In this document: positions 1 to 64,000 of the stretch, one piece after another
Position numbering within the stretch: position 1 is the stretch's first letter
How the letters are laid out: each line of letters begins with the position of its first letter
Source of the DNA: Alteriqipengyuania flavescens
GTDB lineage: Bacteria; Pseudomonadota; Alphaproteobacteria; Sphingomonadales; Sphingomonadaceae
Direction: 5' to 3'
DNA length: 64,000 nucleotides
NCBI RefSeq assembly: GCF_030406725.1
Contig: NZ_CP129107.1
Location: 1,840,501 to 1,904,500, forward strand
Notes under the pieces: generated by a model
Seen by the model: the letters and a program-made list of their open reading frames with translations, nothing else
What the model was told of the DNA's origin: nothing
Database searches by the model: none
Position numbers and translations under genes: made by a program

Positions 1-359
1 ACTTTCCACGTGTCGACGAATTCGTTCTTCTGCGGGCAGGGCCAGTGGATCAACAGCAGATCGACATGTTCGGGTCCCAGCCGCTTCAGGCTGTTGGCAA
101 AGGCCTTCTTGGTCCGGTCGAACCCCTGGCTTTCGTTACATATCTTCGCGGTCAGGAAGATGTCGCTCCAGTCCCCGATCCCTTCGCCAACGCCTTCCTC
201 GCTCTTTTAGATGGCGGCGGTGTCGACCAGCCAGTAGCCGGCTTCCAGCGCGGTCTTGACCGCATCGGCGGCATCGTCCTGATCGATCTGCCAGGTCCCG
301 AAGCCGAGCTGGGGAATCTGGCGGTCGTCGTTGAGGGTGAGGGTCGGTTGGTCGGTCAT
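1..359 (-). pseudogene. Aldo/keto reductase, in-frame stop at catalytic Tyr; runs off window edge
   Basis: The start at 359 is preceded by a good AAGGAG ribosome site. Fifty codons read as a normal aldo/keto reductase N-terminus (QIPQLGFGTWQ, then LVDTAAI) and end at a TAA (207-209). The same frame continues without another stop for 68 codons to the window edge and keeps family motifs: FLTAK with the catalytic Lys, and LLLIHWP with the catalytic His. In this family the Asp of DTAAIY and the following Tyr are the catalytic pair, and here the Tyr codon is exactly the TAA. The sequence therefore shows a single-base nonsense change (TAC or TAT to TAA) in an otherwise intact gene. It could be a real recent inactivation or a sequencing error. 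The product would be an NADPH-dependent carbonyl reductase of the DkgA type. The gene is divergent from purA. Confidence 0.85.
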
Positions 360-482
360 GGTTTCTCCTTGTATTTCCCTGCCATCGCGGGCGGCGACGT
401 CGATATCCGCCGCTCGCCGCTTGCCTCGCTCCGCCCAGCGGCCTAGGCCCCGCGCGTTTGCGCGCATTACCGGAAAAGATAG

Positions 483-1772
483 ATGGCCAACGTTACCGTG
501 ATCGGTGCCCAGTGGGGCGATGAAGGCAAGGGGAAGATCGTCGACTGGCTCGCCAGCCGGGCCGATGCGGTGGTCCGTTTCCAGGGCGGCCACAACGCCG
601 GCCATACGCTGGTGGTGGGCGACCAGACCTACAAGCTGTCCCTTCTGCCCAGCGGCATCGTGACCGGCACGCTCAGCATCGTCGGCAACGGGGTCGTGCT
701 CGATCCGTGGCACCTGAAGGAAGAGGTCGCCAAGTTGGAAGCGCAGGGCGTCACCATCACGCCCGACAATTTCGCCATTGCCGACAATTGCCCGCTGATC
801 CTGCCGCTCCATCGCGACCTCGACGGCCTGCGCGAAGCGGCCGCGGGCAAGGGCAAGATCGGCACCACCGGGCGCGGCATCGGCCCCGCTTACGAAGACA
901 AGGTCGGAAGGCGTGCGATCCGGGTATGCGACCTCGCCCACCTCGACAGTCTGGAACCGCAGCTCGACCGCCTGTGCGCCCACCACGACGCGCTGCGCGC
1001 CGGGTTCGACGAGGCCCCGGTCGATCGGGCCAAACTGGTCGAGGAATTGCGGGAAGTCGCCGACTTCGTACTGCAATTCGCACAGCCGGTGTGGAAGCGG
1101 CTGAAAAAGGTGCGCAAGGCGGGCGCGCGGATCCTGTTCGAAGGCGCGCAGGGCGTGCTGCTGGACGTCGATCACGGCACCTACCCCTTCGTCACCAGCT
1201 CCAATACCGTCAGCGGCACGGCGGCGAGCGGCAGCGGGCTGGGGCCGAACAGCACCGGCTTCGTGCTCGGCATCGTCAAGGCCTACACCACCCGCGTCGG
1301 CAGCGGCCCGTTCCCGACCGAGCTCGACAATGCGGACGGTCAGCGCCTCGGCGAACGGGGCCACGAATTCGGCACCGTCACCGGCCGCCAGCGCCGCTGT
1401 GGCTGGTTCGATGCCGTGCTGGTGCGCCAGAGCTGCGCGATCAGCGGCGTGACCGGCATCGCGCTCACCAAGGTGGACGTGCTCGACGGGTTCGAGACGG
1501 TCAGGATCTGCACCGGCTATCGCCTGCGCGGCAAGATCATGGACTATTACCCCTCGCACAGCGCCGACCAGGCGGAGGTCGAGCCGATCTACGAAGAGAT
1601 GGACGGCTGGCAAGAAACCACCGCCGGCGCGCGCAGCTGGGCGGACCTTCCGGCAAACGCGATCAAGTACATCCAGCGTATCCAGGAACTGATCGAAACG
1701 CCGGTGGCGCTGGTTTCCACCAGCCCGCAGCGCGACGATACCATCCTCGTGCGCGATCCGTTCGAGGACTGA
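483..1772 (+). CDS. purA: Adenylosuccinate synthetase
   Basis: The 429-residue protein matches the usual family length. It catalyses the GTP-dependent ligation of aspartate to IMP, the first committed step from IMP to AMP, in the cytoplasm. The N-terminal GDEGKGK phosphate-binding loop with Asp13 and the GGHNAGHT motif with His41 are both present; these are the catalytic pair of the family. The conserved [14 protein letters not shown] and TKVDVLDG segments follow in order. The start ATG gives the canonical [15 protein letters not shown] opening. It is divergent from the broken aldo/keto reductase, and a methyltransferase gene starts 17 bases after its stop. Confidence 0.98.
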
Positions 1773-1789
1773 GCCGGCAGGCGCCGTCC

Positions 1790-2524
1790 ATGACCTCGCG
1801 CGAGAAGACCACCTTCATGCCGCGCAGCGACGGGGAAGCGCGGCCGACGCCGGCGGAGCGGGCGCTGGTGGCGGGCTGGGCGACGATCCAGTGGCCCTGG
1901 CTGGTCAAGAGCCTGTGGGGCGGGCGCAAGACCGACAAGGCGGCGCTGCTGGACCGGCTGGGGCTGGCTCAGGACGCCTTGCCACACCTCGGCAGCTGGA
2001 AAGCCGACACGATCTTCTTGAAGCGCATCGTCGATCATATCGAGCAGGCTAAACCCGCACAGGTGGTGGAACTCGGCTGCGGCGCGACCAGCCTGATCAT
2101 CGGCAAGGCGCTGGAACGTTATACCGACGGCGGCCGTGTCGACAGTTACGACCAGCACGGCGAATTCTGCGCGGCGACCGGCGAATGGCTGGCGGCAAAC
2201 GGGCTTGACCCGCATATCCACCATGCGCCGCTTGCCCCGGCCAGCGGTCGCTGGGCCTCCCACTGGTACGACATGGGCGCTGTGCCCGACCGTATCGACA
2301 TGCTGGTGATCGACGGGCCGGTGTGGACTTTCAACCCCTTCATCCGCGGTTCGGCCGAACGCTTGTTCGAGCGCATCCCGGTGGGGGGCTTGATCCTGCT
2401 CGACGATGGCGCACGGCCCGGGGAGCGGATGGTCGCCAATCGTTGGCGAAAGGCATGGCCGGACTTCCGCTTCGACTTGCTGCCGGGGCCGGCCGGCACG
2501 CTGCGGGGCGAGCGGATTTCTTGA
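1790..2524 (+). CDS. Class I SAM-dependent methyltransferase-like protein
   Basis: This is a 244-residue protein of the Rossmann-fold methyltransferase superfamily. VVELGCGATSLIIGKAL (about residues 81-97) is a typical motif I for S-adenosylmethionine binding, and DMLVIDGPV and GGLILLDDGA look like the later strands with acidic residues. The substrate is not apparent; small-molecule O-methyltransferases of the Methyltransf_24 type have this layout. The start was placed at the first ATG after purA; an internal ATG at 1818 is an alternative. It follows purA closely and may share its transcript. The TGA stop overlaps the TTGACA promoter element of the next gene. Confidence 0.75.
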   Translation: MTSREKTTFMPRSDGEARPTPAERALVAGWATIQWPWLVKSLWGGRKTDKAALLDRLGLAQDALPHLGSWKADTIFLKRIVDHIEQAKPAQVVELGCGATSLIIGKALERYTDGGRVDSYDQHGEFCAATGEWLAANGLDPHIHHAPLAPASGRWASHWYDMGAVPDRIDMLVIDGPVWTFNPFIRGSAERLFERIPVGGLILLDDGARPGERMVANRWRKAWPDFRFDLLPGPAGTLRGERIS

Positions 2525-2553
2525 CATAGTCCCGCTTTGTTCTACGTGTGTTC
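2521..2553 (+). promoter_or_regulatory. TTGACA promoter element with overlapping LexA-type box
   Basis: TTGACA lies at 2521-2526, and GTTCTACGTGTGTTC at 2539-2553 is a perfect GTTC-N7-GTTC direct repeat, the established LexA operator form in alphaproteobacteria. It covers the place where the -10 should be and ends 21 bases before the next ATG. An isolated match to this eight-base pattern is expected about twice per 64 kb on both strands. The promoter overlap is what makes this one credible. Confidence 0.55.
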
Positions 2554-2574
2554 TCCTAATTGGGGAGAATCGCG

Positions 2575-3564
2575 ATGGCGCAGGCCGGTTTCCAACTTTC
2601 GGGTAATGACGCGGGCGGACATGCCGCTGCGATCGATGCGCCGTTCGACCTGTCGGTTTCCGTCTTCGCCGACCGGGCGCATGTCCACGATACGATTCGC
2701 GATGATGCGCTGGCGGCGGGCTTCCGGCTGCAGGAAGCGGGTTCGGTAGAAATACTGGTAGAGGGCAACGCGCGGCCCATCGGCGACGTGGTGCTGCTCG
2801 ATTGCCCGGTGATGGACGGGCGCGCCTGCGCGGCCCTGTCCCGGCTCGACATGCGCGCGGCGAATGCGGGCTCCCAGCTGGTGGTGTCCACCTCGCTGGA
2901 GGCGCTGGAGGACGTGTTCGCCTGCCTCGACCAGTCGCAGCCGCAGATCCTCGTAAATCCCACCAGGGGAGAACGCGTAATTGCCCTCGGCCGGGTGCTC
3001 GGCACCATGCCCCGGATGCGAGCAAGGGAACTTTCGGGAGACGACCGGTTGACGCTGCTGCGACTGACCGAACAGGTCGGCCAGATCGCTGAGCGGCTGG
3101 AGGCGTTGTCGGAAAAGGACGCGGCCGGCAGCGCCTTCCGTCTCGGTTCGCCAAGTCCCACCTATCGCGGGCCGCAGGATGCCTCCAAGGCGCTGGTCAA
3201 GCCGCCGCGCCCGCCGCTGCCGGACCCGCGCCTCGTGCGGCGGATCATTCGCCAGCGGCAGCTGCGCAGCGAATTCTTCGACCGCGATCTCTTCGCCGAT
3301 CCGGCATGGGACATGCTGCTCGACCTGACTGCAGCCCGCGCCGAGCATACCCGGGTGTCCGTCACCAGCCTGTGCATCGCCAGCGGCGTGCCGCCCACTA
3401 CCGCGCTGCGCTGGATCGGGCAGATGACCGAAGCGGGGCTGATGGAGCGGGTGGAAGACGAGACCGACCGCCGCCGCGCCTTCATCGCGCTGAGCGACAA
3501 GGCTGCCGATGGCATGGCGCGCTATTTCGAGAAAGTCGGGGCGGACGCGTTGACCTTCGCCTGA
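2575..3564 (+). CDS. MarR-like winged-helix protein with N-terminal receiver-like region
   Basis: This is a 329-residue protein. Roughly residues 235-315 read as a winged helix-turn-helix of MarR type: SVTSLCIASGVPPTTALRWI is the helix-turn-helix and the wing follows at GLMERVEDETDRRRAFI. The first ~130 residues (FDLSVSVFADRA, VVLLDCPVMDG, QLVVSTSLEALEDV) alternate strands and helices like a response-regulator fold but lack a clear phosphorylation site. A predicted helix lies between (RLTEQVGQIAERLEAL). GGGGAGAA upstream of ATG 2575 fixes the start; a TTG at 2560 is weaker. Probably a cytoplasmic DNA-binding regulator. The LexA-type box over its promoter suggests DNA-damage control (inference). 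Confidence 0.75.
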   Translation: MAQAGFQLSGNDAGGHAAAIDAPFDLSVSVFADRAHVHDTIRDDALAAGFRLQEAGSVEILVEGNARPIGDVVLLDCPVMDGRACAALSRLDMRAANAGSQLVVSTSLEALEDVFACLDQSQPQILVNPTRGERVIALGRVLGTMPRMRARELSGDDRLTLLRLTEQVGQIAERLEALSEKDAAGSAFRLGSPSPTYRGPQDASKALVKPPRPPLPDPRLVRRIIRQRQLRSEFFDRDLFADPAWDMLLDLTAARAEHTRVSVTSLCIASGVPPTTALRWIGQMTEAGLMERVEDETDRRRAFIALSDKAADGMARYFEKVGADALTFA

Positions 3565-3573
3565 CGGCGCTGC

Positions 3574-4554
3574 CTAGCGGTGGTCGAAGGCCGCCTGCAC
3601 GTCGGCAGGTTCGGACAGGCCGTTCGCCAGCAGGACCTGCAACAGGATGCGCGACTTCGCCGGGCCGAGCGCGCGGGCGGCGACGAAGCCGTCGGTGTCG
3701 TCAGCCGGTTCGCGGTCGACGAGCCCTTCGCCCACCCTGCTCGACCGGACCACGATCACTCCGCGCGCTGCCGCTTTCGCCAGCGCGCGCCTGACGCCCT
3801 GCGGCATGGTCCCGGCGCCGAAGCCGGCCATAACCATGCCCGCCGGATTGCGCGACAGCACGTGGTCGACCGCGTCGGCCTCCATGCAGGCGCGGGCGTA
3901 GAGAATGGGCACCGTCGGCCAGGTTTCCGGAAAGTCGAAGCGCGCGGCCTCGCCGCTGCGCCATGGCGCGCCGAACCATTCGAGCGAGCTTGGGGTCACC
4001 GCAGCGACCGCATCGCGCGGGTAGCCGCGAAACGCATCGGTCCCGCCGGTGCGCGCCTTGCGGGCGTCGCGCGCGGCGATCACCCGGTCGCTCATCACCA
4101 GCAGCACGCCCCGACCGGCCGCATCGGCGTCGCCCGCCACGCGCACCGCGTTGGCGAAGTTGCGTAGCCCGTCGCTCCCGACCGCGTCGGCAGGGCGCAT
4201 CGCGCCGACCAGCACCACGGGCTTGGTCGCCGGCAAGGTGAGGTCGAGCAGCAGCGCGGTTTCCTCGGCGGTATCCGTGCCGTGGGTGATGACGATGCCG
4301 CCCACCGCGGGATCGTCCATCGCCTCAGCACAGGCCGTGTGCAGGGCGCGCCAGATGTCGGGGGTGATATCCTCCGAACCGATCGCCGCGACCTGCCGCC
4401 CCTCCAGCCGCGCCTCCAGCCCCAGCGGGCCCGCCATGTCGAGGAAACTGCCGATCTCGATCTGCCCGGGCCGGTAATCGGCCCTCGTCGCCGATCCGGC
4501 CTGCCCGGCAATCGTGCCGCCCGTTGCCAGGACGAGGATGCGGGGCGGGGTCAT
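3574..4554 (-). CDS. L-asparaginase family amidohydrolase
   Basis: The 326-residue enzyme has both asparaginase signature motifs. LATGGTIAG at residues 9-17 carries the nucleophilic threonine (Thr14), and ITHGTDTAEETA carries the second Thr-Asp pair. The family hydrolyses L-asparagine to aspartate and ammonia. No signal peptide is visible, so a cytoplasmic type I-like enzyme is more likely than a secreted type II enzyme. The stop is convergent with the winged-helix gene (gap of 9 bases), and a TonB-C-like gene lies 9 bases upstream on the same strand. Confidence 0.92.
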   Translation of the reverse strand: MTPPRILVLATGGTIAGQAGSATRADYRPGQIEIGSFLDMAGPLGLEARLEGRQVAAIGSEDITPDIWRALHTACAEAMDDPAVGGIVITHGTDTAEETALLLDLTLPATKPVVLVGAMRPADAVGSDGLRNFANAVRVAGDADAAGRGVLLVMSDRVIAARDARKARTGGTDAFRGYPRDAVAAVTPSSLEWFGAPWRSGEAARFDFPETWPTVPILYARACMEADAVDHVLSRNPAGMVMAGFGAGTMPQGVRRALAKAAARGVIVVRSSRVGEGLVDREPADDTDGFVAARALGPAKSRILLQVLLANGLSEPADVQAAFDHR

Positions 4555-4563
4555 CCCTCGTGC

Positions 4564-5316
4564 CTAGAGATCGAATTTCACCAGCACGAGAAGCGGGAAC
4601 GTGGCATCGCGCAATTCCGGGGCCCCCTTCAACGCGGGCTCGAACACGGCATGCTTTCGCAGCGCGGCGCAAAGTTCGGCTTCGCTGGTCTCGGTCGGTT
4701 CCTCGATCTCGGCGCGACAACTCGCAATCCGGCCGGCGCGGTTGATCTGCAGCTCGTTGGTTACGATTGCCACCGGGGCCGGCGGCATGTCCGGCCGGAT
4801 GCCGATCGCCGCAAGAAGGTCCTCCGCCCAGAGTTCGAAGTTCAAGGGGACCGGCCCGGTCAACCGGAGCACGTTGTTACCTTGGGGAATCTGGTATCTG
4901 ATCGCGGTGCTGCAATTGCTCGCAACCGGTTCCCCATTCAGGTCCAGCGCAGGATTGAACTGCGCAAACCGGACCATGCCGTCGCAGGCGGCCGTGTCGA
5001 GTGCGGCGCTACCGTTGCTTGTCGTCAAGGTACAGCTGTCGACCCGGCCATCGGTGTTGACGGTTACCCGCAACCGGACATTCCCTTCCTCGAGGTTCCG
5101 CAGGGCCGCGGCCGGATAGTTCTCCTGGATGCTCCTCGCCCAGCGCCCCTGATGATGTGGTGAGACACCGCCAGGAACTTCCGACGGCGGCGGAACGGGC
5201 GCGGTCTTTCTTTCCACTTTGGGTTCGCCGGCGCGTTCCTGGCCAAGCGCACCGGCCGGCAGGACAATAACGAAGAAAGCGAGGGGCAAAGCGACCGCGG
5301 GGAGGGATTTTCTCAT
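4564..5316 (-). CDS. Secreted protein with TonB C-terminal-like domain
   Basis: This is a 250-residue protein with an N-terminal signal peptide (MRKSLPAVALPLAFFVIVLP, cleavage after ALG). The central part (NLEEGNVRLRVTVNTDGRVD, then SCTLTTSNGSAALDTAAC) matches the TonB C-terminal fold seen in many periplasmic energy-transducer-like proteins of sphingomonads. There is no proline-rich TonB linker and no long transmembrane anchor beyond the signal. The start was chosen to give the signal peptide; a longer reading extends 30 residues upstream without plausible coding character. Function is unknown; it may bind an outer-membrane partner. Confidence 0.7.
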   Translation of the reverse strand: MRKSLPAVALPLAFFVIVLPAGALGQERAGEPKVERKTAPVPPPSEVPGGVSPHHQGRWARSIQENYPAAALRNLEEGNVRLRVTVNTDGRVDSCTLTTSNGSAALDTAACDGMVRFAQFNPALDLNGEPVASNCSTAIRYQIPQGNNVLRLTGPVPLNFELWAEDLLAAIGIRPDMPPAPVAIVTNELQINRAGRIASCRAEIEEPTETSEAELCAALRKHAVFEPALKGAPELRDATFPLLVLVKFDL

Positions 5317-5413
5317 GCCATCGTCATGGCTTCGCCCGATTGAACGGTCAACCGGGCCAACTCGCGGCTTGACCCTGCCGCCATCCGCGCGGTAACGGCG
5401 CGGCACCGAACAG

Positions 5414-5489
5414 GGGCGGTTAGCTCAGCTGGTAGAGCATCTCGTTTACACCGAGAGGGTCGGCGGTTCGAACCCGTCACCGCCCACCA
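5414..5489 (+). tRNA. tRNA-Val (anticodon TAC)
   Basis: The 76-base cloverleaf has acceptor arms GGGCGGT and ACCGCCC with an encoded CCA end. The D-arm includes TAGCTCAGCTGGTAGAGCA. The anticodon stem TCTCG/CGAGA encloses loop TTTACAC with anticodon TAC, and the T-arm contains GGTTCGAAC. It reads GUN valine codons, mainly GUA and GUG. It stands alone between two oppositely oriented protein genes. Confidence 0.97.
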
Positions 5490-5536
5490 GTTTCAGCAAG
5501 ACAATTTCATCCGGGGGAGGAAATTGCGCTGAAACT
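5489..5536 (+). terminator. Stem-loop just after tRNA-Val
   Basis: AGTTTCAGC (5489-5497) pairs perfectly with GCTGAAACT (5528-5536), and a nested AATTTC/GAAATT pair (5503-5508 with 5520-5525) extends the stem. The hairpin starts on the last base of the tRNA. It may terminate or help process the tRNA transcript. There is no T-run, so intrinsic termination is uncertain. Confidence 0.5.
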
Positions 5537-5567
5537 CCCGAGCGGAGCGAAGGTGCGCCGAGCCCGC

Positions 5568-6149
5568 TTAACCACCTCCCCCTTTTCCGCCGCCAAGCGC
5601 CTCTTCCACCAGCGCGCGGGATTCCGCGTCGGTCCAGTCGCGGTCGCCGGAGTAGCGCCACAGCTCGCGCCCGGCGGCATCGTACAGCACGGTCAGCGGC
5701 AGGCCCACGTTGACGCCGTAAGCGCCGGCGAAATCGGCGTCCGGGTCCAGCCACGGTTCCAGCTTCGCGAAACCGGCCTCTTCGAAATAGGGGACCACTG
5801 CCTCGGCACCGGTCAGGTCCTGGCTCACGGCCAGCACCTTCAGCTCGCCCGCATACTCGCCGGCCAGCGCGTCCAGAGTCGGCATCTCCGCTTTGCACGG
5901 CGCGCACCACGTCGCCCACAGGTTCACCAGCACCGGCGCGCCTTCCAGCGAGCCGGGGTCGAGCGTGCGCCCGGCAGGATCGGTCAGGACGGTGTCGGGC
6001 AGGGGGCTTCCCGCGGCGCTGCGATCCAGCCCGGCAACGCCCTGCTTGGCCGGGGCGGAGTTTTCCTTCGGTTGCGCGCCCCTGTCGCTTTGCCTATCGC
6101 AAGCCGTCATCGGCACGGCGAGCAGCGCGGCCAGCAAAAGGGCGGACAT
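5568..6149 (-). CDS. TlpA-like thioredoxin-fold lipoprotein
   Basis: The 193-residue protein has a short hydrophobic signal ending in a lipobox-like MTAC, so it is probably lipid-anchored and periplasmic. The domain that follows is TlpA/ResA-like: [20 protein letters not shown] contains the WCAPC redox motif, and GLPLTVLYD has the conserved cis-proline region. Such proteins reduce disulfides, often for cytochrome c or CuA-centre maturation. The ATG at 6147-6149 overlaps the argH start on the other strand (CATG); an alternative ATG at 6170 would deepen the overlap to 23 bases and has slightly better ribosome-site spacing. The C-terminus ends in a short glycine-rich tail. Confidence 0.88.
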
Positions 6150-7587
6150 GGCAGAGGAGGATAGCGACATTCCGGGCTCCGGCTCTGCCGCCAGCAACAG
6201 CATGTGGGGCGGCAGGTTCGCCGGTGGACCTAGCGCGATCATGCGCGAAATCAACGCCTCGATCCCGTTCGACAAGCGGCTGTGGCGCGAGGATATCGAG
6301 GCGAGCAAGGCGCATGTCGCCATGCTGGGCAGGCAGGGCGTGCTGACGGCAAGCGACGCGCAGGCGATCGCCGAGGGGCTCGACCGGGTCGCCGCCGAGT
6401 ATGAAACGAACGGCGTGCCCGAGGACTGGGACCTCGAAGACATCCACATGACCACCGAAAGCCGGCTGGCCGAACTGATCGGGCCGGTCGCCGGGCGCCT
6501 CCACACCGGGCGCAGCCGCAACGACCAAGTGGCGACGGATTTCAAGATGTGGGTCGATCAAGCCATGTGGCAAGCCCACGATGATCTGCACCGTTTGCAA
6601 GAGGCCTTGGTGAAAAGGGCGGAAGAGCATGCGGATTCCATCATGCCCGGCTTCACCCATTTGCAGACGGCGCAGCCGGTCACGCTAGGTCATCACCTGA
6701 TGGCGTATTACGAAATGTTCGAGCGGGATAGGAGCCGTTTCGTGTCGGCAGCCGTAAGGCTCGGCGAATGCCCGCTCGGCAGCGCAGCACTGGCGGGCAC
6801 GGGGTACGACCTCGACCGCGAATTCACCGCAGACTTGCTCGGCTTTGCCAAGGGTCCGACGCGCAACAGCCTCGATGCCGTCAGCGATCGCGATTTCGCG
6901 CTGGATTACCTGCATGCCGCCAGCACTTGCGCCATCCACCTGTCGCGCCTGGCGGAAGAGTTCATCACCTGGGCCAGCCAGCCTTTCGGCTTCGTGCAGA
7001 TGCCCGACACGCTGAGCACCGGCAGCTCGATCATGCCGCAGAAGAAGAACCCCGACGCGGCGGAGCTGGTGCGCGGCCATGCCGGGCGGATCATCGGTTG
7101 CGCCACCGCGCTGATGGTGACGATGAAGGGCCTGCCGCTCGCCTATTCGAAAGACATGCAGGACGACAAGCCGCCGGTCTTCGAAGCCGCAGACCTGCTG
7201 ACCCTGTGCCTCGCCGCGATGGAAGGCATGGTGGCGGGCGCGACGTTCCGCACGGCGCGCATGCGGCAGGCTGCGGAACTGGGCTATGCCACCGCGACCG
7301 ACCTTGCCGACTGGCTGGTGACGAAAGCCGACGTGCCGTTCCGCGAAGCGCATCACATCACCGGCGCGCTGGTGCGAATGGCGGAGGAACGCGGCTGCGC
7401 GCTCGACCAGCTGCCGCTCAAGGACATGCAGCAGGTCGACCCGCGTATCGACGCCAGCGTCTTCGATGCGCTATCGGTCGACGCATCGGTCGCGGCCCGC
7501 AAGAGCTTCGGCGGAACCGCGCCGGACCAGGTTCGCGCCCGGATCGCCGAAGCGCGCGAGGCGCTTTCAATGGAGGACGAGGAATGA
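6148..7587 (+). CDS. argH: Argininosuccinate lyase
   Basis: The 479-residue enzyme cleaves argininosuccinate to arginine and fumarate, the last step of arginine synthesis. The canonical MWGGRFAGG opening occurs 18 residues in, [12 protein letters not shown] is present, and the fumarase-superfamily signature [12 protein letters not shown] carries the catalytic serine loop. The chosen start (ATG 6148) is preceded by AAAAGGG; the ATG at 6202 (MWGGRF) is a shorter alternative. The stop overlaps the next gene (ATGA), and argH-lptM-lysA form one coupled operon. Confidence 0.97.
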
Positions 7588-7823
7588 GCGGCAGGCCCCT
7601 GATATTGCTCGCTGCACTGGCGATATCCGCCTGCGGTTCGAAAGCCCCGCTTGAACCGGTGGCGGGCGAGGCGCTGCCGCCGCGGCCCTATGGCGCGGAC
7701 TATACGCCCGATAGCGAGGAGCTGCTCGAACCGGCGGTAACCGCCGTGCCCGCCCGCGACATCGAACTGCGCGAACGATCTGAGGAGCGCGAGGACGACC
7801 CCTTCGACCTCCCGCCCGAATAA
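7584..7823 (+). CDS. lptM: LptM-like small lipoprotein
   Basis: This is a 79-residue lipoprotein: a short signal peptide with lipobox AISAC (Cys17), then CGSKAPLEP, which matches the CGxKGPL core of the LptM/YifL family. LptM assists oxidative maturation of the outer-membrane LPS translocon LptD. The rest is proline- and acid-rich and probably disordered. Position between argH and lysA, with ATGA overlap upstream and TAATG overlap downstream, is the usual LptM neighbourhood. Assignment rests on the short core motif and context. Confidence 0.75.
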
Positions 7824-9088
7824 TGGACCATTTCGCCCTTCGCGACGGCGTCCTCCATGCAGAGGACGTGCCGCTGCCGGCCATCGCGGACGCAGTGGGC
7901 ACGCCGGTCTATGTCTATTCCCGCGCCACGCTGGAACGCCACGCCCGCGTGTTCCGCGAGGCGGTGGCGGGGCTGGGCGAGGGCGAGCCGCTGGTCGCCT
8001 TCGCGGTCAAGGCCAACCCCAACCTCGCCGTGCTGAAAGTGCTGGCGCGCGAGGGACTGGGGGCCGACGTCGTCTCCGGCGGGGAGCTGGCCCGTGCGCT
8101 CGCCGCCGAGATGCCGCCGGAAAAGATCGTCTTCAGCGGCGTCGGCAAGACCCGCGCGGAACTGGAGCAGGGGCTGGATGCCGGCATCTTCCAGTTCAAT
8201 CTCGAAAGCGAGGAAGAAGGGGTTGAACTGGCAGGGATCGCCCGCGCGCGCGGGATCGAGGCCCGCTGCGCCTTGCGGATCAATCCCGATGTCGATGCGG
8301 GCACCCACGACAAGATTTCCACCGGCAAGGCGGACAACAAATTCGGAGTGCCGATCGGCGAGGCGGAAGGCATCTTCGCCCGCCTGTCCGCGCTGGGCGG
8401 GCTGCGCCTGCGCGGCATCGCGCTCCACATCGGAAGCCAGCTGGGCGAACTCGAACCGCTCGAAACGGCTTTCGCAAAGGTCGGCAAGCTACTGGAATCG
8501 CTGCGCGCGGCGGGCCACGACATGCGCCATGTCGACCTCGGCGGCGGGCTCGGTGTGCCCTACAAGGACGGCGAGCGCTTCCCCAGCCCGGCGGAGTATG
8601 GCGCGATGGTGGCGCGGGCGACCGCGGGCTGGGGCGTGCGGCTGGTGTTCGAACCGGGCCGCGTGATTGCCGGCAATGCGGGCGTGATGCTGACGCGGGT
8701 GATCCGCAAGAAACAGGGCGTGCGCGACCCGTTCCTGGTCGTGGATGCAGCGATGAACGACCTCGCGCGCCCGGCGCTCTACGGCGCATACCACCATTTC
8801 GTCGCGGTCGAGCCGCGCGGCGCGCAGGAAACGGCGAACATCGTCGGCCCGATCTGCGAAACCGGCGACACGTTTGCCATGGGCCGCGAATGCGACGCGC
8901 TGGAGGCTGGCGAGCTCGCGGTCTTCCGCACCGCCGGCGCTTACGGGGCGACGATGGCGTCGAGCTATAACTCGCGCGGCTTCGTGGCCGAAGTGCTGGT
9001 CGATGGCGACAAATTCGCGGTGGTCGCGGACCGGATCGCCGCGGGCGCGATCATGGATGCGGAGCGCGTGCCCGAATGGCTGGCATAG
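7823..9088 (+). CDS. lysA: Diaminopimelate decarboxylase
   Basis: The 421-residue fold-type III PLP enzyme converts meso-diaminopimelate to L-lysine. AFAVKANPN places the PLP lysine at residue 63. The HIGSQ motif, the glycine-rich DLGGGLGVPY phosphate site, EPGR and the C-terminal CETGDTFA region with its active-site cysteine are all present. The start overlaps the lptM stop by one base, so translation is probably coupled. The end overlaps the siroheme gene by 13 bases. Confidence 0.97.
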   Translation: MDHFALRDGVLHAEDVPLPAIADAVGTPVYVYSRATLERHARVFREAVAGLGEGEPLVAFAVKANPNLAVLKVLAREGLGADVVSGGELARALAAEMPPEKIVFSGVGKTRAELEQGLDAGIFQFNLESEEEGVELAGIARARGIEARCALRINPDVDAGTHDKISTGKADNKFGVPIGEAEGIFARLSALGGLRLRGIALHIGSQLGELEPLETAFAKVGKLLESLRAAGHDMRHVDLGGGLGVPYKDGERFPSPAEYGAMVARATAGWGVRLVFEPGRVIAGNAGVMLTRVIRKKQGVRDPFLVVDAAMNDLARPALYGAYHHFVAVEPRGAQETANIVGPICETGDTFAMGRECDALEAGELAVFRTAGAYGATMASSYNSRGFVAEVLVDGDKFAVVADRIAAGAIMDAERVPEWLA

Positions 9089-9873
9089 GCAGCCTGCCGC
9101 TGTTCCACCGCGTGGACGGCACGCCCGTCATCGTCCTTGGGGAAGGGCCTGCCGCAGAACCGAAACGGCGGCTGGTCGAACGGGCCGGCGGGCGGATCGT
9201 GGACGACCTGCAGGCCGGCGTGGACGAAGGCGCACGGCTGGCATTCGTGGCGCATGACGATGTCGCCCGGTGCGAGGCGGACGCGATCCGCCTGCGCTGC
9301 GCAGGCATCCTGGTAAACGTGGTCGACCGCCCCGAACTGTGCGATTTCACCACCCCCAGCATCCTCGACCGCGAGCCGGTGCTGGTCGCCATCGGTACCG
9401 GCGGCGCATCGGCGGGTCTCGCCAAGCAGCTGCGCCTGCGGCTGGAAGGGTTACTGCCCGATAGTCTCGGTACGCTCGCCAACGGCCTTTATGCCGCGCG
9501 GGCCAGCCTGCGCGCCCGCTGGCCGGACGGGGGCGAGCGCAGGCGCGCACTCGATGCGGCCCTGTCGGCAGGCGGCCCGCTCGACCCGCTGGAGGAAGGC
9601 GCGCACGATCAGCTGTCCGATTGGCTGGCGGGAGAGGCGATGCCGATGGCGACCGGGCGGCGCGAGATTGTGCCGGTGTCGGACGATCCCGACGACCTGA
9701 CGCTGCGCCAGCTAAAATGGCTCGGCGCCGCCGATGCGATAGTGGTCGAGGACGGGGTGCCCGCCCGCATACTCGGCCGCGCCCGCGCCGATGCGCCGCG
9801 CCTGCCGCTGGCTTCGGGCGTTCCTGACGAAGGCCTGGTGGTGGTGGTGCGCGCTACGCGTCCGACAGGATGA
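9076..9873 (+). CDS. Precorrin-2 dehydrogenase/sirohydrochlorin ferrochelatase (Met8/CysG-N type)
   Basis: This is a 265-residue protein resembling the N-terminal half of siroheme synthase. PVIVLGEGPAAEPKRRLVE is an NAD-binding loop, variant at the usual GGG. VNVVDRPELCDFTTPSI matches the conserved Asp-Pro-Glu-Cys-Asp-Phe segment that holds the catalytic aspartate. The family oxidises precorrin-2 and inserts iron to make siroheme for sulfite/nitrite reductases. No uroporphyrinogen methyltransferase domain is fused. The first 13 bases overlap lysA, and the end overlaps the convergent thioesterase gene by 20 bases. Confidence 0.85.
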   Translation: MAGIGSLPLFHRVDGTPVIVLGEGPAAEPKRRLVERAGGRIVDDLQAGVDEGARLAFVAHDDVARCEADAIRLRCAGILVNVVDRPELCDFTTPSILDREPVLVAIGTGGASAGLAKQLRLRLEGLLPDSLGTLANGLYAARASLRARWPDGGERRRALDAALSAGGPLDPLEEGAHDQLSDWLAGEAMPMATGRREIVPVSDDPDDLTLRQLKWLGAADAIVVEDGVPARILGRARADAPRLPLASGVPDEGLVVVVRATRPTG

Positions 9874-10273
9874 AGTTCATCACTGCCGTGGCGACCGGTT
9901 TCGCGCGGTCGGACTGCCATGCCTCGATATCGACATTCGCCGTGCGTCCCCCGGCGCGGGTGACGCGGCCGACCGCATAGGTCGTTTCCGAGCGCGCGCC
10001 GCGCAGGAATTGCACCGTCACGTTGACCGGCTTTAGCTTCGCGGCGCGGTCCTGCAGCGCGAGATGGGTCTGCAGCGCGGTGAAACCGGCGATTTCGAGC
10101 AGCCCGCTCGACGATCCGCCGTGGAGGTAACCGGGCCGCCCCTCGACCCGCTGGCCGAACGGCATGGCGATCACCGGCATGCGGCCCTCGACCCGGTCGA
10201 CCGACAGGCCCAGCCCCTGCGCATAGGGGGGCAGCGCATCGGCGACGCGGGCGATGATCTCCTCTTCGGTCAC
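9854..10273 (-). CDS. PaaI-type hotdog thioesterase 1
   Basis: The 139-residue hotdog protein fits PaaI-family acyl-CoA thioesterases. It has the typical GYLHGGSSSGLLEIAGFTAL helix segment containing the HGG motif, followed by KPVNVTVQFLRGA. It probably hydrolyses an acyl-CoA thioester in the cytoplasm; the substrate is unknown. It is the second of two tandem hotdog genes with a four-base ATGA overlap, suggesting the two products work together or form a hetero-oligomer (inference). Its 3' end overlaps the siroheme gene by 20 bases on the opposite strand. Confidence 0.85.
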   Translation of the reverse strand: MTEEEIIARVADALPPYAQGLGLSVDRVEGRMPVIAMPFGQRVEGRPGYLHGGSSSGLLEIAGFTALQTHLALQDRAAKLKPVNVTVQFLRGARSETTYAVGRVTRAGGRTANVDIEAWQSDRAKPVATAVMNFILSDA

Positions 10274-10749
10274 GATCCGGGCTTATCCACGAACATGAAT
10301 TCGCCCGCGACGTGCGCGACCGGATCGTCCGGATCGCCGTCATGCGCAAAGCCGCGCACGAAGGCGATGGACTTCGTTTGCGTGTAGCATTCGCCGTGGC
10401 CGACCACGGTGGCACCCTTGCGCGCGGGGCGCATGTAATCGACGCGCAGATCCACCGTGACCATCGAGATGAAGCGGCGGTTGCGGTGCCAGATCGCGCT
10501 GGCGGTGGAGATATCCATCAGCGAAACGATGGGGCCGGAGGCGAGGATGCCGCTGTCCGGCTGGCCGACGAGGTCTTCGCGCCAGGGCAGCTGCAGTTCC
10601 ACCCAGTTTTCCCCGTGGTCGCGGTACTGGATGCCGAGCCAGCCCATGTGGCCGGACGACAGCATCATCGGCGCCGCACGCGCGATGTCGAAACCCGAAT
10701 TGTTGGCTGGCCTGCCGCTCATGGCGGTGCCGTTATCGGTTCCTGTCAC
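10270..10749 (-). CDS. PaaI-type hotdog thioesterase 2
   Basis: This is a 159-residue hotdog-fold protein. GWLGIQYRDHGENWVELQLP is the first strand pair, GPIVSLMDISTASAIW is the central helix (Asp replaces the more usual His-Gly-Gly), and TVDLRVDYMRPA is the last sheet. Its overlap with the downstream thioesterase gene indicates co-translation. The start at 10749 gives a short polar leader; an internal ATG ten codons in is an alternative. A general acyl-CoA thioesterase role is likely but the substrate is unknown. Confidence 0.83.
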   Translation of the reverse strand: MTGTDNGTAMSGRPANNSGFDIARAAPMMLSSGHMGWLGIQYRDHGENWVELQLPWREDLVGQPDSGILASGPIVSLMDISTASAIWHRNRRFISMVTVDLRVDYMRPARKGATVVGHGECYTQTKSIAFVRGFAHDGDPDDPVAHVAGEFMFVDKPGS

Positions 10750-10761
10750 TAATGCAAGGCC

Positions 10762-11247
10762 TTAGAACGCGGCGCCGGCCATGCGGTCAATCGCGCCTTG
10801 GAGGATCACTGCCGCGGCGTGGCTGTCGATCATCGCGCGCCGTTTCGCGCGGCTGGTGTCCTGCGCGATCAGGTCCCGTTCCGCACTCAGGGTGCTCCAG
10901 CGTTCGTCCCACAGCAGCACCGGCAATTCGAACGCTGCGGCAAGGTTTCGGGCATAGGCCCGGCTGGCCTGTGCGCGCGGGCCTTCTGTCCCGTCCATGT
11001 TGAGCGGCAGGCCGATCACGACCCCCGCAATACCGCGCGCTTTCGCCAGTTCTCCCAGCACTTCCCGGTCGCGGCCGAACTTGCCGCGCGGCAGCGTCTT
11101 GCCCGCCGTGGCGAAGGCCCAGCCGGCATCGCACGTGGCCGTGCCGATGGTCTTGGTACCGAGGTCGAGCGCCAGCAGCACGCCGCCATCGGGCAGCGCA
11201 TCGGCGAACGCGCGCGTATCGTCGGTGATCAGCGGGCCGCCAGCCAT
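10762..11247 (-). CDS. ruvX: RuvX/YqgF Holliday-junction resolvase-like protein
   Basis: This is a 161-residue RNase H-like protein. VLLALDLGTKTIGTA contains the first catalytic Asp, GVVIGLPLNMDGTEG the second motif, and VLLWDERWST and IDSHAAAVILQ the later acidic residues. The family acts in 16S rRNA 5' processing and/or Holliday-junction resolution. It is slightly longer at the N-terminus than the usual ~140 residues. The first 19 bases of the gene overlap the end of the DUF3089 gene upstream. Confidence 0.93.
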   Translation of the reverse strand: MAGGPLITDDTRAFADALPDGGVLLALDLGTKTIGTATCDAGWAFATAGKTLPRGKFGRDREVLGELAKARGIAGVVIGLPLNMDGTEGPRAQASRAYARNLAAAFELPVLLWDERWSTLSAERDLIAQDTSRAKRRAMIDSHAAAVILQGAIDRMAGAAF

Positions 11248-12464
11248 GCGGACACCCGGCGCTCCACGTCACTGCGCAGGTCCTGCCAGAACAGCGGGAT
11301 GTCGTAGACGTGGTAATTGTTGCCCGGCAGCACGGCGTTGCCCATGTCGGGCGGGTCGGTGATCAGCAGCAGACCGCGCTCGTCGCAGCGCGCGCCCACC
11401 GCCTGCGGCTGCAGGGTGGCGGAGGAGAAGCTGCCGTCCGGCACCAGCGTGCCCGTGTTGGCGCTGGCCGGGGCGGAGCCGCCGACGGTGCCGGTGATCG
11501 GGTTGACGCACAGGATCGGGCTGTCGCCGCGCACCTGGCCATCGTACCCCTGCGTCATCGAATAGCGCTGCAGGACCATGCGCGGATCGGCCGGCTCCGC
11601 GAAGCTGACCCAGGCGCTGAGACAGGCGGGCTGGTCCGGCGTGGCGCAGGCGGGGAAGCCCACTTGCGGCAGGTCGCGGTCGACCGAGATCGGCCAGCCG
11701 ACCGGGTACACGGCGGCGATACGGCCTTCGAGATCGGTCCCGCGCACCTTTTCGCGCAGCAGGGTCAGGATGTGGAGCGCACCCTGGCTATGCCCGGCGA
11801 GGACGATGGGCGTGTCCGCATCGACGGTCTCGGCAAACAGGTCGAAGGCCATCTCCACGTCGCGGTAGGCGGCGTCGATCGCCATCTGCGCTTGCGGCTG
11901 GTCGGTCAGGAAGGCGCCGACATGGGCTTGCCGGTATTTGGGAATCCAGATTTCGCGCGCTTCGCCGAAGGGGCTGGCGAGGCCGCGGATGAACAGACGC
12001 GCGCGGTCTTCCGCCTCCGTGTTGCCCAGCGCGGCATTCCATTGCGCACCGCCGGCGATGGCATCGGGGATATAGCTGGTCGGATGGACGAAGAAGAGCG
12101 CGAAGCCGGTGCCGTCCGGCGCGGCGATGTCGGGCGTGGCGGCCGGTGAGGGTGAGGGCGAGGGCTCGCTTGGCGTGGGCAACAGCGAACGCTCCGCCGC
12201 CGGGCGATCCGGCGTGGGCGCTTCATCGCCTGCCGAAGCGACGTCGGGCCGGTAGCGCGCCGGATTGTTGCCGAGCCCGGGCCGCGCGTACCACATGTCC
12301 GGGTCTTCGTAGGCGTTGGCTGCCAGCGCATCCTGCTCCACGAATTCGCCGCGGGGGACGAAGGTGAACTCGGTCGCTTCCTTCGACCAGATGTTGAGCG
12401 CCACCATCGCCGCGATCACCACGACGATGCAGAAGGTGACGAAATAGAGGAACTTGCGCGCCAC
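11229..12464 (-). CDS. DUF3089-type alpha/beta hydrolase, membrane-anchored
   Basis: This is a 411-residue protein with an N-terminal transmembrane segment (FLYFVTFCIVVVIAAMVAL), so it is exported and anchored. After a Pro-Ser spacer (about residues 90-115) comes a hydrolase domain: FALFFVHPTSYI, then LAGHSQGALH with the G-H-S-Q-G nucleophile elbow. This matches the DUF3089 family of sphingomonads. The substrate is unknown. A GTG at 12464 preceded by GGAGGG was taken as start; a longer reading to 12506 lies entirely inside the upstream gene and is Arg-rich noise. Confidence 0.82.
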   Translation of the reverse strand: MARKFLYFVTFCIVVVIAAMVALNIWSKEATEFTFVPRGEFVEQDALAANAYEDPDMWYARPGLGNNPARYRPDVASAGDEAPTPDRPAAERSLLPTPSEPSPSPSPAATPDIAAPDGTGFALFFVHPTSYIPDAIAGGAQWNAALGNTEAEDRARLFIRGLASPFGEAREIWIPKYRQAHVGAFLTDQPQAQMAIDAAYRDVEMAFDLFAETVDADTPIVLAGHSQGALHILTLLREKVRGTDLEGRIAAVYPVGWPISVDRDLPQVGFPACATPDQPACLSAWVSFAEPADPRMVLQRYSMTQGYDGQVRGDSPILCVNPITGTVGGSAPASANTGTLVPDGSFSSATLQPQAVGARCDERGLLLITDPPDMGNAVLPGNNYHVYDIPLFWQDLRSDVERRVSAWLAAR

Positions 12465-12468
12465 CCGG

Positions 12469-13557
12469 TCAGCCCTCCGCCGCCGGTCGGGCCGCCTCAG
12501 GCGCATTTTCCTCGTACCGTTTCGCCCGCCGTTCCAGTGCGACCTTCAGCATCGCCATGATCGGATCGGCCAGCGCCAGGCCGATCAGGCCGAACAACAC
12601 GCCAAGGATCAGCTGGGAGGCGAGCACCAGCGCAGGCGCGAGGTCCACCGTCTTTTTCGCAATCAGCGGGATCAGCAGATACCCGTCGATGGTCTGGACG
12701 AAGAAATAGACGAAGATCGTGTAGATGCCGGTGTCCACCCCGGCGGAAAAGCCCACCAGTACCATCAGCAGGCCGGAAATGACCGCGCCGATATTCGGGA
12801 TGAAGGCGAGGATACCGGTCAGCAGGCCGAGCAGCGCGGCCATCGGCACGCCGTAGAACGCCAGCATCGCCCAGGTGAAGATGCCTTCCACCACCATGCC
12901 GACCAGCCGGCCGAACATCAGGCGGCGCAGGTTGAATGCCATTTCGTCCAGCGTGCCGCGCAGGTAATCGCGGTCTTCGGTCCACGCGATCCACTCGACG
13001 CCGCGTTCGTAGATGCGCGGCTCCACCGCCACGTAGATGCCGATGATGACAATCAGCAGCAGCGTGGTGAGCCCGCCGATGACGCCGCCGACCGCGCGGG
13101 TGACCGTGCCGATCCCGCTGGAAAGCTGGCTGGCCATTTGCTGGACGTTGTTCGGGTCGATGGCGATGCCGCGCGCCTCCGCCCATTCCGCCAGCCGGCC
13201 GATCTGTTCGGTGAGGATCTGCGGCAAGGTGGCCGCTTCGGACGCGATGGTCGTGCCGGCGAAATAGAACAGCCAGGCGAAGAAAGCGGCAACCAGCAGC
13301 ATCGTCAGCACTACGCGCAGCGAGCGGCCGATGGGCAGCACGCGGCCCAGCAGGCGCGCCCCGCCATCCAGCATCGCGGCGAACACCAGCGCGCCGAAGA
13401 TCACCAGCAGCGATTGCGACAGCAGCACGAACAGCGCGATGCTGCCGATCACGATGGCCCAGACGAAAGCCTTCTTGGCCTCCATCCTGAGGCCCGGATC
13501 CGCAATCCGCGTGGGGCTGGCGCCGATGGCTTCTTCGTCCTCGTTCTGCTTGCTCAT
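12469..13557 (-). CDS. AI-2E family transporter (PerM-like exporter)
   Basis: This is a 362-residue multi-spanning inner-membrane protein. Hydrophobic segments begin with AFVWAIVIGSIALFVLLSQS and continue in the family pattern, with a large soluble loop (about 120-160) and the conserved GILAFIPNIGAVISG region in the C-terminal half. The family includes autoinducer-2 exporter TqsA and sodium/proton antiporters, so the transported substrate cannot be assigned. The stop lies four bases from the downstream hydrolase start, so the two genes are probably co-expressed. Confidence 0.9.
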   Translation of the reverse strand: MSKQNEDEEAIGASPTRIADPGLRMEAKKAFVWAIVIGSIALFVLLSQSLLVIFGALVFAAMLDGGARLLGRVLPIGRSLRVVLTMLLVAAFFAWLFYFAGTTIASEAATLPQILTEQIGRLAEWAEARGIAIDPNNVQQMASQLSSGIGTVTRAVGGVIGGLTTLLLIVIIGIYVAVEPRIYERGVEWIAWTEDRDYLRGTLDEMAFNLRRLMFGRLVGMVVEGIFTWAMLAFYGVPMAALLGLLTGILAFIPNIGAVISGLLMVLVGFSAGVDTGIYTIFVYFFVQTIDGYLLIPLIAKKTVDLAPALVLASQLILGVLFGLIGLALADPIMAMLKVALERRAKRYEENAPEAARPAAEG

Positions 13558-13573
13558 GCCCCTGCTCCCCTGC

Positions 13574-14497
13574 TTAGTCCTCGCCCTGCGCCGCGATAGG
13601 CCGGGTCACCGGTCGCAGGCTGGTCCAAGCGCGGCCTTCGCGCAAGGCCCCCCACCACGTCAGCGGGTTCCAGGCGAAGCTGCCGTCCAGCGAAAAGGTG
13701 ATGAATTCTGCGCGGCCGCCGATGTCGGTCAGCGGGATCGGCCCGTGCAGTCCGCCCATCGCGGCGGGCGCGCGGCTGTCCGAACTGTTATCGCGGTTGT
13801 CGCCCATCAGGAACACGTGGCCTGCGGGAATCTCGATCTCGGCGAAATTGTCGAGCAGGTTGTCGTCCTGCGTATCGAGTACGCGGTAGCTGGCGCCGTT
13901 GGGCAAGGTTTCGCGGTAAGTCGGCAATTCGCAGACAACCTTACCCGAAGGCAGGCGAACCTTGCCGCCGGGATAGAGGAAGCCGTCGCAGGTGTTGTTG
14001 GCGTCGACCGGCAGCTGGTCTGGCACTTCCGTCTCGCGCGGGACGGGCTTGCCGTTGAGCACGATCTGGCCGTTGACCACCGCGATCCGGTCTCCTGGCA
14101 GGGCGACGACGCGCTTGATCCAGTCGATCCCGCTGTCGTTCACGTCCCGCGGCGGCTGCAGGATCACGATGTCGCCGTATTCGGGCGTCTTGGGCAGCAG
14201 GCGCCAGTCTCCCCGGCCGAGCGCGTGGAAGCTGACCGAGGACCAGTTCCAGCCATAGGGGAACTTGCTTACGATCAGCCGGTCGCCCTTGACCAGGCCC
14301 GGCATCATCGAGCCGGAGGGGATGTAGAACGGCTTGGCGATGAATGTGTGGAAGGCCAGCACGGCGAGCAGCATCAGCGTCAGGCCGCGCAGCTCCGCCC
14401 ACCAGTTGACCTTTTCCCCGTCGTCCTTTGCGGCAGGTTTTGCCTCGGCGGGGGCATCGCGCGTGTCCGCCGGTGCCGCGTCCTGAATGTCCGTCAT
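13574..14497 (-). CDS. lepB: Signal peptidase I
   Basis: This is a 307-residue S26 protease. After a charged N-terminus comes one transmembrane segment ([17 protein letters not shown]), then the catalytic [10 protein letters not shown] with Ser63 and the general-base lysine in [12 protein letters not shown] (about Lys128). [17 protein letters not shown] is box D. It cleaves signal peptides of exported proteins on the periplasmic side. The start overlaps the acpS stop (ATGA); a longer reading 14 residues upstream lies inside acpS and lacks support. Confidence 0.96.
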
Positions 14498-14898
14498 GCC
14501 TTCGGAATGGCCTCGATAATCACGAATGCCTGCGCCCATGGGTGGTCATCGGTGAGGGTGAGATGAATGGCCGCCTCGTAGCCGTCCGGAATCATCGCGT
14601 CGAGCCGTTCTTTCGCCCCGCCCTCCAGCGCCAGCGTGGGCGCGCCTGACGGGGCGTTGACGACGCCGATGTCCTTCATGAAGACCCCGCGGCGGAAGCC
14701 CGTGCCGACCGCCTTGCTGAAAGCTTCCTTGGCCGCGAACCGCTTGGCATAGGTGCCCGCGATGGTGAACGGCCGCCGCCGCGCCTTGGCCCGCTCCACG
14801 TCGGTGAAGACGCGGTTTTCGAACCGCTCGCCGAAACGGTCGAGCGAGTTCTGGATCCGCTCGATATTGCACAGGTCGCTACCGAGGCCGATGATCAT
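14494..14898 (-). CDS. acpS: Holo-[acyl-carrier-protein] synthase
   Basis: The 134-residue enzyme transfers 4'-phosphopantetheine from CoA to acyl carrier protein. [15 protein letters not shown] contains the Mg-binding Asp8, and [18 protein letters not shown] carries the conserved Glu-Ala-Phe-Lys motif. Length is typical. The start overlaps the end of the small membrane protein gene (ATGA), so the pdxJ, small membrane protein, acpS, lepB order looks like one translationally coupled operon. Confidence 0.97.
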
Positions 14899-15173
14899 GG
14901 CATTCCCCTTGCCAGCATCGCGGCCAGCAGGACCAGCACCAGCCAGTGCAGCACGACCTGTGTGTGGACGAGCGGGTGATCGACCTCGCCTTTTGCGAAG
15001 CGCAGGGCGCCGGCATAGCCGAACAGCTGCAGGACCGGCCAGCCGATGGCGATGGCGTAGGCGGCGCGTTCGGACAGGGCGATGGCGAGGAGCAGGAGGC
15101 TCGCCAGCCACGGGATCGCGCCGGCGAGCAGCACCAGCTTCTCCCGCCGCGTCAGTTGCCGCACGATTACCAC
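14895..15173 (-). CDS. Small membrane protein of unknown function
   Basis: This is a 92-residue protein with three hydrophobic stretches ([57 protein letters not shown]) separated by short charged loops. No catalytic motif is visible and I do not recognise the family. It sits between pdxJ and acpS, 16 bases after the pdxJ stop and overlapping acpS by four bases, which supports it as a real co-translated gene. Confidence 0.75.
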
Positions 15174-15189
15174 GGGCTTCGCGCCGAAG

Positions 15190-15945
15190 TCACCGGGCGT
15201 CGTCCATCAGCTCGCGCATCCGGCGCACGGCGTTTTCGAGGCCGACGAAAACGGCCTCGCCGACGAGGTAGTGGCCGATGTTGAGCTCGGCCAGCTGCGG
15301 GATGGCGGCGATGGGCTGCACATTCTCGTAAGTCAGGCCATGCCCCGCGTGCGGCTCGATCCCGTTCTTGGCGGCCAGCGCGGCCATGTCGGCGATGCGC
15401 TTCAGCTCGGCGGACAGGCGCTCGCTGTCGCCGTCCAGATGGGCATGGGCGTATTCGCCGGTATGGAATTCGACCACCGGCGCGCCGAGGCGCAGCGCGG
15501 CATCGAGCTGCCGCTCGCTCGCTTCGATGAACAGCGAAACGCGAATGTCCGCCTCGCGCAGCCGGTCGACGATGGGGGCGAGGCTGTTGTGCAGGCCTGC
15601 GGCATCAAGGCCGCCTTCGGTCGTGCGCTCCTCGCGCTTTTCGGGGACGATGCAGGCGGCGTGCGGCTTGTGCGCAAGGGCGATGGCGAGCATTTCCTCG
15701 GTCGCCGCCATTTCGAGATTGAGCGGCAGCTCGGTCGCGTCCTGGATGCGTTTCAGGTCGTCGTCGCGAATGTGGCGGCGATCTTCGCGCAAGTGAGCGG
15801 TAATCCCGTCCCCGCCGACCGCCGCGACGATCTCCGCCGCGCGCACCGGATCGGGATGGTCGCCGCCGCGCGCATTGCGGATGGTGGCGACGTGGTCGAT
15901 GTTGACGCCCAATCTCAGGGTGTGCGGATGGTGGGGATTGCTCAT
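15190..15945 (-). CDS. pdxJ: Pyridoxine 5'-phosphate synthase
   Basis: The 251-residue TIM-barrel enzyme condenses 3-amino-2-oxopropyl phosphate with deoxyxylulose 5-phosphate to pyridoxine phosphate. [19 protein letters not shown] at the N-terminus is the strongly conserved opening, followed by [22 protein letters not shown] and [11 protein letters not shown], and [14 protein letters not shown] near the end. The start was placed at the ATG that gives the family-typical leader. It heads the pdxJ, membrane protein, acpS, lepB run. Confidence 0.97.
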
Positions 15946-15979
15946 CGCTGCCGCATCTAGGGCAGGCGGCCGGGCAATT

Positions 15980-17044
15980 CTACCCGCAAGCGACTGTGGA
16001 GAGCAGGCGGTGCATCGCGCCGCTGCCCGACCAGATCTCGCCAAAGTCGAACTCCGCCTGGTCCGTCGCCAGCGCCACCGCGATGCCGAGGTCGGGCAGG
16101 ATGATATTGCGGACCCGGTAGCGGCCGATGGCGCCGTTGCGCTCCACGATCCGCTGCGGTCCTTCGCATCCTTCGAGCGGGGCCTCGAACACCCACTGGC
16201 CGAGCGCCATGTGGCCTGCGTCCGGATCTGCATTCCACAGAGTGGCCAGCGCCTCGTCTCCCAGAAGGTCGCCTTCCATCAGCGCGCGGTCGAACAACAG
16301 CATGTCGTCGAGCGGGCCAACCAGCGCGCCGGACGCGCCGTATCCGGCAAGGATGCGCGCATCGCCGGGCCGCGCCTTGGCGAATGCGCGGTCGCTGCCC
16401 GCCTCGATAAAATCGGTGTTGATCCAGTCCGCGGACAGGCCGACCCCCTGCGCGAGGAGTAGGTCCAAGCTCGTATCCGTAACCTGCTCCAGCACTTCGC
16501 CCAGCACGATGTAGTCGCAGTTGTTGTAGGACCATGTGCCTTCCTCGCGCGCAGCCCCCTGGCCGGTGCAAAAGCGCAGCGCGTCGCCGCCATCGGTGTA
16601 GAAGGCCGGTACCCCCTGGTCGTCGGGCGGAGTGTCGTCGGGATTGGGCAAGTCGCTCCGGTGGCGCAACAGGTCCTCGACCGTCAGCCCCCGGCCGCGC
16701 AGGCGCGGCACGATGGCGCCGACGTTGCTGTCCAGCGCCAGCGTCCCGTTCTCCACCTCGCGCATGACGAGGACGGCGACGACCTGCTCGGTCACCGATG
16801 CCCACGGCCATCCCTCGATCGCGTGTTCGCCGGCCGCTTCGGGCTCCGGACCGCCGTAATAGATGGTGAAGGGCTCGCCCGGCAGGCTGACGGCGACGTC
16901 GCCGGTAAAGCCGCTGTCCGCAAGATCGGCATAGGCGCGCGATGCGGGCGTATCTTCGAAATCCTGCGGGCCGAGCAGGCTGGCGCAGCCGCCCAGGGCG
17001 AATGCCAGCGCGAGCGCGGCACCCCGGGAGGCGCGCGCCGTCAC
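15980..17044 (-). CDS. Degenerate serine beta-lactamase-fold lipoprotein
   Basis: This is a 354-residue protein starting at a GTG that overlaps the pyrE stop (GTGA). The signal ends in lipobox ALGGC (Cys20), so it is a lipoprotein. The body is class C beta-lactamase/S12 peptidase-like: [14 protein letters not shown] aligns with the SxxK motif, [13 protein letters not shown] with the usual LLxHTSGL, and [19 protein letters not shown] with the YxN motif. In the first motif the lysine is glutamate (Ser83-Val-Thr-Glu86), and the C-terminal His-x-Gly motif is not evident (ERNGAIGRY). It may therefore be a binding protein rather than an active esterase or beta-lactamase. Confidence 0.8.
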
Positions 17045-17619
17045 TTCCGGCTGCCCGGCTTGGTCACGGGCACGGCGGCAAGCGCTTGCGGCACCTCGTC
17101 TTCGGCATAGGTCGGGAAATTGATGTCGATCAGCGGGAAGAACGGCACGCCGAGGTCCACCGCGCCGCCGCTGCGGTCCACCAGCGCGACTTCGGCGAGG
17201 ACATCGCCGCCTTCGCGCTTCACCGCCTCGATCGCCTCGCGGCTGGAAAGGCCGGTGGTGACGACGTCCTCCACCATCAGCACCTTTGCGCCTTCTTCCA
17301 GCCGGAAGCCGCGCCGCAGTTCGAACGTGCCGGTCGGGCGTTCCAAAAAGATCGCGTCCTTGCCCAGCGCGCGGCCCATCTCGTGCCCGATGATCAGCCC
17401 GCCCATCGCCGGGCTGACGACGGTATCGATCTGGCTGCGGATGTCGCGCGGGATCTTCTGGGCGAGAGCGCGGGCCAGCTCTCCGGCGCGTTCCGCGTTC
17501 ATCAGCACGCGGGCACATTGCAGGTAATGGCCGCTGTGCCTGCCGGAGGAGAGGACGAAATGCCCCTCCAGCAGCGCCTCGCTGGCGCGGAAGGCATGCA
17601 GGACGTCGTCGTCGGTCAT
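17041..17619 (-). CDS. pyrE: Orotate phosphoribosyltransferase
   Basis: The 192-residue enzyme joins orotate and PRPP to orotidine monophosphate in pyrimidine synthesis. LSSGRHSGHYLQCARVL is the N-terminal conserved segment, TVVSPAMGGLIIGHE the substrate loop, and KVLMVEDVVTTGLSS the PRPP-binding motif. Start ATG and length fit the alphaproteobacterial form. It lies 4 bases overlapping the downstream lipoprotein gene and is divergent from the cytochrome oxidase locus. Confidence 0.97.
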   Translation of the reverse strand: MTDDDVLHAFRASEALLEGHFVLSSGRHSGHYLQCARVLMNAERAGELARALAQKIPRDIRSQIDTVVSPAMGGLIIGHEMGRALGKDAIFLERPTGTFELRRGFRLEEGAKVLMVEDVVTTGLSSREAIEAVKREGGDVLAEVALVDRSGGAVDLGVPFFPLIDINFPTYAEDEVPQALAAVPVTKPGSRK

Positions 17620-17721
17620 GTTCGCTCGGTTTCTCGCAAGAGGGATTGCACTTTATCGCACCGTCGTCATCGCCGGATCGGTCCGGGCGCGCACGGTGTG
17701 GTAAAAAACTCCTAGAGACGC

Positions 17722-17750
17722 TTGAGACACCGGGCAAGCCTGCGTATAGG
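17722..17750 (+). promoter_or_regulatory. Candidate sigma-70 promoter for the cytochrome oxidase operon
   Basis: TTGAGA (17722-17727) and TATAGG (17745-17750) are separated by exactly 17 bases. They lie about 80 bases before the ctaC start, in the gap divergent from pyrE. The match to the bacterial housekeeping consensus is good; it has not been mapped experimentally. Confidence 0.5.
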
Positions 17751-17828
17751 CGGGCCCGATTTCGCAGCGCATCGCCCTTTTCGCGAGGGGTTGCGCCTGC
17801 CGGCAACGATACTCGGAAAGATCACGCT

Positions 17829-18926
17829 ATGGCCTTTGCCAAACTTGCCACAACCGTTCGCGCAGCCGCTTTCGCGCTGGCGCTCGCCGCCGTTCCGGGC
17901 GCGGTCGCCGCGCAGGACGAGCCGGTGCAGACGCAGGTCGAAGAACCTGCCGGCGCAACCGAGCAGGCCGGAGATGCCGCTGCCGAATCGGACGCCGCCG
18001 CGACCGACGCTGCGGCGCCGCTGATCGATGCGCGCAGCACGATCAATGGCGAGCCTGCGATTAAAGGCCAGCCGGTTTCCGCCGAGGAAGACCTGGTCGG
18101 TTCGATGAGCTTCCAGCCGCAGCACAACGCGATCGGCGAACAGGCCATCTTCATGCACGATTACATCCTGCTGCCGATCATCGTGGCGATCTGCCTGTTC
18201 GTGCTCGGCCTGCTGCTGTTCGTGGTCGTGAAATATCGCCGCCGTGCGGGCCGCGAACCGTCCAAGACCAGCCACAACACGCTGGTGGAAGTGATCTGGA
18301 CGCTGGTCCCGGCGCTGATCCTGGTCGGCATCGCGATCCCCTCGATCAGCCTGCTGGCGAACCAGTATGAAACCCCGCCGGAAGACGCGATCACCATCAA
18401 GGCGACCGGCTACCAGTGGTACTGGGGCTACACTTATGTCGACAACGGCGGCTTCGAAGTCATTTCGAACATGCTGGATGCCGACGAGGCGGAAGCCCGC
18501 GGCGAGCCGCACCAGCTGGCGGTCGACAACCGCCTGGTCGTGCCGGTCGGTGTGCCGATCCGAATGCAGATCATCGGCGCCGACGTGATCCACTCGTTCG
18601 CCGTGCCGAGCCTGTGGTTCAAGATGGACGCCGTGCCCGGCCGCCTGAACGAAAAGATGCTGACCATCGACGAGCCCGGCATCTACTACGGCCAGTGCAT
18701 GGAGCTGTGCGGCGCCCGCCACGCCTACATGCCGATTGCCGTCGAGGCCGTGCCGATGGACCAGTTCCGCGCATGGGTCGCCAGCAAGGGCGGCACTTTC
18801 GGCGACGAGGAAACGGTGGCGGAAGAAGGCGCGCAGTCGGCCGAAGATGCCGCCGAAGCGGGCGACACGGAAGCGGCCGAAGAGGCTGTCGAAGCCGAAG
18901 CCTCAGCGGCAACCGCCGCCGAATAA
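17829..18926 (+). CDS. ctaC: Cytochrome c oxidase subunit II
   Basis: This is a 365-residue precursor with signal peptide (residues 1-28, ending AVAAQ), an Ala/Glu-rich spacer, and two transmembrane helices (FMHDYILLPIIVAICLFVLGL; LVEVIWTLVPALILVGIAIP). The periplasmic CuA domain has the complete ligand set: HSFAVPSLWFKMDAVPG, then GQCMELCGARHAYMP. It accepts electrons from cytochrome c in the aa3 terminal oxidase. The C-terminus ends in a ~35-residue Ala/Glu tail after the usual fold end. First gene of the ctaC-ctaD-ctaB-coxF-ctaG-ctaE run. Confidence 0.96.
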   Translation: MAFAKLATTVRAAAFALALAAVPGAVAAQDEPVQTQVEEPAGATEQAGDAAAESDAAATDAAAPLIDARSTINGEPAIKGQPVSAEEDLVGSMSFQPQHNAIGEQAIFMHDYILLPIIVAICLFVLGLLLFVVVKYRRRAGREPSKTSHNTLVEVIWTLVPALILVGIAIPSISLLANQYETPPEDAITIKATGYQWYWGYTYVDNGGFEVISNMLDADEAEARGEPHQLAVDNRLVVPVGVPIRMQIIGADVIHSFAVPSLWFKMDAVPGRLNEKMLTIDEPGIYYGQCMELCGARHAYMPIAVEAVPMDQFRAWVASKGGTFGDEETVAEEGAQSAEDAAEAGDTEAAEEAVEAEASAATAAE

Positions 18927-18966
18927 CGAACGTATTTAGATAGAACGACAGGTCGAGAGACAGATC

Positions 18967-20679
18967 ATGGCAACCACAGCAGACAGCTTCCAGGCGCATC
19001 ACGACGATCATGCGCACGCACATGATGCCGACCACAAGCCGGCGTTCTTCGCCCGCTGGTTCATGTCCACCAACCACAAGGACATCGGCACGCTGTACCT
19101 GATCTTCGCGATCATCGCGGGCATCATCGGTGGCGCCATTTCGGGCGTCATGCGTGCCGAGCTGGCCGAGCCGGGCATCCAGATCCTGAATTCCACGATC
19201 CCCTTCGCAGGCGTCGGCGCGGTCGATATCAACGCCGCACTGCACCACTGGAACGTGCTGATCACCGCGCACGGCCTGATCATGGTCTTCTTCATGGTCA
19301 TGCCGGCCATGATCGGCGGCTTCGGCAACTGGTTCGTGCCGCTGATGATCGGCGCGCCGGACATGGCCTTCCCGCGCATGAACAACATTTCGTTCTGGCT
19401 GACGGTGATGGCCTTCTTCAGCCTTCTGGCGTCCACCTTCATGCCGGGCGGCACGGGGACGGGCGCGGGCACGGGCTGGACGGTCTATGCACCGCTGTCC
19501 ACTTCGGGCAGCCAGGGCCCCGCGGTCGATTTCGCCATCTTCTCGCTGCACCTTGCCGGTGCCGCCTCGATCATGGGCGCGATCAACTTCATCACCACGA
19601 TCTTCAACATGCGCGCGCCGGGGATGACCCTGCACCGCATGCCGCTGTTCGTGTGGTCGGTGCTGGTCACCTCGTTCCTGCTGCTGCTGGCGCTGCCGGT
19701 GCTGGCCGCGGCGATCACCATGCTGCTGACGGACCGTAACTTCGGCACGACCTTCTTCGATGCGGCCGGTGGCGGCGATCCGGTGCTCTACCAGCACCTG
19801 TTCTGGTTCTTCGGCCACCCGGAAGTCTACATCATGATCCTGCCGGGCTTCGGCATGATCAGCCAGATCGTGGCGACCTTCAGCCGCAAGCCGGTGTTCG
19901 GCTACCTCGGTATGGCCTACGCCATGGTCCTGATCGGCGTGATCGGCTTCATCGTGTGGGCGCACCACATGTACACTGTCGGCCTCGATGTGAACACGAA
20001 GATGTATTTCACCGCCGCGACGATGGTGATCGCCGTGCCTACGGGCGTGAAGATCTTCAGCTGGATCGCCACGATGTGGGGCGGCAGCCTGGAGTTCAAG
20101 TCGCCGATGGTCTGGGCGCTGGGCTTCATCTTCCTGTTCACCGTGGGCGGCGTGACCGGCGTGGTACTGGCCAACGGCGGCGTCGACGACAATTTGCACG
20201 ACAGCTACTACGTGGTGGCGCACTTCCACTACGTGCTGTCAATGGGCGCCGTGTTCAGCCTGTTCGCCGGTTTCTACTACTGGTTCCCGAAGATGAGCGG
20301 CCGCTGGCACAGCGAATTCCTGAGCCACGTCCACTTCTGGATGTTCTTCGTCGGAGTGAACGTGATCTTCTTCCCGCAGCACTTCCTGGGCATTAACGGC
20401 ATGGCGCGTCGCTATCCCGACTATCCCGATGCCTTCCAGTACTGGAACGAGATCAGCTCGGTCGGCTACATGATCATGGCCGCATCGATGGTCGTGTTCT
20501 TCGCCAACCTCGTCTACGCCTTCACGGCGGGCAAGAAGGCGGAAGCCAACTACTGGGGCGAAGGGGCAACGACGCTCGAATGGGCGCTGTCGAGCCCGCC
20601 GCCGTTCCACCAGTTCAACGAACTGCCGGTTATCGAGGACCACCACGGTCACCACCACCACGCCAAGGCCGTCGGCTGA
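18967..20679 (+). CDS. ctaD: Cytochrome c oxidase subunit I
   Basis: This is a 570-residue catalytic subunit with twelve transmembrane helices. [16 protein letters not shown] is the conserved start of helix [22 protein letters not shown] carries a low-spin heme ligand; [18 protein letters not shown] holds the CuB histidine and the cross-linked Tyr; [11 protein letters not shown] has the CuB His pair; [13 protein letters not shown] has the heme a and a3 ligands. Both ends are His-rich ([21 protein letters not shown]), a visible oddity that may bind metal. It reduces O2 and pumps protons. Confidence 0.98.
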
Positions 20680-20698
20680 GCCGATAGGCTGGCAGGCA

Positions 20699-20721
20699 GG
20701 CGCGCCATTCAAGAGCGCGCC
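20699..20721 (+). other. Hairpin between ctaD and ctaB
   Basis: GGCGCGC (20699-20705) and GCGCGCC (20715-20721) form a 7-bp GC stem with a 9-base loop, 20 bases after the ctaD stop. No T-run follows. It may stabilise the upstream message end or partially attenuate readthrough, giving different levels of structural and assembly proteins (inference). Confidence 0.4.
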
Positions 20722-20784
20722 GCCGGAAACCGAAGATGGGGGGGCGTGCCGGCAACGGCGCGCCCCCGTTTCGCAAGACAGGAC

Positions 20785-21729
20785 ATGAGCATCTCCACCG
20801 CAGTCCCACCCACCACCGCTTCGACCGGCGCCCGGATGCCGGCGGACTGGCGCGATTTCTACGCGCTGACAAAGCCGCGGGTGATGACGCTGGTGATCTT
20901 CACCGGCCTGTGCGGCCTGCTTGCCGCGCCGGGGAGCATCCACCCGGTGCTGGGCTTCGTGACCGTGCTGTGCATCGCGCTGGGCGCGGGCGGGGCGGCC
21001 AGCCTCAACCAGTGGTGGGAAGCGGACCTCGACGCCAAGATGAAGCGGACCTCCGGTCGCCCGCTGCCTGCCGGGCGGATGCAGCGCACCGACGCGCGCG
21101 ATTTCGGCTTCTTCCTGTCGGGCCTGTCGGTGATGATCATGGGCCTTGCGGTCCACTGGCTCGCCGCGATCATCCTGGCGATCTCGATCGTCTACTACGC
21201 CGTCGTCTACACCATGTGGCTGAAGCCGCGCACGCCGCAGAACATCGTCATCGGCGGCGGGGCAGGGGCCTTCCCGCCGATGATCGGCTGGGTCGCGGTG
21301 ACGGGCGAGGTCACGCTGATGCCCGTGCTGCTGTTCGCCATCATCTTCTTCTGGACGCCGCCGCATTTCTGGGCGCTCGCCCTGTTCGTGGAAAGCGATT
21401 ACGCCAAGGCCGGCATCCCCATGCTGCCGGTGGTGAAGGGCGAGGTGGCGACCCGCCGCCAGATCCTCGCCTACAGCGTGCTGCTGATCCCGATTGCCGT
21501 CGCGCCGTGGCTGATCGGCGGGACCGGCGCGATCTACGGCATCGCGGCGCTCGTCCTCAGCCTCGGCTTCCTCGCGCTGGCCGTTCCCGTCTTCACCCGC
21601 CGTCGTGGGGAAGAGGACCGGATGCTCCCCGAAAAGCGTCTGTTCGGCTATAGCGTGATCTATCTCTTCGCCCTGTTCGGCGCGCTGGTCGCCGACCGGC
21701 TGCTCGCCCATTACGGAGTTTTCGCATGA
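20785..21729 (+). CDS. ctaB: Protoheme IX farnesyltransferase (heme O synthase)
   Basis: This is a 314-residue UbiA-family membrane enzyme that adds a farnesyl group to heme b, the step before heme A formation for the aa3 oxidase. [20 protein letters not shown] is the typical N-terminal segment, [21 protein letters not shown] holds the two metal-binding Asp residues and the RTxxRPLP motif, and [18 protein letters not shown] follows. The ATG at 20785 with an upstream AGGA was chosen over a GTG 39 bases earlier. The stop overlaps the small coxF-like gene (ATGA). Confidence 0.95.
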
Positions 21730-21848
21730 CGCCCGAAGAACAACGCGAATACCGCGCCCGCCAGATCGCCCGGTCCAAGGTCTTCGGCCTCGGCCTCGCG
21801 GCGCTGGCCGTCCTGTTCTACGTCATCACGATCGTTCGGATGGATTGA
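21726..21848 (+). CDS. CoxF-like small oxidase-associated membrane protein
   Basis: This is a 40-residue protein: a charged N-terminus ([18 protein letters not shown]) and one transmembrane helix ([20 protein letters not shown]). Size, topology and position between ctaB and ctaG match the small CoxF-type proteins described in alphaproteobacterial oxidase operons. The start overlaps the ctaB stop by four bases and ctaG follows 3 bases later, strong evidence of a co-translated gene. The molecular role is not established here. Confidence 0.8.
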
Positions 21849-21851
21849 ACC

Positions 21852-22439
21852 ATGACTGCCGCCGTCGCCCCCGATAGTTCGAAGAACCTCAAGACCGGCC
21901 TCATCTTCCTTGCCGTGGCGATCGGCATGCTCGGCCTCGGCTATGCGGCCGTCCCGCTTTACCGCCTGTTCTGCCAGGTGACCGGCTTCGCCGGCACCAC
22001 CCAGGTGGCGAGCGAAAGCGACGCGGCGCTGGCGGAACAATTCGCCCTGTCCGGCGCCACGAAGCCCATCTCGATCCGCTTCGATGCCAATATCGCGCCC
22101 GGCGTGCCGTGGTATTTCAAACCCGAGCAGCGCACCCAAAGCGCACAGATCGGCCAGCGCCAGCTCGCCATCTATGTCGCGCGCAACAACAGCGACCGGC
22201 CGGTGACGGGCACCGCCACCTTCAACGTGGAGCCGGAGCAGGCGGGCGCCTATTTCAACAAGATCCAGTGCTTCTGCTTTACCGAGCAGACGCTGGAGCC
22301 GGGCGCGGAAGTGCGCATGCCGGTGCTGTATTACGTCGACCCCGCCGCCCTCGACGATCCCAACATGGACGGGGTCGAGCAGGTCACGCTCAGCTACACA
22401 TTCCACAAGGCGCCGGAGCAACCCGACGCTACCCCCTAG
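21852..22439 (+). CDS. ctaG: Cytochrome c oxidase assembly protein CtaG (Cox11)
   Basis: This is a 195-residue membrane-anchored copper chaperone that delivers copper to the CuB site of subunit I. One N-terminal helix (LIFLAVAIGMLGLGYAAVPLYRLF) is followed by the CQVTGFAGTTQ motif and an Ig-like periplasmic domain with KIQCFCFTEQTL, the Cys-x-Cys copper-binding motif of Cox11. The YTFHKAPEQ end is typical. It lies between the CoxF-like gene and subunit III. Confidence 0.96.
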   Translation: MTAAVAPDSSKNLKTGLIFLAVAIGMLGLGYAAVPLYRLFCQVTGFAGTTQVASESDAALAEQFALSGATKPISIRFDANIAPGVPWYFKPEQRTQSAQIGQRQLAIYVARNNSDRPVTGTATFNVEPEQAGAYFNKIQCFCFTEQTLEPGAEVRMPVLYYVDPAALDDPNMDGVEQVTLSYTFHKAPEQPDATP

Positions 22440-22507
22440 ACCCCACGCGGCCTGCGCTTTAAGGGCAGGCGACGCATTCGATTCACTGTTTAATCCAGGA
22501 TCACGCC

Positions 22508-23404
22508 ATGGCCGGTAAACCAGCCCACGAATATCACATCCTGCCGCCCGACATCTGGCCGCTGGTCACATCAATGTCGGCACTCACCTTCACAACCGGG
22601 ATGGTGTTCTTCATGCACAGCACCCCGGCAACGGCGGAAGCGCCTGCGACCTACAGCTTCTGGCCGCTGGTGCTGGGCCTCGGCATCGCCGGGCTGATCG
22701 CCAGCTTCTTCGGCTGGTTTTCGAAGATCATCGCCGAAGCGCAGGCCGGCGACCATACGCCGGTTGTGCAGCTGCACCTGCGCTACGGCATGATCCTGTT
22801 CATCGCGTCCGAAGTCATGTTCTTCGTCGGCTGGTTCTGGGCGTGGTTCGATTTCTCGCTGTTCCCCGCGCCGCTGGCGTATGACGAAGGGGCGGGCCTG
22901 TGGTCCAACCTCATCGGGCAGGAAGGCGCCGCGGCACTCGCGAAGTTCCCGCCGGAAGGCATCGAAGTCCTCAACGCCTTCGAACTGCCGCTGATGAACA
23001 CGCTGATCCTGCTGTGTTCGGGCACCACGGTAACCTGGGCGCACCACTCGCTGATCGAAGGCAACCGCGAAGGCCTGAAGCAGGGCCTGTGGGCCACGAT
23101 CCTGCTCGGCATCCTGTTCTCCTGCGTCCAGGCCTACGAGTATGGCGCGGCGCCCTTCGGCTTCGGCGGCAACACCTACAGCTCGGCATTCTACATGGCG
23201 ACCGGCTTCCACGGCTTCCACGTGATCGTCGGCACGATCATGCTGATCGTCTGCCTCGTGCGCGCCTACAAGGGCCACTTCACGCCCCGCCAGCACTTCG
23301 GTTTCGAAGCGGCGGCGTGGTACTGGCACTTCGTCGACGTGGTGTGGCTGTTCCTCTTCGTCGCAGTCTACGTCTGGGGCGGCTGGGGCGCACCGGTCCA
23401 TTGA
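22508..23404 (+). CDS. ctaE: Cytochrome c oxidase subunit III
   Basis: This is a 298-residue polytopic subunit with seven predicted helices. The N-terminal HEYHILPPDIWPLVTS, the IASEVMFFVGWFWAWF helix with the conserved Glu, the NTLILLCSGTTVTWAHH segment, ATGFHGFHVIVGTIML and the closing WYWHFVDVVWLFLFVAVYVW are all family hallmarks. It stabilises the oxidase and proton uptake. A DUF983 and a SURF1-like gene follow within about 15 bases and by overlap respectively. Confidence 0.97.
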   Translation: MAGKPAHEYHILPPDIWPLVTSMSALTFTTGMVFFMHSTPATAEAPATYSFWPLVLGLGIAGLIASFFGWFSKIIAEAQAGDHTPVVQLHLRYGMILFIASEVMFFVGWFWAWFDFSLFPAPLAYDEGAGLWSNLIGQEGAAALAKFPPEGIEVLNAFELPLMNTLILLCSGTTVTWAHHSLIEGNREGLKQGLWATILLGILFSCVQAYEYGAAPFGFGGNTYSSAFYMATGFHGFHVIVGTIMLIVCLVRAYKGHFTPRQHFGFEAAAWYWHFVDVVWLFLFVAVYVWGGWGAPVH

Positions 23405-23417
23405 TCGCGCTTCCCGC

Positions 23418-23852
23418 ATGACGGCGGAAACGCCTGACCGAGAAACGTCCGACCGACAGGGGCAGCCCGCACAGCGCGTGGCTGCCCTTCTCGGTTCGTG
23501 CCCGCACTGCGGCGCGGCGACGCTGTTCGACGGGCCGGTGTCCTTCGCCCCGGAATGCTCGCAATGCGGGCTCAACTTCTCGCGCTTCAACGTGGGCGAC
23601 GGGCCGGCGGCGTTCCTCACCTTCGGCGTCGGCGGCCTCGTCACCGCGCTCGCCGTCTGGCTGGAGCTTGCGGCGAGTCCGCCGTTCTGGGTCCACATCC
23701 TGCTGTGGGTGCCGCTGACCGCGGCGCTGGTTATCGGCGGTCTGCGGGTCGCCAAAGCCTGGCTGCTGAGCGCAGAATACCGCCAGCGGGCCAGCGAGGC
23801 CCGGACAGACGACACGCGCCCGGACACTACGCAATCCGACGAGACCAGCTGA
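23418..23852 (+). CDS. DUF983 zinc-ribbon membrane protein
   Basis: This is a 144-residue protein. Two CxxC pairs (SCPHCGAATLF and ECSQCGLNF) form a likely zinc ribbon near residues 25-55, followed by two transmembrane helices (AFLTFGVGGLVTALAVWLEL; HILLWVPLTAALVIGGLRV). This is the DUF983 arrangement commonly found with cytochrome oxidase genes in alphaproteobacteria, though its exact role is unknown. The tail is Thr/Asp-rich and probably disordered. The stop overlaps the SURF1-like start. Confidence 0.88.
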   Translation: MTAETPDRETSDRQGQPAQRVAALLGSCPHCGAATLFDGPVSFAPECSQCGLNFSRFNVGDGPAAFLTFGVGGLVTALAVWLELAASPPFWVHILLWVPLTAALVIGGLRVAKAWLLSAEYRQRASEARTDDTRPDTTQSDETS

Positions 23853-24415
23853 TGCGTTTCCCCCTCATCCCCTCCATCATCGTTGCCGGGGCCATTGCGA
23901 CGATGATCGTGCTCGGCATCTGGCAGCTTGGCCGGGCGGACGAGAAGGAGGTGCTGCTGGCCAGCTACGCCGCGGCGCAGGAAAATCCCGACCCGGTCGC
24001 CTTTCCTTCCCCCGGGGAGGAAGCGGAGCTGGCGCTTTACCGCCGTGCATCGGTCGACTGCGCAACCGTTCGTGCCATCGAGACCCGCGGCGCCACCTCG
24101 GCAAGCGGCGCCAAGGGCTGGGCGCACTACGCCGAATGCACGCTGGCCGATGGCAGTGAGGCGGAAGTCGCGCTCGGCTTCAGCCGCGACCCGCAGGCGA
24201 TCGCATGGGATGGCGGTGAGGTCACGGGCATCATCGGTCCCGGTCCCAAGCTGGTCGCCGATCCCGCTCTGGCGGGGCTGGACCCGTTGGCGAAACCCGA
24301 CCCGGCCGACATCCCGAACAACCACCTCGCCTACGCCGGGCAGTGGTTCTTCTTTGCGCTCACCGCGCTGGTCATCTTCGTGCTGGCCGTGCGCCGCAAA
24401 TCGCGCGGGCTTTAG
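23852..24415 (+). CDS. SURF1-family oxidase biogenesis protein
   Basis: This is a 187-residue protein with one transmembrane helix at each end (SIIVAGAIATMIVLGIWQLGR, then WFFFALTALVIFVLAVRRK) around a periplasmic domain, the SURF1/Shy1 layout. The GIWQLGRADEKE and NHLAYAGQWFFFAL segments are conserved signatures. Bacterial SURF1 proteins help insert heme a into subunit I. The start overlaps the preceding stop by one base, and thrC starts 59 bases later. Confidence 0.87.
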   Translation: MRFPLIPSIIVAGAIATMIVLGIWQLGRADEKEVLLASYAAAQENPDPVAFPSPGEEAELALYRRASVDCATVRAIETRGATSASGAKGWAHYAECTLADGSEAEVALGFSRDPQAIAWDGGEVTGIIGPGPKLVADPALAGLDPLAKPDPADIPNNHLAYAGQWFFFALTALVIFVLAVRRKSRGL

Positions 24416-24474
24416 CCGCACCAACACCCTCTTTCTTGCCGCGCCCTGTGGCCCGCGCTACGCCGCAGCGCAGC

Positions 24475-25872
24475 ATGGACTATATCTCGACCCGCGGCTC
24501 CGCGCCCACACTCGACTTCGCCGGCGTCACCCTCGCCGGCCTCGCCAGCGACGGCGGGCTGTACCTGCCTGCCGAGTGGCCGGGCTTCTCGGGCGACCAC
24601 ATCCGCGACATGCGCGGGCTACCCTATGCGGAGCTGGCCGCGCGCGTGATGCAGCCCTTCGTCGGCGACAGCCTGTCGCCGGAGCGGCTGCGCGAATTGT
24701 GCGAGGCAGCCTATGGCCGCTTCAGCCACGATGCGGTGACCCCGCTCGTCCAGCTCGACCAGCGGCACTGGCTGCTGGAGCTGTTCCACGGCCCAACGCT
24801 CGCCTTCAAGGACGTGGCGCTGCAATTGCTGGGGCTGCTGTTCGAGGAATTCCTCGCCCGCGAGGACAAACACCTGACCATCGTCGGCGCGACCAGCGGG
24901 GACACCGGCAGCGCGGCGATCGATGCGGTCGCGGGGCGGGAGCGGATCGAGATCTTCATGCTCCATCCCGATGGACGGGTCAGCGACGTGCAGCGTCGCC
25001 AGATGACCACCATCCGCGCGCCGAACGTCCACAATATCGCCATCGGGGGCAGCTTCGACGATGCGCAGGCGATGGTGAAGCGCATGTTCGCCGATCCGGG
25101 CATGGCGGCAGTCAACCTCGGCGCGGTCAATTCCATCAACTGGGCACGGCTGATGGCGCAGGTGGTCTATTACTTCGCTGCCGCGGTGCAATTGGGCGCG
25201 CCCGACCGCCAGGTCGCCTTCAGCGTGCCGACGGGCAATTTCGGCGACGTCTTCGCCGGCTATGTCGCGGCGCAAATGGGCCTGCCGATCGCGCGGCTGG
25301 TCGTCGCCACCAACGTCAACGACATCCTCCACCGCGCCATTGCCAACGGCGACTATTCGGCGGGCGAGGTCACGCCGACCGCCAGCCCCAGCATGGATAT
25401 CCAGGTCAGCAGCAATTTCGAACGCATGCTGTTCGACGCCGGGGGCCGCGACGGGGCGGCGATGGCGGAGCAGATGCGCGGCTTCGATGCGACCCGCGCG
25501 ATGCAACTGACGAACCTGCAGCGCGAGGGCGTGGCAGGCCTGATGTCCTCGGCCCGGGCCGATGCGACCGACATGAGCCAGGCGATGCGCTGGGCGTTCG
25601 ACCATGCGGGGCAGGTCATCGACCCGCACACCGCCATCGGCCTGCATGCCGCGCGGGAGCTGGAGATCGATGGCGACATTCCCGTCGTCACGCTCGCCAC
25701 CGCGCACCCGGCGAAGTTCCGCGATCCGGTGGAACGAGCGACCGGCATCCGCCCGGCCTTGCCCGCGCGGATCGGCAATCTCTTCGAGCGTGAAGAGGCG
25801 TACGAGACCCTGCCGGGCGATTACGACGCGGTCCGCGATTACGTGCTGCAAGGCGCCGCGCCGCATGGCTAA
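24475..25872 (+). CDS. thrC: Threonine synthase
   Basis: This is a 465-residue fold-type II PLP enzyme converting O-phosphohomoserine to threonine. The N-terminal MDYISTRG and DGGLYLP are family signatures, HGPTLAFKDVALQ carries the PLP lysine (about Lys112), VGATSGDTGSAAIDAV is the phosphate loop, and VPTGNFGDVFAGY follows. The start ATG agrees with the alphaproteobacterial form. Its end overlaps the methyltransferase start by eight bases. Confidence 0.96.
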   Translation: MDYISTRGSAPTLDFAGVTLAGLASDGGLYLPAEWPGFSGDHIRDMRGLPYAELAARVMQPFVGDSLSPERLRELCEAAYGRFSHDAVTPLVQLDQRHWLLELFHGPTLAFKDVALQLLGLLFEEFLAREDKHLTIVGATSGDTGSAAIDAVAGRERIEIFMLHPDGRVSDVQRRQMTTIRAPNVHNIAIGGSFDDAQAMVKRMFADPGMAAVNLGAVNSINWARLMAQVVYYFAAAVQLGAPDRQVAFSVPTGNFGDVFAGYVAAQMGLPIARLVVATNVNDILHRAIANGDYSAGEVTPTASPSMDIQVSSNFERMLFDAGGRDGAAMAEQMRGFDATRAMQLTNLQREGVAGLMSSARADATDMSQAMRWAFDHAGQVIDPHTAIGLHAARELEIDGDIPVVTLATAHPAKFRDPVERATGIRPALPARIGNLFEREEAYETLPGDYDAVRDYVLQGAAPHG

Positions 25873-26776
25873 TCTGGTGGAACAGCCGGTCGTGATGGCC
25901 GGCGGCGCGTGGGAGGACTACGGCCTCATCGACAGCGGGCACGGGCGCAAGCTGGAACGCTACGGCCGCTTCCGCTTCATCCGGCCGGAAGGGCAAGCGC
26001 TGTGGGCGCCGCGTTCCGATCACTGGCAGGCGGACGGCGAGTTCGTTCCCGCGTCGGACGAGGACGGCGGCGGACGCTGGCAGCTGGGCGCCCACGTACC
26101 GGAAGACGGCTGGCCGCTCGCATGGCAGGACGGCGTGCGCTTCACCGCGCAATGCACGCCCTTCCGCCATCTCGGCTTCTTCCCCGACATGGCCCCGGTG
26201 TGGGAGTGGATGGGAGAGCGCCTGGCAGGGCGCGACGACGCCGAAACGATGAACCTGTTCGGCTACACCGGCGTCGGCAGCCTGGCGCTCAGCCGGTTCG
26301 GCAAGGTCACCCACGTCGATGCGAGCAAGAAATCGGTCGCCCAGGCGCGCGAGAATGCGGCGCTGTCCGGCATGGAAAACCGTCCGATCCGCTGGCTGGT
26401 GGACGATGCCGCGAAGTTCGCCGCGCGCGAGGTGCGGCGCGGCAATCGCTACGACGGGATCATCCTCGATCCGCCCAAGTTCGGGCGCGGGCCGAAAGGA
26501 GAAACCTGGCGGCTGGAAGATGCGCTCCCCGGCTTGATCGCCGATTGCCGCAAGCTGCTGGACGGCGACAGCCGGTTCCTGTTCCTGACCGTCTACGCCG
26601 TGCGGATGAGCAGCCTTGCCATAGGGGCGATGCTGGCCGAACATTTCGCCGACCTTCCGGGCAGGATCGAGCACGGTGACCTCGCCATGCGGGAGGAGCC
26701 GATTGGGCGGGATCAGGACGATCGAACGGACGCGCGCCTGCTGCCCACGGCGATCTTCGCCCGCTGGAGCCGGTGA
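25865..26776 (+). CDS. RlmI-like class I SAM methyltransferase
   Basis: The 303-residue protein ends in a Rossmann methyltransferase domain: MNLFGYTGVGSLALSRFG is motif I, VTHVDASKKSVAQARENAAL motif II, and YDGIILDPPKFGRG holds the DPPxF/Y motif typical of nucleic-acid base methyltransferases such as RlmI/RlmK-type rRNA m5C/m2G enzymes. The usual N-terminal PUA domain is reduced. The exact rRNA target is not determinable from the sequence. The start overlaps thrC by eight bases. Confidence 0.85.
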   Translation: MANLVEQPVVMAGGAWEDYGLIDSGHGRKLERYGRFRFIRPEGQALWAPRSDHWQADGEFVPASDEDGGGRWQLGAHVPEDGWPLAWQDGVRFTAQCTPFRHLGFFPDMAPVWEWMGERLAGRDDAETMNLFGYTGVGSLALSRFGKVTHVDASKKSVAQARENAALSGMENRPIRWLVDDAAKFAAREVRRGNRYDGIILDPPKFGRGPKGETWRLEDALPGLIADCRKLLDGDSRFLFLTVYAVRMSSLAIGAMLAEHFADLPGRIEHGDLAMREEPIGRDQDDRTDARLLPTAIFARWSR

Positions 26777-26887
26777 AGCGGCATCCCGCTGCGGCACACC
26801 GCGCGATTGGCGGATTCGCGCCATTGCCCCGCACGCCGTGCGCCGCCATGACACGCCCAAACGATTCGTATTGGGGAAGATACGGCG

Positions 26888-27439
26888 ATGAATCGACTTG
26901 CCTCGCAAAGCCAGCTGCGCGCCAGCCTGCTGCGCTGGTCGCTGGTGTGCGTACCGGCGGTCATGTTGCTGGGCTTCCTGTCCGGTATGCTCGGCAGCGA
27001 TCCGTCGGGGCCGTGGTTCCAGTCGCTCACCAAGCCCGACATCTTCCCGCCGCCCGCCACCTTCGGCATCGTGTGGAGCATCCTGTTTGCCCTGATCGGC
27101 TTCGCGCTGGCGCTGGTCTGCGCGGCGTGGGGCGCGCGGGGGCGGGGCATCGCCATCGCCGCCTTCATCGTCCAGTTCGCGCTGGCGCTGGCATGGTCGC
27201 CGACCTTCTTTGCCGCCCACCGGATCGAAACCGCGCTTTACGTCATCTTCTTCCTCGATGTCGCCGCGATCATCGCCACGGTGCTGATGTGGCGGGTGCG
27301 CAAGCTCGCCGGCGTGTTGATGCTGCCCTATGTCGCGTGGATCCTGTTCGCCACGGTTCTCAATTACGCGTTCCTCCAGGCCAATCCCGATGGCGGCGCG
27401 GCGGAGCCGACCGGCGCGGTGCAGACTTTCGAGCTGTGA
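26888..27439 (+). CDS. TspO/MBR family protein
   Basis: This is a 183-residue membrane protein with about five helices and conserved TspO features (WFQSLTKPDIFPPPATFGIVWS, ALAWSPTFFAAHRIETAL). The family binds tetrapyrroles and sterol-like ligands and in Rhodobacter modulates photosynthesis gene expression. That would suit an erythrobacter lineage, but no photosynthesis genes are in this window. The N-terminal LLRWSLVCVPAVMLLGFL is the first helix. It has its own gap upstream of 111 bases. Confidence 0.9.
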   Translation: MNRLASQSQLRASLLRWSLVCVPAVMLLGFLSGMLGSDPSGPWFQSLTKPDIFPPPATFGIVWSILFALIGFALALVCAAWGARGRGIAIAAFIVQFALALAWSPTFFAAHRIETALYVIFFLDVAAIIATVLMWRVRKLAGVLMLPYVAWILFATVLNYAFLQANPDGGAAEPTGAVQTFEL

Positions 27440-27477
27440 CCTTGCGCAAAGCGGCGGCGCGCGCCATCTAGCCCCTC

Positions 27478-27723
27478 ATGCAGAGCCAGAACCCCCTGAT
27501 CGCCGATTTTGTGAAGATGGTGAACGGTGCCGCGGGCACCTTTGCCGGCATGACGCGCGAGGCGCGCGAAGCGGCGCGGGAACGCGCGCGGGAAGCCTTC
27601 GGCGGGATGGATTTCGTCAGCCGCGAGGAATTCGACGCGGTAAAGGCAATGGCCGCAAAGGCGCGCGACGAGAACGACGCTCTGGCAAAGCGAATCGAAG
27701 CGCTGGAAGCCAAGCACAAGTGA
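27478..27723 (+). CDS. ubiK: UbiK/BMFP-type coiled-coil accessory factor
   Basis: This is an 81-residue protein. NPLIADFVKMVNGAAGTFAG is the amphipathic N-terminal helix and EEFDAVKAMAAKARDENDALAKRIEAL is the C-terminal coiled coil typical of the BMFP domain. In Escherichia coli the homologue UbiK helps assemble aerobic ubiquinone synthesis at the membrane. recO follows 31 bases later. Confidence 0.85.
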   Translation: MQSQNPLIADFVKMVNGAAGTFAGMTREAREAARERAREAFGGMDFVSREEFDAVKAMAAKARDENDALAKRIEALEAKHK

Positions 27724-27754
27724 ACCCCGGCGCAGGGGCGGAGGCATTCCTCCC

Positions 27755-28354
27755 GTGCACCTGAGCGCCCCTGCCATCATCGTCGCCGCGCGGCCGCATG
27801 GCGAGACTGCGGTGATTGCCCGCATGCTGACGGAACAGGCCGGCCTCGTCGCCGCCTACATCGCCGGCGGTCGCGGGCGGCAGCTTCGCCCCGTCGTGAT
27901 CCCCGGCAATGTCGTGGCGGCGGAAATCCGCGCGAAGTCGGCCGGCCAGCTGCCCTATGCGCGGCTGGAACTGGTCGAGAGCCGCGGCCCGTATCTCACC
28001 GAGCCGCTGCCGGCCGCTGCAATCGGCTGGGCGACCTCTCTCACCGCCGCATCCCTGCCGGAGCTCGAAGCCTATCCGGAGCTTTACGAGGCGCTCGGCG
28101 CGCTGTTGGCCGCGATCTGCAATGCGGGCGCGGCGCGCGAGTGGCTGCGCGCCATCGTCGCCTATGAAGTGCTGGTGCTGCGCGCGCTCGGATTCGGCGG
28201 GGGCGCGCCGCCGCAGGGCGAAACGCGGGAAGGGCTGGTCGCGCGCTTCCGCGAGCAGCGCAAGCCGCTCGCCCGGCATATCTTTACCGACCGGCGCGGC
28301 GACATACTGGCCGCCCGCGACCTGTTGGCAGAGCGGCTGGCGAAGCTGGTTTAG
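27755..28354 (+). CDS. recO: DNA repair protein RecO
   Basis: This is a 199-residue RecFOR-pathway protein. The N-terminal OB-fold shows IIVAARPHGETAVIARMLTEQAGLVAAYIAGGRGR, and the C-terminal region is helical without the zinc Cys pairs seen in some homologues. It loads RecA onto SSB-coated single strands. A GTG start at 27755 is used; no in-frame ATG fits better. It is shorter than the ~240 residues of many relatives. The stop overlaps the stop region of the convergent mannosyltransferase gene by four bases. Confidence 0.88.
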   Translation: MHLSAPAIIVAARPHGETAVIARMLTEQAGLVAAYIAGGRGRQLRPVVIPGNVVAAEIRAKSAGQLPYARLELVESRGPYLTEPLPAAAIGWATSLTAASLPELEAYPELYEALGALLAAICNAGAAREWLRAIVAYEVLVLRALGFGGGAPPQGETREGLVARFREQRKPLARHIFTDRRGDILAARDLLAERLAKLV

Positions 28355-29622
28355 GCCCAGCTCTTGAGCCAGGTGTAATCCTCGAAGCTGCGCTCCCCCT
28401 CCAGCGCGGCGGCGCTCAGGGCGGGCCAGAAATAGGCGAACATCAGCGCGCTGATCGCGAGGATGGCGGCCGCAAGCCATTTCCACCCGCGCTGCCGCAT
28501 CGCGTCGAGCCACAACGCCATGCAGCCCATCAGGAGCGTGTGCGGCACAAGGTAGTGGTAATAGAACTGGATGGGTTTGGTGGCGACGATCCAGAACCCG
28601 ATGCTGACCGCATAAAGCACCGCTAGCGCGAGCGCGGCGCGATTGCCTTTCCAGCCTGCCCACGCGCACCAGCCGAAGCCGATCAGCCCGACCAGCGAAC
28701 TGAACGGATTGCCCAGCAGCACCACCGCGCGCTGCGCCCCGTCGACATTCTCGTAGAGGTACCAGATCGCGCGCCAGTTCCCGACCCACTGGTACCACAC
28801 GCTTTGGTAGGGATGCGGCTCGATCACCTGTCCCTGCAGGTCGAGCATGTCCCACTGCAGCGAGACCAGGTCGGTGAGGCCGAGCGCGTAATTGTCATAG
28901 ACGAGGTAGGGCCAGAAGCTGGCGAAATAGGTCAGCAGCGGCACCGCGCCGAGCCACAGTCCGGCCTCCAGCAGCGAGATGCCCGGCACCGGCGCGCCGC
29001 GGCGGCAGGTGAGGATGTTGCCGTGATAATGCATGGCCCGGACGGCGAGGAAGGCGAGGCCCGGCACCGGCATCAGCGCCAGCACGCTCCATTTCGTGCC
29101 CATGGAAAGGCCCATGAAGACACCCGCGAGCGCCAGCCGCCACCGCGCCGTCTCCGCCTCCCGAACCGCTGCGGCGATCTGCCACAAGCCCAGCAGCAGG
29201 AAACCGATCATGAAGCTGTCGAGCATGGCAATCCGGGCGTGGATCACCAGCGGGAAACCGGTCGCGAGCAAGATGCCGAAGGCGACGGTGGCGAAGCGAG
29301 AACAGCTGGCGAACCACATGGCCCGCAGGCCTGCGAAGAAGCCGATCACGCCGAACAGCGCGGCCATGACGCGCCAGCCGAAGGGATCGTCGCCGAACAA
29401 CCAGATGCCGAGCGCGATCAGCTGCTTGCCGACCATCGGGTGCTCGACATTGGCCGGTCCCGACAGCTCCATCAGCGTGCGCGCGGCGGGCACGTAATGG
29501 ACCTCGTCGAACATGATGATGCCGGGGATGGCGAGCCGGGTGAAGCACAGTGCGGCGAAGCCGGCGGTGAGCAGCAGGCTCCAGCCGATCGGATCGCGGG
29601 GATGGGCCGGTGCGTGCGACAT
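28351..29622 (-). CDS. Dolichyl-phosphate-mannose--protein mannosyltransferase-like (PMT/GT39) membrane enzyme
   Basis: This is a 423-residue polytopic glycosyltransferase. The first large periplasmic loop begins with MFDEVHYVPAARTLMELSG, containing the catalytic Asp-Glu of PMT-type GT-C enzymes, and NVEHPMVGKQLIALGIWLFG follows. About ten helices are visible, ending in MLMGCMALWLDAMR and AAAILAISALMFAYF. It probably transfers mannose or another sugar from a lipid carrier to an exported protein or glycolipid. Immediately upstream of its ATG lies a tandem repeat of hairpins. Confidence 0.85.
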   Translation of the reverse strand: MSHAPAHPRDPIGWSLLLTAGFAALCFTRLAIPGIIMFDEVHYVPAARTLMELSGPANVEHPMVGKQLIALGIWLFGDDPFGWRVMAALFGVIGFFAGLRAMWFASCSRFATVAFGILLATGFPLVIHARIAMLDSFMIGFLLLGLWQIAAAVREAETARWRLALAGVFMGLSMGTKWSVLALMPVPGLAFLAVRAMHYHGNILTCRRGAPVPGISLLEAGLWLGAVPLLTYFASFWPYLVYDNYALGLTDLVSLQWDMLDLQGQVIEPHPYQSVWYQWVGNWRAIWYLYENVDGAQRAVVLLGNPFSSLVGLIGFGWCAWAGWKGNRAALALAVLYAVSIGFWIVATKPIQFYYHYLVPHTLLMGCMALWLDAMRQRGWKWLAAAILAISALMFAYFWPALSAAALEGERSFEDYTWLKSWA

Positions 29623-29623
29623 C

Positions 29624-29739
29624 GGCGCGCAGGCTTAGCAGCGCGCCGACGAGGTGCAAGGGGTCAGGGGGCGCGCAGGCTTAGCAGCGCGCCGACGACG
29701 TGCAAGGGGCCAGGGGGCGCGCAGGCCAAGCAGAGCGCC
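29624..29739. repeat. Tandem 46-bp repeat, 2.5 copies, each with an internal hairpin
   Basis: Two 46-bp copies (29624-29669, 29670-29715) differ at only two positions, and a third partial, degenerate copy runs to 29739. Each full unit contains GGCGCGC and GCGCGCC arms around a 10-base loop, able to form a stem-loop. The array starts two bases upstream of the mannosyltransferase ATG, so it would be the 5' leader of that gene. Confidence 0.9.
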
Positions 29740-29824
29740 AATGGTTTGTACGGGCCGACCGCGTGCTGGCCGCGCCGCTCGCCTGATTGCCAAGCGCGCG
29801 CGCCTGCCATAGGGCGCGAAGGCG

Positions 29825-31030
29825 ATGAAGAAGACCACCGGAACGGACCGCGCGACAACGCGCAACTGGCGCCCCGCAACGCAGGCCGTGCGCGGCGGCA
29901 CGTGGCGCAGCGAACATGGCGAGACGAGCGAGGCGCTGTTCCTCACCTCCGGCTATACCTACGACGATGCCGCCACGGTCGCGGCGCGCTTTGCGGGCGA
30001 CGAGCCGGGCATGACCTATTCGCGCCTGCAGAACCCGACTGTGGCGATGCTGGAAGAACGCATCGCGCTGATGGAAGGGGCGGAGGCCTGCCGCACGCAG
30101 GCGAGCGGGATGGCGGCGATGACCGCGGCGCTGCTTTGCCAGCTGGAGACCGGCGACCACGTCGTCGCGGCGAAAGCGGCGTTCGGTTCGTGCCGCTGGC
30201 TGGTCGACCAGCTGCTGCCGAAATTCGGCATCGAGACCTCCGTGATCGACAGCGCCGACAACGATGCGTGGGAGGCCGCGATCCGCCCGAACACCAAGGT
30301 GTTCTTCTTCGAAACCCCGGCCAATCCCACGCTCGACGTGGTGGACCTCGCCCATGTCTGCGCGGTGGCGGAGGCGCACGGCATCGTCACGGTGGTCGAC
30401 AACGCCTTTGCCAGCCCTGCCTTGCAGCGGCCGATGGAATTCGGCGCGGACGTTGTCGCCTACAGCGCGACGAAGCTGATGGACGGGCAGGGCCGCGTGC
30501 TCGCCGGCGCGGTGTGCGGGACGGAAGAGTGGATCACCGAAACACTGCTGCCGTTCCAGCGCAACACCGGGCCGAACCTGTCGCCCTTCAACGCGTGGGT
30601 CGTCCACAAGGGGCTGGAAACGCTCGACATGCGCGCCCGGCGGCAGAGCGAAAATGCGGTCGAGCTCGGCCGTTTCATCGAAGGCCGCGTGGCGGGAATG
30701 CGCCATCCGGGCCTTCCCAGCCATCCGCGCCACGAATTGGCGATGAAGCAGATGGTCGCGACCGGGCCGATCTTCGCCTTCGACGTGGCCGACCGGGCCC
30801 AGGCCTTCGCGCTGCTGGATGCGCTGGAACTGGTCGATATCTCGAACAATATCGGCGATGCGCGCAGCCTGATGTGCCATCCCGCCAGCACCACCCATGC
30901 CAACATGAGCGAGGACGCGCGCGAGGACATGGGCGTGACGGAAGGCCTGCTGCGGATCAACGTCGGGCTGGAAGATATCGAGGACCTGAAGGAAGACCTC
31001 GACCGGGCGCTGGCGAAAGCGGGGCTCTGA
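29825..31030 (+). CDS. metZ: O-succinylhomoserine sulfhydrylase
   Basis: This is a 401-residue gamma-family PLP enzyme (Cys/Met metabolism). SYGSRL-type regions are represented by TYSRLQNPTVAMLEERIALMEG. AYSATKLMDGQGRVLAGAV carries the PLP lysine (about Lys217), and HPGLPSHPRHELAMKQM and SLMCHPASTTHANM are conserved. MetZ uses sulfide directly to make homocysteine from O-succinylhomoserine. The leader between the tandem repeat and the start shows no recognisable SAM riboswitch. Confidence 0.93.
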   Translation: MKKTTGTDRATTRNWRPATQAVRGGTWRSEHGETSEALFLTSGYTYDDAATVAARFAGDEPGMTYSRLQNPTVAMLEERIALMEGAEACRTQASGMAAMTAALLCQLETGDHVVAAKAAFGSCRWLVDQLLPKFGIETSVIDSADNDAWEAAIRPNTKVFFFETPANPTLDVVDLAHVCAVAEAHGIVTVVDNAFASPALQRPMEFGADVVAYSATKLMDGQGRVLAGAVCGTEEWITETLLPFQRNTGPNLSPFNAWVVHKGLETLDMRARRQSENAVELGRFIEGRVAGMRHPGLPSHPRHELAMKQMVATGPIFAFDVADRAQAFALLDALELVDISNNIGDARSLMCHPASTTHANMSEDAREDMGVTEGLLRINVGLEDIEDLKEDLDRALAKAGL

Positions 31031-31051
31031 CGCCCCGCCCCGCGCAGTTTG

Positions 31052-31141
31052 TCAGCGCTTGCCCATCATCAGCTGGTACAGGCACACGCACAGCATGGCA
31101 TAGCTTTTCAGGAAGCTGTGGGCGCGGGCCATCTGTGTCAT
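31052..31141 (-). CDS. Possible 29-residue small protein
   Basis: This is a short reading frame, MTQMARAHSFLKSYAMLCVC followed by LYQLMMGKR, preceded at ideal spacing by AGGAG (seven bases before the ATG). It has a basic amphipathic start, a short hydrophobic middle with two cysteines and a basic end. It lies downstream of the pilus genes, after their terminator-like hairpin, and is convergent with metZ. I do not recognise the family; evidence is the ribosome site and plausible composition only. Confidence 0.4.
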   Translation of the reverse strand: MTQMARAHSFLKSYAMLCVCLYQLMMGKR

Positions 31142-31177
31142 TCGTGTTCTCCTGTTAGACTGAAATTAACCATGAAA

Positions 31178-31196
31178 CCGCCCGGGAAACGGGCGG
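31178..31196 (-). terminator. Hairpin after the TadE/TadG genes
   Basis: CCGCCCG (31178-31184) and CGGGCGG (31190-31196) form a 7-bp GC stem with a GGAAA loop, just past the stop of the last pilus gene. On the minus strand it is followed by a short T-rich stretch (GGTTTCATGG). It is a plausible intrinsic terminator for the pilus transcript, though the T-run is weak. Confidence 0.55.
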
Positions 31197-31201
31197 GGGC
31201 G

Positions 31202-31600
31202 TCAGGTGGGAAGCCAGGATTGCCGGGTTTCTTCGAGCTTGATCGCGGGGATCGGGGCGAAGGGGATGACCGGCGTCATTTCGTATTTCATCGTCACCCG
31301 GCCGTATGTGGCAGCGCCGGACGTGCCCTTGGTATAGGTGACCGATTTCACGCCCTTGGGATCGATGCCGACCAGCGCGGCCTTGGTCGCGTCGGTGATT
31401 TCGGTGTCGGTCGCGTCCCAGTCCACCTTGGCCAGGCGGATCCCTTCTCCCAGCGCGTGGCGCATCGCGCCGTTCGCGTGCAGGACCATGCCGAACTGCA
31501 GGATGCCGATCATGATCGTCACCAGCACGGGAATGGCAAAGGCGTATTCGACGCCGAGCGAGCCGTTTTCGTCGCGGCGGAGGCGGGGCAGCACGCTCAC
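31202..31600 (-). CDS. TadE-like pilus assembly protein
   Basis: This is a 132-residue protein with the TadE pattern: a basic leader ending in Arg-Arg-Asp-Glu-Asn-Gly, then GSLGVEYAFAIPVLVTIMIG, a Glu-containing hydrophobic segment typical of prepilin-like TadE/TadF proteins. The rest is a soluble domain. GTG start overlapping the upstream stop (GTGA). Probably a minor pseudopilin of a Flp/Tad-type pilus or surface assembly. Last of a three-gene set (TadG-like, TadE-like, this gene); no tadA or flp gene is in this window. Confidence 0.82.
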   Translation of the reverse strand: MSVLPRLRRDENGSLGVEYAFAIPVLVTIMIGILQFGMVLHANGAMRHALGEGIRLAKVDWDATDTEITDATKAALVGIDPKGVKSVTYTKGTSGAATYGRVTMKYEMTPVIPFAPIPAIKLEETRQSWLPT

Positions 31601-32091
31601 TGGAAGCGCACCACGCTGTCGCCGACCACGCTGACGCTGGTAGTCGAGCCTTCCTGCCTGCTGGCGCCGAAATTGGCGAAGGCCTTCCAGTTGAACTGCG
31701 TCTTCACCGCGCGCGTGATGGCGATGCTGGCGAAGCGGGCCTGGGCCTGGCCGGCGGGGCAGACGGTGTTGAAATCGGTCTGCTTTACGCCGTTGCATTC
31801 GAGGAACAGCTCGACCGTCACGTCCTTAGCCGGAACGCCCGCGGCTGCGGCCGCTTCGGTAATAAGGTAGCTGCCGTTGTTGCTGGTCGGGCGGCGCGAC
31901 AGGGCGAAGTCGGTGGTGCGCTGCGCCGCCTGTTCGAGGTCGATCTTCGCGGAGACTAGGCGCGAGACATCGACCATGCCGAGGCACAGGAGCATCAGGA
32001 TCGGCGCGACGAGCGCCAGTTCCAGCAGGCCGACGCCCGCTTCGTCCCGGCGCAGGCGGCGCAGCAGGGGGGTCAGGGTAAGCTTCGTCAT
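31597..32091 (-). CDS. TadE/TadF-like pilus assembly protein
   Basis: This is a 164-residue protein. MTKLTLTPLLRRLRRDEAGV is the basic leader, and GLLELALVAPILMLLCLGMVDV is the conserved Glu-containing hydrophobic helix of TadE-type pseudopilins. A soluble domain follows with two cysteines (FLECNG, FNTVCPAG) that could form a disulfide. It starts 6 bases after the TadG-like stop and its own stop overlaps the next gene, so the set is translationally coupled. Confidence 0.85.
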   Translation of the reverse strand: MTKLTLTPLLRRLRRDEAGVGLLELALVAPILMLLCLGMVDVSRLVSAKIDLEQAAQRTTDFALSRRPTSNNGSYLITEAAAAAGVPAKDVTVELFLECNGVKQTDFNTVCPAGQAQARFASIAITRAVKTQFNWKAFANFGASRQEGSTTSVSVVGDSVVRFQ

Positions 32092-32096
32092 GGCGT

Positions 32097-33344
32097 TTAC
32101 TCCACCACCCGGATGACACGGGCGGCCCGGTCGTAATCGTCGTAATCGCTGCTGCACTGGTTGCGAACCTTGCCGCTGCCGGTCATTTCGATCCGGTAGG
32201 TGACCAGCATCAGGCACTTGGAATCGTGGTTCGATCCGCCGTTGAACTTCATTTCGCCCATCGGGAAATAGACGATCCCGTCGAGCAGCATGTCCGCCCC
32301 GCCGTTGATCGTGTTCCCCGTCGTGAACGCGGCGGGATCCTGGTAGAACAGGATGTTGGCCCAGGTCGCATCGACGCTGGAATCGGGCGCGGCAAGGTCG
32401 ACCTCTGCGCCTGCCGAAATGTCCAGCGTGGCGATCTTGCTGCCCGGACCGGTCAGGACGAAAGTGACGTCGGTACCGGTGACCTCCGCCTGCGAATTCA
32501 GCTTCAGACCGCCGCCGTCGATGATGTAGACGCCGGGATCGAAATGGACCGTCCCGCGGATCGTCAGCCCGTTGCAATAGCGGCCCGGAACAAGCGTTAC
32601 GGTCTCGCTCGGCTTCACGGCCTTGTTGTTGAACAAGCAGCTGGCAGGCGATGCCGGCGGCTGCAGCATGCGCGAGGCGAGCGGGTCCGTCACCGGCTGG
32701 CCATAGGGGATCAGCGTGGTGCCCGGATCTATGTTGTCGTTATTGCCCACATTGATGCCGCCGCGGGCCGAAATCGGGTTGGCGCGCAGCTTGCTCGAAC
32801 CCGTGATGTCGACCGAGGCGTTGAAGGCGGAGTTCGAGATGACGCCGCAGCCGAAGTCGAGATCGGCATCGCCGCCCACGTCCACGCCCTTGCCGCTCGG
32901 CGCCAGCGCATAGACGCAGTTCTCGCCGTCGTTGATGCTGGCCGCGACGGAGCGCACGCGGATGCTGGGCGCGGCGTTCAGGAACAGGCTGGAGAAGGGC
33001 AGGCGCTGCGTGGTGGTGGCGACCACTTCCACGGCCAGCGTGTTGTCCTTCCAGCTGCCCGAAGTCGGCGGGTTCGTCATGCTGACGATCGAATAGGCGG
33101 TGTTGGCGGTGCGCTTCAGCTCGCTTTCGGCGGCGGTTTTCCATCCGGCGCCCTGGCTCTGGTTGAGCGCACCGGCGAGGGCGGAACTGTCGACCGCCTG
33201 CTGCATCTGGCGCTTCCACAGGTACCACTTCACGGTATCGACGCCTATGCCGGCCGCCCCGACCATCGCCATCGTGCCCGCACCGGCAATCACCAGCACG
33301 TTGCCGCTTGTATCGCTTTTCAACTTCTGCAGTAGTCCAGTCAT
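32097..33344 (-). CDS. TadG-like pilus assembly protein
   Basis: This is a 415-residue protein. KLKSDTSGNVLVIAGAGTMA and MVGAAGIGVDTVKWYLWKRQM match the N-terminal TadG/TadE-like (DUF2134-type) segment: membrane helix followed by a D-x-x-x-W/Y-x-x-x-R/K-x-x-M-Q-x-A-x-D-x-A-A-L-A-G motif (QQAVDSSALAGAL). The long C-terminal part is beta-rich and repetitive, as in secreted or surface pilus-associated proteins. First of the three Tad-type genes, transcribed away from apaG. Confidence 0.86.
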   Translation of the reverse strand: MTGLLQKLKSDTSGNVLVIAGAGTMAMVGAAGIGVDTVKWYLWKRQMQQAVDSSALAGALNQSQGAGWKTAAESELKRTANTAYSIVSMTNPPTSGSWKDNTLAVEVVATTTQRLPFSSLFLNAAPSIRVRSVAASINDGENCVYALAPSGKGVDVGGDADLDFGCGVISNSAFNASVDITGSSKLRANPISARGGINVGNNDNIDPGTTLIPYGQPVTDPLASRMLQPPASPASCLFNNKAVKPSETVTLVPGRYCNGLTIRGTVHFDPGVYIIDGGGLKLNSQAEVTGTDVTFVLTGPGSKIATLDISAGAEVDLAAPDSSVDATWANILFYQDPAAFTTGNTINGGADMLLDGIVYFPMGEMKFNGGSNHDSKCLMLVTYRIEMTGSGKVRNQCSSDYDDYDRAARVIRVVE

Positions 33345-33524
33345 TGGATCGGACCCCCGATGCCTAATTCCAGGTGAAATTGCCCCCCAGCTGTTAACGG
33401 ATGTAAAGCTTTCGCGGTTTGCGAGATTTTAACCATGCCGGGCGGCGGAAGCGGGTTGGCGATCAGTCGGCGAAAACTCGCCCCGCGCCCTTGCGGCATC
33501 GGGTGCGGGGCCTAGATTGAACCC

Positions 33525-33926
33525 ATGATGCAAGCCTTCTTCCAGCACGCCGCGATTACCGAGGGCATCACCGTGCGCGTGGCGGTGAATTTCATGCCCG
33601 AACAGTCGGAGCCGGAGAACGGCCGCTGGTTCTGGGTCTATCACATCCGCATCGAGAACGGGTCGGACGACACTGTCCAGCTGCTATCCCGCCACTGGCG
33701 CATCACCGATGCGCGCGGGATGGTGAACCATGTCGATGGCGAAGGCGTGGTCGGGGAAACCCCGGTGCTGGAGCCGGGGCAGACGCACGACTACGTCTCC
33801 GGCTGCCCGCTGACAACGCCCTATGGCAACATGGAAGGCTTTTACACCTTCGCGCGCCGCGCGGGCGAGCCGCTGGAAGTGCGCATTCCCTTCTTCCCGC
33901 TGAGCGCGCCGGCTGAAGCGCAGTAG
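33525..33926 (+). CDS. apaG: ApaG protein
   Basis: This is a 133-residue fibronectin-III-like protein of the ApaG family. The core GRWFWVYHIRIENGSDDTVQ, then LLSRHWRITDARG, VVGETPVLEPGQ and YVSGCPLTTPYGNMEGFY, is near-canonical. ApaG is linked to Co2+/Mg2+ sensitivity and to diadenosine tetraphosphate metabolism, but its molecular function is not settled. The stop is only 4 bases from the stop of the convergent Ppx/GppA gene. Confidence 0.96.
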   Translation: MMQAFFQHAAITEGITVRVAVNFMPEQSEPENGRWFWVYHIRIENGSDDTVQLLSRHWRITDARGMVNHVDGEGVVGETPVLEPGQTHDYVSGCPLTTPYGNMEGFYTFARRAGEPLEVRIPFFPLSAPAEAQ

Positions 33927-33930
33927 CGCG

Positions 33931-35433
33931 TCAGCGTGTGACCGGGGCGATCTCCAGCCTCGGTTCCAGCGCCATCCATTCCGCCAGCGCGGTAAGGTCC
34001 GCGACGATCCCGTCGCTCGCCAGCGCGGCCTTGGCGGGATCGAGCGTCATCACCAGCGCGCCGTCCTTCGCATCCAGCGCGCTTTCCGACAGCGAAACGC
34101 GCGACGCGGCGCTCAGCCGATAGCCGAGCCGCAGGCCGAGGCCCCAGGCGGTCGCCTCGCGCAGGTCCTCCTCGCTCGCCAGCGCATCCAGCTCCTTTGG
34201 CCAGCTAGTCTTGCCGCAGCTCGCCAGCAGTGCGGCGGCGAGCATGGCGCGTTCGCGCGGCGTCACGCCGACCCAGCGCTTGTCGAGCGCCCATTCGACC
34301 GCGTGGCGATAGCGCAGGTTCGGCTCCACCCGGCGTAGCGCGATGGCGAGCATGGCGGCGGCGAAGCGCAGCCGTTCGTGCCCCTTGCCCGGGCTGCGCG
34401 CGGTATCGACGCTCCACGCGGCGAGCAGCGACCCGTCGGTCACCACTTCCTTCCCGCCGGAAAAGCTCGCCGTGCCCGAAATGAGCGGGTCCTTCACCTT
34501 GCGATGCGGTTCCAGCCGGTCGTAGAGCAATCCTTCGCGCAGGCCCCAGCTGGAGAACACCAGCCGGTCGGGCTTCAGTTCGGCCAGCATCGCGCGCAGC
34601 AGCGCCGCGGCATCGGGCAGCATTTCGGAGCGCATGGAAGAGATGCCCGAAATGTCGGACAGCTTGTCCGGCGACTTGCCCGTCACCCGTTTCGCCAGCT
34701 TTTCCGCACGCGCGCTATCGAGGATATAGCCGTGCGGATCGGTCAGCGGGGTCTTCTCGTCGCGCATGGCATAGGCGGCAAAGGCGCGCCACGTGCCGCC
34801 GACCATGTAGAGCGTCTGCCCCTGTTCCAGCTCTGCGCTGGCGGGCTTCAGCATCGTGCGTAGCCGGCGATGGAAATCCGGCCCTGCATCGCGGCGCAGG
34901 GCGGGCAGGCGCAGCGTGCCGAGCGGCAGGCTGTGCCCGCCGTGGCACTCCCCATCGGCAATCCGCACCAGCTCAAGGCTGCCGCCGCCGATGTCGGCCA
35001 CCGTGCCTTTCGCGCCCGGAAAGGCGCCGATCGCGCCCATGGCGGACACGCGCGCTTCCTCCTCGCCCGGCAGGACCTCAGGGTCGAGGCCGAGGGCGCG
35101 GACCCGTTCGATGAAGGCGGGGCCGTTACCCGCCTCGCGCGCGGCGGCGGTGGCGACGGTCTGCACGTCCTCCACGCCGAGCCCGTCCACCAGCATGGCA
35201 TAACGGGCAAGCGCGCCGAGCGCTTCGGCGGAGGCGTGTTCGGGGATAGATCCGGTAGCCGAAAGATCCTGCCCCAGTCGCGCGGCGACCTTCTCGTTCC
35301 ACACCGGCAAAGGCGCGCGGCGCGGCCCGTCGTAAACCACGAGGCGCACGGTGTTGGAACCGATGTCAATGACCGCCCGCGGGTTGGAATCCTGCCGCCG
35401 CCCACGCGCCGATTGCGTGCGGAACCCGCTCAC
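33931..35433 (-). CDS. Ppx/GppA family exopolyphosphatase
   Basis: This is a 500-residue member of the actin/HSP70-like ASKHA phosphatases. AVIDIGSNTVRLVVYDG is the phosphate 1 loop, AVATAAAREA-like TVATAAAREAGNG and GTVADIGGGSLELVRI the later loops. It hydrolyses polyphosphate and/or pppGpp. It overlaps the ppk1 stop by four bases, so synthesis and breakdown of polyphosphate are encoded together, a common pairing in alphaproteobacteria. Whether it is a Ppx or GppA cannot be decided from motifs alone. Confidence 0.9.
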   Translation of the reverse strand: MSGFRTQSARGRRQDSNPRAVIDIGSNTVRLVVYDGPRRAPLPVWNEKVAARLGQDLSATGSIPEHASAEALGALARYAMLVDGLGVEDVQTVATAAAREAGNGPAFIERVRALGLDPEVLPGEEEARVSAMGAIGAFPGAKGTVADIGGGSLELVRIADGECHGGHSLPLGTLRLPALRRDAGPDFHRRLRTMLKPASAELEQGQTLYMVGGTWRAFAAYAMRDEKTPLTDPHGYILDSARAEKLAKRVTGKSPDKLSDISGISSMRSEMLPDAAALLRAMLAELKPDRLVFSSWGLREGLLYDRLEPHRKVKDPLISGTASFSGGKEVVTDGSLLAAWSVDTARSPGKGHERLRFAAAMLAIALRRVEPNLRYRHAVEWALDKRWVGVTPRERAMLAAALLASCGKTSWPKELDALASEEDLREATAWGLGLRLGYRLSAASRVSLSESALDAKDGALVMTLDPAKAALASDGIVADLTALAEWMALEPRLEIAPVTR

Positions 35434-37649
35434 GCGCCTGACACCGCCGTCGCCGAGGTGCCGCGCAGCGTCAGGCGGGGGATGGTATCGAGGTCGCGCG
35501 CGGTGCCGCGGCCGGAAAGGGAGGGGTTGCGCATGAAATACTCATGGCAGTTGAATGCGCTATCGTCATTATCGTCCCCCACCCGCAGGCGTTCGTAACC
35601 GCCATCGGGCGTCATCCGCCAGCTTTGTTCGGTGTCGAGGATGTTCGCCAGCATCACCTGGTTCAACACCTGCGCGTGGACCGTCTTGTTCGTCAGCGGC
35701 ACCATCAGTTCCACCCGCCGGTCGAGATTGCGCTCCATCGCGTCGGCGCTGGTGAGGAACACCGCCGCCTGCTTGCCGGGCAATTCCCCGCCGTTGGCAA
35801 AGGCCCAGATGCGCCCGTGTTCGAGGAAGCGGCCGATGACCGACTTCACGCGGATATTCTCCGACAGGCCCGGAACGCCCGCGCGCAATGAGCAGATGCC
35901 GCGCACCACCAGCTGGATATCGACCCCGGCGCTGCCCGCGGCATAAAGCCGGTCGATGATCCCGCGATCGGTCAGCGAATTCAGCTTCGCCCAAATCGCC
36001 GCCGGCTTGCCAGCAGCCGCGTTGGCCACCTCCGCATCGATCAGCTTGCCCAGCTTTTCCCGCAGCGAAAGCGGCGAGATGACGAGCTTCTCCAGGCTGG
36101 CCGGCTCGACGTAGCCGGTGACGAAATTGAACAGCTTGGCCGCATCGCGCCCCAGAGCGGGGTTGGCGGTGAAGTAACTGAGATCGGTGTAGATCTTGGC
36201 GTTGGTCGGGTGGTAATTACCGGTGCCGAAGTGGCAGTAGGTGCGATAGCCTTCTTCTTCGCGCCGCACGACCAGGCTGACCTTGGCATGGGTCTTCAGT
36301 TCGGCGATCCCGTAGACCACCTGCACGCCCGCGCGCTCGAGCTCGCTTGCCCAGCGGATGTTGCGCTCCTCGTCGAAGCGGGCCTTCAGCTCGACCACGG
36401 CGGTCACGGCCTTGCCGGCCTCCGCCGCATCCATCAGCGCTTCGATCACCGGCGATTGGTCGCCTGCGCGATAGAGCGTCTGCTTGATGGAGACGACCGC
36501 CGGGTCGCTGGCCGCCTGGCGCAGGAAATCGACCACCACTTCGAAACTTTCATACGGGTGGTGGACCACGAAATCCTTTTCCCGAATCGCGCTGAAGCAA
36601 TCGCCGTCATGCGCGACGACGCGTTCGGGATAGCGCGGGGAAAAGGGCGAGAACTTGAGGTCGGGGCGCGGCTCGTCGCAAATGGCGGCAAGGTCGGACA
36701 GGCCGAGCATGCCGCGGGTCTTGACAATCATCGCCTCGTCGAGGTCGAAATGTTCGCGCAGCAAGGCCTCGGCCGCCTCGTCGCATTCGTCGTCGACTTC
36801 CAGCAACACGGCGCGCCCGCGGCGGCGGCGCTGGATGGCGCTGCGGAACACGCGGACGAGGTCCTCGGCCTCTTCCTCCACTTCAAGGTCGCTGTCGCGC
36901 AGGACGCGGAACAGCCCGTCGCCCTGGATCTTGAAGCCAGGGAACAGATGTCTGGCGAAGCTGACGATCAGCTGCTCGATGGCGACATACAGCGTGGCGC
37001 GGTCATTCTCGCTATCGGGCACGCGCACGAAGCGCGGCACGCCCGACGGGATCAGCACCATTTCCATCAGCGACGACTGGCCCTTGCCGCGCTTCAGGCG
37101 GAAGATCGCGCCCATCCCGGTGTTGGCGACGAAGGGGAAGGGGTGCGAGGGATCGATCGCCTGCGGGGTGATCAGCGGCAGGATGTCGGAGACGAAATAG
37201 GCCTCCAGCCATTTCGCCTCGTCCTTGTCCAGATCCTCGACCGCCGCAATCTCCAGGCCGTTTTCGGCCAGTTTCGGGGCGAGCGCCTGCAGCGTGGCCT
37301 GCTGGCGATCCTCGATCTCCAGCACTTCCTGCCGGATCGCGGCGAGCTGCTGGCGCGGGTCTCGCCCGTCGATGGCGATATCCTCGATCCCCCGGCGCGC
37401 CTGCCCTTCCAGCCCGGCGATGCGCACGGTGGTGAACTCGTCGAGGTTGCTGGCAGAGATCGACAGGAAGCGCAGCCGTTCGAGCAGCGGGTAGGCGTCG
37501 TTCTCCGCTTCTGCCAGGACCCGACTGTTGAAGCCGAGCCAGCTGAGTTCGCGGTTGACGTAATTGCCGGGGACGAAGCCGTCCTCGCCCGCCGCATCGG
37601 GGCCCTCGGCATCGCTGCCGGGCGCGTGGGGATCGTAGGTTTCGTGCAC
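35430..37649 (-). CDS. ppk1: Polyphosphate kinase 1
   Basis: This is a 739-residue enzyme that reversibly polymerises the ATP gamma-phosphate into polyphosphate. NYVNRELSWLGFNSRVLAEA is the signature N-terminal domain, VHHPYESFEVVVDFLRQAAS and KQTLYRAGDQSPV lie in the core, KAVTAVVELKARFDEERNI and KTHAKVSLVVRREE carry the catalytic His region, and HFGTGNYHPTNAKIYTDLS follows. The C-terminal VKSVIGRFLEHGRIWAFANG includes the second conserved His. It is upstream of and overlapping the Ppx/GppA gene. Confidence 0.96.
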   Translation of the reverse strand: MHETYDPHAPGSDAEGPDAAGEDGFVPGNYVNRELSWLGFNSRVLAEAENDAYPLLERLRFLSISASNLDEFTTVRIAGLEGQARRGIEDIAIDGRDPRQQLAAIRQEVLEIEDRQQATLQALAPKLAENGLEIAAVEDLDKDEAKWLEAYFVSDILPLITPQAIDPSHPFPFVANTGMGAIFRLKRGKGQSSLMEMVLIPSGVPRFVRVPDSENDRATLYVAIEQLIVSFARHLFPGFKIQGDGLFRVLRDSDLEVEEEAEDLVRVFRSAIQRRRRGRAVLLEVDDECDEAAEALLREHFDLDEAMIVKTRGMLGLSDLAAICDEPRPDLKFSPFSPRYPERVVAHDGDCFSAIREKDFVVHHPYESFEVVVDFLRQAASDPAVVSIKQTLYRAGDQSPVIEALMDAAEAGKAVTAVVELKARFDEERNIRWASELERAGVQVVYGIAELKTHAKVSLVVRREEEGYRTYCHFGTGNYHPTNAKIYTDLSYFTANPALGRDAAKLFNFVTGYVEPASLEKLVISPLSLREKLGKLIDAEVANAAAGKPAAIWAKLNSLTDRGIIDRLYAAGSAGVDIQLVVRGICSLRAGVPGLSENIRVKSVIGRFLEHGRIWAFANGGELPGKQAAVFLTSADAMERNLDRRVELMVPLTNKTVHAQVLNQVMLANILDTEQSWRMTPDGGYERLRVGDDNDDSAFNCHEYFMRNPSLSGRGTARDLDTIPRLTLRGTSATAVSGA

Positions 37650-37773
37650 GACCGCAGGGGCTAATGCCGGAATTGCTGCCTGTCTATCGCCCTTGGTTAC
37701 CCGTCAAAAAACAGGCAGGCCTTTCAAGCGGCTGGCAGGGCGGCTAGGCATATGCCCGTGAGAGACAACGGGG

Positions 37774-39267
37774 ATGAACGCCGCGATGGCCGCTGACCGC
37801 CTGCGCATGGCAGAGGACGACGCGCGCGCCTTCTACCTCGTGCGCGCGGTGGAAGCGGGCGACGAGAACCACGCGCTGCTGACGCGGGAGGACCGGTCCG
37901 AAGCCGACCTGGCCGGGGCGCGGCTGGGCGAAGGGTCCGCCCCGGCGGACTTCCTCGCGGCGCGGGCCCATTTCGCCGCGACAAGGCTGGAGACGCGGCA
38001 CCCGGCGGTGAAGCGGGCGCTGGCTGCCACGCGCTTCCCCGGCTGGCTGGCGGCGGTGGTGCCACTGGTCGCCTTCGTGCTGGGCCTCGCAAGCAACGAA
38101 CTGGCGAGCGGTAAGCGGCTGGACCTGCTGGCGGTGCCGCTGCTCGGCCTCGTGGCGTGGAACCTCGTCGCCTATGCCGCCATGGCGGTGCGCAGCATTG
38201 CGGGCAGCCGCGTTCCTGCCGCCTCCGGCTGGCTGGCGAAACCGCGCAAGTGGCTGGCGCAGCGCGGCGCGGCGTGGTCGGCGGAAACATCGGCGGCGCT
38301 GGGGCGCTTCGGGGCGGACTGGGCGCGGGTCGCGGGCAAGCTCAACATCCGCCGCGGCGCGATCGTGCTGCACCTCGGTGCAGCGATGTTCGCGCTGGGC
38401 GTGATCGTCAGCATCTACCTGCGCGCGCTGACGGTGGAATACCGCGCGGGCTGGGAAAGCACTTTCCTCGGCCCCGATGCGGTGCACACGCTTCTCGGCT
38501 GGGTGCTCGGCCCGGCCAGCGCCGCGACCGGCATCGCGATCCCCGACGTGGAGGGAATCCGCGCGCTGGCATGGGAGAACGGCGGCGAGAACGCGGGCCC
38601 GTGGATCGTGCTCTACACCGCGACACTCGTCGGCTTCGTCGCCGTCCCGCGCCTGCTGCTGGCCGGGTGGAACGCGCTCGCAGCGGCGCGCGGCAAGCGC
38701 CGCATTGCCATTCCGGGGCGGGAGGATTTCTACACCCGCCGGCTGCTGCGCGCCCGCGATGGCGGCGGGGCGGAACTGCGCGTCACCCCCTATGCCTACA
38801 CCCCCGACGCCGCCACGCAGGCCAGCCTGTCCGACCTGCTGCGCGCAGCGCTGGGCGAAGGCGTGGCGGTGCGCTTCGACAGTCCCGTGCCCTATGGCAA
38901 CGAGGATGCGTGGGTGGAGGGCGTCGCCTTTTCCGACCAGACCGACATCCACGTCGCCCTGTTCAGCCTGTCCGCCACGCCGGAGCGGGAGAACCACGGC
39001 TGGTTCGCCGATGCGTTGCGGCTGCGGCTGCACAAGGAGCGGCCCGGCCAGCGGCTGGTCGCGGTGGTGGACGAAGGGCCGTTCCGCCGCCACTTCGCCG
39101 GGCAGTCGGGGCTGGAAGAGCGCGTGGCCGAACGCCGCGCGAACTGGGAGAAGCTGCTCAAGTCCTTCGGCACGACCGCGCTGGTGATGGATATCGCCGC
39201 AGCCGATCCCGCCGCGGAAGCGCAGCGGCTGGAGGCGCTGACCACCGGAGAGGCGCTTTACGCATGA
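37774..39267 (+). CDS. DUF2868-like membrane protein paired with a GTPase
   Basis: This is a 497-residue protein. After a helical acidic N-terminus, hydrophobic segments appear at about residues 90-108 (AAVVPLVAFVLGLASNELA), 115-135, 195-215 (GAIVLHLGAAMFALGVIVSI) and 285-305 (IVLYTATLVGFVAVPRLLLAG). The remainder is a soluble C-terminal domain. This resembles the DUF2868 family, usually encoded just before a DUF3482 GTPase, as here with an ATGA overlap. I recognise the pairing but not a defined function; a membrane-associated GTPase module is likely. Confidence 0.75.
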   Translation: MNAAMAADRLRMAEDDARAFYLVRAVEAGDENHALLTREDRSEADLAGARLGEGSAPADFLAARAHFAATRLETRHPAVKRALAATRFPGWLAAVVPLVAFVLGLASNELASGKRLDLLAVPLLGLVAWNLVAYAAMAVRSIAGSRVPAASGWLAKPRKWLAQRGAAWSAETSAALGRFGADWARVAGKLNIRRGAIVLHLGAAMFALGVIVSIYLRALTVEYRAGWESTFLGPDAVHTLLGWVLGPASAATGIAIPDVEGIRALAWENGGENAGPWIVLYTATLVGFVAVPRLLLAGWNALAAARGKRRIAIPGREDFYTRRLLRARDGGGAELRVTPYAYTPDAATQASLSDLLRAALGEGVAVRFDSPVPYGNEDAWVEGVAFSDQTDIHVALFSLSATPERENHGWFADALRLRLHKERPGQRLVAVVDEGPFRRHFAGQSGLEERVAERRANWEKLLKSFGTTALVMDIAAADPAAEAQRLEALTTGEALYA

Positions 39268-40748
39268 CCGAGTCCTTGCCCGAAAACCTGCCCGAAGCCG
39301 CCGGCACCACCGTCAACCTGTCGCTCATCAGCCACACCAACGCGGGCAAGACCACGCTGGCGCGCACCATGCTGGGCCGCGACATCGGCGAGGTGCGCGA
39401 TGCGGCGCATGTCACCGACCTCGCCAGCGGCCACGTGCTGGTGCAAGCGGGCGGCGACACGCTGATGCTGTGGGACACTCCGGGCTTCGGCGACACCGCG
39501 CGGCTGGTCGACCGGCTGCGCAAGTCGGGCAACCCGATCGGCTGGTTCCTGACGCAGGTGTGGGACCGTTTCCGCGAACGCCCGCTGTGGTCGAGCCAGC
39601 AGGCGGTGAAGAACGCGCGCGACCAGGCCGACGTCATCCTCTACCTCGTCAACGCGGCGGAGGACCCGGCTGCGGCCGCCTATGTCGCGCTGGAAATGGA
39701 CGTGCTCGCCTGGATCGGCAAGCCGGTGCTGATCCTGCTCAACCAGATGGGATCGCCCAAGGCCGACACGGGCGGGGAGGCGGAGCGGTGGGCCGACCAC
39801 CTCGCCCGCTATCCCTTCGTGCGCGGCGTGCTGCCGCTCGATGCCTTTGCCCGCTGCTGGGTGCAGGAAGGCGTCCTGCTCGACCGCGTGCAGCCCCTCC
39901 TGCCCGAAGACAAGCGCCCTGCGATGGAGCGGCTGGCGGCGCGATGGCGCGAGCTCAACCGTGCCCGCTTCGAAGCCTCCATGGCCGCCATCGCCTCGCA
40001 GCTCGCCGCCGCGGCGCGCGATTCCGAAAAGGTGGGCGACGGCGACTGGCGCAGCGAGCTGTCCGCCACGATCAAGGGCGGCCGGGGCGAAAGCAAGGAA
40101 GTGAAGACCGCCATGGCCGCGCTGTCCGAACGCCTCGCCATCGGCACCGCGCAATCGACCGAGACGATGATCGAATTGCACGGGCTGGACGGCAAGGCCG
40201 CGCGCAAGGTGCTGGAACGGCTCGGCAAGGATTACCACCGCGGCGAGAAGACGCCCGAAGGCTTCTCCGCCATCCTCGGCGCGATGACGACGGGCGCGGT
40301 CACCGGGCTTGCGGCGGACGTGATGGCCGGCGGGCTGACGCTGGGCGGCGGCATGATCGTGGGCGGCATCCTCGGCGCGCTGGGGGCAGGCGGGCTGGCC
40401 AAGGGCATCAACATGGCGCGCGGGGAAGACGGCAGCTCGCTGCGCTGGTCGGGCGAATTCTTCCGCGGCATCACCGGTGCCGCGCTGCTGCGCTACCTCG
40501 CCGTCGCGCATTTCGGGCGCGGACGCGGCCAGTGGGAAGAAGGCGAACACCCCGATTTCTGGCAGGCCGAGGTGGAAAAGGTGGTCGGAGAAAATGGCCC
40601 CGCCCTCGACCGCATCCGCAAGGATGCCCGCGATGCCGGGGAAGCCGCGGTCACGGAGCGCCTTCGCACGCTGCTCGTCCAGATGGGCGAGACGCTGCTG
40701 GGCAGGCTGTACCCGGAGGCGAGGGGAGTGCTGGGTGGGGAGGGGTAA
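39264..40748 (+). CDS. DUF3482-like GTPase
   Basis: This is a 494-residue protein with a GTPase domain: LSLISHTNAGKTTLARTML is a variant P-loop (Ser where the first Gly usually stands), DTLMLWDTPGFGDTARL the G3 DxxG, and VLILLNQMGSPK a modified NKxD. A Gly-rich hydrophobic C-terminal half (AAILGAMTTGAVTGLAADV, MIVGGILGALGAGGLA) suggests membrane insertion. It is translationally coupled to the DUF2868-like membrane gene, which implies a two-component membrane GTPase system. The cellular role is unknown. Confidence 0.8.
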   Translation: MTESLPENLPEAAGTTVNLSLISHTNAGKTTLARTMLGRDIGEVRDAAHVTDLASGHVLVQAGGDTLMLWDTPGFGDTARLVDRLRKSGNPIGWFLTQVWDRFRERPLWSSQQAVKNARDQADVILYLVNAAEDPAAAAYVALEMDVLAWIGKPVLILLNQMGSPKADTGGEAERWADHLARYPFVRGVLPLDAFARCWVQEGVLLDRVQPLLPEDKRPAMERLAARWRELNRARFEASMAAIASQLAAAARDSEKVGDGDWRSELSATIKGGRGESKEVKTAMAALSERLAIGTAQSTETMIELHGLDGKAARKVLERLGKDYHRGEKTPEGFSAILGAMTTGAVTGLAADVMAGGLTLGGGMIVGGILGALGAGGLAKGINMARGEDGSSLRWSGEFFRGITGAALLRYLAVAHFGRGRGQWEEGEHPDFWQAEVEKVVGENGPALDRIRKDARDAGEAAVTERLRTLLVQMGETLLGRLYPEARGVLGGEG

Positions 40749-40757
40749 TTGCCCGAT

Positions 40758-40847
40758 CCGTCACCCCGGCCCCCGAGCCGGGGTCCCGCTGTTGCCTTAC
40801 CGATGCTCACAGGAAAGCGGGACCCCGGATCAAGTCCGGGGTGACGG
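40758..40847. repeat. Long palindromic REP-like element
   Basis: The left arm at 40758-40790 (beginning CCGTCACCCCGG) and right arm at 40816-40847 (ending CCGGGGTGACGG) are inverted copies with a 25-base spacer, and each arm has its own internal GGCTCGGGG or GGATCAAGTCC-type hairpin. The CCCGGATCAAGTCCGGGGTGAC form is a dispersed alphaproteobacterial repeat (from memory). Ten bases after the GTPase stop, it could end that transcript. Confidence 0.8.
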
Positions 40848-41386
40848 CGGAGTTGGCTGAGAACCAAAAATTACCCACGCTTCGGCGCTTCTTTCGGAAG
40901 CTCCGCCGTTCCTTGCGCCCGCCCGCTACCGGCTGGGTGCGCCTGTTCCTCTTCGAACTCGCATGGCTCGCACCGGTTGTCGCACTTTGCGGCAATTTCG
41001 GTGGCTGGATCGCGTGGCAACCGGATTTCTCCGCCGACACCTTCAAGTTGCTCGCGATCGCGCTGATCGCCCCGGCATTGGGGGAGGAGCTGCTGTTTCG
41101 CGCAGCCTTGCTGCCCGCACCGGCGCCGGAGCGGTCGCTTCCCTTGGGCGCGATTGCCTTCTCGACGCTGCTTTTCGCCGCCTGGCACCCATTCCAGACG
41201 CTGGTGCACGACGGTCCCTTTGCGCAACTGATGCTCGAACCGACGTTCCTTCTTGCCGTGATCGCCCTCGGCGTAGCGTGCGCGCGGCTATATTGGCGCA
41301 GTGGTTCGATATGGCCGGCTGTCGCGCTCCACTGGCTCGTCGTCGCGGTGTTCAAGGCGCTGTTCGGCGCGCCGTTGCCGTGGTGA
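40841..41386 (+). CDS. CPBP (CAAX-like) intramembrane protease
   Basis: This is about 181 residues from the GTG start used here. It has two to four transmembrane helices and the CPBP signature: GEELLFRAALL with the Glu-Glu-x-x-x-Arg motif (Glu82, Glu83, Arg87), FAAWHPFQTLVHD with a conserved His, and ALHWLVV near the end. Bacterial members include type II CAAX-like endopeptidases and bacteriocin-immunity-like proteins. The start is uncertain: this GTG is part of the palindromic repeat, and the TTG at 40853 is an alternative. Confidence 0.65.
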   Translation: MTAELAENQKLPTLRRFFRKLRRSLRPPATGWVRLFLFELAWLAPVVALCGNFGGWIAWQPDFSADTFKLLAIALIAPALGEELLFRAALLPAPAPERSLPLGAIAFSTLLFAAWHPFQTLVHDGPFAQLMLEPTFLLAVIALGVACARLYWRSGSIWPAVALHWLVVAVFKALFGAPLPW

Positions 41387-41830
41387 AGGACAAGATACTG
41401 CTGTTCTTGCTTGTCGATAACGCGTTCGCATCACTTGCCAAGAATTCTAAGGACGATAAACTCGGAGCTGAGCGACGCTTTTATTGCAGCTCTCGGCGAC
41501 GTTGGGCCGGCTTTACAGTTTAATTCTTTCGATACGGCCCAACGTCGCCGAGAGCTGCAAATCAGCCTTAGCGTGGGCCAAACTTTTCACTTTCCGTCTG
41601 AGCGTTTTCACAGTGAAAAGTCTCCTCAGCTATTTGATCGTTGAGCTAGTTTTTGCCGGAATTCGGATGATTCGTCAAGCTCAAGAATCTGAATTTGTTA
41701 CGCTTTTCGGGATTTGGCCGCAGTTTCTTTGAGAGATAGTCGCGGAAGAATATTCGGCTTTGCGTGGGAAATGGAGGGGCTTTTCAGAGTTCTTGCCACC
41801 CGCACCCCGCCCGCCTAAATCCGCGCGGCC
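41387..41830. other. Gene-poor, lower-GC gap with strong inverted repeat
   Basis: About 440 bases without a supportable gene. Base composition is visibly more AT-rich than on either side (TTTTCACTTTCC, GAATTTGTTACGC). The main structure is a 26-bp perfect inverted repeat (listed separately). Short frames in the stretch have no family resemblance. It separates the CPBP protease from the LysR gene and may be a remnant of an insertion. Confidence 0.6.
41484..41560. repeat. Perfect 26-bp inverted repeat with 25-bp loop
   Basis: Arms at 41484-41509 and 41535-41560 are exact reverse complements (core GCTCTCGGCGACGTTGGGCC and its complement), with a 25-base AT-rich loop. The structure would be an exceptionally stable hairpin in RNA or DNA. 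It is not a REP of the types seen elsewhere in the window. No transposase lies between or next to the arms. Confidence 0.9.
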
Positions 41831-42643
41831 ATGAAGCGGACGCTCCTTCCCCTCAACGCCTTGCGCGTGTTCGACGCGGCGGCGCGCCATGTCAGCTTTA
41901 CCCGCGCAGCGGACGAGTTGGCGGTGACGCCGGCGGCCGTAGGCCAGCAGATCCGCGCGCTCGAGGATGTGCTGGGCGTCGTGCTGTTCCGCCGCACGTC
42001 CAAGGGGCTGGAGCTGACGGACGAAGGGCTGGCGGGGCTCGATTCCCTGCGCGAAGGCTTCATCAAGTTCGAAGAAAGCGTGCAGGCGATGCAGGCGGGG
42101 CAGGCGAGTGACCGCTATACCATCGCCGCGCCGCGCGAATTCTATGGCATGTGGCTCGCCCCGCGCCTGGCCGCTTTCCGCAAAGGCAATCCCGGCGCGC
42201 GCTTCACCTTCCATGCAGACGAGGATGCGGACTTCACCGAAGCCAACCTCGACTGCGCGATCCGGCTGGTCGAAGGGCCGGGCGATTTCGAAGGCATACA
42301 GCTGGCCCCTGCGCGCAAGGTGATCGTGGCGGCATCCGATGCCGGCCCCGACGCGCTCGAAGACTGGATCGAATGGCCCGGCGCCGCGCTGCCCGAAGAC
42401 GCCAAGCCCGTTCTGCAGGTCGGCAATGCGGGGCAGGCGCTTACCAGCGCATTGGCCGGGCTGGGCCGTGCGATCCTGCCTTTCCTGCTGGTCGAGGATG
42501 CGCTGGCCGACGGGCGGCTGGTCGCGCTCGAGGGGCCGAGCGAGGGTCGCCGGTCCTACTGGCTCGTCGCGCCGCGCCCGCAATGGCGGCAGGCCAAGAT
42601 GCGCGCGCTGGTCGCGGCCCTTTCGGGCGAGGCCGCCGCTTAG
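41831..42643 (+). CDS. LysR-family transcriptional regulator
   Basis: This is a 270-residue regulator. The N-terminal HTH (LPLNALRVFDAAARHVSFTR, then AADELAVTPAAVGQQIRALE) is of the GcvA/AmpR subtype. The C-terminal substrate-binding domain (YTIAAPREFYGMWLAPRLAA) follows. It normally binds DNA as a tetramer and is controlled by a small metabolite. It is slightly short at the C-terminus for the family. The target is not evident, as neighbours on both sides point the same way and no divergent gene is present. Confidence 0.92.
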   Translation: MKRTLLPLNALRVFDAAARHVSFTRAADELAVTPAAVGQQIRALEDVLGVVLFRRTSKGLELTDEGLAGLDSLREGFIKFEESVQAMQAGQASDRYTIAAPREFYGMWLAPRLAAFRKGNPGARFTFHADEDADFTEANLDCAIRLVEGPGDFEGIQLAPARKVIVAASDAGPDALEDWIEWPGAALPEDAKPVLQVGNAGQALTSALAGLGRAILPFLLVEDALADGRLVALEGPSEGRRSYWLVAPRPQWRQAKMRALVAALSGEAAA

Positions 42644-42721
42644 GGGCGCAAACGCTTAACGCCCTTTCGCGTGGCGGCGCTTCCGTTAGTATGGGCGCAG
42701 ATCGCAGAGGGGAATTTTCAC

Positions 42722-43984
42722 ATGATCGCCAATCGCCTGCCGCTGGCCCTGCTGGCTGCCGCCACCATGCTCGCCGGCGTTCCCGCCGCGGCGCAGGACG
42801 CGCGCAACCTCGACCGCGCGGACAACGACCTGCGCGCCTATAGCGACACGTTCGCTGCCGGCGGCGAGGCGAAGAGCTTCACCTTCACCGTGCCGGCGAA
42901 CCAGCAGGTGGTCATCCAGGTGATCCCGCGCGAAGGCGGGGATTCGCTCGCATCGCTCTACGACGCCGACAGCGGCGAACTGGTGGCGGAAGACGACGAC
43001 GGCGGCTTCGACCTCGACAGCCGGATCGAATTGAAGACCGAGCGGCGGCGGCGCTTCCGGCTGGACGTGAGCGAGTACCAGGACGGGGAGGACGGGCCGA
43101 TGGGCGGGCCGTTCGACATCCTCTTGCGCACGACCGCCTACGTCCCCCCGCGCGTGGAGCCGATTGCCATCGGCGGGGCGCAGAAGGGCATGCTGCAGCG
43201 TGACCAGGGCGCGGTCTATCGCTTCACCGGGCGCGCGGGCCAGCTCGTTTCCATCCGCATGACCGCCGACGATATCGACCCGCGGCTCGCCCTGTTTGCA
43301 GGCGAGGGGACGGACGGCGAGGAAATCGCCGCGAACGACGATGCGGGCGACGGGCTCAACTCGCTGATCCGCGTTAAGCTGCCGGCGGACGGCGTGTACA
43401 CGCTGCGCGCCGATACGTTCGACGGGGCGGCGGGTGCCTATGCCCTGTCGATCGAGGAAATCGCCTATATCGAAAACGGCGGCACGCTCGCGCTCGGCAC
43501 CGAAACGCCCGGCGATTTCAGCTTCGTGACCACGGACGGGGAGGGGGGCTACGGCACCGCATATGCCGAATACAGCCTGTCGGAAGAGGCTGTGTCGATG
43601 CTGGGCGGGGCCGGCGGCTCGCTGGTCGTGGACATGATGTCAGGCGACATGGATTCGACCCTGCAGGCCGGTTTCGCAACGCCGCTGGGCTTCGCCTCCG
43701 CGCTGGACGACGACGACGGCGGGGAGGGGCTGGATGCCCGGCTGGTGCTGCCGCTGGAGTGCGTGGATGCGGCGTGGCTGCGATCGCTCCGCCTGCGGGC
43801 GCTGAGCGCGGTCGGCGACGGCGGGCCGTTCACGATGCTGGTGCGCCACGATGCGGACGGGTCGCTCGTGGCGGCGCTGCAGGACGAGGCCGAGGCAATG
43901 GCCGACGCGATGGAGGACGCTGCCGACGAGGTCGAAGCAGAAGCCGAGGCCGTTGAAGCTGCGGCAGAGGCGATGGCCGAGTGA
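42722..43984 (+). CDS. Secreted PPC-like beta-sandwich protein
   Basis: This is a 420-residue protein with a clear signal peptide (MIANRLPLALLAAATMLAGV, cleavage after PAAAQ). Two or three repeats of PPC-type beta-sandwich follow: FTVPANQQVVIQVIP with SLYDADSGELVAEDDDGGFD, then YRFTGRAGQLVSIRMTADDI with LALFAGEGTDGEEIAANDD. PPC domains often assist secreted peptidases, but no protease domain is present. The last ~35 residues are an Ala/Glu/Asp helix-forming tail. The stop overlaps the next gene (GTGA). Confidence 0.7.
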   Translation: MIANRLPLALLAAATMLAGVPAAAQDARNLDRADNDLRAYSDTFAAGGEAKSFTFTVPANQQVVIQVIPREGGDSLASLYDADSGELVAEDDDGGFDLDSRIELKTERRRRFRLDVSEYQDGEDGPMGGPFDILLRTTAYVPPRVEPIAIGGAQKGMLQRDQGAVYRFTGRAGQLVSIRMTADDIDPRLALFAGEGTDGEEIAANDDAGDGLNSLIRVKLPADGVYTLRADTFDGAAGAYALSIEEIAYIENGGTLALGTETPGDFSFVTTDGEGGYGTAYAEYSLSEEAVSMLGGAGGSLVVDMMSGDMDSTLQAGFATPLGFASALDDDDGGEGLDARLVLPLECVDAAWLRSLRLRALSAVGDGGPFTMLVRHDADGSLVAALQDEAEAMADAMEDAADEVEAEAEAVEAAAEAMAE

Positions 43985-44511
43985 AGCGCATCGTCCCCAC
44001 TCTCGAAACCGCGCGCTTCACCCTGCGCAACATTCAGCCAGGCGACACACCGCATTTTTTTCCCACCTTCGCGGACGAGGAGCAAATGCGCTGGTGGAGC
44101 CGCGGGCCGTTCAAAAGCGCAGAGGAGCTCGACGGCTGGCTGCGCGATCCCGACTGGGACGGGCATTGCTGGATCGCGGAAGACCGCGCGACCGGCGCCC
44201 CCGTCGCCCGTCTCGTCGCCATTCCGGACGACGATCCGGCGGTGATGGAAACCGGCTACCTCGTGGTGAAGACCCGGCAGCACGACGGCGTGGCGCGCGA
44301 ATGCATGACCGCACTGCTCGATCGCATGTTCCAGGCCATGGGCCTGCGCCGCGTGTGGGCGGACACTGATCCCGACAACACGCCGTCCAACCGCCTGCTC
44401 GAAAGCCTGGGCTTCGCCTGCGAAGGGCGCCTGCGCGAACAGTGGGAGACGCATATCGGCGTGCGCGACAGCTTCATCTGGGGGCTGCTGGCGCGCGAAT
44501 GGCGCGGCTGA
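43981..44511 (+). CDS. GNAT-family N-acetyltransferase (RimJ/RimL-like)
   Basis: This is a 176-residue acetyltransferase. The N-terminal TLETARFTLRNIQPGD segment and the central VMETGYLVVKTRQHDGVARE acetyl-CoA-binding loop, then RRVWADTDPDNTPSNRLLES and GFACEGRLREQ, match RimJ/RimL-type GNATs that acetylate protein N-termini or small molecules. The GTG start overlaps the previous stop, suggesting coupling to the secreted PPC-like protein. The substrate is unknown. Confidence 0.88.
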   Translation: MKRIVPTLETARFTLRNIQPGDTPHFFPTFADEEQMRWWSRGPFKSAEELDGWLRDPDWDGHCWIAEDRATGAPVARLVAIPDDDPAVMETGYLVVKTRQHDGVARECMTALLDRMFQAMGLRRVWADTDPDNTPSNRLLESLGFACEGRLREQWETHIGVRDSFIWGLLAREWRG

Positions 44512-44512
44512 T

Positions 44513-45106
44513 CTAGCCCAGCTTTTCGAACACCTGCGCCATGCCGGGCGGGTCGCATTCGCCGCGCAGCACCGCGATGGCGCGGTCGACGTCGAACTTC
44601 CAGCTGCGCGTCGCCCCGCCGCTTGCCATCAGCTCGCCCCCCAGCGAGCGGACGAAGGACACCGCGCTGCCGTTTTCCGCCAGCGTTTCGGCAGTGAAAT
44701 GGTCCAGCCCTTCCTCCCGCGCGGCCAGCAGGATCGTCGCCACCAACAGCTTGCCGAGGCCGAGCCCGTGGTATTCGTCGAGCACGCCGACGCTGAATTC
44801 CGCGCTGCCCGGATCGTCCGCGTCGCGGAAGGCGTGGACGACGCCGATGGCCGGCTCCCCCGCAGCGTCCACCGCGATGGCGCCCCAGGCGAGGTGCTGC
44901 GCCCCGTCGCCCGACACCAGCCGCTCGATCACCCATTCCGGCACGGTCGTCGCACCCGAAAAGAAGCGCAGGTAGCGCGAGCGGGGCGACATTTTCGCGA
45001 TGCCCGCCCGCATGGCCGCGGCATCGCTTTCCCGTACCTGCCGGATGCGCACTCGCGTGCCGTCTTTCAGCGCGGTCCGGATTTCGAGGTCGGCGGGGAT
45101 GGCCAT
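44513..45106 (-). CDS. GNAT-family N-acetyltransferase
   Basis: This is a 197-residue protein. RIRQVRESDAAAMRAGIAKM is the GNAT N-terminus, EFSVGVLDEYHGLGLGKLL contains the acetyl-CoA-binding Gly-x-Gly-x-Gly-like loop, and GLDHFTAETLAENGSAVSFV follows. It is similar to the GNAT modules of protein-lysine acetyltransferases, but is free-standing. The stop is one base from the convergent GNAT stop. The start ATG was chosen because longer readings run into noncoding-like sequence. Confidence 0.83.
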   Translation of the reverse strand: MAIPADLEIRTALKDGTRVRIRQVRESDAAAMRAGIAKMSPRSRYLRFFSGATTVPEWVIERLVSGDGAQHLAWGAIAVDAAGEPAIGVVHAFRDADDPGSAEFSVGVLDEYHGLGLGKLLVATILLAAREEGLDHFTAETLAENGSAVSFVRSLGGELMASGGATRSWKFDVDRAIAVLRGECDPPGMAQVFEKLG

Positions 45107-45153
45107 GGGCGCAGCCTTACCACGCGGCGGGCGAGGGCGCATCCCGCGTTTCG

Positions 45154-45960
45154 TCAGCGTTTGCGGGGCCGGTCGCGCTCCAGATCCTCCAGCATCGCCT
45201 GCGCAAGCTCGCGTTCCTCGGGCGTGGCGAAGCCGGGCAGTTCGGGAAAACCGTCTTCCCCGTCGCGGTCCCACGGGTCGCGCGGGCCCGGCTGGTCGGG
45301 GCCGAGGCGCTGCGCCTCCCGCCAGAACCGGCGGCGGCGATGGGTGTGGATCGCCAGGGCGAAGGCGAAGGCCCGCTGGTGACCCGCCCGCTGCGCGTCG
45401 GAAACCTGCCGGCGCGCTTCGGCCGCAAGCTCCTCGTACACCGGGTGGCCGGGGCCGATCTCCTGCTTGGCGTAGTGCTGCGGCAGGCGGTGCTGGAGGA
45501 GGAAGCGCAGCAGCGTGTTGTCCGGCTTGTCCCACCAGCCGAGGATCTCCCCGCCGGAGACGATGGGCGTGCGCGTGCCGGTGAGCGCCCGCTCGATCGC
45601 GCAATCGTCGATCCGCTGGAGCCCGCGCAGGACCGCCGCATCCCACGCGGCGGAGAACCCTTCTGCGCCGGGCAGGTGCTTCAGGCGATAGAGCGCCTCG
45701 GTCGACTTGCCGATGGAGCGCGCCGCCTTGCCGACGATGCCGGTGGCGGCGAGCGCGGCGACGAAGCGGCGCTGGCGATCGGGCGTGATGGAGTTGCTGC
45801 GCGGCGCCTTGTGGAGGAAGGGCGCAAAGGCGAGCAGCGGATCGTCCTCCCCCGGCTCCTCCCCCACCCAGGCCACGGCGGAATGCGCCTGCCGCGCGTT
45901 CTTGCGCGTGCAGGTGGCGGGAGGCTTTGCGGGCGAGCGAGGCTTGCGGTCTTTCGGCAT
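45154..45960 (-). CDS. HTH protein, terminase-small-subunit-like N-terminal half
   Basis: This is a 268-residue protein, basic at both ends. Residues ~60-115 (SITPDRQRRFVAALAATGIV, then GKAARSIGKSTEALYRLKHL) look like a helix-turn-helix of the type in phage terminase small subunits. The middle (ALTGTRTPIVSGGEILGWWD, LLRFLLQHRLPQHYAKQEIG) is conserved-looking but unfamiliar. No catalytic motif is visible. It is next to the low-GC island boundary but has the same GC-rich composition as the core genome. Function unknown. Confidence 0.65.
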   Translation of the reverse strand: MPKDRKPRSPAKPPATCTRKNARQAHSAVAWVGEEPGEDDPLLAFAPFLHKAPRSNSITPDRQRRFVAALAATGIVGKAARSIGKSTEALYRLKHLPGAEGFSAAWDAAVLRGLQRIDDCAIERALTGTRTPIVSGGEILGWWDKPDNTLLRFLLQHRLPQHYAKQEIGPGHPVYEELAAEARRQVSDAQRAGHQRAFAFALAIHTHRRRRFWREAQRLGPDQPGPRDPWDRDGEDGFPELPGFATPEERELAQAMLEDLERDRPRKR

Positions 45961-46316
45961 GACCGCGCACAGGATGCAGATTTCGGGTGAGTAGGAAAAT
46001 GGTTTCTGCCTAGCGCAAGCTCCGAGCCGTTAGGCGAGGCAAGGGCGACCGCCCGCCCGAGCTTATGCGAGGAAGCCAAGCGACGCGGACGCGTCGCGCC
46101 CGGCGTTTGAGGGACTAAACCAAAATGATGAGGAGCAGAAAGTTGGCATCTCGTCACTCGCTGAGACTTGCCATATTCGCTTGCTCGACGCGACGATGGA
46201 GGCATAGACGGGAGCAAACTTTCATTCATGGCATCGGTGCGCTATCGCCGACTAGACGCGCTGAGGCGTGTGACTCATCGCACTAAAAATTATGAGAACG
46301 GGGCGACAAGCTTTCG
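45961..46316. other. Gene-free left flank of the low-GC island
   Basis: About 355 bases between the HTH protein and the helicase gene, shifting from GC-rich to AT-rich sequence. It holds the palindrome CGACGCGGACGCGTCG (46081-46096) within a GC-rich block (CCAAGCGACGCGGACGCGTC). Beyond that I see no gene. The first part resembles sequence recalled near mobile regions of sphingomonads, a weak impression. The helicase promoter probably lies in 46230-46310, but no clear -35/-10 pair is visible. Confidence 0.5.
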
Positions 46317-48458
46317 ATGACACAGGTAATCTGGGGATCCACCGAAAAGCCCGTAACGAGCCAACGACTCGCGGAGGTGATTACCGAAGCAGGAAACGCG
46401 AGTGGCCTACTTTATGTCGGCTATCCGGTTCTCGCAGGTGCGGACGATGTCAGCTCTATCGACGCTCTTTGGATTAGCCCAGAAAAAGGTGTAGTGATTT
46501 TTCATTTAGTTGAGGGAGTTGATATTGGCGAGTTTAAAGAAATTCAGGACGATTTCGCCAATAAATTGGAGACGAGGCTACGATCTCATAAAGGCCTGAT
46601 GGAAGGCCGAACCCTTTTGGCAACACCACAAGTTATTACATTTGCCCCTCTTTCAGGGCAAAATGAATTCGATACAAGCTATCCGATCGCTTCGACTGAG
46701 ATTGGTCTGCAGCAGATCATTGCCAGTCTGTCTTGGTCCAGACCTGATCTTTTTGAACTTGCTCATTCTGTAATTCAATCAATCTCTACGATACGAAAAG
46801 GTAGGAAGCGCCAAGTGACGCGAGACGACTCTCGCGGGGCAATTTTAAAGAAGCTGGAAGATTCGATTGCAAATTTGGATTCATTACAAAGTAGGGCGGT
46901 TATTGAAACGGTAGACGGTGTCCAGCGTATCAGAGGATTGGCGGGCTCAGGAAAGACAATAATCCTCGCGCTAAAGGCTGCATATCTCCATGTTCAGAAT
47001 CCAGAATGGCGTATAGCCGTTACATTCAATACGCGCTCTTTGAAGGCTCAATTTGTCCGATTGATCGAAACCTTTGTGTTCGAGCAAACTAAGGATCAAC
47101 CGGATTGGGAAAATCTTCAAGTTATCAACGCGTGGGGCGGTCCAGGTGGTGGTGATCGGACCGGGGTCTACTATCAATTTGTTGTGCATAATGGCATTGA
47201 GTTTTGGGATTACGGCAGAGCAAAGAACCGTTTTACATCGCAGACGGCGTTTGCCGGAGTTACGAATTTAGCTTTGGCAGAAGTCAAAGTGTCTGCCCCG
47301 TTGTTTGATGCGATCCTCATTGATGAAGCTCAAGATTTTGATCCGAGCTTCCTGAGACTTTGTTACGAATCGTTGGGTATTGAAAAGAGATTGGTATACG
47401 CATACGACGAACTACAGTCTTTAACTGAGAGTAGCCTACCGCCTCCGGAAGAAATATTTGGTAGCGATGCGGAAGGAAACCCCTTAGTTACTTTCGACAA
47501 TGCGGGGCCGCACTCGGCAAGCCAGGATATTATTCTTGAGAAATGTTATCGTAATTCTGGACCCGTGTTGGCAACGGCACACGCTTTGGGGTTCGGTGTA
47601 TATCGCGATCAGGATCCAAATACTGGAACTGGCTTGGTGCAAATGTTTGACAGGCCTGAGTTGTGGCAGGACGTCGGTTACGAGATCAAAAAAGGGCGGC
47701 TGGAAGAGGGGCGCTCCGTAACTCTCGCGCGAACCAATGAGTCGAGTCCCGCGTTTCTGGAGGCTCCTGCGGTTGTAGATGATCTGATTGAATTTGTTGA
47801 GTTCAAGAACGAGGATGAACAAGCTGCATGGCTTGTTGGCCAAATCAAACGTAACTTGGAGTACGATGAACTCAAGGGTGACGATATTATTGTTATCAAT
47901 CCCGATCCTTTTACGACTGTTGCCCAAGCGGCTAAGCCTCGTCAGCTTCTGTTTTTAGATGGTATACAATCTCATGTGGCGGGGGTCGATACAGCGCGGG
48001 ATGTTTTCTTTAAAGCGGACAACTCCGTTGCGTTTACTGGCATCTTTCGGGCCAAAGGTAATGAAGCTGGCATGGTCTACGTCATCAACGGTCAAGATTG
48101 CTATGGGGAGCGCTTCAATGTCGGTAGAGTCCGAAATCAGTTATTCACGGCAATTACTAGAAGCAAAGCTTGGGTAAAAGTCTTGGGGTATGGACCATCA
48201 ATGAGCAAACTGAAGGATGAGTTCGAGAGGGTGAAGGCGAATAATTTTCAGCTGGAATTTACATATCCGACTGAAGAAACACGCAAGCATCTAAAGGTAG
48301 TGAATCGCGATCGGTCCATGGCAGAACAAAAGGCAGCCAAGGGCGCAGCAAAATCGGTTAATCGTCTCATTCAGGACCTGGCTGAAGGAAAGATTTTCAT
48401 TGAGGACCTGCCTACAGAGGATGTCGCTAAGCTGCGTAGCATCCTCAATGGTGAATAG
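46317..48458 (+). CDS. Superfamily 1 helicase/ATPase with degenerate nuclease-like N-terminus
   Basis: This is a 713-residue protein. Residues ~30-120 (GLLYVGYPVLAGADDVSSID, then ALWISPEKGVVIFHLVEG) resemble a NERD/PD-(D/E)xK-type fold, but the expected Glu-x-Lys is His63-Leu-Val, so catalysis is unlikely. A UvrD-like ATPase core follows: Walker A GLAGSGKT (207-214), Walker B LIDEAQDF with DEAQ at 336-339, FRAKGNEAGMVYVI near 577-590 and FTAITRSK (610-617, motif VI with Arg615). The C-terminal ~80 residues are helical and charged. Codons are AT-rich (TTA, ATA, AGA, AAT), unlike the neighbours. The downstream gene starts two bases after the stop. Probably a defence-related helicase (inference). 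Confidence 0.8.
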   Translation: MTQVIWGSTEKPVTSQRLAEVITEAGNASGLLYVGYPVLAGADDVSSIDALWISPEKGVVIFHLVEGVDIGEFKEIQDDFANKLETRLRSHKGLMEGRTLLATPQVITFAPLSGQNEFDTSYPIASTEIGLQQIIASLSWSRPDLFELAHSVIQSISTIRKGRKRQVTRDDSRGAILKKLEDSIANLDSLQSRAVIETVDGVQRIRGLAGSGKTIILALKAAYLHVQNPEWRIAVTFNTRSLKAQFVRLIETFVFEQTKDQPDWENLQVINAWGGPGGGDRTGVYYQFVVHNGIEFWDYGRAKNRFTSQTAFAGVTNLALAEVKVSAPLFDAILIDEAQDFDPSFLRLCYESLGIEKRLVYAYDELQSLTESSLPPPEEIFGSDAEGNPLVTFDNAGPHSASQDIILEKCYRNSGPVLATAHALGFGVYRDQDPNTGTGLVQMFDRPELWQDVGYEIKKGRLEEGRSVTLARTNESSPAFLEAPAVVDDLIEFVEFKNEDEQAAWLVGQIKRNLEYDELKGDDIIVINPDPFTTVAQAAKPRQLLFLDGIQSHVAGVDTARDVFFKADNSVAFTGIFRAKGNEAGMVYVINGQDCYGERFNVGRVRNQLFTAITRSKAWVKVLGYGPSMSKLKDEFERVKANNFQLEFTYPTEETRKHLKVVNRDRSMAEQKAAKGAAKSVNRLIQDLAEGKIFIEDLPTEDVAKLRSILNGE

Positions 48459-48460
48459 TC

Positions 48461-49120
48461 TTGGATCCCAGGGACGCGATCAAGGAAATTCATGATCTGA
48501 CTGGCAGTCTTATTGCCACCGGATTGTGTGTGGATCAGAATTACCCTTCTGAGATTATAGACGGAGCGGAATGCTCGGTTGCCTTCGGCAAGGATGTTGA
48601 TCTTTCGATCGTTCTCAAGAACGTGCCATATGTCGACGTTTACAAGGCACTGTCAGAGCGAAGGGCATTCAACATTAAGATGATTGATGGCGCGCTTATC
48701 CAGTTCCAGTATCGATTTTCCGGAGGGGATATTCAAGGTCACCGTCTCGCTTTCTTTCCCTCACCTGACTTGCAGGAATATCAGAACGACCCTGAGATTT
48801 ATGAGACCGATGACCTTTATGCAGATATGATAGCTAAGAATGTCGTAACGGTGCCCGTAAGATTTGATTACGATCCAGATTCTTTTGTCGATTATGAGCA
48901 TCCAGTTTCGCACCTAACATTAGGTCAATACAAGAATTGTCGTATTCCGGTTTCAGGACCAGTATCACCATTCATATTTCTGAACTTCATCCTGCGGTCT
49001 TTCTACAATACCCCATACCGAAAATTTTCCGCAGATATGGGAGAGGGCCATCTAGAATTTGGTTGCTCGATATCCGACTTGGAAAAAAGGCATATGCATA
49101 TTTGGGTGTCGTCCACTTAG
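48461..49120 (+). CDS. Unknown protein paired with the helicase (possibly DUF2290-like)
   Basis: This is a 219-residue acidic protein starting at a TTG two bases after the helicase stop; no better in-frame start exists nearby. Its most conserved-looking block is HPVSHLTLGQYKNCRIPVSG (147-166) followed by PVSPFIFLNFILRSFYN. This His/Cys-bearing signature resembles what I remember of DUF2290, not verified. No transmembrane helix, P-loop or known nuclease motif is visible. Composition is as AT-rich as the helicase. Tight spacing implies co-expression, so it is probably the functional partner of the helicase. Confidence 0.65.
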   Translation: MDPRDAIKEIHDLTGSLIATGLCVDQNYPSEIIDGAECSVAFGKDVDLSIVLKNVPYVDVYKALSERRAFNIKMIDGALIQFQYRFSGGDIQGHRLAFFPSPDLQEYQNDPEIYETDDLYADMIAKNVVTVPVRFDYDPDSFVDYEHPVSHLTLGQYKNCRIPVSGPVSPFIFLNFILRSFYNTPYRKFSADMGEGHLEFGCSISDLEKRHMHIWVSST

Positions 49121-49177
49121 CAGATAACCCCACCCTTGACCCTCCACCCGAATCCCCCTAAGTGCGCGGCCATCCGG

Positions 49178-49195
49178 TGTTGGACCTGTCCAACA
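49178..49195. promoter_or_regulatory. Operator-like palindrome upstream of the str operon
   Basis: TGTTGGAC and GTCCAACA are perfect 8-bp inverted arms around CT. The size and symmetry fit a dimeric repressor site, but its position, about 415 bases before rpsL and 57 after the island gene, leaves the target unclear. It may belong to the acquired island. Confidence 0.35.
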
Positions 49196-49405
49196 TCGGT
49201 CAGATAGAGCTGAACATTGCCGGTCATGTCCCGGGGCCTCTCGCCCAAGCTTTCCAGCTGGTGCGGTGGGGCTCTTTTCTATTGGAGCGGGTGCGCGAAA
49301 GCGCGAACCGTTCGGGGCAGCCGTCAAAGTAACCCGGTGGCCATGCGGCCCAGGGGTGGAGTGTTTCAGGCTCGTGCGGTTTCGCGTGTTCGCGCGTCGG
49401 TGGCT

Positions 49406-49432
49406 GTCCTTCGACAGGCTCAGGACGAGCGG
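49406..49432. repeat. Half-copy of dispersed CTTCGACAGGCTCAG repeat
   Basis: This 27-base sequence is one arm of a repeat that occurs as a full inverted pair at 50601-50665. It contains its own short inverted symmetry (GTCCT and AGGAC around TCGACAGGCTC). Such elements are abundant in sphingomonad and other alphaproteobacterial genomes (from memory). Confidence 0.7.
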
Positions 49433-49558
49433 GTGTTGCGAAAAGTCGTCCGAACCCGAACGTACCATCCCATCCGCTAGTAGTCGCCAGCCCTCGCAGG
49501 GAAGAGCCGCGCCCCCTCAGGAAAAGTGGGCACCGGTTTTCCGCCCGGAAGGGGCGCC

Positions 49559-49584
49559 CCGAGCGCGCAAGTGCGCGCGCTCGG
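49559..49584 (+). promoter_or_regulatory. Strong hairpin in the rpsL leader
   Basis: CCGAGCGCGC (49559-49568) pairs with GCGCGCTCGG (49575-49584), a 10-bp GC stem with a 6-base loop, ending 26 bases before the rpsL ATG. There is no T-run, so it is more likely an mRNA leader structure than a terminator. It could stabilise the mRNA or tune S12 translation. Confidence 0.5.
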
Positions 49585-49610
49585 CAAACTGGTGAAGAGA
49601 AAGAACTCAC

Positions 49611-49982
49611 ATGCCGACGATCAACCAGCTGGTCCGCAAGGGCCGCGTTCCGCAGAAGGCCAAGTCCAAGGTCCCTGCGATGGAAGCGAACCCGCAGAAG
49701 CGCGGCGTTTGCACCCGCGTCTATACGACGACCCCGAAGAAGCCGAACTCGGCGCTGCGCAAGGTTGCCAAGGTCCGCCTGACCAACCAGCGCGAAGTCA
49801 TCTCCTACATTCCGGGCGAGGGTCACAACCTCCAGGAACACTCCGTGGTGCTGATCCGCGGCGGCCGTGTGCGCGACCTTCCCGGCGTGCGTTACCACGT
49901 GCTGCGCGGCGTGCTCGACACGCAGGGTGTGAAGGACCGCAAGCAGAGCCGTTCGAAGTACGGCGCCAAGCGTCCGAAGTAA
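49611..49982 (+). CDS. rpsL: 30S ribosomal protein S12
   Basis: The 123-residue protein is at the decoding site of the small subunit. [20 protein letters not shown] and the [16 protein letters not shown] loop are canonical, with the streptomycin-sensitive lysine retained in the KKPNSA motif. Length fits. Start follows AGAGAAAGA. First gene of the str operon; rpsG follows after a 124-base gap that contains palindromic repeats. Confidence 0.98.
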
Positions 49983-49990
49983 TCCGTCAT

Positions 49991-50084
49991 GATCCCCCGC
50001 GCAGGCGGGGGTCTCAGGCCGCCCGGTCCTACCTCGGACGTCGGAGCCGGCCGACTGAGGTCCCAGCCTTCGCTGGGACTCACG
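49991..50084. repeat. Composite palindromic element between rpsL and rpsG
   Basis: It comprises a hairpin GATCCCCCGCGCAGGCGGGG (from 49991), a middle palindrome (CTCGGACGTCGGAG), and a hairpin GTCCCAGCCTTCGCTGGGAC (ending near 50078), with flanking CTCAG/CTGAG pairs. Together they form a mosaic of inverted units inside the str operon. It could act as transcription attenuator or mRNA stabiliser between the two ribosomal genes. Confidence 0.7.
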
Positions 50085-50106
50085 GTAGAGATAAAGGAAA
50101 AGACCA

Positions 50107-50577
50107 ATGAGTCGTCGTCGTCGTCCCGAAAAGCGGGTCATCCTGCCCGATCCCAAGTTCGGTGATCAGGTGCTGTCGAAGTTCATGAACAACCTCATGC
50201 TCGACGGCAAGAAATCCACTGCAGAGCGCATCGTCTATGGCGCGCTGGACACGGTCGAGGCCAAGGCCAAGACCGATCCGGTGCAGACCTTCCACGAGGC
50301 GCTGAACAACATCAAGCCGCAGGTCGAGGTGCGCAGCCGCCGCGTCGGCGGTGCGACGTACCAGGTGCCGGTCGAAGTGCGCCCGGAACGTGCGCAGGCG
50401 CTGGCCATCCGCTGGCTGATCTCCGCCGCGCGCGGCCGGGCCGAAACCACCATGGCCGCCCGTCTCTCGGGCGAGCTGATGGATGCGGCCAACAACCGCG
50501 GCAACGCGGTCAAGAAGCGCGAAGACACGCACCGCATGGCGGATGCGAACCGCGCGTTCAGCCACTACCGCTGGTAA
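50107..50577 (+). CDS. rpsG: 30S ribosomal protein S7
   Basis: The 156-residue protein initiates assembly of the 30S head by binding 16S r[23 protein letters not shown] is the normal start, [18 protein letters not shown] and the [20 protein letters not shown] block are canonical. Length fits. In Escherichia coli S7 represses its own operon; such a site is not obvious here. Preceded by AAAGGAAAAG. Confidence 0.98.
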
Positions 50578-50600
50578 CGACCGGCGAAGTCTCCCCACCT

Positions 50601-50665
50601 CCGTTCGTGCTGAGCTTGTCGAAGCACGCTCGCGCAAGGCCCTTCGACAGGCTCAGGGCGAACGG
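50601..50665. repeat. Inverted repeat element between rpsG and fusA
   Basis: The left arm CCGTTCGTGCTGAGCTTGTC (50601 onward, to 50627) pairs imperfectly with the right arm at 50639-50665 (GCCCTTCGACAGGCTCAGGG then CGAACGG). This is the full palindromic form of the half-copy upstream of rpsL. It lies inside the str operon, where it could form a stem-loop in the rpsG-fusA mRNA. Confidence 0.85.
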
Positions 50666-50754
50666 GACGGGGGCGGGGCGGACTTCATAAAGTCACACAG
50701 CTAACTATATGGGGCGCGACCGTTTCGCCAACCCCGCATACCGAGGAATTTGAC

Positions 50755-52887
<2,133 letters not shown>

Positions 52888-52977
52888 GGCGAGCAACAAA
52901 GCTAGGGGCGGCGCCTGATTCAGCGGGTGCCGCCTTCATCCCGTATGAAATTCATTTCAAACAGAGGTTATTGAGAC

Positions 52978-54153
52978 ATGGCGAAGGAAAAATTCGAGCG
53001 GAACAAGCCGCACTGCAACATCGGCACCATCGGTCACGTCGACCACGGCAAGACCACGCTGACCGCGGCGATCACCAAGGTGCAGGGCGCTGCTGTCGAT
53101 TTCGCAAACATCGACAAGGCTCCCGAAGAGCGCGAGCGCGGCATCACCATCTCGACCGCACACGTCGAATATGAGACCGACGCACGTCACTACGCACACG
53201 TCGACTGCCCGGGCCACGCCGACTACGTGAAAAACATGATCACCGGTGCCGCCCAGATGGACGGCGCTATCCTGGTCGTGAATGCAGCCGACGGCCCGAT
53301 GCCGCAGACCCGCGAACACATCCTGCTTGCCCGTCAGGTCGGCGTGCCGGCACTGGTCGTTTACCTGAACAAGGTCGACCAGGTCGACGACGAAGAAATC
53401 CTCGAGCTCGTTGAACTCGAAGTTCGCGAACTGCTGAGCGACTACGACTTCCCGGGCGACGACATTCCGATCATCAAGGGTTCCGCTCTTGCTGCCCTGG
53501 AAGGCCGCGATGAGGAAATCGGCGAAAAGTCGATCAAGGAACTGATGGACGCTGTCGATAACTACATCCCGCAGCCGGAACGTCCGGTCGACAAGGACTT
53601 CCTGATGCCGATCGAAGACGTGTTCTCGATCTCGGGTCGTGGTACGGTTGTCACCGGCCGCGTCGAAACCGGCGTTGTGAACGTTGGCGACGAAGTTGAA
53701 ATCGTCGGCATCAAGGACACCACCAAGACGACCGTGACCGGCGTCGAAATGTTCCGCAAGCTGCTTGACCGCGGTGAGGCTGGTGACAACATCGGTGCCC
53801 TTATCCGCGGCGTTGGCCGTGAAGAAGTCGAGCGTGGCCAGGTCCTCGCTAAGCCCGGTTCGGTTAACCCGCACACCGAGTTCAGCGCAGAAGTCTACGT
53901 GCTGTCGAAGGACGAAGGCGGCCGTCACACGCCGTTCTTCGCGAACTACCGTCCGCAGTTCTACTTCCGCACCACCGACGTGACCGGCGAAGTGATCCTT
54001 CCCGAAGGCACGGAAATGGTGATGCCGGGCGACAACGTGACGATCTCGGTCAAGCTGATCGCTCCGATCGCCATGGACGAAGGCCTGCGCTTCGCAATCC
54101 GTGAAGGTGGCCGGACCGTCGGTTCGGGGGTTGTCAGCACCATCACGAAGTAA
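52978..54153 (+). CDS. tuf: Elongation factor Tu
   Basis: This 391-residue GTPase delivers aminoacyl-tRNA to the ribosome. [20 protein letters not shown] is G1, [21 protein letters not shown]3, and [15 protein letters not shown]4. Domain II and III sequences are standard. Codon choice differs from the neighbours, with more T-ending codons (GCT, GTT), as is common in highly expressed genes. Followed by a strong terminator, so it ends the str transcript. Only one tuf copy is in this window. Confidence 0.99.
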
Positions 54154-54166
54154 TATAGGCCTGCGC

Positions 54167-54201
54167 ACCGGCGGGGATTCGTTCCCGCCGGTCAGGTTTT
54201 T
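54167..54201 (+). terminator. Rho-independent terminator after tuf
   Basis: ACCGGCGGG (54167-54175) pairs with CCCGCCGGT (54184-54192) around an 8-base loop, followed by CAGGTTTTT. This is a textbook intrinsic terminator 14 bases after the tuf stop. Confidence 0.85.
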
Positions 54202-54206
54202 GGGGG

Positions 54207-54256
54207 GCCGCCCCTTTTCCGGGAAACCGGCGAGGCGGGGCGGCTCTCTTTATTTA
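54207..54256 (+). terminator. Second hairpin downstream of tuf
   Basis: GCCGCCCC (54207-54214) and GGGGCGGC (54237-54244) enclose an inner CCGGGAAACCGG hairpin and are followed by TCTCTTTATTTAT. This may be a backup terminator or a leader attenuator of the S10 operon. It leaves only ~50 bases before rpsJ. Confidence 0.65.
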
Positions 54257-54307
54257 TGGAAAACGCCGCAAGGCAATTTCCTGGCTCTTTCGCATCGGTA
54301 AGTGGAC

Positions 54308-54619
54308 ATGGAAGCCCAGAATATTCGCATTCGCCTCAAGGCGTTCGATCACCGCGTTCTCGACCAGGCAACTGGCGAAATCGCAGAAACCGCACGTCGC
54401 ACCGGCGCGCTGATCCGGGGTCCCATTCCGCTGCCGACGCGCATCGAGAAGTTCACCGTGAACCGCGGCCCGCACATCGACAAGAAGTCGCGCGAGCAGT
54501 TCGAGGTGCGCACCTACAAGCGGCTGCTGGATATCGTGCAGCCCAACGCCCAGACGGTCGACGCGCTGATGAAGTTGGACTTGGCCGCTGGCGTGAACGT
54601 GGAAATCAAGCTCGCTTGA
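54308..54619 (+). CDS. rpsJ: 30S ribosomal protein S10
   Basis: The 103-residue protein, also the transcription antitermination factor Nus[21 protein letters not shown] and [20 protein letters not shown] are canonical, as is the C-terminal [14 protein letters not shown] 54308 gives the normal length; a GTG six bases earlier is possible. First gene of the S10 operon, but it is separated from rplC by 238 bases. Confidence 0.98.
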
Positions 54620-54722
54620 CCGGGTTTGCTCCGGTCCTTCTGGTGGGACCTTAAACGACCAGGAAAATTCGGGGCTCCTATCGCCCCGCCGGTCACCGAA
54701 CCGGCAAGACATAGGGATACCG

Positions 54723-54736
54723 CCGGACATGTCCGG
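54723..54736. promoter_or_regulatory. Perfect palindrome in the rpsJ-rplC spacer
   Basis: CCGGACATGTCCGG is a 14-base perfect palindrome. It sits within the 238-base spacer between rpsJ and rplC that also has several GC hairpins (for example GGGGCTCCTATCGCCCC at 54670-54686). It may be part of a structured L3/L4 leader, or an operator. Confidence 0.4.
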
Positions 54737-54857
54737 GCTGCGTCCCCCGTCTTGCTCCCTTATCGGGAGCATCTCAGCCCGGACGGGGCGACGCATGACA
54801 ATCAGGGCTGGCAAGCACCTCGGGTGGTCCGGGGTGCCTCTGTGAGGAGATTGGATC

Positions 54858-55736
54858 ATGCGCAGTGGCGTGATCGCGAAAAAGGTTGGAATGACCCGCC
54901 TGTTCCAGGAGGATGGCCGTCACGTGCCCGTGACCGTCATGTCGCTGGAGAATTGTCAGGTCGTTTCCCACCGCACCGCCGACCGGGATGGCTATTTCGC
55001 TGTCCAGCTGGGCGCCGGTGAAGCGAAGCAGAAGAATGTCAACAAGCCGCAGCGCGAACAGTTCGCCAAGGCTGAAGTCGGCCTGAAGAAGAAGGTCGCC
55101 GAATTCCGTGTCGAGAACGAGGAAGGCCTCCTTCCCGTCGGCGCGCGGATCAGCGCGGACCACTTCGTCGCCGGCCAGAAGGTCGACATCACCGGCCACA
55201 CGCAGGGCAAGGGATTTGCCGGCGCCATGAAGCGTTGGGGCTTCGGGGGCCTGCGCGCCACCCACGGTGTGTCGATCAGCCACCGTTCGCACGGTTCGAC
55301 GGGTAACCGCCAGGATCCGGGCCGCGTCTTCAAGAACAAGAAGATGGCCGGTCACATGGGCGATCGCCAGCGCACGCAGCAGAATCTCGAAGTGGTTCGC
55401 ACCGATGCGGAGCGCGGCCTGATCTTCGTGAAGGGCAGCGTTCCCGGCACCAAGAACAGCTGGATGCTCATCCGCGATGCCGTGAAGGTGAAGCACGACG
55501 ACCTGCCGTTCCCGGGCGTGATGTATCGCAACCAGGAAGAATTCGCTTCGGAAGAAGCAGCTGCCGGCTTGGTCGAAAGCGCTGCAGAGCACGAAGTGAA
55601 GCTGGAAGTCTCTCCCGAACAGCAGGCCAAGCTCCTCGAGGAGCAGGAAGCCGGCGCGGAGAGCGCAGTAACCGAACAGAATGCCGAGGCCGCGCCGGAA
55701 ACCGACGTGCCCGACGCTGACAGCAAGGAGTCCTGA
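54858..55736 (+). CDS. rplC: 50S ribosomal protein L3 with acidic C-terminal extension
   Basis: The first ~220 residues are normal L3 ([60 protein letters not shown]), which seeds 50S assembly near the peptidyl-transferase centre. The protein is 292 residues, roughly 80 longer than the Escherichia coli 209. The added tail is acidic and Ala/Glu-rich ([40 protein letters not shown]) and probably disordered. GTGAGGAG upstream is a good ribosome site. Confidence 0.97.
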
Positions 55737-55738
55737 TC

Positions 55739-56374
55739 GTGAAGGTCAAGGTCCAGAAACTCGACGGCAAGGCCGTCTCGGGCAAGGGCGGCGAAGTCGA
55801 ACTCAACGACGACGTCTTCGGTGTCGAGCCGCGTGCGGACATCCTGCACCGCGTCGTCACCTGGCAGCTCGAAAACCGCCGTGCCACGGCACGCCCGACG
55901 CGTGAGCGTTCGGACGTCGCCCGCACCGGCAAGAAGTACGGCAAGCAGAAGGGCGGCGGTGTCGCCCGTCACGGCGACCGCAAGGCCCCGATCTTCATCG
56001 GCGGCGGCAGGGCCCACGGCGCGCGCAAGCGCGACTTCGAGCAGTCGCTCAACAAGAAGATCCGCGCGCTCGGCCTCAAGATGGCCCTGTCGAGCAAGGC
56101 CAAGGACGGCCTCGTGATCGTCGACAGCCTCGAGGTGAAGGATGGCAAGACCAAGGCGCTGAAGGGTCACTTCGACAAGGCCGGGTTCGCCGGCAAGGTC
56201 CTGGTGATCGACGGCGAAAGCGTGAACGACGGCTTCAAGAAGGCCGCCGGCAACCTTCCGGGCGTCAACGTGCTGCCCGCGATGGGCGCCAACGTCTACG
56301 ACATCCTGAAGCACGACACGCTGGTCCTTACCACCGACGCGGTCGAAAAGCTGGAGGCGCGTTTCAATGGCTAA
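55739..56374 (+). CDS. rplD: 50S ribosomal protein L4
   Basis: The 211-residue protein lines the exit tunnel. The GTG start two bases after rplC gives [20 protein letters not shown]. The tunnel loop [20 protein letters not shown] and ALKMALSSK-like [20 protein letters not shown] are canonical. In Escherichia coli L4 represses its operon at the S10 leader. The end overlaps rplW by eight bases, so both are coupled. Confidence 0.97.
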
Positions 56375-56678
56375 GAAGCAGGAAATCGACGCCCGTCACT
56401 ACGACGTGATCGTTGCGCCGCACATCACCGAGAAATCGACGATGGCGTCGGAATTCAACGCGGTCGTGTTCAAGGTCGCAAGCGGCGCTACCAAGCCGCA
56501 GATCAAGGAAGCCGTGGAAGCTATCTACGACACCAAGGTCGCGAACGTGAACACGATCAACGTGAAGGGCAAAACCAAGCGCTGGAAAGGCAAGCCCTAC
56601 AAGCGCACCGACGTGAAAAAGGCGATCGTGACTCTGGCCGAAGGCCAGGACGCAATCGACATCACCGGCGGTATCTGA
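56367..56678 (+). CDS. rplW: 50S ribosomal protein L23
   Basis: The 103-residue protein at the tunnel exit that docks trigger factor and [23 protein letters not shown] and the [20 protein letters not shown] segment are canonical. Start overlaps rplD by eight bases. rplB follows in 22 bases. Confidence 0.97.
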
Positions 56679-56700
56679 GGCCAGGGACAGGACACGAACA

Positions 56701-57537
56701 ATGGCACTCAAGAACTATAACCCCACGAGCCCCGCGCGCCGCGGCCTCATCCTGGTCGACAAGACCGGCCTCTGGAAAGGGAAGCCGGAAAAGTCGCTCA
56801 CGGAAGGCAAGCGCAAGACGGGCGGCCGTAACAACAAGGGTCACGTCACTTCGCGCGGGATCGGCGGCGGTCACAAGCAGAAGTACCGCTTCGTCGACTT
56901 CAAGCGTCGCAAGTGGGACGTGGAAGGCACCGTTGAGCGGATCGAATACGATCCCAACCGCACCGCCTTCATCGCACTGGTCAAGTATGACGACGGCGAG
57001 CTTGCCTACATCATCGCTCCGCAGCGCGTTGCTGCAGGCGACAAGGTGATCGCGGGCGAGAAGACCGACGTCAAGCCGGGCAACGCGATGCTGCTCAGCC
57101 AGATGCCGGTCGGCACCATCTGCCACAACGTGGAGATGAAGCCGGGCAAGGGCGGCCAGATCGCCCGTTCGGCAGGCGCTTACGTCCAGCTCGTCGGTCG
57201 TGACCGCGGCATGGTCATCGTTCGCCTGAACTCGGGCGAGCAGCGCTACATCCGCGGCGAATGCATGGGTACGGTTGGTGCGGTCTCGAACCCCGACAAC
57301 CAGAACCAGAACTTCGGCAAGGCTGGCCGCACCCGCCACAAGGGCAAGCGTCCGCTGACGCGCGGCGTCGCCAAGAACCCGGTCGATCACCCGCACGGTG
57401 GTGGTGAAGGCCGCACCAGCGGCGGCCGTCACCCGGTTACCCCGTGGGGCAAGCCGACCAAGGGCGCACGCACCCGCAATAATAAGCAGACGGACAAGAT
57501 GATCATCCGTTCGCGCCACGCCAAGAAGAAGAGGTAA
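56701..57537 (+). CDS. rplB: 50S ribosomal protein L2
   Basis: The 278-residue protein near the peptidyl-transferase centre, needed for subunit joining. [20 protein letters not shown], the central [20 protein letters not shown] and the C-terminal [20 protein letters not shown] with its conserved His are canonical. rpsS starts six bases later. Confidence 0.98.
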
Positions 57538-57543
57538 GGGCAC

Positions 57544-57819
57544 ATGGCACGTTCCGTTTGGAAGGGTCCGTTCGTCGAACTCAGCCTTCTCAAGAAGGCG
57601 GAAGACGCGCAGGACCAGAGCAATGCAAAGCCGATCAAGACCTGGTCGCGTCGCAGCACGATCCTGCCGCAATTCGTCGGCCTGACGTTCAACGTCTACA
57701 ATGGCCACAAGTTCATTCCGGTGTCCGTCAACGAGGACATGGTCGGCCACAAGCTCGGTGAATTCGCGCCCACGCGCACCTTCCCGGGTCACGCCGCCGA
57801 CAAGAAGGGCAAGCGCTGA
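57544..57819 (+). CDS. rpsS: 30S ribosomal protein S19
   Basis: The 91-residue protein in the 30S head. [20 protein letters not shown] and [20 protein letters not shown] plus [20 protein letters not shown] are canonical. Length fits. The stop overlaps rplV by one base (TGATG). Confidence 0.98.
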
Positions 57820-58196
57820 TGAGCAAGCAGAAAGCTCCCCGCCGGGTCGCCGATAACGAGGCGCTGTCGGTCGGCACCACCATCCGTGGTTCCGCCCAGA
57901 AGCTGAACCTCGTTGCCGAGCTCATCCGCGGCAAGAAGGTCGAAGATGCGATGAACATCCTCGCCTTTTCGAAGCGTGCGATGGCGCGTGACGCCAGCAA
58001 GGTGCTGGCCAGCGCGATCGCCAACGCGGAAAACAACCACGACCTGGACGTCGACGCCCTCATCGTCGCCGAAGCCAGCGTCGGCAAATCGGTCACCATG
58101 AAGCGTTTCCATACGCGTGGCCGCGGCAAGAGCACCCGCATCCTGAAGCCGTTCAGCCGGCTGCGGATCGTCGTGCGCGAAGTGGAAGAGGCGTAA
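57819..58196 (+). CDS. rplV: 50S ribosomal protein L22
   Basis: The 125-residue protein lining the exit tunnel. [20 protein letters not shown] and the [20 protein letters not shown] beta-hairpin are canonical. The N-terminal extension of about 10 residues relative to Escherichia coli is common in alphaproteobacteria. Immediately followed by rpsC (gap of one base). Confidence 0.97.
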
Positions 58197-58197
58197 G

Positions 58198-58893
58198 ATG
58201 GGCCAGAAGAGCAATCCGATCGGTCTGCGCCTGCAGATCAACCGTACCTGGGACAGCCGGTGGTATGCCGAAGGTGCTGACTATGCGCAGCAGCTGAAGG
58301 AAGACATCGAAATCCGCAAGTACATCGTCGACACGCTGCCGCAGGCCGCGATTTCGAAGGTGGTGATCGAGCGTCCGGCCAAGCTGTGCCGCATCTCGAT
58401 CTACGCGGCGCGTCCGGGTGTGATCATCGGCAAGAAGGGCGCAGACATCGAAAAGCTGCGCTCCAAGCTCGCCGGCATGACCAGCAGCGAAGTGAAGCTG
58501 AACATCGTCGAGATCCGCAAGCCGGAAATCGACGCCAAGCTCGTCGCCCAGGGTATCGCCGACCAGCTCATCCGCCGTGTCGCCTTCCGCCGTGCGATGA
58601 AGCGCGCCATGCAGTCGGCCATGCGCCTTGGTGCCGAAGGCATCAAGATCGTGTGCGGCGGCCGTCTCGGCGGTGCGGAAATCGCCCGTGTCGAACAGTA
58701 TCGCGAAGGCCGTGTGCCGCTGCACACGCTGCGCGCAAACATCGACTATGCCGAAGCCGAGGCTCTGACCGCCTATGGCATCATCGGCATCAAGGTGTGG
58801 GTCTTCAAGGGCGAGATCCTCGGCCACGACCCGGTGGCGCAGGATCGCCTGATGATGGAAGCACAGACGTCCGGCGTCAGGCCGGCTCGTTGA
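58198..58893 (+). CDS. rpsC: 30S ribosomal protein S3
   Basis: The 231-residue protein at the mRNA entrance. [20 protein letters not shown], the KH-domain [20 protein letters not shown] and the C-terminal [20 protein letters not shown] are canonical. rplP follows in 11 bases. Confidence 0.98.
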
Positions 58894-58904
58894 GGTAAAG
58901 AACC

Positions 58905-59336
58905 ATGCTGCAACCGAAAAAACACAAGTTCCGCAAGGCCTTCAAGGGCAAGATCCATGGCAACGCCAAGGGCGGTACGGACCTGAACTTCGGGTCCTAT
59001 GGCCTGAAGGCGATGGAGCCGGAACGTATCACCGCACGCCAGATCGAAGCTGCGCGTCGTGCGATCACCCGTCACATCAAGCGCCAGGGCCGTCTCTGGA
59101 TCCGCGTCTTTCCGGACGTGCCGGTTTCGAAGAAGCCTGCCGAAGTCCGTCAGGGTAAGGGCAAGGGTTCGGTCGAATACTGGGCCGCGCGCGTGAAGCC
59201 GGGCCGCATCCTGTTCGAACTCGACGGCGTTGCCGGCCCGCTGGCCGCCGAAGCCTTCAGCCGCGCTGCGATGAAGCTGCCGATCAAGACCAAGGTCGTG
59301 GCCCGCCTCGGCGACACGAGCCACCTGGAGGGCTGA
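58905..59336 (+). CDS. rplP: 50S ribosomal protein L16
   Basis: The 143-residue protein at the A-site tRNA elbow. [40 protein letters not shown] and the [20 protein letters not shown] motif are canonical. A few residues longer than Escherichia coli L16 (136). rpmC starts two bases later. Confidence 0.98.
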
Positions 59337-59338
59337 TC

Positions 59339-59542
59339 ATGAGCAAGATTGAAGACCTGCGGACCAAGTCCGACGACCAGCTCGTGGAAGAGCTGACCGA
59401 GCTGAAGCGCGAGCAGTACAACCTGCGCTTCCAGGCTGCCACCAACCAGCTGGAGCGTCCCGCACGCATTCAGGAAGTGCGCCGCCAGATCGCCCGCATC
59501 AAGACGCTGCAGACCGAACGGTCCGCAGCTGCCAAGGCTTAA
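59339..59542 (+). CDS. rpmC: 50S ribosomal protein L29
   Basis: The 67-residue, all-helical protein near the tunnel exit. [20 protein letters not shown] and [20 protein letters not shown] are canonical. Ten bases separate it from rpsQ. Confidence 0.97.
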
Positions 59543-59552
59543 GGAGCAACCG

Positions 59553-59852
59553 ATGCCGAAACGTATTCTCATCGGAACGGTCACCTCCGACAAGACGGAC
59601 AAGACCGTGACCGTGCTGGTGGAGCGCAAGGTCAAGCACCCGCTCTACGGCAAGATCATCCGTCGTTCCAAGAAGTACCACGCCCACGACGAAGCCAACG
59701 AATACGGCCTGGGCGATGTGGTCCGGATCGAGGAGACCAAGCCGATCTCCAAGACCAAGAGCTGGATCGTGAAGGATCGCGTGACCGCCGGCGGAACGCA
59801 GGCAGTCGAAGCCGATCTCGAAGTCGAGGCGGCCAACAACGAAATCGGCTGA
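59553..59852 (+). CDS. rpsQ: 30S ribosomal protein S17
   Basis: The 99-residue protein, binding 16S rRNA early. [40 protein letters not shown] and [20 protein letters not shown] are canonical. It has a C-terminal tail of about 15 extra residues ([15 protein letters not shown]) relative to Escherichia coli. Followed by a 74-base gap with a hairpin. Confidence 0.97.
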
Positions 59853-59884
59853 TCGCCCCGGCGATCGGCAACCCCGCAAGGAAC

Positions 59885-59903
59885 TGCCGGACTGGTTCCG
59901 GCA
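59885..59903 (+). other. Hairpin between rpsQ and rplN
   Basis: TGCCGGA (59885-59891) and TCCGGCA (59897-59903) form a 7-bp stem with loop CTGGT. It falls exactly at the S10/spc operon boundary, 23 bases before rplN, and may mark processing or weak attenuation. No T-run follows. Confidence 0.45.
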
Positions 59904-59926
59904 AGCCATGAGAAGGAACCGGATCA

Positions 59927-60295
59927 ATGATCCAGATGCAATCCAATCTCGACGTCGCGGACAACAGCGGCGCAAAGCGCGTCCAGTGCATCAAGGTACT
60001 GGGCGGGTCGAAGCGCCGCACCGCAAGCGTCGGGGACGTGATCGTCGTCTCCGTGAAGGAGGCGCAGCCGCGTGCCAAGGTCAAGAAGGGCGACGTTCAC
60101 CGCGCGGTGATCGTGCGCACGAAGAAGGACGTCCGTCGCCCCGACGGCAGCGTCATTCGCTTCGACAGCAATGCCGCGGTCCTCGTCAACAAGAGCGAAG
60201 AGCCGATCGGCACCCGTATCTTCGGCCCGGTGGTGCGCGAACTGCGCGGCCGCGGCTTCATGAAGATCATCAGCCTGGCTCCGGAGGTGCTGTAA
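59927..60295 (+). CDS. rplN: 50S ribosomal protein L14
   Basis: The 122-residue protein at the subunit interface. [40 protein letters not shown] and RDGSFIRFD-like [20 protein letters not shown] are canonical. First gene of the spc set. The stop overlaps rplX (TAATG). Confidence 0.98.
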
Positions 60296-60615
60296 TGGCG
60301 ACCGCAAAGATCAAGAAGGGTGACACCGTCGTGGTCCTGTCCGGCAAGGACAAGGGCCAGACCGGCACCGTCATGCAGGTTTTCCCGAAGGACGCGAAGG
60401 TCCTGGTGGAAGGCGTGAACGTGATGACCCGTCACCGCAAGCCCACCCAGGCGAACCCGCAGGGCGGCATCGACCGCACGCCGGCGCCGATGCACATCTC
60501 CAAGGTTGCGATTGCCGATCCGAAGGACGGCAAGGCCACCCGCGTGCGCATCGAAGAGCGCGACGGCAAGAAGGTTCGCGTCGCAGTCAAGTCCGGGGAG
60601 ACCATCGATGGCTGA
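60295..60615 (+). CDS. rplX: 50S ribosomal protein L24
   Basis: The 106-residue KOW-domain assembly initiator. [20 protein letters not shown] and [20 protein letters not shown] are canonical. Start overlaps the rplN stop by one base and its end overlaps rplE by eight bases, so the three are translationally coupled. Confidence 0.97.
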
Positions 60616-61186
60616 TTATACCCCCCGCATGAAGCAGCGCTACGACGATCAGATCGTCAAGGCGATGACCGAGAAGTTCGGTTACAAGAACGCCCTCGAA
60701 GTGCCGAAGATCGAAAAGATCACGCTCAACATGGGCGTCGGCGAGGCGAGCCAGGACAAGAAGAAGGTCCAGACCGCTGCCGAGGAAATGGAACTGATCG
60801 CCGGCCAGAAGCCGGTCATCACCAAGGCCAAGAAGTCGATCGCACAGTTCAAGCTGCGCGAAGGCATGCCGATCGGTTGCAAGGTCACCCTGCGCCGCGA
60901 ACGCATGTACGAATTCCTCGACCGCCTGGTCACCATCGCGATGCCCCGCATCCGCGACTTCCGCGGGGTCAACCCGAAGTCGTTCGACGGTCGCGGCAAC
61001 TATGCGATGGGCCTGAAGGAGCAGATCGTCTTCCCCGAAATCTCGTACGACAAGATCGACGTGGTCCGGGGCATGGACATCATCGTCACCACCACGGCGA
61101 AGACCGACGACGAAGCGCGCGAACTGCTGCGCCTGTTCGGTTTCCCGTTCCCGGCTGAAGAGTCGGCAGAGAAAGAAGCGGCCTGA
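60608..61186 (+). CDS. rplE: 50S ribosomal protein L5
   Basis: The 192-residue 5S-rRNA-binding protein. [40 protein letters not shown] and [20 protein letters not shown] are canonical. The start ATG overlaps rplX. Slightly longer at the C-terminus ([12 protein letters not shown]) than Escherichia coli. Confidence 0.98.
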
Positions 61187-61215
61187 GGGCCGAAAAGGAA
61201 GAGAGCTTAAGTCCA

Positions 61216-61521
61216 ATGGCGAAACTGAGTTCCATCAACAAGAACGAGCGGCGCAAGAAGCTCGTCAAGAAGTATGCGGCGAAATATGCCAAGCTGAAGG
61301 CGATCGCGGACGACACGTCGGCCGACGAGACCGAGCGGCTGATGGCGCGCCTCAAGATGGCGGAAGTGCCGCGTAACGGGAATCCCACCCGCGTGCGCAA
61401 CCGCTGCACCACCACCGGCCGCCCGCGCGGCTATTACCGCAAGTTCGGGCTCAACCGCATCGAACTGCGCAATCTTGGCAACAAGGGCATGATCCCTGGC
61501 TTGACCAAGTCGAGCTGGTGA
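61216..61521 (+). CDS. rpsN: 30S ribosomal protein S14 (zinc-independent form)
   Basis: The 101-residue long form, lacking the CxxC zinc motif of the short type. [20 protein letters not shown] and [20 protein letters not shown] are canonical. rpsH starts 11 bases later. Confidence 0.98.
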
Positions 61522-61532
61522 GGAGCTGACAC

Positions 61533-61928
61533 ATGGCTATGACCGATCCTCTGGGTGACATGCTCACCCGCATCCGCAACGGCCAGCAGGCGAAGAAGGA
61601 CAGCGTCCTTTCGCCCGCTTCCAAGCTGCGTGCGAACGTCCTCGAAGTGCTCCAGCGCGAAGGATACATCCGTGGCTACAGCGACGACGCTTCGGGCAAG
61701 CACCCGCAGCTGCGGATCGAACTGAAGTATTTCGAAGGCGAACCGGCGATCAAGCACATCGCCCGCGTCTCCAAGCCTGGCCGCCGCGTCTACTCGGGTT
61801 CCAAGGAACTGCCGACGATCCGCAACGGCCTCGGCATCACCATCGTCTCGACGCCGCGCGGCGTGCTTTCGGACAACGAAGCGCGCAACGACAACGTCGG
61901 CGGCGAAGTGCTGGCGGAGGTGTTCTGA
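61533..61928 (+). CDS. rpsH: 30S ribosomal protein S8
   Basis: The 131-residue 16S rRNA-binding protein and, in Escherichia coli, the spc-operon repressor. [20 protein letters not shown] and [20 protein letters not shown] are canonical. The stop overlaps rplF by one base. No clear S8-binding operator is visible near rplE here. Confidence 0.97.
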
Positions 61929-62461
61929 TGAGCCGCATCGGTAAACGTCCGGTGGCCATCCCCAGCGGGGTGACCGCCAATATCGAAGGCGACACGCTGA
62001 GCGTGAAGGGGCCCAAGGGCACTCTCACCATGGGCTTGTCGGACCTCGTCGAGTACAAGCTGGACGACGGCGAAATCTCGGTGAAGCCGGCCAACGACAC
62101 GCGCGCCGCACGCAACCACTGGGGCATGCAGCGCACGCTGGTGAACAACCTCGTCGAAGGCGTGACCGAAGGGTTCACCAAGGTCCTCGAGATCTCGGGC
62201 GTCGGCTATCGTGCCGCGGTGAAGGGCAAGACCCTGAACCTGCAGCTCGGCTACAGCCACGACGTCGACATCGACATCCCCGAAGGAATCGAGATCAAGA
62301 CTCCGGATCAGACCACCGTTGAGATCAGCGGGATCGACAAGCAGAAGGTCGGCCAGGTCGCCGCAGAAATCCGCCGCTGGCGCAAGCCCGAGCCGTACAA
62401 GGGCAAGGGCATCAAGTACCGCGGCGAATACATCTTCCGCAAGGAAGGGAAGAAGAAGTAA
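61928..62461 (+). CDS. rplF: 50S ribosomal protein L6
   Basis: The 177-residue protein. [40 protein letters not shown] and [20 protein letters not shown] are canonical. Start overlaps rpsH (TGATG); rplR starts one base after the stop. Confidence 0.98.
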
Positions 62462-62462
62462 G

Positions 62463-62807
62463 ATGGCAAAGCTTTCTCTTTTTGAACGCCGCCGCCGCCG
62501 TGTGCGCAGCGCCCTGCGCGCCCGTGGCAGCCAGCGTCCGCGCCTGTCGGTGCACCGCACCGGCCGGCACATCTACGCGCAGGTCATCGACGATGCGGAA
62601 GGCAAGACCGTTGCCGCCGCATCCACGCTCGGCGCCAAGTCGTCGGGTGCGAATGTCGATGCCGCCGCGCAGGTCGGCAAGGACATCGCCGCCGCCGCCA
62701 AGAAGGCCGGCGTCACCTCCGTCGTGTTCGATCGCGGCGGCTTCCTGTTCCACGGCCGTGTGAAAGCACTGGCCGACGCCGCCCGCGAAGGCGGGCTGGA
62801 GTTCTGA
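62463..62807 (+). CDS. rplR: 50S ribosomal protein L18
   Basis: The 114-residue 5S-rRNA-binding protein. [40 protein letters not shown] and [20 protein letters not shown] are canonical. rpsE starts two bases later. Confidence 0.97.
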
Positions 62808-62809
62808 TA

Positions 62810-63667
62810 ATGGCTGACGACAAGAACACTCCCGCAGAAGAGCCCAAGATCGAAGAGACCGCTGCTGCCGAAGCGGAGACTCCGAAGACGGACGCTACCG
62901 AACAGGCGAGCGCCGATGCGAACATCGACGGCTCCACCCCGACGCCGACGACGACCAGCACCGAAGCTGCGGACAACCAGTCCGCTGCCGACGGCGATCC
63001 GGCCCAGCCCAGCGAAGCACGCGGTGGCCGTGGCGGCGGTCGCGGTGGCGATCGTGGTGGTCGCGACAACCGTGGCGGCCGCGGCCGCGACAACCGCGGT
63101 GGCCGTGGACGTGGCCGGGACGAGGACGATGGCGAAGAGCTGATCGAAAAGCTCGTCCACATCAACCGCGTCTCCAAGACGGTGAAGGGCGGCAAGCGCT
63201 TTGGTTTCGCCGCACTCGTGGTCGTCGGTGACGGCCAGGGCCGCGTCGGTTTCGGCCACGGCAAGGCCCGCGAAGTGCCGGAAGCCATCAACAAGGCCAC
63301 CGCAGCCGCGAAGAAGAAGATGGTTCGCGTTCCGCTGAAGGAAGGCCGCACGCTGCACCACGATGCCAAGGGCCGTTTCGGCGCCGGCAAGGTCGTGGTC
63401 CGCACGGCGCCTCCGGGTACCGGCATCATCGCAGGCGGTCCGATGCGTGCCGTGTTCGAAGCGCTCGGCGTTGCCGACGTGGTGACCAAGTCGGTGGGCA
63501 CCTCGAACCCCTATAACATGATCCGCGCCACGTTCGATGGCCTGGGCAACCAGACTTCGCCGAAGTCGGTCGCACAGCGTCGCGGCAAGAAGGTCGCCGA
63601 CTTGCTCGGTCGCGGTGGCGCCAGCGAAGCGGAGGCCAAGGCCGACGCTGAAGCGATTGCGGAGTAA
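62810..63667 (+). CDS. rpsE: 30S ribosomal protein S5 with RG-rich N-terminal extension
   Basis: The C-terminal ~175 residues are normal S5 ([28 protein letters not shown]-like [20 protein letters not shown]), which acts at the mRNA entry and in fidelity. The protein is 285 residues against about 167 in Escherichia coli. The first ~110 residues are low complexity: acidic Thr/Ala-rich (1-70), then Arg-Gly-Gly repeats (71-103, beginning [20 protein letters not shown]), then DEDDGEE. The frame is open throughout and preceded by the usual spacing after rplR. Confidence 0.95.
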
Positions 63668-63672
63668 TCCAG

Positions 63673-63861
63673 ATGGCTGACAAGAAAACCATCAAGATCC
63701 GTCAGATCGGTTCGCCGATCCGTCGTCCGGAAGTCCAGCGCAAGATGCTGATCGGCCTGGGCCTGAACAAGATGCACAAGGTCGTCGAAGTTCAGGACAC
63801 GCCGGAAGTGCGCGGGGCGATCCGCAAGCTTCCCCACATGGTGGAAGTAATCAACGACTGA
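63673..63861 (+). CDS. rpmD: 50S ribosomal protein L30
   Basis: The 62-residue protein, normal length. [20 protein letters not shown] and [20 protein letters not shown] are canonical. rplO follows in 77 bases that include a GC-rich hairpin (GCGGCCCCGCTTCGGCGGGG near 63870-63890). Confidence 0.97.
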
Positions 63862-63938
63862 CCGGACGCGCGGCCCCGCTTCGGCGGGGCTTCGCATCCA
63901 TCCTTTCAGCGCGAATTAAAGCGAAAGCGAGTGCACAC

Positions 63939-64000
63939 ATGACTATCAAACTCAACGACCTCCGCGACAATCCGGGCGCCCGCAAGGAACGCGTGCGCGT
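63939..64000 (+). CDS. rplO: 50S ribosomal protein L15, 5' part only
   Basis: The first 20 codons (MTIKLNDLRDNPGARKERVR) match the typical L15 opening; the window ends inside the gene. It continues the spc operon after rpmD. The upstream GCGAAAGCGAG is the likely ribosome site. Confidence 0.9.
   Translation, partial: MTIKLNDLRDNPGARKERVR

Follow-up and report, generated by a model that had tools for sequence, protein, structure and literature searches.

Our analysis of a 64,000-nucleotide stretch of the Alteriqipengyuania flavescens chromosome (hereafter the window, in whose coordinates all positions are given) reveals that two adjacent genes are, judged by sequence matches, Helicase+DUF2290, a named phage-defence system. 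We consider it probable (about 0.85) that the pair is a predicted Helicase+DUF2290 anti-phage module, horizontally acquired, and located in a slot upstream of rpsL in which sphingomonad relatives hold interchangeable cassettes, a sizeable share of which are defence systems. This analysis establishes the family identity of the pair, its strict pairing, its foreign composition, and slot edges that are shared although the contents differ. Helicase+DUF2290 was already known as a phage-defence system. The two genes are as follows:

46317–48458, + strand: Helicase+DUF2290 helicase component, SF1 (713 aa, ATG start; PADLOC PDLC03002, 1011.3 bits)
48461–49120, + strand: DUF2290 protein, probable effector by prediction (219 aa, TTG start; PF10053, 6.6e-52)

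The ORFs occupy exactly the positions given in the initial annotation, on the same strand, helicase first, with a 2-bp gap between them. The helicase matches the PADLOC 'Helicase' model over residues 1–711 of 713 and Pfam UvrD_C_2 (7e-8), and its partner matches PADLOC PDLC02999 (292.8 bits) and, in Pfam up to E 10, no family besides DUF2290. The PADLOC and Pfam matches thus supply the named system that the initial annotation could not find. The composition of both genes is foreign. In particular, GC is 0.475 in the helicase gene and 0.450 in the DUF2290 gene, and GC3 is 0.457 and 0.473, respectively, versus 0.77–0.90 in eight neighbour genes, in agreement with the AT-rich codon use noted earlier; all 30 of the 1-kb intervals (step 100) with GC below 0.56 start within 45801–48701. 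The gene-free flanks noted earlier are also present, and relatives share portions of these flanks. An Rfam scan of 45900–49620 found no RNA element, and promoter- and terminator-like sites are fewer than in shuffled sequences.

DUF2290 lies directly downstream of the helicase in 75 of the 77 assessable loci among 80 genome loci (71 full-length and 4 split or shortened ORFs; median gap, −1 bp), confirming that the partners are conserved as a pair; the other two helicases (L093 and L100) have no DUF2290 partner. The pairing is likewise found in 13/13 assessable viral loci (of 17), in 7/7 inspected plasmid loci (out of 13 matched plasmid records), and in 3/3 further alphaproteobacterial hits, and a search of 50,697 phage records at 1e-5 returned no DUF2290 match. 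Among 98 genomes of the family and order, DUF2290 is present in A. flavescens and absent from the other 97; among 385 genomes of the class, Helicase+DUF2290 is present in 4, A. flavescens included. The distribution is sporadic in the genomes surveyed, and the origin, given the foreign composition, is probably horizontal. Foreign GC3, sporadic occurrence, and pairing together bear out the earlier description of an acquired two-gene defence module. Comparison of 138 nearest-neighbour ORFs with PADLOC at 1e-10 matched 298 families, a count of families and not of ORFs, in a set without a matched control; as far as this check was run, it agrees with the defence-gene neighbourhood anticipated for the pair. 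Specifically, type I specificity subunits occur in 8 ORFs among the nearest neighbours, the pair lies inside a BREX locus in L007, and restriction genes adjoin it in L002 and L005.

The helicase contains the following elements:

46317–46796, + strand: helicase N-terminal domain (approximately residues 1–160, boundary chosen by us; no Pfam NERD match)
46935–46958, + strand: Walker A, GLAGSGKT (residues 207–214; G210, G212, K213, and T214 in 62/62)
47322–47333, + strand: Walker B/motif II, DEAQ (residues 336–339; D336, E337, and Q339 in 62/62, A338 in 59/62)
48150–48167, + strand: helicase motif AITRSK (residues 612–617; T614 and R615 in 62/62)

The ATPase motifs are intact, with K213, T214, D336, E337, Q339, and R615 identical in all 62 aligned proteins (A. 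flavescens included), so the assignment of a UvrD-type ATPase carrying these three motifs stands. All 62 family members match UvrD families in Pfam at 0.01, and the helicase profile, run against PDB sequences at 0.1, returned seven, six of UvrD/PcrA type and one tRNA methyltransferase (0.027). The best solved-fold matches of the AlphaFold model (pLDDT 88.4) are UvrD, with Z 27.8 against the core, and human Schlafen 11 (SLFN11), with Z 23.1–26.7 and low TM-scores (0.27–0.42). A helicase serving host DNA repair or housekeeping, accompanied by a small accessory protein, would also have a UvrD-type SF1 core with intact motifs, and the nearest NCBIfam entry is the STM2767 helicase family, yet at 118 bits, far below the 550-bit cut-off. 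The absence of DUF2290 from 97 of the 98 family and order genomes, the foreign GC3, and the occurrence of the pair on plasmids and viral contigs make a housekeeping role extremely improbable.

The N-terminal domain had been described as NERD-like and as a dead nuclease-like domain lacking Glu-x-Lys. The resemblance to NERD is weak: NERD does not appear among the 16 Pfam families to which the 62 members match (cut-off 0.01), and the PADLOC model described as NERD+UvrD (42.8 bits, two stretches) matches best at residues 184–374, in the helicase part. With no Pfam NERD match and E66-G67-V68 at the Glu-x-Lys position of this protein, a NERD nuclease was rejected as the identity of the domain. The loss of Glu-x-Lys holds for the A. 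flavescens protein but not for the family, since D49, E66, and K68 (an Asp...Glu-x-Lys pattern) are present in one register in 14 of 62 relatives, ruling out a family-wide absence; position 68 is Arg in 19 of 62. Given the pattern in these 14 proteins, some family members could have their nuclease in the N-terminal domain.

The DUF2290 protein contains one strongly conserved segment:

48899–48958, + strand: conserved DUF2290 block (residues 147–166; H147, H151, and R161 in 63/63)

The block HPVSHLTLGQYKNCRIPVSG, singled out earlier as distinctive, belongs to this segment. The DUF2290 model (pLDDT 87.2) has no confident fold match, with best Foldseek E values of 0.057 in the PDB and 0.054 among viral models; frataxin (best Z 5.4) and PcyA were rejected as the fold, as both lie in the range that the tool calls common. 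From the fold matches of the helicase and the invariant Asp, Arg, and His residues of DUF2290, we infer that the helicase is a sensor and that its partner is an effector enzyme, the enzymatic character of DUF2290 being predicted from residue conservation.

A detailed mechanism (helicase patrol, coupling N-terminal domain, DUF2290 activation and cutting) can be proposed tentatively, and as a whole we hold it somewhat below an even chance. The SF1 helicase would patrol DNA and be switched on by ssDNA or replication intermediates of a hard-replicating invader (T7, some plasmids); the N-terminal domain of the A. flavescens helicase would couple rather than cut; and an ATP-driven change in the helicase would activate DUF2290. 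DUF2290 would be an enzyme of unsolved fold, with a putative site comprising D76, R134, D136, H147, H151, and R161, and most likely a nuclease, which would cut invader or host nucleic acid and thereby stop the infection. These six residues are candidates for experimental testing. A search of the open-access literature, a weak negative, found no paper on the mechanism of Helicase+DUF2290 or PA1371/PA1372.

The slot that holds the pair is delimited by the following elements:

45154–45960, − strand: border gene, left side of the slot (similar gene facing away from rpsL in relatives)
45961–46125, no strand: left edge (6 relatives retain homology up to 46111–46125)
49130–49380, no strand: right edge, rpsL leader (homology to relatives resumes at 49130–49135, just past the DUF2290 stop)
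49611–49982, + strand: rpsL (S12), right side of the slot, first gene of rpsL-rpsG-fusA-tuf

Comparative alignment indicates that the spot upstream of rpsL is a variable slot, with the same edges and different contents among sphingomonad relatives. Among 112 segments from family relatives, 25 have a border-gene-like gene that lies within 6 kb of rpsL, faces away from it, and together with rpsL encloses other DNA; the border genes of 4 of the 25 are only 37–41% identical, and the border-gene family has paralogues. The border gene itself has no PADLOC match. On the left, 6 of the 20 relatives with a match (L135, L139, L142, L148, L167, and L176) reach 46111–46125, and homology in the other 14 ends earlier, at 45844–46007. 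On the right, homology starts at 49130–49135 in 4 of 7 relatives aligned across the full interval (L121, L124, L127, and L128) and, for a query beginning at 49121, at 49128–49135 in 9 of the 41 relatives that match on this side. The slot flanks are single-copy in the A. flavescens genome. Since the two genes include no recombinase, cassette exchange probably proceeds by homologous recombination within the conserved edges, for both gain and loss.

A PADLOC scan of slot contents in 21 of the 25 relatives revealed strong defence matches in 9 (CBASS, DRT6, OLD, PD-Lambda-5, HEC-01, a Thoeris-type TIR, one methyltransferase-nuclease pair, and two methyltransferases) and weaker ones in 2. Slot genes with no PADLOC match include Tle1-like, TonB-like, TerB-like, and LuxR-type genes. 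Alternatively, the slot might accept AT-rich DNA in general, without being a defence site, and hold the pair by chance, as would fit the 14 of 25 relatives with no defence match in the slot (10 scanned and 4 outside the scan). We regard this as rather unlikely: at ≤1e-20, PADLOC matches were obtained for 12 of 30 payload ORFs versus 0 of 94 ORFs beyond the border gene (24 loci), a contrast that is partly one of acquired with native DNA, as low GC was the basis on which the payload ORFs were picked (30 of 40 such ORFs).

Further loci have AT-rich DNA upstream of rpsL with no border gene and are excluded from the slot counts. Of the loci of this kind that were scanned, L168 carries an AAA ATPase (AriA, 73.8 bits), L150 matches an HEC-09 row (25.8 bits), and L136 matches a mad2 row (42.3 bits); the PADLOC scan gave no match in L133 or L152.

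Being small and fixed in position, the slot allows one cassette to be read out from each sphingomonad genome. Payloads with no PADLOC match (e.g., in L142 and L176) or outside the scan (e.g., in L248, L255, L258, and L259) are a hunting ground for new defence systems. The open-access literature, again a weak negative, yielded no description of an rpsL-side hotspot or slot.

Gabija (GajAB) and Hachiman (HamAB) couple a helicase sensor to a second protein and are analogous in this respect to Helicase+DUF2290; their partners differ from DUF2290, and the pair contains no GajA or HamA match. A Gabija-type system, in which a UvrD helicase regulates the GajA nuclease, would share the sensor-effector logic by analogy and could account for weak GajB matches in PADLOC (≤15.6 bits). 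The partner, however, is DUF2290, with no match to a GajA-type ATPase or TOPRIM, so Gabija membership was rejected as hardly tenable.

The helicase may also resemble the linker and SF1 helicase arm of human Schlafen 11/14 (group III), at 12–13% identity, but UvrD matches its core as well (Z 27.8). The top Foldseek entry is SLFN11 (7zep, E 1.4e-16, ~670 columns), with a poor superposition (rmsd 18); for 9erd, 420 residues align, model 1–624 to SLFN11 404–897 (Z 23.1, rmsd 4.8), and the N-terminal domain aligns partly with the SLFN11 linker region. In Pfam at 0.01, 9 of 62 family members match SLFN-g3_helicase, and up to E 10 neither protein of the pair matches the Schlafen core nuclease. It is conceivable, and in our estimate unlikely, that Helicase+DUF2290 is a bacterial split Schlafen relative, in which the linker and SF1 helicase would sense ssDNA at overactive replication, as in SLFN11, and a separate enzyme, DUF2290, would replace the nuclease arm. 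If so, one mechanism would underlie phage defence, the plasmid cost seen in Pseudomonas, and replication-stress immunity of the SLFN11 type.

In Rousset 2022 (PMC9122126), a Helicase+DUF2290 family member blocks phage T7. That system shares protein families, gene order, strand, and acquired context with the A. flavescens pair and differs in location, a P4 satellite/prophage hotspot versus a chromosomal slot upstream of rpsL. Three E. coli copies compared here are 51–53% (helicase) and 40–41% (DUF2290) identical to the pair; whether the member cloned by Rousset is one of the three is not known.

PA1371/PA1372 of P. aeruginosa PAO1 are named Helicase+DUF2290 (PMC11637435), and the helicase PA1372, found together with PA1371, has a GC of 44% versus a genome median of 67% (PMC4410645). 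Inactivation of PA1372 restores fitness and gene expression, SOS response included, disturbed by plasmid pNUK73, and the helicase is linked to expression of the plasmid rep gene (PMC4410645), a link that offers no direct pointer to an effector with nuclease activity. The naming of PA1371/2 and the compensation of plasmid cost by PA1372 mutations would suit an anti-plasmid or plasmid-conflict module in which plasmid replication is the target of the helicase and DUF2290 has a tuning role. We consider such a module, in place of an anti-phage one, fairly improbable, given the block of T7, the 13 plasmid records on which the pair itself rides, and the many defence genes among its neighbours; anti-plasmid and anti-phage activities are not exclusive. 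For Helicase+DUF2290, plasmid cost provides a literature link and the SLFN11-like helicase arm a structural lead. Likened by description, PA1371-PA1372 and the A. flavescens pair each comprise a low-GC helicase and partner in a small island of a GC-rich genome (PMC4410645, PMC11637435); unlike the A. flavescens pair, PA1371-PA1372 is known for plasmid cost (PMC4410645).

The variable interval between a gene of unnamed function (hereafter, the border gene) and rpsL, which we term the slot, contains two same-strand ORFs separated by 2 bp. The initial annotation had placed both ORFs exactly and had proposed that they form an acquired, putative defence module of an SF1 helicase and an uncharacterized partner; the helicase motifs it listed are confirmed.

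45154-45960, minus strand: border gene, left side of the slot
46317-48458, plus strand: helicase ORF, 713 aa (ORF call)
48461-49120, plus strand: partner ORF, 219 aa, TTG start (ORF call)
49611-49982, plus strand: rpsL

The two ORFs have GC contents of 0.475 (helicase) and 0.450 (partner) and GC3 values of 0.457 and 0.473, versus 0.77-0.90 in eight neighbours, and form the sole region below 0.56 GC across the 64-kb window (1-kb windows). A smaller dip (0.597), with an AT skew of -0.226, is present at 41001-42000. Among named plasmid records, the chromosome's fusA-tuf is nearest to Sphingopyxis indica (80.6%) and Sphingomonas (79.1%), in keeping with a probable sphingomonad host. Helicase residues 1-711 match PADLOC model 'Helicase' PDLC03002 (1011.3 bits), and the partner matches DUF2290 (PF10053, 6.6e-52; PADLOC PDLC02999, 292.8 bits), identifying the pair as Helicase+DUF2290.

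The border gene and rpsL flank differing DNA across relatives. rpsL is present in 115 of 119 family genomes; removal of the A. flavescens genome and of two genomes with rpsL fragmentary or at a contig edge left 112 upstream segments for comparison (each up to 10 kb, some shorter at contig ends). A similar border gene lies within 6 kb of rpsL, pointing away, in 25 of the 112 relatives; four of these are just 37-41% identical (L154, L180, L186, and L219), and the border gene has paralogues. In 20 of the 25, the GC content of the interval core is lower than that of the surrounding DNA by 7 points or more (rounded values); L155, L176, L186, L195, and L212 are the exceptions. In a whole-interval comparison, homology restarts at 49130-49135, directly past the DUF2290 stop, in 4/7 relatives; with a query starting at 49121, the match begins at 49128-49135 in 9 of the 41 relatives with a right match, the remaining loci among the matches listed starting further in. 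On the left, homology extends to 46111-46125 in 6/20 relatives and stops at 45844-46007 in 14/20. The slot flanks are single-copy in the A. flavescens genome, except for a 21-bp piece of the left flank that recurs twice. An element of ~100 bp at the left edge (46022-46125), doubled ~180 bp apart in some relatives (e.g., L142:2568-2887 and L148:7175-7525), may serve in recombination or regulation; no Rfam match was found for the window copy.

PADLOC was run on 30 of the 40 low-GC ORFs among the slot contents (payloads), covering 21 of the 25 loci (all but L186, L195, L212, and L237), and gave strong matches at nine loci and weaker matches at two.

PADLOC matches of slot payloads in relatives
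L139, L148: methyltransferase with unnamed neighbour; mutually related
L154: C5 methyltransferase and Eco29kI-type nuclease
L141: PD-Lambda-5
L155: Thoeris ThsB-like TIR; ORF without the first 48 profile positions
L173: OLD
L179: CBASS cyclase and 2TM effector
L182: DRT6
L188: HEC-01 A and B
L167: AAA, 55.7 bits (weaker)
L180: reverse-transcriptase piece, 56.9 bits (weaker)

No convincing PADLOC match was found at the 10 other scanned loci; in particular, the low-GC payloads of L142 and L176 gave none, and a 27-bit CARF match at L131 was discounted, as it falls on the HTH of that ORF. Pfam matches of 20 payload ORFs include LuxR-type, Tle1-like, TonB-like, TerB, and DUF234 proteins. At 1e-20, 12/30 payload ORFs match PADLOC, versus 0/94 ORFs beyond the border gene (24 loci), where the best match is 3.4e-15 and six families are matched at 1e-5 by one ORF apiece; because this control is mostly native DNA, the contrast does not distinguish 'defence' from 'acquired'. 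The profile matches indicate that a substantial share of the relatives having the border gene probably carry defence systems in the slot.

Comparison within three genera (g7, ten genomes; g16, three; g15, 13 of 40 searched) added 20 loci, 16 of which have the border gene. With conserved right-edge ORFs set aside, the low-GC ORFs of these loci were searched against one another and against the payloads described above, at a threshold of 1e-6. The reverse transcriptases of L250 and L252 are similar (34% over 203 aa), L257 and L182 share a 96-aa stretch, and L264 has a LuxR-type protein resembling those of L131 and L237; no other similarities were found at this threshold. Species of one genus thus differ in what the slot holds. 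Among seven proteins from six of the added loci, chosen by eye and compared with PDB sequences, matches were obtained to AriA of PARIS (L265, 8e-14), retron reverse transcriptases (L250, 2.9e-17; L252, 3e-10), AriA/PtuA/GajA-type ATPases (L254, 1.9e-6), and a Schlafen 8 region (L260:855-1868, 0.0011), and none was found for the L249 protein or a second L265 protein. Low-GC payloads without a defence name, outside the PADLOC scan, occur at L248, L255, L258, and L259. The window payload's two genes include no recombinase, from which we infer that payloads may be exchanged by homologous recombination in the slot edges.

The two genes of the pair travel together. Scanning genome contigs with the helicase alignment and keeping the best 80 of 443 relatives, we found a full-length DUF2290 ORF immediately 3' of the helicase at 71/80 loci, with a median gap of -1 bp (at most 20 bp in 67/71); L039-L041, with the same coordinates and scores, are non-independent. 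DUF2290 is shortened or split at four loci (L021, where inserted DNA disrupts it, L046, L087, and L094) and was not found within ~10 kb at two (L093 and L100); three loci stop at a contig edge. The insert at L021 (2394-6351) is ~3.3 kb and carries, by eye, a transposase-like ORF, the adjoining helicase being intact; L093 and L100 are Latescibacterota helicases, that of L093 followed, by eye, by a DnaJ-like ORF. Both genes are present at 13/17 viral-contig loci (the remaining four run into a contig edge), at 7/7 plasmid loci inspected out of 13 matching records, and at 3/3 additional alphaproteobacterial matches. Helicase relatives are spread over many phyla, as judged from record titles, and the family is rare (1/98 family and order genomes and 4/385 class genomes, A. 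flavescens counted in each). The nearest ORFs of 150-900 aa on both sides of the 80 loci (138; 68 upstream, 70 downstream) match 298 PADLOC families at 1e-10, a count of families rather than ORFs and without a matched control; eight of the 138 match type I specificity subunits. On a Thioflavicoccus conjugative plasmid (L007:1-10567), the pair lies within a BREX locus.

Residues K213, T214, D336, E337, Q339, and R615 of the helicase are identical in 62/62 aligned proteins. In a predicted structure (62 sequences, pLDDT 88.4), the helicase core resembles UvrD at Z 27.8 and human SLFN11 (7zel) at Z 26.7, and modelled residues 1-624 align with SLFN11 9erd over 420 residues (Z 23.1, rmsd 4.8); the top Foldseek match of the model is SLFN11 7zep (1.4e-16), but with low TM-scores and an rmsd of 18.7. 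By sequence, UvrD families are matched by 62/62 members and the Schlafen helicase family by 9/62, the window's helicase not among them. The N-terminal domain retains D49, G58, E66, Q77, and D78. Residue 68 (46518-46520) is Val here, Arg in 19/62 relatives, and Lys, with D49 and E66 (Asp...Glu-x-Lys), in 14/62; the domain therefore probably does not function as a PD-(D/E)xK nuclease in the window's protein and could do so in some relatives, with the site possibly gained or lost inside the family. For the partner, a predicted structure (63 sequences, pLDDT 87.2) yielded no confident fold match. Residues D76, R134, H147, H151, R161, and F173 are invariant in 63/63 sequences, and D136 is present in 61/63; together they look like a predicted active site.

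SLFN11 is reported to comprise a linker (residues 354-576) and a helicase domain (577-901) that binds ssDNA, to be recruited to stalled forks, and to have an autoinhibited ATPase (PMC9482658, PMC11615386). In PAO1, mutations in helicase PA1372 are reported to relieve the cost of plasmid pNUK73, the linked expression changes, SOS included, and high rep expression; PA1372 has 44% GC, versus a genome median of 67%, and occurs with PA1371 (PMC4410645). PA1371 is listed as DUF2290 (PMC8407307), and PA1371/PA1372 are designated Helicase+DUF2290 (PMC11637435), the link to the window's pair being through published naming. The structural matches, the SLFN11 properties, the conserved DUF2290 residues, and the PAO1 plasmid data together suggest a sensor-effector arrangement, in which the helicase would sense unusual replication and would be coupled to DUF2290 as putative effector.

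Helicase+DUF2290 is among the systems cloned from P4-like satellites by Rousset et al. 2022, who report that it specifically inhibits phage T7 (PMC9122126); a 2023 review describes the role of its helicase domain as unexplored (PMC10952713), and the Hachiman paper counts its helicase as one of the defence helicases (PMC12278908). No description of the rpsL-side slot was found in the literature searched. The slot is the more interesting result; as a system the pair is ordinary, already named and with one member tested elsewhere, and the window's pair is new as a member.
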